From a virus: 21,983 nt of DNA. The notes beneath the pieces were generated by a model, which saw only the letters and a program-made list of their open reading frames with translations, was not told the DNA's origin and did not search any database. The position numbers and the translations under genes are program-made. Positions 1-21,983 of the stretch are shown here, one piece after another (positions within the stretch are counted from its first letter, which is position 1; every line of letters starts with the position of its first letter). The stretch lies in IMG/VR virus record IMGVR_UViG_3300014839_000043, positions 1 through 21,983 of that record. One strand, given 5' to 3'.

Positions 1-66
1 ACTAGCAGTAGACCAAAAATTTATATTAAATTCTCCCTTTAGGGGATTGAAAATTAAATTACCCAT
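1..66 (-). CDS. Start of a probable tail-fibre or virion protein, cut by window edge
   Basis: An ATG at 66 on the minus strand opens a frame that stays open for 22 codons and runs off the left edge. The visible N-terminus contains the string NLIFNPLKGEFN, which resembles the 'NPxTGxFD' opening common in metagenomic phage fibre and virion proteins; this is recalled similarity only. It begins one base after the TAA of the 77-residue gene, so it continues the late operon. Function stays tentative because so little is visible. Confidence 0.5.
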   Translation of the reverse strand, partial: MGNLIFNPLKGEFNINFWSTAS

Positions 67-67
67 A

Positions 68-301
68 TTAAGTTCTTACTATTGTTGATAAAACCGTTTT
101 TGTAGAGTCAGTCCAATTTACTGTTAAAGTAGCAACTGTTATCCCGCCCGAACCGCCTGATTTATAGGTATAAATATCAGCCGTCGTTCCTGCGTAATTA
201 CATCCTATATAATCGAAAACTTCTGGCAATAAACCAGTAGTTTCCGCCGTTGTTGAAGTTGAACCGACTATTGAATTGGTAAGTCCTGGATTTAAGCCCA
301 T
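68..301 (-). CDS. Small Thr/Ser/Gly-rich virion-like protein (77 aa)
   Basis: A 77-residue product rich in Thr, Ser and Gly with alternating hydrophobic residues (TVATLTVNWTDSTKTVL) near the C-terminus, which suggests beta structure. There is no signal peptide or membrane segment. It lies in the late cluster with stop-T-ATG junctions on both sides, so it is probably translated from the same mRNA as the coiled-coil protein before it. I do not recognise a family. A small structural or fibre-associated protein is the best guess from composition and position. Confidence 0.6.
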   Translation of the reverse strand: MGLNPGLTNSIVGSTSTTAETTGLLPEVFDYIGCNYAGTTADIYTYKSGGSGGITVATLTVNWTDSTKTVLSTIVRT

Positions 302-302
302 A

Positions 303-782
303 TTATTGTATAATTTCTCTTAATTTAGCCAACTTAGTGTTTAAACTATCTTCCTTGTCATTAACCTCTTGTTGTTTCTTGTTCAATTGAGAAACATTAA
401 ACTCGTGAATGTCTTTAGCCACTTTTAAGCTATTCTGCGCTTCGTAGACAGTTTTAGCTTCTGTTTCTTTTTGTATTTTATGATTTTGAAGTTCGTTCTC
501 AGATTTGACAATATCTTCTTTTAAATTATCACTCTGAACAGCCAGAAATTTAATTTGGCTTTCTAAATCGTCTTTTTTCTTAATCAAAATAGGGGTTTGT
601 TCTTCTAATTCTTTTTTCTGTAAAATTAATTGTTCGTTGGTATAGTTCAGAGAGATTATTTCTTTATTAAGCCTTTGAATTTCCATTTCTTTGTCGGCTA
701 TCTGTTGGCGCATCGCAATAATCTTGTTTTGGAAAGCTGGACTGACTTGTAAAATGTCATCTTCGCTGGGTTGGTTAATCAT
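303..782 (-). CDS. Coiled-coil protein (159 aa) of the virion module
   Basis: A 159-residue protein that is nearly all charged heptad-like helix from about residue 15 to 155, rich in Lys, Glu, Gln and Asn with regularly spaced Leu and Ile. No enzymatic motif, signal or membrane segment is seen. It sits between two small beta-rich genes in the late cluster and is separated from the next gene by a single base. A second coiled-coil protein lies two genes upstream, so the two may be a related pair. Candidate roles are a tail or fibre shaft component, an internal scaffold or a tape-measure-like rod, though it is short for a tape measure. Function is not established. Confidence 0.65.
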   Translation of the reverse strand: MINQPSEDDILQVSPAFQNKIIAMRQQIADKEMEIQRLNKEIISLNYTNEQLILQKKELEEQTPILIKKKDDLESQIKFLAVQSDNLKEDIVKSENELQNHKIQKETEAKTVYEAQNSLKVAKDIHEFNVSQLNKKQQEVNDKEDSLNTKLAKLREIIQ

Positions 783-788
783 ATATTT

Positions 789-1106
789 TTAATTATTTCT
801 AATTTCTAAAACAGTAAATAAAGGGGAAGTCCCCGCTACTGAAATCGCTCCCTGAAAAACCGTTGTCCCAAACTGTGAGAAAGACGCTCCTAATCCGTCG
901 TTGTTTCCGGTTCCTCCTTTTAAAACAAAATGAAAAACCATTGTTGAAGCCGTCCCTCCCAAACAAACGAATAGAGGGTTAGTTCCGACATTTTGTATTT
1001 GCCAACCGAAACGACCATTTGGAGAAGCATCCACAAGAGCAACTCCCGCCGTATTGACTATTGAGGGGGTATTTATGGCCGACGATGAACTTATTGACTG
1101 AAGCAT
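789..1106 (-). CDS. Beta-rich virion protein (105 aa)
   Basis: A 105-residue protein with a conserved-looking core: 'ASPNGRFGWQIQNVGTNPLF', then a stretch containing LGGTAST and FHFVLKGGTGNNDG. I recall this pattern from small proteins in the structural modules of environmental phages, annotated as virion or decoration proteins. The sequence is Gly/Thr-rich with short hydrophobic strands. It lies between two coiled-coil genes, five bases from the upstream stop. A head decoration or fibre-base role is plausible but inferred. Confidence 0.65.
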   Translation of the reverse strand: MLQSISSSSAINTPSIVNTAGVALVDASPNGRFGWQIQNVGTNPLFVCLGGTASTMVFHFVLKGGTGNNDGLGASFSQFGTTVFQGAISVAGTSPLFTVLEIRNN

Positions 1107-1110
1107 AAAA

Positions 1111-1821
1111 TTATTGTTTATTTTTAAGTCTATTTATTGTTCTTTCTAAAGTGGCATATTTATCTTGAATCTGTCTTTCTCTGGCCACAAAACTCTTTTC
1201 TTTTTCAATTTGTTCTAATTCCTTGGCATTAACTACTTTTTCTTTCAGTAGTATCTCGGCTTCTCTGGTATTAAGTATTTTTTCCTTTAATTTGAAGTCA
1301 GTCACAGCCTTTTCGGCAAATTCATTGAAAGCCTTATTTTGGGTTTTAATTTGCTCTGTCTGGGTGTTGATGCCTAATTGTGCCACTTCCTGTTTTTTAT
1401 CTCTTAAATCGGCCATTTCAGCCCTGTCAGCGAGTTCTGTCAGCCTATTCTCAAGCAAATCTCTCCTTTCTTCCAATTCTCCCTCTAATTCAGCTATCTT
1501 GGTTTCTTTGGATTTAAGTATCTTTTCGGCAGTTTCAAGTTCTTTCCATTTCTCGGTTATAGGAACTAAGGAATCCCTTCGTCTTTCTTCTAAGGATAAT
1601 ACTTCTTGTTTTAAAGCATTAACTTGAATCAGATAATCTTTCTTTTCTTGCTCTTGAGTGATTATCTGCTTTTGAAGGGACGCCTCAGCTTCTAAATTAA
1701 GTCTTTGTAATTCTTCACGCTTGCGAGTTATCTCTTTATCAAAATCCAATGAACGCTTAAGGCTTATCGCCGCTTCGTTTTGCTTTTTGGTTATTGTTTC
1801 TGTCGGCGTAAACAGCTTCAT
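1111..1821 (-). CDS. Long coiled-coil protein (236 aa) of the virion module
   Basis: A 236-residue protein beginning MKLFTPTETITKKQ and then almost continuous charged coiled coil, rich in Glu, Lys, Leu and Arg. I chose the ATG at 1821 because the longer start at 1845 overlaps the previous gene by 17 bases, while the shorter one leaves a gap of 7 bases like the other junctions. No membrane, signal or catalytic motif is visible. Together with the 159-residue protein it makes two long helical proteins interleaved with beta-rich ones. It may form a fibre shaft, tail rod or internal head protein; none of these is shown by the sequence. Confidence 0.65.
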   Translation of the reverse strand: MKLFTPTETITKKQNEAAISLKRSLDFDKEITRKREELQRLNLEAEASLQKQIITQEQEKKDYLIQVNALKQEVLSLEERRRDSLVPITEKWKELETAEKILKSKETKIAELEGELEERRDLLENRLTELADRAEMADLRDKKQEVAQLGINTQTEQIKTQNKAFNEFAEKAVTDFKLKEKILNTREAEILLKEKVVNAKELEQIEKEKSFVARERQIQDKYATLERTINRLKNKQ

Positions 1822-1828
1822 TGTGTTT

Positions 1829-2371
1829 TTATTTAACTCCCGCAAATTCTTCCGCTCCGACTGAGGTAGTCTGAGTTTTCATTTTTTCTTTATATTCTTT
1901 CGTGCGTTTATCAATCAACTTCTCATCCACTGGAAGATTGACATCGGTTGATTTCATTTTAGCGATTTCCTCGGCTCTGATTTCCGCTCTGATTTTGTCC
2001 ATAAAAGGAGTAGACTCTCCGGCTTTAACTTCTTGGATAGTCTTGTCCTCGTAGGGCTTGCGAGCTTCGGCGTTATTAACGCCCATTTCCGCCTTTTCTA
2101 TTTCTTTTTTATCAGTTAGTTTAGCGGCCACTTTATACATTTCTCTATCAACGAAATGCTTGACGAAAAGATAAGCCTCAAACTGACTAAGCTCTCTGAT
2201 TTCCCCTGGCTTAATGGTGACGGAATAAGCCGGCGAACTCTCAATGAGTTTATCGCCGTTATAAATGTTCTCCGCCCCAAACTCCTGGGTGAAATCCTCG
2301 TCTGACCAATTGTTTACGATGTAGCGTTTATTTTTGTCATAGACGCCCTCGAAATCAAATTGTGATGACAT
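1829..2371 (-). CDS. Unknown head/virion-module protein (180 aa)
   Basis: A 180-residue, charged, mostly soluble protein. The N-terminal half (about 1-95) is mixed, with 'YIVNNWSDEDFTQEFG' and 'SVTIKPGEIRELSQFEAYLF', which suggests a small folded domain. The C-terminal half is Lys/Glu-rich helix. Phage head operons often carry a protein of this kind downstream of the capsid gene, with a compact N-terminal domain that reads 'I.PGE...L..FEA....HF'. I cannot name the family with certainty. It follows a strong intergenic hairpin (2393-2438), which may set its expression apart from the genes before it. Confidence 0.6.
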   Translation of the reverse strand: MSSQFDFEGVYDKNKRYIVNNWSDEDFTQEFGAENIYNGDKLIESSPAYSVTIKPGEIRELSQFEAYLFVKHFVDREMYKVAAKLTDKKEIEKAEMGVNNAEARKPYEDKTIQEVKAGESTPFMDKIRAEIRAEEIAKMKSTDVNLPVDEKLIDKRTKEYKEKMKTQTTSVGAEEFAGVK

Positions 2372-2392
2372 AGTTGTTTATTAGTTAATTAA

Positions 2393-2438
2393 TTAGACTT
2401 ATACTTCCCCCCAAACATTGAGGGGAAGAAAAGTCTAA
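2393..2438 (-). terminator. Long stem-loop between virion genes (terminator or RNA-processing hairpin)
   Basis: In the minus-strand RNA, TTAGACTT pairs with AAGTCTAA and, inside that, CTTCCCC pairs with GGGGAAG, giving about 15 bp around a short loop. It starts 12 bases after the stop of the 243-residue gene. There is no run of U after it, only an A/T-rich stretch, so it is a poor intrinsic terminator. It may instead stabilise the 3' end of the capsid-side mRNA or reduce downstream expression. Confidence 0.5.
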
Positions 2439-2449
2439 CTACGCTACTC

Positions 2450-3181
2450 CTAGACAAGAGTTAGCATAATAGCGCCATATTCGCCTGTAATAACAGTGCC
2501 AGCGCAAAAACCGACAATCGGAGTTCCAGCAATAGCCGGAGCTAGAGAGCCGATCGTTCCACCCTGTAATACACCAACGGCGGTGCCAGCGGTGCCAGTG
2601 CCAGTGAATAAACAAGAAGTTAATCCTCTGGTCTGAATCCAACCGTAATAACCGTTAGTGATAACACTCGGAGCGACGCCGACGATTTCGCCAGTCATCG
2701 TAGCCGGAGTGACGATAATGCCGTTGTAAGGATTCGCTTTAAGATTTATTTTCGAGGAAGTATCCAGGGCAACCCGAATCGGGTCTTCCAGGGTAACTAC
2801 CATACCGGCAGCGCCAGAAACAGCGGTATTGCCGGAAATCTTATAAGTCTGTCCGACGCCAGTACCGACATTAACAGTCATAATACCGCCAGCCAACGCA
2901 TTTAAGGCTAAGGTAATAGAACTTGTTAAGGTGACAGTAGTAGCGCCAATCGCAGCCGCACTGATGGATAAACCACCAGACGGATTTAAGTTGGTCGTAT
3001 CTTCAGCCGGACTCTGATAAACCTTACCAGCGACCGTAGAAGTAGCACCAACTAACGCATAACGAAAGCCACGGCCATCGTTAGTTTCAGCATAGACCCC
3101 CAAAGGTAACTGTTGAGTCGCGGAGTTTGTGAAAACATCCTGACCAACAATCTGAGGAAATGCTTTTAGATTTGTTGCCAT
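2450..3181 (-). CDS. Beta-rich virion protein, decoration- or fibre-like (243 aa)
   Basis: A 243-residue Gly/Ala/Thr/Val-rich protein with very few charged residues. The opening 'FPQIVGQDVFTNSATQQLPLG' leads into 'GRGFRYALVGATSTVAGKVY', a pattern I recall from virion proteins encoded close to capsid genes in environmental phages. The rest is a series of hydrophobic strands and turns, ending GEYGAIMLTLV. Position two genes downstream of the capsid gene supports a capsid decoration or head-fibre role. No enzyme motif is present. Confidence 0.7.
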   Translation of the reverse strand: MATNLKAFPQIVGQDVFTNSATQQLPLGVYAETNDGRGFRYALVGATSTVAGKVYQSPAEDTTNLNPSGGLSISAAAIGATTVTLTSSITLALNALAGGIMTVNVGTGVGQTYKISGNTAVSGAAGMVVTLEDPIRVALDTSSKINLKANPYNGIIVTPATMTGEIVGVAPSVITNGYYGWIQTRGLTSCLFTGTGTAGTAVGVLQGGTIGSLAPAIAGTPIVGFCAGTVITGEYGAIMLTLV

Positions 3182-3199
3182 ATTTGTTTAGTTAGTTAA

Positions 3200-3721
3200 T
3201 TAAGCGCAAGCGAATATTCCTGATTGCGCGACCATTCTCCATACCGTTCCATCACAGACCAGGGTTATAGTATCATTCACGACCGCCGTTCCTTGAGTAT
3301 TAGTCAAAGTTGTTCCGCTAAGGGTAGTGCCAGTAGCTGAAGTTTTACATTTGATTGTTCCTCCCGTAACAGTAAAGCCCGTAGTGACATTAGACACGGT
3401 AAACGTGTACCAAAGTCCATTAGCGGCCGTTGGCAAAGTCCAAGACGGACTTCCACCAGTAGAGGCGTTATTAAACGTCTGGCCAGATTGCGCCGCGGTT
3501 AAGACCACTGTCGCCCCTGTCGCCGCGCTGTCCGTGATTGTCCTAAGAACTGCCCCCGATGGAATGCCGGCAGTAAATACTGGGGCGGCGGTAAAAGTAG
3601 AGACGCCTGTAAAAGCAGTAGTTCCCGTAACTGCCAAAGTTCCCTCAAAGGAGACATTTTTTTGGGTATTTAACCCTTGATACTTGACGACTGGTACATA
3701 ATTTTCAATGTAAACAGACAT
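3200..3721 (-). CDS. Thr/Gly-rich fibre-like virion protein (173 aa)
   Basis: A 173-residue protein. Its N-terminus has 'FEGTLAVTGTTAFTGVSTFT' followed by two similar repeats, typical of phage fibre stalk segments ('LxVTGxTxFTGxxTF'). The C-terminal two-thirds is a beta-rich domain with the motif 'TWTLPTAANGLWYTF'-like (seen here as SWTLPTAANGLWYTFTV) and 'DTITLVCDGTVWRM', common in C-terminal fibre and head-fibre domains. It lies directly downstream of the major capsid gene after a 70-base gap, which favours a head fibre or decoration protein over a tail fibre. Confidence 0.7.
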   Translation of the reverse strand: MSVYIENYVPVVKYQGLNTQKNVSFEGTLAVTGTTAFTGVSTFTAAPVFTAGIPSGAVLRTITDSAATGATVVLTAAQSGQTFNNASTGGSPSWTLPTAANGLWYTFTVSNVTTGFTVTGGTIKCKTSATGTTLSGTTLTNTQGTAVVNDTITLVCDGTVWRMVAQSGIFACA

Positions 3722-3791
3722 ATTTTTTCTTTTAACCCTCTCTGAACTTAATCAGGTAAAAGGATAATATTAATTAATTAGATGTCAAAGT

Positions 3792-4814
3792 TTAGACAGT
3801 CGAAATTCCGGTCAATTTTCCGTGCCTTCTCGGATTATCGGTGATTAAATTACCACCAACTACAATCTGAGAATTGTAAGCTAATTGGTTAGTAGACTTA
3901 ATCCAACCAGTCCAGAAGAATCCTAAGTTAGAAGTCTTCTCGTATTGGTTGCCAGTAAATAACTTACCGCCAACTTCCACCGGTTTGCCACCCATTCCAT
4001 CAGCGACTAAAACTTTAAGACCATAGAAGTTAATAAAGTTAGAGTTTAAGAAGAACAAGGTGCCAGCCGTAGCTTTACGATCGGCCGCTATCGGTAAACC
4101 TGCAAACATCAAAGAGTCAAAGCCGGTATAACCTTTAAAGTTAGGGGCGACATTAACTTCTTTGAAGATTTTTTCCTGGGGTTGTAGAAGGGTTTCATAC
4201 AAAGCCCAAGTAGCGTAATCGGTGTAGCCTTTAGTCGGAGCGATAGTGTAATCAGCAATCGCATTGAATAAAGTCCGCATTTTATACAGAGATAAAGTTC
4301 CACCGGAAGCGGTATTGGTTGACTGTAAGGTCGTGTAAGTCGAACGGGATAAACCGCCGATAGACGAAGAGTCATCAACTAAATTACCTAAACCTAAGAA
4401 AACCTTATTGCTGGTACCTGTGCCGTCACCATAGAACTGAGTACCAATAGCATCGGCTAAGTCCTGAGCGCGGCTTCTCATTTCAACTTCAGTCAAATCA
4501 AGAATCTTCCGAACGGTATTATTAGCCGCTATATCGGTCACTGCTAAGGTGACATTGGCTGCCTGAAATCTCGGATTAAACTTTATCAAGATACGAGTAT
4601 CGGTGAAAGTCGTTCCCAAGACATCATAACCATTGAAAGGAGTAATCTGTGTCCCGGTTTGATATTTAATCGGGAAGTCAATCGTGGCTGCGCGAAAATC
4701 TTTTGTTTTAGCGAGCATCTCAGTTGTAAAGAGATTGCCGCGTAAAACAGTGTCTACCACCACCGGCGCGATGTCTTCTAGGGTGAGGGTATCGACAACA
4801 TTGTTGTATGCCAT
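3792..4814 (-). CDS. Major capsid protein (HK97-fold type)
   Basis: A 340-residue protein that I assign as the shell-forming major capsid protein. It opens MAYNNVVDTLTLEDIAPVVV, and in the middle has 'QFYGDGTGTSNKVFLGLGNL' followed by a flexible Ser/Gly/Thr segment. A C-terminal domain has 'VEVGGKLFTGNQYEKTSNLG' and a closing set of strands. These are typical of environmental HK97-fold capsid proteins, and 340 residues is a normal size. It lies directly after the scaffold-like gene, with a gap of 16 bases, in the classic portal, scaffold, capsid order. No separate prohead protease gene is visible, so scaffold removal may not need one, or the protease is elsewhere. Confidence 0.88.
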   Translation of the reverse strand: MAYNNVVDTLTLEDIAPVVVDTVLRGNLFTTEMLAKTKDFRAATIDFPIKYQTGTQITPFNGYDVLGTTFTDTRILIKFNPRFQAANVTLAVTDIAANNTVRKILDLTEVEMRSRAQDLADAIGTQFYGDGTGTSNKVFLGLGNLVDDSSSIGGLSRSTYTTLQSTNTASGGTLSLYKMRTLFNAIADYTIAPTKGYTDYATWALYETLLQPQEKIFKEVNVAPNFKGYTGFDSLMFAGLPIAADRKATAGTLFFLNSNFINFYGLKVLVADGMGGKPVEVGGKLFTGNQYEKTSNLGFFWTGWIKSTNQLAYNSQIVVGGNLITDNPRRHGKLTGISTV

Positions 4815-4830
4815 AACATTTTAGATTAGT

Positions 4831-5622
4831 TTATAATTTCTTTTCCCATTGCCCCCACGCCATAGGGTTGTAGGATTCCCAGTCAGATCTTGAACTATCG
4901 CCCTCTGAGCTGGCACCAGTTATAGAAACAACTTTACGGCGAGCTTGAGACTTTTCGCCTTTAGTGGCCGCTTGTCTTAAAGAATAAATCTCAAACGCCT
5001 TTTCAGCCGATAGTAAGGGGGCAATATAATTGCCGTTTCTATCTTGAGGAGTGAACTCATCTTGAATATCGAGAACAGCCGCTTCTTCAGCTTCCGTTAA
5101 ATCTCTTTCTAAACTATCTTGTAGTCTAGCGAGATTATCTTCGATATAATCAAGGTTTTCGTTTACTTCCTCGTTCTTGGCTGCTTGACGCTTATCAAGT
5201 TCTTCCAAAATCCTATTAGTTTCTTCGCTGTGTGATTTTTCGTTCATCTTCATCAGTAAGTCGTAAGCTACTTTACCTTCGGCAGTATCTCCTAAGATTT
5301 GCCGCCATTCATTTGGCATCTCCACTTCTTGGCCTGACTCAGATTTTTGATTCGATTGAGCTAACTGTTCTTCGAGCATTTGAAGTCGGATTTCGGCTTG
5401 TATGGCTCGCTCATTAACTTTTTCAAATCGGGAATAGGGAATTCGAGCTTTCTCGATTACAGCGTCTTCATCGGGAGACGCAGAAACCTTTTTCTCTATT
5501 GTATCTTTTGACTCTTCAGCCGCTTGGCTTGGAAGCATCGGGTCTTCTTCTGTGGCGTCATTAAAGACTGCGGGCGCATCCAAATCTATTGTCGAGCGGT
5601 CTAACTCTTTTTTGTTTTCCAT
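4831..5622 (-). CDS. Probable capsid scaffolding protein (263 aa)
   Basis: A 263-residue, acidic, highly helical protein with a disordered Glu/Asp-rich N-terminus. A conserved-looking segment 'IPYSRFEKVNERAIQAEIRL' at about residues 61-80 leads into a coiled coil, and the C-terminus is basic and Ser-rich, ending WESYNPMAWGQWEKKL. This layout and the RFEKVN..A segment match scaffold proteins of many tailed phages, whose basic C-terminal end typically binds the capsid protein. Its place immediately upstream of the capsid gene supports this. No Ser-His-Asp protease signature is visible, so a protease fusion is unlikely. Confidence 0.78.
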   Translation of the reverse strand: MENKKELDRSTIDLDAPAVFNDATEEDPMLPSQAAEESKDTIEKKVSASPDEDAVIEKARIPYSRFEKVNERAIQAEIRLQMLEEQLAQSNQKSESGQEVEMPNEWRQILGDTAEGKVAYDLLMKMNEKSHSEETNRILEELDKRQAAKNEEVNENLDYIEDNLARLQDSLERDLTEAEEAAVLDIQDEFTPQDRNGNYIAPLLSAEKAFEIYSLRQAATKGEKSQARRKVVSITGASSEGDSSRSDWESYNPMAWGQWEKKL

Positions 5623-5653
5623 ATTATTACGGGGATTTATTTGACTTGCGTCT

Positions 5654-5672
5654 GGTCGTAGCCCTAGCGACC
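5654..5672 (-). other. Short stem-loop upstream of the scaffold gene
   Basis: In the minus-strand RNA, GGTCG pairs with CGACC around a nine-base loop in the 77-base gap before the scaffold gene. There is no U-run. It could mark an RNA processing site or protect the scaffold-capsid mRNA, but the stem is only five base pairs and may be chance. Confidence 0.3.
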
Positions 5673-5699
5673 GTTAAACTATTTAAACTTTTAGTTTAT

Positions 5700-5936
5700 T
5701 TATTTTACTTCTTCAGGAGATACCTCTACTGGAACTTCCGAAGATACTTCTGAAGATACCGGTGATACCTCTTCGTCGTTTTTTTTTACTTCTTCCGTAA
5801 TCGGTTCAACAGGCTCAACAGGCTCAACGACAACTTCCGCTTCTTCTCCTTCTACCTTACCGAAACCTAAGCAGTCAGGGCAGATAATCTCCCCATTTAA
5901 CAAACCTAGACCATCATATTTAATACATTTTTTCAT
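5700..5936 (-). CDS. Small protein with Cys motif and acidic tail (78 aa)
   Basis: A 78-residue protein in two parts. Residues 1-30 carry a Cys at 4 and a CPDC pair with 'CLGFGKV'-like context, resembling half of a DnaJ-type zinc-binding repeat. Residues 31-78 are almost entirely Glu, Val, Pro and Ser in short repeats (EPVEPVEP, SSEVSSEVPVE), likely disordered and strongly acidic. With only three cysteines it may bind metal as a dimer or with another protein. It sits between the scaffold-like gene and a small basic gene in the head module. Function unknown. Confidence 0.6.
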   Translation of the reverse strand: MKKCIKYDGLGLLNGEIICPDCLGFGKVEGEEAEVVVEPVEPVEPITEEVKKNDEEVSPVSSEVSSEVPVEVSPEEVK

Positions 5937-5946
5937 AGTTTTATAG

Positions 5947-6171
5947 TTATTTCATTTTTTTAGCCATCTTCTCTTTTTTCTCCTCTATTTCAGGATACTT
6001 TTTATGAACCTTAGCCTGCACAGTTTTCTTTTGAGCTTCCGAGCCGAACTGAGAAACTCTTGCCAGCGCATTGCGGGCGTGACTTTCATTTTCGATTGGG
6101 TAGGCACGGCTCTTTTTCTCAGCGAAATCCTTTTTAGGGAGTTCTTTTCTTTCTTCATAAGATAATTTCAT
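5947..6171 (-). CDS. Small basic head-module protein (74 aa)
   Basis: A 74-residue basic protein with a conserved-looking core 'AYPIENESHARNALARVSQF' at about residues 23-43, followed by 'GSEAQKKTVQAKVHKKYPEI'. I recognise this core from a small domain of unknown function found in many phage head or capsid-protease-region proteins. The fold looks like a compact helical domain with His and Arg that could touch nucleic acid. It lies between the portal gene and the CPDC protein. Its role is not known; a minor head protein is the usual inference. Confidence 0.65.
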   Translation of the reverse strand: MKLSYEERKELPKKDFAEKKSRAYPIENESHARNALARVSQFGSEAQKKTVQAKVHKKYPEIEEKKEKMAKKMK

Positions 6172-6193
6172 ATAAGTAAGTTAGTTTATAAAG

Positions 6194-8098
6194 TTATTTC
6201 ACAGGGACTGACTGAAGCAACGCTTTACTCTGAATATCCGCCGCTGTTTGCGTGCCGGCGGCAGGAGCTGGGGCATTTTCAATCGGCTGGCCGGTGGGAG
6301 CGTTTACGGCCGGACCGCCTGTGCCAGGTTGCTCGGTTGGTAGACTCCCTGGTTGCTGTGGTAAAGCCGGAGCTTGAAATGAGGGTAAATACTGTTGCGG
6401 TTGGATTTGTCCTTTCTGAAGCATTTGCCACAGAATAAGGGACTGAGCGGCTGCATTAGGGTCAGGGAAGTCTAATTTCTTGTAAAGATTAAGCGGATCA
6501 ATAGAGTTAGCTGACCATAAGTCAATCGCTTCATTTCTCTGCGTAAGCGGGTCTTTAGGAATTAACGAACCTTCTTTAACAGTAATCGTCAGAGCCTTAG
6601 TAAAGCGAGTGTTTACCAACTGAACTAAATCCGAGCCTTCTTGCGCTCCTAAAATGTTTATATAGTGAGTTGAGTCATAGTGAACTATCATCATCTGAAC
6701 CCAGAAGTTATAAATAGTTTCAGCTACTTGTTCAATATACTCAGTGATACCACCACCAATACGAGAAGCGTCCATTTGAGAAACCATAATCTTTCCTCTA
6801 GCGGTATCCTCGGAAGCAATACCTGTCGGAGTTGAACCGGAAGTGCCAAAGATATTGTCTAAATCCATCTCCGATTTCTGTAAGCCTTTCCATACATCAG
6901 GCGCTAAAGGAGGAGCGGCGTCAAAGCTAACCGCTTCTCTGGGGTTGCCATTAACCATAATAGCAGCGCCTCTACGCTTAGCGGAAGCGGCCTCAGAAGC
7001 CTGTTCCTTAGTCATTACACGACCATCTACTACTATGCCGTTATTCTGTCCGTCAATGTTCTTATCTAACTGACGATGTCTTTTATTAATTTGGTCTTGC
7101 TGGCTAATATTTTGTAAAATTAAACCGGTATCATCGTGCGGTCTTTGGCTGGTGCTAAAAATAGAAAGAAAAACATAAGGAGCAGTCGGTCTAGGCAAGT
7201 GATTAATCCCCACAACATCCTCGGTTATCTTAGCGCCAGTTTCAGCGTCCACCCTTTCAGTCTGACCGTCGTAGTTCCAATGAGGGTTTTTGTATTTTCC
7301 TAAAACAATTGTATCTCCTAGTGTAAAGAAGACATCAGTCCCTCTCCACCACCATTTAATGTATTCAAGTTTTGTTCCTTTCTTACCGCTCGCCAAAACC
7401 ATTATTACATCTTTCTTTTTAGGGAACAGCTCGGCTAAGCGATCGGCGGAAGCCTTACATCTTTCGCCTAAATACTCTCCAATGAACAAACCTGATTCGT
7501 TAATATGTCCGTCTTTATCAAATATAAACTTACTAGGGTGAATAACCTCGGTTTTAATATCGTCAATTTCTACATCGTAATCTATCCCGACAGCTCCGAT
7601 TAGATTAAGCATCCAGTGTCTAGTCATCTTAGCTAGCTTGCGCTTCAGCTTCTGAATAGAGGCCTGATAAACTAAAGCGTCTTTGACATCTTTCATTAAA
7701 GCCTGTCCTTCGTTTGAGTTATCTCCTGACACTAAAGGCTCAGGATTAGCGCGAGTCGCAATGGGGAGAAAGGTTTCAATAGCCGTGAAGAGCTTATTAA
7801 CTATAATCCTCCGCCCTGCGGTCAGGTCATCAATATCAGTCTGTTGTTTCCCTATCCAGTAATCAAAACAAAGTTGCTGGTCTTTCTTAATCTCTCCCTC
7901 ATAGGGAGAGTAATCACGCTTCCAGCTGTTTGTTAAAGAAGTTATCTTTTCCTCGGATAAAGAAGACTCATAATCATCAACCGGCTTAATAGTCAGATTA
8001 TCACTGCTTTCTTTAGTCTTATTGATGTCGGCGAAAAGGCCGTGCACTTGCTGAACGGCACCGAACATCGCACTCCCTTGTATTGAATTCTCATTCAT
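6194..8098 (-). CDS. Portal protein
   Basis: A 634-residue protein, the size expected of a portal, the dodecameric ring at the head vertex through which DNA is packaged and the tail is attached. The N-terminal part has 'SYKRDYSPYEGEIKKDQ'-like helical sequence and the motif CFDYWIGKQQ. The middle holds conserved-looking strings such as IIVNKLFTAIETFLPI and 'NISQQDQINKRHRQLDKNID', followed by 'GIASEDTARGKIMVSQMDAS'. The C-terminal 100 residues are Pro/Gln/Ala-rich and probably disordered. It follows the large terminase by ten bases and precedes the scaffold and capsid genes, the standard packaging order. Confidence 0.9.
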   Translation of the reverse strand: MNENSIQGSAMFGAVQQVHGLFADINKTKESSDNLTIKPVDDYESSLSEEKITSLTNSWKRDYSPYEGEIKKDQQLCFDYWIGKQQTDIDDLTAGRRIIVNKLFTAIETFLPIATRANPEPLVSGDNSNEGQALMKDVKDALVYQASIQKLKRKLAKMTRHWMLNLIGAVGIDYDVEIDDIKTEVIHPSKFIFDKDGHINESGLFIGEYLGERCKASADRLAELFPKKKDVIMVLASGKKGTKLEYIKWWWRGTDVFFTLGDTIVLGKYKNPHWNYDGQTERVDAETGAKITEDVVGINHLPRPTAPYVFLSIFSTSQRPHDDTGLILQNISQQDQINKRHRQLDKNIDGQNNGIVVDGRVMTKEQASEAASAKRRGAAIMVNGNPREAVSFDAAPPLAPDVWKGLQKSEMDLDNIFGTSGSTPTGIASEDTARGKIMVSQMDASRIGGGITEYIEQVAETIYNFWVQMMIVHYDSTHYINILGAQEGSDLVQLVNTRFTKALTITVKEGSLIPKDPLTQRNEAIDLWSANSIDPLNLYKKLDFPDPNAAAQSLILWQMLQKGQIQPQQYLPSFQAPALPQQPGSLPTEQPGTGGPAVNAPTGQPIENAPAPAAGTQTAADIQSKALLQSVPVK

Positions 8099-8108
8099 CT
8101 ATTTATTA

Positions 8109-9671
8109 TTAATATATATTTCTATTTCCAGTAGGGTAAACAATCTGCGCCATTGTGTCGGCGAATTTGTCTACGCCTATTCGCCAGAGAACTGTGGCTG
8201 TGGCTCTATGGTCACGACCGGCTCTGACCCATTTAATACCTTTAACTTGCTGAGTGGTGTTGTCTATTATCTTAATCCTTGAGAGATTCTTCCAGTCCAG
8301 CCAGTATTCCCACCAGTCGCTTTCAGTCCCTTGTAAAGGTATTTTCTTCTCTCTAAACTCGTCTACAACCCACTGAATACCTCGCTCTCTGTCTAGGATG
8401 ACTTGGCCGTATTTATCTCCCTCACCCCAAGTTGTTATGTCGTTTCCTTTCCTCTCACCCGTGGAATAACAGAGAAATACTCTTGATGGCCACCTTTCGT
8501 AAAACTGTCTTGAACCTATCAAATCTCCGCCGCCATCCATTATCACTATCAGTTTAGGCCAACGAACCATTAAAGCGTCTAGGGTGTTGTAGTTCTCGGC
8601 ATCGCCGTGAAAGAACAACCCCAATCTCTGATTGCCTAAGACATAATCTAGCTTAAGTCCGGTATCAAGCCCCATTACTACTCGCTCATTCTGTTCAGGG
8701 GCTGAAGCTTGATTAGTTAAATTCTGAAATAACTGCTGCTGAGTTAGTTTTGAGTCTCCTCCGGAATAAGGCAGACCCAATACATAATTGTAAAAATATT
8801 CCGCTGACTTCTCTTTGTAATCTTTTAAAATCTTATCGGCGCTTATCCAGGAACACATTAATTGATTAATCCAATAACCTGAGAAAGGTTTGATAGTATG
8901 CTTTTCTTGCCACTCTTTACTGTAACGAGCTATCCAGCGACCGTTCTCTCGGTCTTCATTTTTAAGCTCTCCCTTACACTCCTGACAAATGAATATTCTC
9001 TTGTTAGTGTCAATGCTATCAGGCCATTTAAGGAATTGCTCTTTATGACAGTGAGGGCAAGTAATGAACCAATGCTTTTGATCGCTGTTCTGCCAGTGAA
9101 TGTCTACTCCGTAATCAACCACAGAGGGATGGGAGAAATACCAGCGCCAACCGTCTCTCTTAGCCTGAAGTCTCGTCTCATATTGTTCTATTACTTTTTG
9201 GTCGGAAGCGTCTACCTCATCGTGAATGTTTAAATCAGAGGAAACCATCATTGCGCTCTTAGTTGTAAAACTTCCCCGGTAGTGAATTATATTCTCTCCA
9301 ATACTCTTTTGCTCTACTGTGTCGTGGTCTTTAATCCATTCTTGTAAAATAGGGTTTTGAGCGACAAGACGATTAATCTTGCCACCAGCCATATCGCTTA
9401 CATCGCCTTGAGTGGGGAGAGTATAAATAATGTCTTTCTTTAACTTCATTGCCACCCAGAAACTTTTTAAAATGTTAGTGACAGTCATTCCAACTTGCGG
9501 AGCTTTCAGTTGAACTTGTAAGGGACTCAAATCATTCAAAATATCCCATAAGAACTTATGATGTTTAAATTCTAAAGGAACACCAGCCTCATTCTTGATT
9601 TGATACTTCTCCACCCATAGCGCCGGCAATGCTTCTCTCGCTCGGCTCACTTGTTGCGCTGTTATTTCCAT
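8109..9671 (-). CDS. Terminase large subunit (GpA-like, with zinc finger)
   Basis: The 520-residue packaging motor and nuclease. It has a degenerate Walker A region near residues 55-63 (LKAPQVGMT), a Walker B with the DE pair at about 151-152 (NIHDEVDAS), and a four-cysteine zinc knuckle (CPHC about 205-208, CQEC about 229-232) typical of the lambda GpA group. A nuclease domain has Asp in VVMGLDTG (about 336) and VIMDGGG (about 379). I start at the ATG at 9671; a longer frame to 9701 would need a TTG start. Even so it overlaps the small terminase gene by 83 bases. The portal gene follows immediately. Confidence 0.92.
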   Translation of the reverse strand: MEITAQQVSRAREALPALWVEKYQIKNEAGVPLEFKHHKFLWDILNDLSPLQVQLKAPQVGMTVTNILKSFWVAMKLKKDIIYTLPTQGDVSDMAGGKINRLVAQNPILQEWIKDHDTVEQKSIGENIIHYRGSFTTKSAMMVSSDLNIHDEVDASDQKVIEQYETRLQAKRDGWRWYFSHPSVVDYGVDIHWQNSDQKHWFITCPHCHKEQFLKWPDSIDTNKRIFICQECKGELKNEDRENGRWIARYSKEWQEKHTIKPFSGYWINQLMCSWISADKILKDYKEKSAEYFYNYVLGLPYSGGDSKLTQQQLFQNLTNQASAPEQNERVVMGLDTGLKLDYVLGNQRLGLFFHGDAENYNTLDALMVRWPKLIVIMDGGGDLIGSRQFYERWPSRVFLCYSTGERKGNDITTWGEGDKYGQVILDRERGIQWVVDEFREKKIPLQGTESDWWEYWLDWKNLSRIKIIDNTTQQVKGIKWVRAGRDHRATATVLWRIGVDKFADTMAQIVYPTGNRNIY

Positions 9672-10050
9672 TTTGTTTAAGTTTATTAAGTTCTTGCGCA
9701 ATAGCTGTGTCTTCTGAAGTAATACTTGATAAGGCTTTACCGGCTGAAGTTATATCAGTTTCTGTTTTATCTTTCCAATCAAAATTCTTTAAGGCGAATA
9801 TTGTTCCGGTTCTTCCGTGTTTCTTTAAATCTTTTTCATAACCATTCTCTACAATTTGCTTAGCCTTTTTTATCGTGTCCATAAAATCTTCCTTTCCCTC
9901 GTAATTGATTAAGGTTTGTCTATATGTATCTAAGGCTAAAGCTAGCCCAGTAATAGTCCACTCATCTTCAGGAGTGTTATCAAAATAGCTATCAATCATT
10001 CTTTGAAGTTCTTCTACTGTTTCAAATTTTAACGGTCTGCCTGCGGGCAT
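9589..10050 (-). CDS. Terminase small subunit
   Basis: A 153-residue protein, a typical size for the DNA-recognition subunit of the terminase. It opens MPAGRPLKFETVEELQRMID, then has 'WTITGLALALDTYRQTLINY', which reads as a helix-turn-helix, and later 'GTIFALKNFDWKDKTETDI', a signature of this terminase type. The C-terminal 50 residues are Ser/Asn-rich and poorly structured, and their coding overlaps the start of the large subunit by 83 bases in another frame. The overlap suggests translational coupling of the two subunits. Confidence 0.88.
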   Translation of the reverse strand: MPAGRPLKFETVEELQRMIDSYFDNTPEDEWTITGLALALDTYRQTLINYEGKEDFMDTIKKAKQIVENGYEKDLKKHGRTGTIFALKNFDWKDKTETDITSAGKALSSITSEDTAIAQELNKLKQNGNNSATSEPSERSIAGAMGGEVSNQE

Positions 10051-10053
10051 ATA

Positions 10054-10233
10054 TTAAATATCTTTAATTTCTCTTAAATGATGTTCTTCTTGAGGGAGAA
10101 TCTTCTCATAGGTTTTCTTTTCTTTCCCTTTAGATTTGACAATGGCCTTTTTATAATTGACAATACCATCTCTTTCGTCTTTTTCAAAGTGGAGCTTACG
10201 AGCCATTTCTAGTTTCTTATCTTTTGCTTTCAT
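10054..10233 (-). CDS. Small Lys/Glu-rich protein (59 aa)
   Basis: A 59-residue, highly charged protein starting MKAKDKKLEMARKLHFEKDE and ending ILPQEEHHLREIKDI. It begins right after the 75-residue gene and ends three bases before the small terminase gene, so it is well placed in the operon. Strong helix propensity, no cysteines, no membrane segment. I do not recognise a family. The frame is supported by start-stop spacing like that of its neighbours. Confidence 0.6.
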   Translation of the reverse strand: MKAKDKKLEMARKLHFEKDERDGIVNYKKAIVKSKGKEKKTYEKILPQEEHHLREIKDI

Positions 10234-10236
10234 ATA

Positions 10237-10464
10237 TTAAGCTAAACTCATTAACTCCGGGAGATATTTATAATATAAATTTTCAGACGGCTGAAGCAAA
10301 TCTCTCTTAAAGACTTTGCTGTATTCTATGTTATCCATTCTACCTGAAAAGGGGTCTTTTCTTATAACATTAACTTTTCCGCATATCTTACAGTAAGTTC
10401 TAATGCCATCAGGGGTTTCATTTATAACTATATTGTCGTGAGCTTCTTGGATGTTATCGCACAT
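10237..10464 (-). CDS. Small zinc-ribbon phage protein (75 aa)
   Basis: A 75-residue protein with a CKIC pair at residues 25-28 (YCKICGKVNVIRKDPF) and a basic C-terminal part 'YSKVFKRDLLQPSENLYYKY'. I recall proteins with this 'C.IC...NVIRK....YSK.FKRD.LQ....LYYKY' pattern next to terminase genes in environmental phages. Only one CxxC pair plus Cys2 is present, so metal binding may be incomplete or shared in a dimer. Function unknown; position suggests DNA packaging or regulation. Confidence 0.65.
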   Translation of the reverse strand: MCDNIQEAHDNIVINETPDGIRTYCKICGKVNVIRKDPFSGRMDNIEYSKVFKRDLLQPSENLYYKYLPELMSLA

Positions 10465-10467
10465 AAC

Positions 10468-10677
10468 TTATTTAAAATTTCCTCTTTTAACTTCATCAAA
10501 TTCCCCTTCTTTTCCATTATAAATAGAGTGCTTTTCTAATTTAGGATTTTTTTCCATTTCTTTTAATCCTTTCAGAATATGAGATTTAGAACCGTGGCCT
10601 GAAACAAACATCTTCTTAGCCATATGCTCTTTCTTTTCTTCTAATTTACCACCTTTTTCTTTTTTCTCTTTTTCCAT
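10468..10677 (-). CDS. Small basic protein (69 aa)
   Basis: A 69-residue protein very rich in Lys, Glu and Gly. It contains 'MAKKMFVSGHGSKSHILKGL', similar in style to the MAKKMK end of the 74-residue protein at 5947-6171. Such Lys-rich ends recur in this operon. There are no motifs I can assign. It is seven bases after the GroES-like gene and three before the zinc-ribbon gene, clearly part of the same cluster. Confidence 0.55.
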   Translation of the reverse strand: MEKEKKEKGGKLEEKKEHMAKKMFVSGHGSKSHILKGLKEMEKNPKLEKHSIYNGKEGEFDEVKRGNFK

Positions 10678-10684
10678 ATATTTA

Positions 10685-10936
10685 TTAATTAATTATAGCG
10701 CAAAGACCGCGAGAATCGCTGTCTATAAAGTAAAACTTTTCTCCTTCATAACTCAAAATGTCAATTGCCCACGCTTTTATCATTACTTTATCGCCAACCT
10801 TTACATTATTAATTCCTTCTCCAACAGCTAAGACTTCTCCTACCTCTACGGCACTTTCTTTAGCTGATAAGTCTAAATTTCCTACTTTAGGTTGTTCTAT
10901 TTTAAGTTGTATTTTACCTACTAAGGGAGTAATCAT
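10685..10936 (-). CDS. groES: GroES-like co-chaperonin
   Basis: An 83-residue protein with the GroES (Cpn10) pattern. It opens with a first strand MITPLVGKIQLKIE, then VGEVLAVGEG at about 32-41, VKVGDKVMIKAW at about 45-56, and a C-terminal strand set EGEKFYFIDSDSRGLCAIIN. These match the beta-barrel of GroES, whose heptameric ring caps GroEL. It is about a dozen residues shorter than bacterial GroES. The mobile-loop region (about 15-30) is short, and NLDL may stand in for the usual I-V-L contact. It lies one gene after a GroEL homologue in the same operon, which strongly supports a working pair. Confidence 0.85.
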   Translation of the reverse strand: MITPLVGKIQLKIEQPKVGNLDLSAKESAVEVGEVLAVGEGINNVKVGDKVMIKAWAIDILSYEGEKFYFIDSDSRGLCAIIN

Positions 10937-10937
10937 A

Positions 10938-11288
10938 TTAATAAATAGCGTGTCCTTTAGAATTATAATCTTTTTGGCTCATTCGTTTCTTCCCCACATA
11001 AATTGAAGCTCCTCTAGGGTCTGATTGATGATACATATGACCACCTAACTTTTTAGCCATTTTGTGAATTTTCTTAAAATTAGGGCGAGTATCTTTTTTA
11101 TGTTCTTTATCGCCATATTCTCTACCCATTCTATCTGCCCCATTAGCGGAATTAGTATCAGCTTCTGAAATCCTAAGAGCTGCTCTCCTTAGAGCATTGT
11201 ATTTATTTTTATCAATTCCTAAGTCCTTAGAAGTTCTTTCTCGGTGTTCGTTATAATTTTCTCTCTCTTTTTTTGAATACTCAGACAT
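10938..11288 (-). CDS. Unknown protein between the chaperonin genes (116 aa)
   Basis: A 116-residue, very basic and hydrophilic protein rich in Lys, Arg, Asn, Asp and Ser. It has a C-terminal segment 'HMYHQSDPRGASIYVGKKRM' followed by SQKDYNSKGHAIY, which looks like a small folded nucleic-acid-binding or enzyme-like unit. I recall this C-terminal pattern in phage proteins of unknown function. It separates groEL from groES, an insertion not seen in ordinary bacterial groESL operons. No evidence ties it to chaperone function. Confidence 0.6.
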   Translation of the reverse strand: MSEYSKKERENYNEHRERTSKDLGIDKNKYNALRRAALRISEADTNSANGADRMGREYGDKEHKKDTRPNFKKIHKMAKKLGGHMYHQSDPRGASIYVGKKRMSQKDYNSKGHAIY

Positions 11289-11292
11289 ATTT

Positions 11293-12810
11293 TTATTTAT
11301 TATCTACTGGCGCATCAGTTATTGCGCAGTGGAGTGTAATGAAGTTAGACGCATTTGAAACGGCATTAACTAAACTTACTCTTTCTACCTTTAACGGATC
11401 TATTATACCACTTTCTAAAAGATTAGTATACTGGTTATTTTTAAAATCATATCCTTGACCAGCGGGCATTTTAAGAAGCAACTCGGAGTAATCTTTACCG
11501 GCGTTTTCACAGATTTTCTTTAAAGGTGCGGTTAGAGCTTCCTTTAAAATCTCTTCGCCGACTGTTTTAGGCTCTAAATCGTGAGAAATACGCCATAAAG
11601 CCATCCCTCCTCCTTCTACTATCCCTTCCTCTAAGGCTGCTCTTGCCGCAGCTACGGTATCATCAGTTTTGTGTTTCTTGTAAACTCTCTCTAAATCAGT
11701 CGCTCCGCCTACTTTTATGATAGCAATTCCTCCGGTAAGTTTAGCAATTCTCTTTAAAATCTCGCTCTTTTGGTATTCGTTGGTGTTTAATTCGGCTTCT
11801 TGCTTTAACCTTTCAGCGAGAGCTTGGCCACTTTCAGTCTTAGCTACAAATAAAGTCTTTTTAGTATCAGAACTTACTCTTTGAGCTAATCCTAAGTGTT
11901 TAGTTATATCAATTTTATCAAATCCTACCCCTGTAATATCAGAAACCATAATCGCCCCGACTGTGGCGCAAATATCTTCTAGTTGAGTCCCGACTACTTT
12001 TATAACCAGAACTCCTAATCTGCCTTGTATTTTGTTAGCTACTAAGATACCCAGAACTTGCGGGTCAATATCAGAACAAACTATTACTAACTCACTCTTT
12101 CCGGCTTTGTCCATTTGGTCAAAGAGGGGTTTTATATCTTGAACGGTATTAAGTTTCTTTTCCGAACACAGAACCGGAATATTATCATAAACAGCTTTAG
12201 TCTGCGCTGGATCGTTAGCGAAGTAAGGAGAAATGAAACCATTATTACATTCATAACCTTCTTGAATATCAACCGAAGTTTCAAAGGTCTTGCTTTCTTC
12301 CACTACGATTACGCCTTTTACTCCGACTTTTTTGATAGTATCGCTTACTATTTCGGCTATTTCCTCATTCTCCGAGGACATCAGGGCTATTTTCTTTACT
12401 TCGTCTATTGAGATGGGCTTAGAAGATGCCTTGAGAGCCTCTACAATGCCCACTATGGCCTCTTGAAGACTATTCTTGATAATCATAGGGTTCTCCGGTC
12501 TAAGAAGGCTTAAACGGACAATTTCCTGTAAAAGAACCGCTGTGGTTGTCGTACCGTCGCCGGCGTCATCGTTAGTCTGCGAACTTGTGTTGCGAACTAG
12601 CCAGCTGCCTAAATTTTCAAACTTATCAGGGAAAGAGATTGATTCGGCTATTGTCGCCCCGTCGTTAGTGATATGCGGCAAAATAGGGTCATCTATTAAA
12701 ACATTTCTTCCGGCCGGACCGAGAGTTCCGCCCACAGCATTAGCTGTTTTATTAAAACCTACAATGATTTTATCAAACGCTTCCCGACCGAATACCAGCT
12801 CTTTACTCAT
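11293..12810 (-). CDS. groEL: Phage GroEL-type chaperonin
   Basis: A 505-residue group I chaperonin, the ATP-driven folding ring. The ATP-site signatures are intact: TLGPAGRNVLID at about 29-40, Asp50 in TNDGATIA (E. coli Asp52), Asp85 in DDAGDGTTTT (Asp87) and Asp384 in KTDDTVAAARAALEEG (Asp398). The apical GroES/substrate-binding strip is kept as GFISPYF at about 191-197 and hydrophobic residues in the two following helices. Compared with E. coli (548 aa) it lacks the Gly-Gly-Met tail, and the apical KAPGFGDRRK segment is reduced to KVVGTQ. A GroES-like gene lies one gene downstream. It probably folds a virion protein or assists host infection; the substrate is unknown. Confidence 0.93.
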   Translation of the reverse strand: MSKELVFGREAFDKIIVGFNKTANAVGGTLGPAGRNVLIDDPILPHITNDGATIAESISFPDKFENLGSWLVRNTSSQTNDDAGDGTTTTAVLLQEIVRLSLLRPENPMIIKNSLQEAIVGIVEALKASSKPISIDEVKKIALMSSENEEIAEIVSDTIKKVGVKGVIVVEESKTFETSVDIQEGYECNNGFISPYFANDPAQTKAVYDNIPVLCSEKKLNTVQDIKPLFDQMDKAGKSELVIVCSDIDPQVLGILVANKIQGRLGVLVIKVVGTQLEDICATVGAIMVSDITGVGFDKIDITKHLGLAQRVSSDTKKTLFVAKTESGQALAERLKQEAELNTNEYQKSEILKRIAKLTGGIAIIKVGGATDLERVYKKHKTDDTVAAARAALEEGIVEGGGMALWRISHDLEPKTVGEEILKEALTAPLKKICENAGKDYSELLLKMPAGQGYDFKNNQYTNLLESGIIDPLKVERVSLVNAVSNASNFITLHCAITDAPVDNK

Positions 12811-12820
12811 AAAATATAGC

Positions 12821-13075
12821 TTAATTTTTTAATAAATCGGATAAATTACTGTCTTCTTTGTTAAAAATCTCCCTGGTGGTTTCAGGAAAAACTATCGTGG
12901 TGCCGTCTTTTGTTTTTTCTTCTAGGTTATCTAATGCTCGTTCGGCATAATGCTTAATAGGGATTCCGTATTTAAACATTATTTCCTTAATAACGATAAA
13001 AGCTGTTATCGCTAAAAACGAGCAGAAAATAAACCCTATAAAAAAACCCAATAAAAATATAATCAAGGTGGCCAT
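12821..13075 (-). CDS. Single-pass membrane protein (84 aa)
   Basis: An 84-residue protein with a long hydrophobic N-terminal segment (about residues 3-29, LIIFLLGFFIGFIFCSFLA) followed by a charged cytosolic part with EEKTKDGTTIVFPETTREIF. The membrane segment is a clear anchor and has Gly/Phe spacing. It lies two genes into the late operon, ten bases before groEL. It could be a holin-like or superinfection-related protein, but a holin-type lysis gene is better placed at 20490. No family recognised. Confidence 0.6.
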   Translation of the reverse strand: MATLIIFLLGFFIGFIFCSFLAITAFIVIKEIMFKYGIPIKHYAERALDNLEEKTKDGTTIVFPETTREIFNKEDSNLSDLLKN

Positions 13076-13077
13076 AC

Positions 13078-13251
13078 TTACTTTTTAATCTTCGGGACTA
13101 AAGCGAAGCCGACTACTCCTAAATCAAAATCATATTCAGTTAAAATAGCATTAATCTTGGCTACTGCTTCAGTTTTCTTGGCTTCTAAAGCATTTGCTTC
13201 TTCGTTTACTCCTTCAACTACTTCTAAATCTTTTGTTGTCTTGTTAGACAT
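13078..13251 (-). CDS. Small acidic helical protein (57 aa)
   Basis: A 57-residue protein that opens MSNKTTKDLEVVEGVNEEAN and ends FDLGVVGFALVPKIKK. The first two-thirds is charged helix. The last third has a hydrophobic strand. ATG start, TAA stop, two bases from the next gene, and an A/T-rich start context like its neighbours. No family recognised. Confidence 0.55.
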   Translation of the reverse strand: MSNKTTKDLEVVEGVNEEANALEAKKTEAVAKINAILTEYDFDLGVVGFALVPKIKK

Positions 13252-13262
13252 ATTTATTTATA

Positions 13263-13415
13263 TTAGTTTTTATCAAAATATTCTCTGCTTTTTCTAATTT
13301 GATCCATTTTCTTAGGCTTAAAGTTCTTTATTTTCTTGATTAAATCCACAGTTAAATCAGACAAGTCTTCCATTTCGTCATCTATCGGTTGTTTGTTTAT
13401 ATATAAAATATTCAT
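13263..13415 (-). CDS. First gene of the late operon, small basic protein (50 aa)
   Basis: A 50-residue Lys/Asp-rich protein (MNILYINKQPIDDEMEDLSD, then IKKIKNFKPKKMDQIRKSRE). It is the first frame after the terminator-like hairpin at 13439-13501, so it would be the leader gene of the whole leftward cluster. No Shine-Dalgarno sequence is evident. No family recognised; the coding call rests on frame, start-stop pattern and spacing to the next gene. Confidence 0.5.
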   Translation of the reverse strand: MNILYINKQPIDDEMEDLSDLTVDLIKKIKNFKPKKMDQIRKSREYFDKN

Positions 13416-13438
13416 AAAGTTCTTAGGGTTCTTAAAAA

Positions 13439-13501
13439 GGGGGAATATTTAAAAGCGCTTGTATAAAATTGAGATAATTTATTCTTCTCGTATATTCCCC
13501 C
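13439..13501 (-). terminator. Terminator-like hairpin just upstream of the late operon
   Basis: In the minus-strand RNA, GGGGGAATAT (13501-13492) pairs perfectly with ATATTCCCCC (13448-13439) and is followed by five U residues. The loop is long, about 43 bases. Stem plus U-run is the pattern of an intrinsic terminator, although the large loop weakens it. It lies 24 bases before the first late gene, downstream of the leftward promoter, so it may be an attenuation point for late expression. Confidence 0.55.
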
Positions 13502-13592
13502 CTTAAGGGATGATAGTATCCACCTCATCCGTTCAGACGCCTCCGTCGGGATAGAAGCAGGTTAGAATCAATTTTTAAATATTTACCCTTTT

Positions 13593-13616
13593 AAAAAACA
13601 CCCAAAAACAGGGTGC
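13593..13616 (-). terminator. Intrinsic terminator of the leftward leader RNA
   Basis: In the minus-strand RNA, GCACCC, a seven-base U-rich loop and GGGTG form a hairpin followed immediately by six U residues. This is a compact rho-independent terminator about 180 bases downstream of the leftward promoter and well before the first gene of the late operon. Confidence 0.7.
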
Positions 13617-13795
13617 TAAAACTTTTGAAAACCAACAATAATTGTGAACTTATTGAGCATCTGGCTTCCGTTAGATATTATTAAAAATAAAGATTTGCAC
13701 TCTAGCCGCAGCCAAAGCGTCGTCTATGACGAGGGAGTTTTACCTAACTTTTATATCCAGCTTATGCTTTAGGTCAGGTAAAGTCTTTAAACCTA
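13593..13795 (-). ncRNA. Leftward structured RNA of about 200 nt, no recognised class
   Basis: The segment runs from a promoter (13801-13829) to an intrinsic terminator (13593-13616) and has no credible gene. Near the 5' end TTTACCT pairs with AGGTAAA to close a domain of about 40 nt. Further on, TCGTC pairs with GACGA and ACTC with GAGT around a GC-rich stretch. It cannot be matched to tmRNA, RNase P or 6S RNA from memory. It could be a free regulatory RNA, or the 5' leader of the late mRNA when the terminator is read through. Confidence 0.55.
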
Positions 13796-13800
13796 CCTCT

Positions 13801-13829
13801 ATTTTAGCATACTATTTACTTTAAAGCAA
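13801..13829 (-). promoter_or_regulatory. Leftward sigma70-type promoter with extended -10
   Basis: On the minus strand, TTGCTT (13829-13824) is followed after 17 bases by TAAAAT (13806-13801), and TGC directly before it makes an extended -10. The same 14 bases AAATAGTATGCTAA occur in the promoter at 16451-16479. A start near 13795 would give an RNA beginning TAGGTTTAAAG. No other leftward promoter upstream of the late genes was found. Confidence 0.7.
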
Positions 13830-13849
13830 GAGGGTGACAAGAGGGGGTA

Positions 13850-13878
13850 TTGACTTTATTCTTGGGGAAGAGTATAAT
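13850..13878 (+). promoter_or_regulatory. Strong rightward sigma70 promoter
   Basis: TTGACT and a perfect TATAAT are separated by 17 bases, close to the full sigma70 consensus. The start should fall near 13885. It is divergent from the leftward promoter, with only 20 bases between the two -35 elements. It drives a structured RNA rather than a gene directly. Confidence 0.85.
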
Positions 13879-13884
13879 AGGAGT

Positions 13885-14014
13885 GTAAGTTAAAAACAAA
13901 AGAATAAGACGGGCCCAGTAAGAAAGCAGATTTATGAGTTAATCGCTCATATCCCGTTGTGTGGCACTGGACCCGTCCGCAACTGGATAGATTAATTCAG
14001 AAATTTGCTTTTTT
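13885..14014 (+). ncRNA. Rightward structured RNA of about 130 nt with pseudoknot-like pairing
   Basis: It begins at the strong promoter and ends in TTTTTT (14009-14014). GACGGGCCCAGT (13908-13919) pairs with ACTGGACCCGTC (13966-13977), 12 positions with one C-A mismatch. Within it ATGAG (13934-13938) pairs with CTCAT (13946-13950). AAAGCAGATTT (13923-13933), inside the first helix, can pair with AAATTTGCTTT (14001-14011) outside it, which forms a pseudoknot or a competing terminator stem. A local stem GCAACTG / CAGAAATTTGC is an alternative terminator. No gene frame fits. Class not recognised. Confidence 0.65.
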
Positions 14015-14028
14015 ATTTATCAATATAG

Positions 14029-14169
14029 ATGTGCCAAGTTAAAATGGGGAGCATCTCAAAACAACTAGCCCATAAAACTCAACTGCTTAATCCGACCGAC
14101 AAGCTAAATAACTCCGACGAAGTTATCAAAAATCGCCAAATTTATCAAGCTGTTCTTACTAATAATTAA
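14029..14169 (+). CDS. Possible small protein (46 aa)
   Basis: An ATG-to-TAA frame for 46 residues, MCQVKMGSISKQLAHKTQLL followed by a polar part. Composition is protein-like (Lys, Gln, Asn, Ser), but there is no SD and no recognised motif. It starts 15 bases after the U-run of the upstream RNA, so it would depend on readthrough or on that RNA's termination control. Coding status uncertain. Confidence 0.4.
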   Translation: MCQVKMGSISKQLAHKTQLLNPTDKLNNSDEVIKNRQIYQAVLTNN

Positions 14170-14256
14170 CAAAACATCTAAGATAACTAAACAAGTTAAA
14201 AGACAAGTTAAGGTTATAGCTTAGAGAGAGGATAAGAATTAGGGGTTGGGGCTTAT

Positions 14257-14279
14257 GTAATACAATATATAGTAATACA
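14257..14279 (+). promoter_or_regulatory. Candidate operator: two GTAATACA direct repeats
   Basis: GTAATACA occurs at 14257-14264 and again at 14272-14279, 15 bases apart, ending three bases before the start of a ribbon-helix-helix gene. Such regulators often bind tandem short repeats over their own promoter, so self-repression is plausible. A weak TATAGT lies between the repeats. Confidence 0.4.
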
Positions 14280-14282
14280 TTT

Positions 14283-14444
14283 ATGATAGACCATTACAGG
14301 CCAAAGACTTACAGATTATCTGATAAAACAATAGATAATTTGGCAAAATTGGCCGATGAAGAGAAATTAACTTTTAATATGTTATTATCTAAATTAATAA
14401 AACGATATGCCAATAAGAGCTTGCGAAAAATGCCTAGAAAATAA
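14283..14444 (+). CDS. Ribbon-helix-helix type DNA-binding regulator (53 aa)
   Basis: A 53-residue protein with the layout of a ribbon-helix-helix repressor. A short strand (RPKTYRLS, about 6-13) is followed by helix A (DKTIDNLAKLADEE) and helix B (TFNMLLSKLIKRYA), then a basic tail. The length is typical of CopG/Arc-like proteins. Two direct repeats directly upstream are a likely target. Its last 38 bases overlap the next gene, which suggests translational coupling. Confidence 0.65.
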   Translation: MIDHYRPKTYRLSDKTIDNLAKLADEEKLTFNMLLSKLIKRYANKSLRKMPRK

Positions 14445-14571
14445 CTGGTCATTTAGCGTCTTTGATGGCTATGTGACTGCTACCTGTAAGATATGCGGTT
14501 CTATTATTGAGTTCCCGACAAAGAAAGAGATAAAAAGAATTTTAAGAGAAAAAAGTTTTAAAAGTTTATAA
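14407..14571 (+). CDS. Small zinc-ribbon protein (54 aa)
   Basis: A 54-residue protein with two CxxC pairs: CEKC at 6-9 and CKIC at 27-30, spaced as in a zinc ribbon, followed by a basic helical tail (PTKKEIKRILREKSFKSL). It overlaps the end of the ribbon-helix-helix gene by 38 bases in another frame. Likely a small nucleic-acid-binding protein; the precise role is unknown. Confidence 0.65.
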   Translation: MPIRACEKCLENNWSFSVFDGYVTATCKICGSIIEFPTKKEIKRILREKSFKSL

Positions 14572-14643
14572 ATATAGGAGAAGGACTTAGAAGAATTAAA
14601 TCTATGGCTAAATCAAATGTTCAATTTACAAAAGATAATGAAT

Positions 14644-14672
14644 TTGCATTATAATAATAACTGTGATATACT
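14644..14672 (+). promoter_or_regulatory. Promoter upstream of the HNH/methyltransferase genes
   Basis: TTGCAT and TATACT are separated by 17 bases, with TGA before the -10, a sigma70-type extended -10 promoter. It lies 29 bases before the HNH gene start and would drive that gene and the two methyltransferase genes. Confidence 0.65.
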
Positions 14673-14701
14673 CCTAATATAATTAACTAAATTAAAAATA
14701 T

Positions 14702-15172
14702 ATGGGATATACAATAGGAGAAAATCACGGCTTAAGAAAACACCCACTTTACAATGTATGGAACGGTATTATTTCAAGATGTTATAGAGAAAATTGTCGT
14801 GAGTATAGATGGTATGGTTCAAAAGGTATTTCTATGGATAAAAATTGGAGAAAAAGTTTTTTATCTTTCTATAATTGGTGTATAGAAAGTGGATATAAAA
14901 ATGGTATGTCTATTGAAAGAATTGATGTAAATAAAAATTATTGTCCTAAAAATTGCAAAATGATACCGAAAAAATTACAGGCACGAAATAGAAAAGATAC
15001 TAAAATAGTTGAATATAAAGGTAAAAAAATGTCTTTAGCAGAATGTGTAGAAAAGTATTCAAAACTAAAATATCATACCGTATGGCAAAGAATTGTTAGA
15101 TACAATATGCCATTAGAGATTGCGTTGACAAAAACATATAAATATGCGAACAAACCTAACAAAAAAAGATGA
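14702..15172 (+). CDS. HNH-type homing endonuclease
   Basis: A 156-residue phage nuclease of the kind that spreads by cutting related genomes. The N-terminal part has HPLYNVWNGIISRCYRE (14-30), WYGSKGISM (37-45), and 'MSIERIDVNKNYCPKNCKMI' near 69-88, the usual 'IDRIDNNGNYCPENC' pattern. The C-terminal part, 'VEYKGKKMSLAECVEKYSKL' onwards to EIALTKTYK, reads as an intron-nuclease DNA-binding helix-turn-helix repeat. It has its own promoter and overlaps the start of the adenine methyltransferase gene by 29 bases. Free-standing; no intron is seen. Confidence 0.8.
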   Translation: MGYTIGENHGLRKHPLYNVWNGIISRCYRENCREYRWYGSKGISMDKNWRKSFLSFYNWCIESGYKNGMSIERIDVNKNYCPKNCKMIPKKLQARNRKDTKIVEYKGKKMSLAECVEKYSKLKYHTVWQRIVRYNMPLEIALTKTYKYANKPNKKR

Positions 15173-15716
15173 TTGGATGACCCCAAAAGGATTTGTAGAT
15201 AGATTTGGAGAATTTGATTATGATCCCGCCACAACGAAAGAAAAGGCTGAAGAATTTGGCATTGAAAATTATGATACAATAGAAACTGATGGTCTTTCTA
15301 AGGATTGGACTACTTATAAACGGATATGGATTAATCCGCCTTTTACAAGAAAACACGAATTTATAACAAAGGCTTGGGAAACTTATCAGAAAGCTAAGAA
15401 TGAAATTTATATCTTATTCCCTATTGAGTTTATAACAACTAAAAGATTTCATAAGGGGGTAAGAGGAGGTAAATTGTTTGTTCCTAACGGTAGAATAAAT
15501 TTTGAAAGTGGACTTGGTAAAAAAGGAAGATCGCCAGCTTTTGGTAGTGTAGTTCTAAAAATTCAAGATAAGTGGGAAATAGAATTAATAGAAGCAAAAA
15601 TTACTAAAGAACTGGAAGATATGTGTATTACCGGAAATGTCCCTAAAGGTATCTGCCCTAATTGCGGTGGCAATATTAAAGGTAAGTATTGTGAAGATTG
15701 TTTAAAAGAGTTTTAG
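15144..15716 (+). CDS. Phage N6-adenine DNA methyltransferase with C-terminal zinc ribbon
   Basis: A 190-residue protein of the phage Dam type, which methylates adenine in DNA using S-adenosylmethionine. Visible are DDWMTPKGFVDRFG (9-22), FDYDPAT (24-30), TDGLSKDW (48-55) and the catalytic-type NPPF at 64-67. A closing domain has GGKLFVPNGRINFESG and GRSPAFGSVVLKI. Residues 171-186 add CPNC...CEDC, a four-cysteine zinc ribbon, which is an unusual fusion. The ATG at 15144 lies in the end of the HNH gene. No restriction enzyme partner is nearby, so protection from host restriction or regulation is likely. Confidence 0.85.
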   Translation: MRTNLTKKDDWMTPKGFVDRFGEFDYDPATTKEKAEEFGIENYDTIETDGLSKDWTTYKRIWINPPFTRKHEFITKAWETYQKAKNEIYILFPIEFITTKRFHKGVRGGKLFVPNGRINFESGLGKKGRSPAFGSVVLKIQDKWEIELIEAKITKELEDMCITGNVPKGICPNCGGNIKGKYCEDCLKEF

Positions 15717-15734
15717 TAAGCAAAGAAAACAAAT

Positions 15735-16379
15735 ATGAAAATATTAAATTTATATGCTGGTATAGGAGGAAATAGAAAGTTATGGGGAGATGAACACGAG
15801 ATAACCGCTATAGAATTTAAACCAGAAATAGCTAAAATATATCAAGACTTCTTTCCTAAAGATAAAGTTATTGTAGCTGATGCCCATAAATATCTATTAG
15901 AACACTTTTCAGAGTTTGATTTTATTTGGACATCACCTCCCTGTCAGAGCTATAGCAAAGTAAGGTTTGTGGCTACTTATAGGGAAGGGAAAATCCACCA
16001 AAAACCAATTTATCCAGATATGAAATTATGGCAAGAGATAATATTTTTACAAAATTACTTTAAGGGGATGTTCGTAGTGGAAAATGTTATTGGGTATTAT
16101 AAACCATTAATACCACCCCAGGAACTAGAAAAACATTACTATTGGGCAAACTTTTACATACCTCCTACAAATAGACAAGGATTTAGAGGGCACGATAGTT
16201 CTATTGAAGATTTAGAAAAAATAAAAGGATTTAAACTTCCCAAAGATACTATCAATAAAAGACTATTATTAAGAAACTGCGTTGAACCGGAAATCGGGAA
16301 ATATATCTTAGATAGAATTGAGATTAAAAAGGGAAAAGTAATTGAAAAAATTGTTCAAACAAATTTATTTCAAATTTGA
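15735..16379 (+). CDS. C5-cytosine DNA methyltransferase (short form)
   Basis: A 214-residue cytosine methyltransferase. Motif I is NLYAGIGG (5-12), the catalytic PPCQ is at 68-71 with the active-site Cys at 70, and the ENV motif is at 116-118. This is short for the family (usually 300 or more), and the target-recognition part is reduced to about 50 residues. A Gln/Arg-rich segment PTNRQGFRGHDSS may play the closing-loop role. It ends in TGA and follows the adenine methyltransferase by 18 bases. The two probably form one modification operon. Confidence 0.87.
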   Translation: MKILNLYAGIGGNRKLWGDEHEITAIEFKPEIAKIYQDFFPKDKVIVADAHKYLLEHFSEFDFIWTSPPCQSYSKVRFVATYREGKIHQKPIYPDMKLWQEIIFLQNYFKGMFVVENVIGYYKPLIPPQELEKHYYWANFYIPPTNRQGFRGHDSSIEDLEKIKGFKLPKDTINKRLLLRNCVEPEIGKYILDRIEIKKGKVIEKIVQTNLFQI

Positions 16380-16450
16380 AAAGGGGATAACTATAAAAAA
16401 TACCTTAAAAACCCTAACAAAAACACATATTTACAGACCTTGACTAACAC

Positions 16451-16479
16451 TTGCTTTATTTAAAATAGTATGCTAAGCT
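16451..16479 (+). promoter_or_regulatory. Rightward promoter sharing 14 bases with the leftward promoter
   Basis: TTGCTT and TAAGCT are 17 bases apart with TGC before the -10. AAATAGTATGCTAA (16463-16476) is identical to the sequence in the leftward promoter at 13801-13829. A TTGACT also lies 12 bases upstream. The predicted RNA begins at about 16485 with TAAGTTAAAA, as does the rightward RNA at 13886. Confidence 0.65.
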
Positions 16480-16485
16480 ATAGGT

Positions 16486-16592
16486 AAGTTAAAAGAACAT
16501 TAATATCTGAGAGGAAAGAATAAAGGGATATAAAGTTCGGAGCCTCTAGCCCGACTAATCCATAATAGCCTTTCCTCTTGGATATAATAAAT
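16486..16592 (+). ncRNA. Structured 5' leader with two competing pairings
   Basis: AGAGGAAAG (16510-16518) pairs with CTTTCCTCT (16570-16578), nine perfect base pairs. Inside, GGAT (16526-16529) pairs with ATCC (16558-16561), and AGT-CGG (16534-16540, one bulge) pairs with CCGACT (16551-16556) around a ten-base loop. The loop holds CCTCT (16543-16547), which can also pair with the first AGAGG, giving a pseudoknot or switch. It leads directly into the small membrane protein gene. I cannot match it to a known riboswitch. Confidence 0.55.
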
Positions 16593-16730
16593 ATGAAAAA
16601 TCAAATCACTTGGAAATCACAACAAAAGAAAACGAACAAGTTTTCTTGGTCGGCCATTGTCTTAACAATTCTAGTATTCGGATTATGGATGTATAACTTT
16701 AATTCTATTCTTAATTTATTAGCTAAATAA
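16593..16730 (+). CDS. Small single-pass membrane protein (45 aa)
   Basis: A 45-residue protein with a charged N-terminus (KSQQKKTNKFS) and one hydrophobic segment, WSAIVLTILVFGLWMYNF, at about residues 19-36. It starts 14 bases after the stem of the structured leader and ends one base before the next gene. No SD is visible. It may be a membrane-acting phage factor; function unknown. Confidence 0.6.
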   Translation: MKNQITWKSQQKKTNKFSWSAIVLTILVFGLWMYNFNSILNLLAK

Positions 16731-16731
16731 T

Positions 16732-17367
16732 ATGTATTATAAATTCCTCAGACTAGAGGGAAAGAAAATTAAATCAAACTTAGGTGACTGTGTTTGGAAA
16801 AAAGGAGAGTGGAAACACGAAGATAAAATAAATATGTGTAATTATGGTTTCCATTGTTCCTCTACTATCTTAGACGCTTTATCTTTTGTTAAAGGAGAGA
16901 TATTAGCAAAGGTAGAGGTTAAAGGCAAAAAAGAAGTTAAAGAAGACAAGTCTGTTCATTCCGATATGCGCTTAGTTAAGATTTGGAATTGGACTAAAAA
17001 AGATTCTGTCGCTTTATCTATCTTCTCGGCTGAATTAGCTATTAAGAACTTTGAGAAATTATATCCTAATGATAATCGACCAAGACTAGCTATTGAAGCC
17101 GCTAAAAAAGTTTTAGAAAATGATACAGAAGAAAATAGGAGTGCGGCGGCGAGTGCGGCGGAGAGTGCGGAGAGTGCGGTGTGGAGTGCGGAGAGTGCGG
17201 TGTGGAGTGCGGAGAGTGCGGTGTGGAGTGCGGCGAGTGCGGCGGAGAGTGCGAGGAGTGCGAGGAGTGCGAGGAGTGCGAGGAGTGCGAGGAGTGCGGA
17301 GAAAATAAATACTAAAATTAATAAATGGCTCAAATCTCATCTTAAAGAGATGAAGGAATATAAATAA
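16732..17367 (+). CDS. Phage protein with N-terminal conserved domain and Ala/Ser/Trp/Arg tandem repeat
   Basis: A 211-residue protein in three parts. Residues 1-80 form a domain I recall from many phage proteins of unknown function: MYYKFLRLEGKKI..., 'MCNYGFHCSSTILDAL', and VKGEILAKVEVKGKK. Residues 85-130 carry the helical 'NDNRPRLAIEAAKKVLEND' piece often found before such repeats. Residues 137-188 are a low-complexity run of SAESAVW three times, then SAR five times, probably one long helix. The tail is basic. The repeat codes with unusually GC-rich codons (GCG, AGT, AGG). Similar Ala-rich repeats occur in other phages; function unknown. Confidence 0.7.
   Translation: MYYKFLRLEGKKIKSNLGDCVWKKGEWKHEDKINMCNYGFHCSSTILDALSFVKGEILAKVEVKGKKEVKEDKSVHSDMRLVKIWNWTKKDSVALSIFSAELAIKNFEKLYPNDNRPRLAIEAAKKVLENDTEENRSAAASAAESAESAVWSAESAVWSAESAVWSAASAAESARSARSARSARSARSAEKINTKINKWLKSHLKEMKEYK
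17164..17226 (+). repeat. Three perfect 21-bp tandem repeats inside a gene
   Basis: The seven-codon unit for SAESAVW is repeated three times without change (17164-17184, 17185-17205, 17206-17226). It is strongly G-rich on the plus strand in an otherwise A/T-rich region, and keeps frame in 21-bp steps. It could change copy number by slippage. Confidence 0.85.
17248..17292 (+). repeat. Five perfect 9-bp tandem repeats inside the same gene
   Basis: The unit AGTGCGAGG, coding for Ser-Ala-Arg, occurs five times in a row just after the 21-bp repeats. Any change of copy number keeps the reading frame. Confidence 0.85.
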
Positions 17368-17368
17368 T

Positions 17369-17521
17369 ATGTCTATTCTGAAGACGACAGAAGTAAAAGA
17401 ATACAAATTGGCATATCTATGCGGCCTGGCCTTATCGGGAGTAGAAGACGGTAAGCCTCAATGGATAGGAACAAAGGAGCAATTTCAAAACTATTTTAAT
17501 CTTTTAACTGTCAAAAACTAA
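17369..17521 (+). CDS. Small unknown protein (50 aa)
   Basis: A 50-residue protein (MSILKTTEVKEYKLAYLCGL, then GVEDGKPQWIGTKEQFQNYF). It fits the operon exactly, with one base between the previous stop and its ATG, and one base to the next ATG. The composition is protein-like with both charged and aromatic residues. No family recognised. Confidence 0.55.
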   Translation: MSILKTTEVKEYKLAYLCGLALSGVEDGKPQWIGTKEQFQNYFNLLTVKN

Positions 17522-17522
17522 T

Positions 17523-17795
17523 ATGACTTCTTCACTTCAACAACGCCGTTATATAGCGGGGATGATAAAAGATAAAAAGGATGACCACAAATACTTAATG
17601 GAGATATGGGCTTCTACTCCTCGTAATACCGACCGATACCCCGATACTCACTGCGACTATACTAACGAAATATTGGCCGAGAGATTAGAAAGACTGACCG
17701 CAGCACAAGCTGATTATGTGATTAAGGCTTGGAGAAATGAAAAAGGTTTTAAGGTTTTAACGGCAAGAAATATTATACATAGCGTTTTCAATTAG
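17523..17795 (+). CDS. Unknown phage protein (90 aa)
   Basis: A 90-residue, mainly helical protein with MTSSLQQRRYIAGMIKDKKD, then 'TPRNTDRYPDTHCDYTNEIL' and a C-terminal helix 'QADYVIKAWRNEKGFKVLTA'. Several Arg and Tyr residues are spread through the helices, and there are no cysteine pairs. It is in an early-type gene run before SSB. No family recognised; a small DNA- or replication-related role is only suggested by its neighbours. Confidence 0.55.
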   Translation: MTSSLQQRRYIAGMIKDKKDDHKYLMEIWASTPRNTDRYPDTHCDYTNEILAERLERLTAAQADYVIKAWRNEKGFKVLTARNIIHSVFN

Positions 17796-17796
17796 T

Positions 17797-18084
17797 ATGG
17801 ACAAACTATCTAAACAACAAGAGATACTAAAAATCCTTGAAGATAATAACTGGCATTGTGTAAACGAATTTATAGATACTTATTGTGTAGACTACCGCCG
17901 CCGACTAGTAGACCTTAAAGAAAAAGGAATAAGAATGGAGTCAAGAAAATGCCAAAATCCAAATCACCAACACAAAGGAGGGAGTAAAGAGTGGCGACTT
18001 TTACAAGGAGAATTAGAAATTTCTTTTGAAGAGATGCCCGAATACACCGAGTGGAAACCAAGTTTTAATAAATTATTTAATTAA
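17797..18084 (+). CDS. Winged-helix-like protein (95 aa)
   Basis: A 95-residue protein whose first 70 residues read as a winged helix: helix KQQEILKILEDNN, helix HCVNEFIDTYCV, recognition-type helix DYRRRLVDLKEKG, then a strand pair 'IRMESRKCQNPNHQHKGGSK' ending EWRLL. A Cys-His-His cluster lies in the wing (CQNPNHQH) and could bind zinc. The C-terminus is acidic. It sits just before SSB in the rightward operon and may regulate early genes. The fold assignment is by pattern only. Confidence 0.6.
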   Translation: MDKLSKQQEILKILEDNNWHCVNEFIDTYCVDYRRRLVDLKEKGIRMESRKCQNPNHQHKGGSKEWRLLQGELEISFEEMPEYTEWKPSFNKLFN

Positions 18085-18097
18085 CTAATATAAAAAT

Positions 18098-18598
18098 ATG
18101 TCATTTTTCCCCGAAGGGTATGAGCAGCCAAAATCAAGCTCAAAGTATTTAAAATTAGTAGATGGTGAAAATTTAATCCGTATCCTGTCCGCCCCGATTA
18201 TGGGTTGGCTAGACTGGAAAGAAGACAGTGCGGGAAAGAAAACTCCAGTTAGAACTCCTTATAGCACCCCTAAACCAGAACCGATTGACTCCACTAAACC
18301 GATTAAGCATTTCTGGGCTTTCGTTATCTGGGATTATAAAGACAGCACCATTAAAATTTGGGAAGTTACTCAATCTACAATTCAAGAAGTTCTTTATAAC
18401 TTAGACCGAGATGTTGATTGGGGAGAACCGACAAATTATGATATCAGCATTAAAAGAAGCGGTGAGAAATTAGAAACTAAATATATTACTCAAGCAAAAC
18501 CTCCAAAACCTGTTAGCTCATCTATTTTAGACGCTTATAAAGAAGCAAATCCTAACTTAGAAGAATTATTTAGCAATGGTGACCCATTCAATTCATAA
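18098..18598 (+). CDS. Phage single-stranded DNA-binding protein
   Basis: A 166-residue protein I recognise as a phage ssDNA-binding protein of the gp32/OB-fold-like type. Near the N-terminus is YLKLVDGENLIRILSAPIMG, followed by a WLDWKE segment. Then come 'KPIKHFWAFVIWDYKDSTIK', IWEVTQSTIQEVLYNL and 'DWGEPTNYDISIKRSGEKLE', all usual in this family. The C-terminus is acidic with an SSB-like tip (LEELFSNGDPFNS) that would contact replication proteins. It probably protects single strands during replication and recombination, working with the NinG-like protein. Confidence 0.78.
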   Translation: MSFFPEGYEQPKSSSKYLKLVDGENLIRILSAPIMGWLDWKEDSAGKKTPVRTPYSTPKPEPIDSTKPIKHFWAFVIWDYKDSTIKIWEVTQSTIQEVLYNLDRDVDWGEPTNYDISIKRSGEKLETKYITQAKPPKPVSSSILDAYKEANPNLEELFSNGDPFNS

Positions 18599-18631
18599 TC
18601 CTTAAAGATTTAGATAATAATAAATAAATTT

Positions 18632-18883
18632 ATGAAAAAACAAATTAAAATTGTCAAAGACGAACAAAATCCTGAAAGCACAGAGTTATTAGCAAAATCA
18701 ATAATTCAAGTGTCTGATGGATTTCAGAAGGTTTTAAGTTCTCCGTTAAAACAAAGAGCCATTGAGGTTTTACTTCAAGATGTAATTGGCCAAGGTAAAA
18801 TTTCAAAAAAACAAATCAGGTTAGTTTTAGAAAATCTCCCTAGACTTAAGGGTTGGTATATTAAATTCTCCCCTCTTAACTAG
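18632..18883 (+). CDS. Unknown small helical protein (83 aa)
   Basis: An 83-residue helical protein: MKKQIKIVKDEQNPESTELL, then FQKVLSSPLKQRAIEVLLQD and KISKKQIRLVLENLPRLKGW. It could be a helical DNA-associated protein or a regulator. It stands alone, 33 bases after SSB. No recognised family; no membrane segment. Confidence 0.55.
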   Translation: MKKQIKIVKDEQNPESTELLAKSIIQVSDGFQKVLSSPLKQRAIEVLLQDVIGQGKISKKQIRLVLENLPRLKGWYIKFSPLN

Positions 18884-19121
18884 GATTAATTAAAAATATC
18901 TTTTATAATAATTTTTTTTTAGTCCCTTTATTAAAATTATTTAAAATATCGCGCGGCTTTTGCCGCGTGCTGCCGCAGGCGTTATGATTAATATTATTAT
19001 TGCCGGTTTAGCTTGAACAATTTACGAATAGATTTGACGAAGTAAGTATTCCCGGAACAAAGGCAGAAGAGAAAATGGAGCGATGAGATTGAGGAATTAA
19101 CTTAAATTGACTTAAAATAAT
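18884..19121. other. Intergenic stretch with a GC-rich hairpin
   Basis: No supportable gene in this 238-base gap. CGCGGC (18952-18957), TTTT and GCCGCG (18962-18967) form a perfect six-pair hairpin that stands out in A/T-rich DNA. A similar GCCGC string follows. There is no U-run directly after it on either strand, so it is a weak terminator candidate. Short frames without starts between 19015 and 19105 look protein-like in places and could be decayed coding sequence. Confidence 0.45.
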
Positions 19122-19349
19122 ATGAACTTAATTGAAAATGAAAAAAGAAATCAGCATATAGTTTCTCTGTATAGGAACTTTGCCAAAATAAAAGACTTAG
19201 CTTCACAATTCAACTTATCTAAAACTAGAGTGAAGCAGATTATTGAGCAGCACATCTCCTCGCAAGAGATAAGAAACATTAAAGCAGCTAAGGTTAAGAA
19301 CACTGCTCTTAAATACTCCAACCTTTATTTAGCTAAGAGAAAGATATGA
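19122..19349 (+). CDS. Helix-turn-helix protein, sigma region 4-like (75 aa)
   Basis: A 75-residue basic protein with a clear helix-turn-helix: IVSLYRNFAKIKDLASQFNL and then SKTRVKQIIEQHISS, about residues 13-47, like region 4 of sigma factors or a small transcription regulator. The C-terminus is Lys/Asn/Ala-rich. Its stop overlaps the next gene start (ATGA), so the two are translated together. It could be a late regulator, but no target is visible. Confidence 0.65.
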   Translation: MNLIENEKRNQHIVSLYRNFAKIKDLASQFNLSKTRVKQIIEQHISSQEIRNIKAAKVKNTALKYSNLYLAKRKI

Positions 19350-19888
19350 TAGTTAAACAAAAGACTTATAAGCCCTGTAAAGAGTGCGATAAAAAAAGAT
19401 ACACTAACACTTCTTGGTGCTACACTCATTATAAAGATCACGAGAAACGAAAGAAACAAGCCAAAATAATGGCTAGGATAGAGCGCAAAAGTAAGACTAA
19501 GGGTTTCATTGAAAACACTAAAAAGAAATTACACAAACAAGCTTGGACTTTAATGAGTCAATGGGTGAGAAGAAAAGACGCTAATTTAGACGGATTTAAT
19601 GAGTGCTATACTTGTGGTGTAGTGAAACAATGGAAAGAACTCCAAGCCGGACACTTTAAACACGACAGACTAGATTTTGACGAAAGAAATTTAAAACCGC
19701 AATGCTCAAGATGTAATCACTACTATTCGGGGAAGCTAGATGTTTACGCCGAGAACTTGATAAGAGATTACGGGCTAGAGTGGCTACAACAGCTTTTAAG
19801 AGATTCTAACGAATATCAACCTTATCAAATTTCTGAATTAGCCAAAATAATAAGAGATTTAAAAACTAAAATAAGCCAACTAGATTAA
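19346..19888 (+). CDS. ninG: NinG-like recombination protein
   Basis: A 180-residue protein matching the NinG (Rap) family of phage recombination proteins, which act on branched DNA in lambda. The N-terminal part carries a CKEC...C..H zinc site (11-28). A second HNH-like zinc unit has CYTCG at 87-91, AGHFKHDRLDFDERNLKPQC ending at 120, CSRCNHYY and GLEWLQQLLRDS. The order 'C..CG..K....LQAGHF......R......NL.PQC..CN' is the family signature. Together with SSB it suggests a recombination-dependent replication module. The symbol is given by family resemblance. Confidence 0.8.
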   Translation: MIVKQKTYKPCKECDKKRYTNTSWCYTHYKDHEKRKKQAKIMARIERKSKTKGFIENTKKKLHKQAWTLMSQWVRRKDANLDGFNECYTCGVVKQWKELQAGHFKHDRLDFDERNLKPQCSRCNHYYSGKLDVYAENLIRDYGLEWLQQLLRDSNEYQPYQISELAKIIRDLKTKISQLD

Positions 19889-19890
19889 TT

Positions 19891-20022
19891 ATGTATATCT
19901 ACAAATGTCAGCATTGCGGTAAAGAAGTAGAAAGACAAGTCAAGATATCTAAAGCCACTTGCTTTAAGTGTAAAACAGAGATTAATAATGAGCGAACAAA
20001 ACAAAATTATGCCAGACTATAA
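19891..20022 (+). CDS. Tiny zinc-ribbon protein (43 aa)
   Basis: A 43-residue protein with CQHC at 6-9 and CFKC at 24-27, so a minimal zinc ribbon, and a basic tail. It starts two bases after NinG and overlaps the next gene by 35 bases if that gene uses its first ATG. Two intact CxxC pairs support it being a real gene. Confidence 0.6.
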   Translation: MYIYKCQHCGKEVERQVKISKATCFKCKTEINNERTKQNYARL

Positions 20023-20323
20023 AATAGAAACTTTAATCGGTAAAACTCCAAATCAGTTGGCTCAAATTAAAATCCTATTAGTAGACAGTTTCTCTAAAAT
20101 GGGAGAGGAAAAGATTATTTTACTTGAAAATAGAGCCTTGTATTATGAAACTTATCGAACAACGGTTAAAAGCGATACTGCTCTTAAAAGAAAGTGGGAA
20201 ACAACTAAAGACGGACTTGATTATATGAAAGTCCGAGAAAGAATGCGCTACATTGAGCTTCAATTAGCAGCCATAAACAGTTCTCTTTATACGGCGAACC
20301 GAGAAAGTAAAAATCAATTTTAA
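19988..20323 (+). CDS. Unknown helical phage protein (111 aa)
   Basis: A 111-residue, mostly helical protein (LIGKTPNQLAQIKILLVDSF, 'GEEKIILLENRALYYETYRT', then MKVRERMRYIELQLAAINSS). The first ATG overlaps the zinc-ribbon gene by 35 bases; an internal ATG at 20009 (MPDYKIETLIG) would cut the overlap to 14. No enzyme motif or cysteines. Position after NinG suggests a replication or recombination accessory role, but nothing in the sequence proves it. Confidence 0.55.
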   Translation: MSEQNKIMPDYKIETLIGKTPNQLAQIKILLVDSFSKMGEEKIILLENRALYYETYRTTVKSDTALKRKWETTKDGLDYMKVRERMRYIELQLAAINSSLYTANRESKNQF

Positions 20324-20327
20324 ATAT

Positions 20328-20459
20328 ATGACCAAACAAACTATTTCAGAATATAAGCAAGCTATCCGTAAAGGAAGGACTAAGAAATTTAACGACTGGA
20401 ACTACACATCCAAAAACACCTTAGCAGGGAGAGAAGTTTATCAATCTAAGATTAAATAA
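20328..20459 (+). CDS. Small basic protein (43 aa)
   Basis: A 43-residue, strongly basic protein (SEYKQAIRKGRTKKFNDWNY). ATG start four bases after the preceding stop, TAA stop. The basic, aromatic composition would suit nucleic-acid contact. No family recognised; the call rests on frame and spacing. Confidence 0.5.
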   Translation: MTKQTISEYKQAIRKGRTKKFNDWNYTSKNTLAGREVYQSKIK

Positions 20460-20489
20460 TCCCGAGCTGTTAAATTAATTATAAAATAT

Positions 20490-20636
20490 ATGAAAAAATT
20501 TGAATTCTGGTTTGTTACAATTTTGTCACTAATTGCTTGGAGCTGTTATATCACGATGAAAGAATGGTCGGCTTTAATTTGGGTTATGATTTCTTATATA
20601 TGGTTCTTAAATTATAGAACTAATAAATATGACTAA
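20490..20636 (+). CDS. Holin-like two-segment membrane protein (48 aa)
   Basis: A 48-residue protein with two hydrophobic segments, about residues 5-22 (EFWFVTILSLIAWSCYIT) and 26-42 (WSALIWVMISYIWFLNY), separated by a short polar turn, with a charged C-terminus. Its last eight bases overlap the start of the endolysin gene. Two short membrane segments next to an endolysin is the usual holin layout, but holins are diverse, so this is by context. Confidence 0.55.
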   Translation: MKKFEFWFVTILSLIAWSCYITMKEWSALIWVMISYIWFLNYRTNKYD

Positions 20637-20997
20637 CCTAATCTTTACAATAATATTTTCCCTCCTAGGAACGCACCAGTCAGCTTATCCCGAACCTAAC
20701 CTTGAAATAGTTTACTTTCCATCCCTAACTAATACCGAAACTGAATTTAAGATGAGAGAACAAGCCTATAATAAAAGTTTTAAGTATACTGAAAGCTTAG
20801 TGAGAATAGCAATTTGTGAGAGCCGTATGGGAAAATATCGGAAGAATTGGGAGGGCTCAAGCGCAGAGGGATTACTAATGTTTAAGCCAGCAACCTTTGC
20901 CGCCTATTGCGCCGGCTCAATAAAAAACGACAAAGATCAGGTAAATTGTTTTATGAAAATGTATCCGGAGAAAAAGAGCTGGTGGCAGTGCCGATGA
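20629..20997 (+). CDS. Probable secreted lytic transglycosylase (endolysin)
   Basis: A 122-residue protein with a Sec-type N-terminal signal (LIFTIIFSLLGTHQSA, about residues 4-19) and a lysozyme-like transglycosylase core. IAICESRMGKY holds the catalytic-type Glu at 64, and 'GSSAEGLLMFKPATFAAYC' (76-94) matches the 'GLMQF.P.TF' motif. Four cysteines (63, 94, 107, 121) could form disulfides outside the membrane. It is small for the family. It cleaves peptidoglycan glycan strands to release phage. The holin-like gene overlaps its start, making a lysis cassette. Confidence 0.75.
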   Translation: MTNLIFTIIFSLLGTHQSAYPEPNLEIVYFPSLTNTETEFKMREQAYNKSFKYTESLVRIAICESRMGKYRKNWEGSSAEGLLMFKPATFAAYCAGSIKNDKDQVNCFMKMYPEKKSWWQCR

Positions 20998-21113
20998 TTG
21001 TTTCTTAATAAGGGAATATAGTAAGATTGTAAGGCCTATATAACTTTCAGCCCAACTGTCTGGTGCTTAAGGTAGACAGAAGTTTTCAACGCAAGGGAAA
21101 AGGCAGCTTACTA

Positions 21114-21426
21114 TTTCCTTATTAGGGAGTAATTAACCCTAACCGTCTGACGGAACTGGTAGTTTGCTCTGTTGGTATGAGCTTACTTTTCATTAAGTGG
21201 TCACAGGTTCGATTCCTGTACTACCAGTAAATAATTCGTTCCTTTCTTAATAGACTCATAACAGGATTGTGAGGGAGACAGCCGCAAAAGCTGGATAAAA
21301 ACTATTAAAGATACTCTCATTCGGTCAAGCCATTGGCGGACATTAATTGGTGTTGAATTTATTTCAACTATCAATTCTAGTCTAGCAAAACCGCAGACTT
21401 GCCTTTCCTTATTAGGGAATAATTAA
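21114..21426 (+). repeat. 23-bp direct repeat pair flanking the tRNA segment
   Basis: TTTCCTTATTAGGGA-R-TAATTAA occurs at 21114-21136 (R is G) and at 21404-21426 (R is A), exactly 290 bases apart, with one mismatch. The copies enclose the tRNA-like element and one RNA domain. The 5' strand at 21004-21025 is complementary to the core of both. Confidence 0.8.
21157..21227 (+). tRNA. tRNA-Met(CAT)-like element with a short anticodon arm
   Basis: Acceptor TGGTAGT pairs with ACTACCA, the D arm is GCTC-TGTTGGTAT-GAGC, and the T arm is ACAGG-TTCGATT-CCTGT, followed by discriminator G. No CCA is encoded. The anticodon region reads TACTT-TTCATT-AAGTG, with CAT in a six-base loop, and the stretch between D and T arms is about three bases shorter than in bacterial tRNA-Met. 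Positions 14 and 21 are T instead of A. It could be a working tRNA, a decayed copy or a structural tRNA mimic. Confidence 0.65.
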
Positions 21427-21633
21427 AACCATCATTCCCTGTGGTGGCCAGTAGCGAGAGAAAGATGTGTGGCGGACAGAGAGCCGCTGAAGTGACCCAT
21501 TAATTTGGTAATCTGTAAATCTATACCGTTGCTAAGATACGACTTGTTATAAGGCAACAAAATTATAACAAGGACTGCTGGTCTAACCCAGCCACATCTT
21601 TCTTTCACTATTGGTAAATTAAATATAAATGAT

Positions 21634-21855
21634 ATGAGTGAAATAAAATTCAAAGCAACAAGAAAAAAACACGATTCAGGATATGCTGTTATAGATAAAA
21701 CTGGAGATTTAAAATATGACCAAGACAAATACTCTAAAGATGGTATTTGGTTATATCCTAAAACTGGAGAAAGAATAATGATTGACTGTGATTTTAAAAC
21801 AAAAACTTTTACGCTTAAATTTACTGGAGATGATTTTAAAGTAGCAAATAATTAA
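21634..21855 (+). CDS. Unknown small beta-rich protein (73 aa)
   Basis: A 73-residue protein with 'FKATRKKHDSGYAVIDKTGD', KDGIWLYPKTGERIMI and a C-terminal FKTKTFTLKFTGDDFKV, mostly predicted strands. It starts 19 bases after the structured RNA region and ends 36 bases before the cytosine methyltransferase. No SD. No family recognised. Confidence 0.55.
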   Translation: MSEIKFKATRKKHDSGYAVIDKTGDLKYDQDKYSKDGIWLYPKTGERIMIDCDFKTKTFTLKFTGDDFKVANN

Positions 21856-21891
21856 AGTGTTATAAGATATTTAATAATTAAGGATATTTAT

Positions 21892-21983
21892 ATGAAGGTA
21901 TTATCACTATTTGACGGTATAAGTTGCGGTAGAGTTGCTCTTGAAAGAGCTGGTATTAATGTTGAAGAATATTATGCTAGTGA
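21892..21983 (+). CDS. Second C5-cytosine DNA methyltransferase, cut by window edge
   Basis: Thirty codons are visible, with LSLFDGISCGRVALERAGI, the motif I region of cytosine methyltransferases, and EEYYAS following as in DNMT3/Dcm-like phage enzymes. The catalytic part lies beyond the right edge. An AAGGA at 21880-21884, about eight bases upstream of ATG, is a good SD, unusual for this window. It differs from the LYAGIGG enzyme at 15735, so the phage carries two distinct cytosine methyltransferases. Confidence 0.8.
   Translation, partial: MKVLSLFDGISCGRVALERAGINVEEYYAS

Follow-up and report, generated by a model that had tools for sequence, protein, structure and literature searches.

A candidate large structured RNA with an embedded tRNA-like element in a viral contig

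Introduction

A homo-octameric RNA cage is characteristic of ROOL RNAs. GOLLD and ROOL both form RNA-only cages and occur close to phage tRNAs, and the GOLLD linker sometimes contains a tRNA (PMC12286853). In phage K and ICP1, RNA-seq revealed abundant, unassigned large RNAs that the authors compared to GOLLD and ROOL (PMC9241854, PMC7567579).

We analysed the IMG/VR virus contig IMGVR_UViG_3300014839_000043 (21,983 bases; hereafter the window), which contains a gene-free, strongly folding stretch near its right end. Like GOLLD (RF02032), a large phage noncoding RNA with several structured domains and at times a tRNA inside or adjacent (PMC12286853), the stretch has a tRNA-like element inside it and comes from a virus record. 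It differs from GOLLD in length (approximately 636 nt, against 800 nt or more), in the lack of a match to the GOLLD model at E 10 and in its tRNA-like element, which is degenerate and lies in the first half. With ROOL (RF03087), it shares a similar length, a phage or prophage setting and proximity to tRNAs, but it does not match the ROOL model and has an unusual folding energy that a control ROOL lacks. The large RNAs seen in phage K and ICP1 are likewise phage noncoding transcripts likened to GOLLD and ROOL, although those were observed by RNA-seq, whereas the candidate RNA of the window is known from sequence alone and has a tRNA-like core.

Results

A gene-free stretch among early-type genes

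Using a home-made gene caller, we found no ORF scored as coding between positions 20998 and 21633 of the plus strand (636 nt), in agreement with the gene-free stretch claimed in the preliminary description. Only two other gaps of at least 250 nt were found in the window. Two minus-strand ORFs within the stretch have no PHROG matches and, between them, a single sub-threshold Pfam match. The stretch fills the interval from just past the stop of one ORF up to the start codon of the next, and all three lie on the plus strand amid early-type genes (NinG, SSB-like and methyltransferases). On this strand, no promoter was recognized ahead of the stretch and no intrinsic terminator past it. The locus is arranged as follows.

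20629–20997, plus strand: upstream neighbour, a 122-aa ORF weakly similar to SLT transglycosylases (Pfam SLT, E 0.063, which misses the cut-off)
20998–21633, plus strand: gene-free stretch taken as a large RNA, given the lack of a coding ORF and the strand-biased folding; the bounds are those of the ORF gap and are predicted
21634–21855, plus strand: downstream neighbour, a 73-aa ORF with no assigned function
21892–21983, plus strand: start of a DNA methyltransferase gene, truncated by the end of the window (PHROG 116, E 5e-05)

Elsewhere, the window encodes a chaperonin GroEL (11293–12810; PHROG 5725, E 4e-109), a gene that many relatives also have ahead of their terminase, and a DNA cytosine methylase (15735–16379) that is 89% identical across 65 residues to L044:13-586; L044 is a 1.0-Mb uncultured bacterial metagenome-assembled genome (MAG), and the match hints at the host group. 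A second gene-free gap (13416–14043), at the junction where two gene blocks diverge, is strongly folded as well (z −3.4 to −6.4 on the plus strand and −5.6 on the minus strand) and has a long hairpin at about 13909–13979 (GACGGGCCCAGT...CACTGGACCCGTC). Positions 13743–13841 and 16439–16540 are copies in inverted orientation (71% identity across 104 nt).

Strand-biased folding

The plus strand of the stretch has a minimum free energy of −184.9 kcal/mol and lies below every shuffle in four runs, with an overall z of −4.3 to −6.0 that varies with the number of shuffles. One run gave z −5.9 (0 of 60 shuffles as good; minus strand, z −2.8), a second z −4.3 (0 of 100), and limiting the pairing span to 210 nt gave z −5.1 (0 of 200). 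The stretch also folded better than coding controls; eleven stretches of matching length sampled for comparison, folded on both strands, were all weaker (z +2.6 to −3.5). The plus strand is favoured over the minus strand in each of three domains described below, and removal of the tRNA-like part left z at −4.6; therefore, the folding signal is not due to the tRNA. The stretch, several hundred nucleotides long and gene-free, thereby has multi-domain structure beyond chance. Folding energy by itself is a weak marker: by the same measure, a known ROOL RNA (pMP118; its strand in the locus unchecked) reached a z of only −0.1 or −1.3, so such energy is neither required for nor proof of an RNA of this kind, and 13% of gap folds in the related phage group reach z −5.

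Predicted folds restricted to local pairing divide the stretch into three domains, with a tRNA-like element between the first two.

20998–21132, plus strand: domain 1, a bulged closing helix of about 30 bp with a small branched head (predicted folds; z −2.8 to −3.1, minus strand −0.7)
21001–21018, plus strand: copy 1 of an 18-nt self-complementary motif (TTTCTTAATAAGGGAATA), 5′ strand of the domain 1 helix
21114–21136, plus strand: motif copy 2, within a 23-nt repeat (TTTCCTTATTAGGGAGTAATTAA), 3′ strand of the domain 1 helix
21155–21228, plus strand: tRNA-like element (Rfam tRNA, 34.5 bits; ARAGORN tRNA-???; cloverleaf in folds)
21232–21425, plus strand: domain 2, multibranched (predicted folds; z −1.9 to −2.3, minus strand about 0)
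21243–21252, plus strand: partial fourth motif copy (TTTCTTAATA), a direct repeat, 5′ strand of domain 2
21404–21426, plus strand: motif copy 3, within the second 23-nt repeat (TTTCCTTATTAGGGAATAATTAA), 3′ strand of domain 2; can also pair with 20998–21016
21429–21447, plus strand: 7-bp linker hairpin (CCATCAT/GTGGTGG) joining domains 2 and 3 (predicted folds)
21448–21614, plus strand: domain 3, a 21-bp closing stem around five hairpins (z −6.0; second run −7.2, minus strand −5.0)

By a wide margin, domain 3 folds most strongly, reaching z −6.0 to −7.2 alone. Its closing stem (21448–21469 with 21593–21614) confirms the stacked helices proposed earlier for a final domain and encloses hairpins at 21471–21488, 21491–21501, 21505–21535, 21543–21572 and 21577–21592, the fourth of which is the perfect 10-bp hairpin also noted then (21543–21552 with 21563–21572). 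The helix previously placed at 21004–21025 with 21107–21126 is present and even longer than described (20998–21030 with 21103–21132, small bulges included). A helix of this length arose in 5 of 200 shuffled folds and is alone only mildly unusual; its length is partly due to the self-complementary repeat, whereas an adjoining perfect 8 bp (ATAGTAAG/CTTACTAT) is not. Domain 2 is the least certain of the domains because its 5′ strand has two partners: it closes either through 21232–21244 with 21414–21425 plus a sub-domain at 21245–21311, or through 21243–21253 with 21408–21418. The multihairpin domain expected at 21246–21310 was accordingly found (21245–21253 with 21302–21311, 9 bp), but as one of two competing folds, its 5′ strand pairing alternatively with 21408–21418. 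A hairpin at 21345–21376 was stable across all folds.

The tRNA-like element

The element recognized between domains in the preliminary description scores 34.5 bits against the Rfam tRNA model (RF00005; gathering cut-off, 29) over 21157–21227 and is called as a tRNA by ARAGORN, which cannot assign an anticodon. The acceptor stem (TGGTAGT/ACTACCA; 9 bp with flanks) and the standard D and T arms are intact. The anticodon arm (TACTT-TTCATT-AAGTG) has a 6-nt loop with CAT inside, the variable loop has 3 nt and no CCA is encoded. Although it passes the tRNA cut-off, the element is set apart by these features, and by its embedding in a larger structure, from a functional tRNA, which would have a canonical cloverleaf with a 7-nt anticodon loop and a readable anticodon. 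Ordinary CAT tRNAs occur in phages of the same clade (L056, L068 and L078), and derivation of the element from such a tRNA is plausible.

The element could itself be the working part of the locus—a CAT-type phage tRNA, or a decoy whose shortened anticodon loop resists proper cutting by host anticodon nucleases—with flanks that only protect it or help to process it. The intact acceptor stem and arms, the CAT tRNAs of the clade and a tRNA-Leu that a long stem encloses in the related contig L015 favour this explanation, but the 6-nt and 3-nt loops and the missing CCA speak against a normal tRNA active in translation, roughly 560 nt of structure far exceeds what tRNA processing needs, and tRNA clusters of the same clade do without such flanks. 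We consider it unlikely.

A repeated self-complementary motif and alternative pairings

The 18-nt motif, which the preliminary description did not mention, is an imperfect palindrome present in three copies in the same direction within the stretch and in none elsewhere in the window (0.07 expected). The 23-nt repeats at 21114 and 21404 are identical at 22 of 23 positions. Motif strands are computed to pair in several combinations, at −16 to −25 kcal/mol for the main pairs and −8 kcal/mol for the domain 2 closure. In an unrestricted fold, the 5′ end (20995–21016) pairs with 21403–21424 and not with the 3′ strand of domain 1, because the two 3′ strands are near-identical 23-mers. A computed dimer is 12 kcal/mol better than two monomers, a gain of the model that hints at self-association and is suggestive only.

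Read by eye, the shared sequence would reach a few bases further: AAAANNGCAG..CTT lies upstream of both 3′ strands, and GATTGTRAGG lies 22–24 nt past the start of both TTTCTTAATA strands. This extension suggests that domains 1 and 2 may have arisen by duplication; a MAFFT alignment did not place their 5′ parts in the duplication register. A repeated 9-mer (TGGCGGACA) was dropped, its frequency being about that expected by chance for 640 nt.

Alternative pairings of similar energy (the 21001 strand with 21114 or 21404, and the two domain 2 closures) are also what a cis-acting leader or operon-internal element might use to control the 73-aa ORF and the methyltransferase genes, and about 20 nt separate the end of domain 3 from the following start codon, which is on the same strand. 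Such an element is nonetheless distinctly unlikely, given that no riboswitch or leader family in Rfam matched the region, that the plus strand lacks an intrinsic terminator and that 600 nt plus a tRNA would be unusual for a leader.

The motif could alternatively act as DNA, its three copies forming a binding array for a phage protein (an operator, replication or packaging site) with the RNA helix as a by-product. Its confinement to this stretch is in line with such an array, which would, however, leave unexplained the strand bias, the tRNA-like element, the adjoining perfect 8-bp helix and domain 3, which lacks a copy of the motif and has z −7; we regard this explanation as very unlikely.

Comparison with known families and searches for homologues

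The preliminary description held that the RNA might belong to ROOL or GOLLD, and this was not borne out. Neither the ROOL nor the GOLLD covariance model matched the region even at E 10, where membership is taken as a score above 99.1 bits for ROOL and as a match to the conserved 3′ region above 150 bits for GOLLD. The ROOL search recovered the known ROOL of pMP118 of Ligilactobacillus salivarius at 130.4 bits; the GOLLD search, run without a true GOLLD as a positive control, gave only signals below the cut-off in five control genomes. A divergent ROOL or GOLLD member beyond the reach of the Rfam models would agree with the similar length, the phage setting and the nearby tRNA, but is highly improbable given the silence at E 10 against 130 bits for the control and a build—a string of locally closed domains—that folds far better than ROOL by the same measure.

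Relatives of the virus were collected through a terminase search of viral contigs (11, then 80 with a profile). Blastn of the region against these relatives (viral contigs and MAGs) gave no matches, and covariance models built from domain 1 and domain 3 as single sequences had no further match across 46 records. Phage, plasmid and E. coli sequences yielded only tRNA or chance matches by blastn, and only short chance matches came from 380 genomes of the phylum to which MAG L044 belongs. Scans of viral contigs for the exact motifs CCTTATTAGGGANTAATTAA and AAGATGTGTGGCGGACAGA and for the T-arm pattern of the tRNA had no matches; 20 matches to CCTTATTAGGGANTAA, many within ORFs, were attributed to chance, and five matches to the duplicated 5′ motif had no further similarity. 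The closest near-complete relative (G016; terminase 78% identical) keeps NinG (56%) and has no match to the RNA region of the window or to the genes after NinG. A structured-looking gap in this relative (L139:8029-8310) reads as an open coding frame.

Comparable regions in related phages

We scanned gene-free gaps over 1.02 Mb of terminase relatives and refolded them with more shuffles. Phages sharing the terminase carry comparable gene-free folded regions of 390–1160 nt, with z of −5 to −11.

L142:9158-9801: z −9 to −11; 644-nt gap that ends just ahead of a start codon near a divergent junction
L142:17308-17795: z −5 to −10
L142:340-960, minus strand: z about −4 to −5; tRNA-Asn inside
L078:4536-5171: z about −10; tRNA-Met (CAT) inside and a terminator-like hairpin directly after
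L070:290-1040, minus strand: z about −11; five adjoining long-stemmed domains in 750 nt
L015:12209-13369: z −9; tRNA-Leu inside an 11-bp stem; 3′ domain closed by a second stem, of about 23 bp

For five of the six, it is evident which strand folds better; the L015 region is less certain as a structured RNA because its other strand scores lower still (−14). Drawn folds of these regions are strings of domains with closing stems of roughly 10–25 bp. Three contain a genuine tRNA, so that four regions, including that of the window, hold tRNA or tRNA-like sequence. The tRNA regions of other clade members (L068, L105, L106 and L056) fold like shuffles. Among the seven regions compared, no 7- to 10-mers were shared above chance outside the tRNA parts; none of the relatives' regions reaches an Rfam cut-off except via tRNAs, and those of L070 and L078 have no blastn match in phage records. 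Unrelated viral contigs offered only four gaps for comparison, one of them at z −5.7, and enrichment in the clade is thus not established.

Within L142, positions 578–752 of the minus strand resemble a tRNA-Leu split into its 5′ and 3′ ends by about 100 nt of other structure, and give a sub-threshold manA match (20.6 bits; cut-off, 55.2). A gap at L083:2118-2568 was set aside, as it is full of short repeats (AAAGTCACAT and CCTAACCTACC) and is probably a DNA element and not an RNA.

Discussion

On balance, we favour the view that the region encodes a GOLLD/ROOL-like noncoding RNA of about 610–630 nt, composed of three long-stemmed domains and a degenerate tRNA; by analogy, its role would most likely be structural, as a folded particle. 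A new class of the same kind as ROOL and GOLLD is the most likely reading. Against this view stand the lack of homologues in the searches above, the weakness of folding energy as a marker, the lack of a recognized promoter or terminator on the plus strand and the absence of the region from G016, the closest near-complete relative. The more general claim of the preliminary description, a large structured phage RNA around a tRNA, draws support from the strand-biased folding, the absence of genes and the comparable regions in related phages, and the tRNA-like cloverleaf and the motif repetition were likewise observed directly.

Transcription, stability, self-association and biological role are parts of this picture that we infer. 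The region would be transcribed rightward along with the early genes, giving a noncoding RNA whose three domains follow one another in a string, the degenerate tRNA sitting between domains 1 and 2. The RNA would accumulate during infection, as GOLLD and ROOL are proposed to do, and act as a folded, possibly self-associating particle that displays or encloses the tRNA-like element. With their self-complementary strands, the domains could exchange pairing partners, either inside one molecule or across molecules.

Related phages carry other large, gene-free structured regions that are absent from Rfam and share no sequence. More tentatively, and with doubt prevailing, the phage clade (shared terminase; GroEL in many) may keep large multi-domain structural RNAs whose sequences turn over so fast that each phage has its own, with the same build of long-stemmed domains and an often embedded tRNA; strand exchange between closing stems, within or between molecules, might drive assembly in the member described here. 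If related phages do have large RNAs of their own that differ from phage to phage but are alike in build, this kind of RNA would be much broader than its Rfam families, and family-based searches would miss most such RNAs. These phages would then form a set in which a common build, and not a common sequence, could be linked to function.
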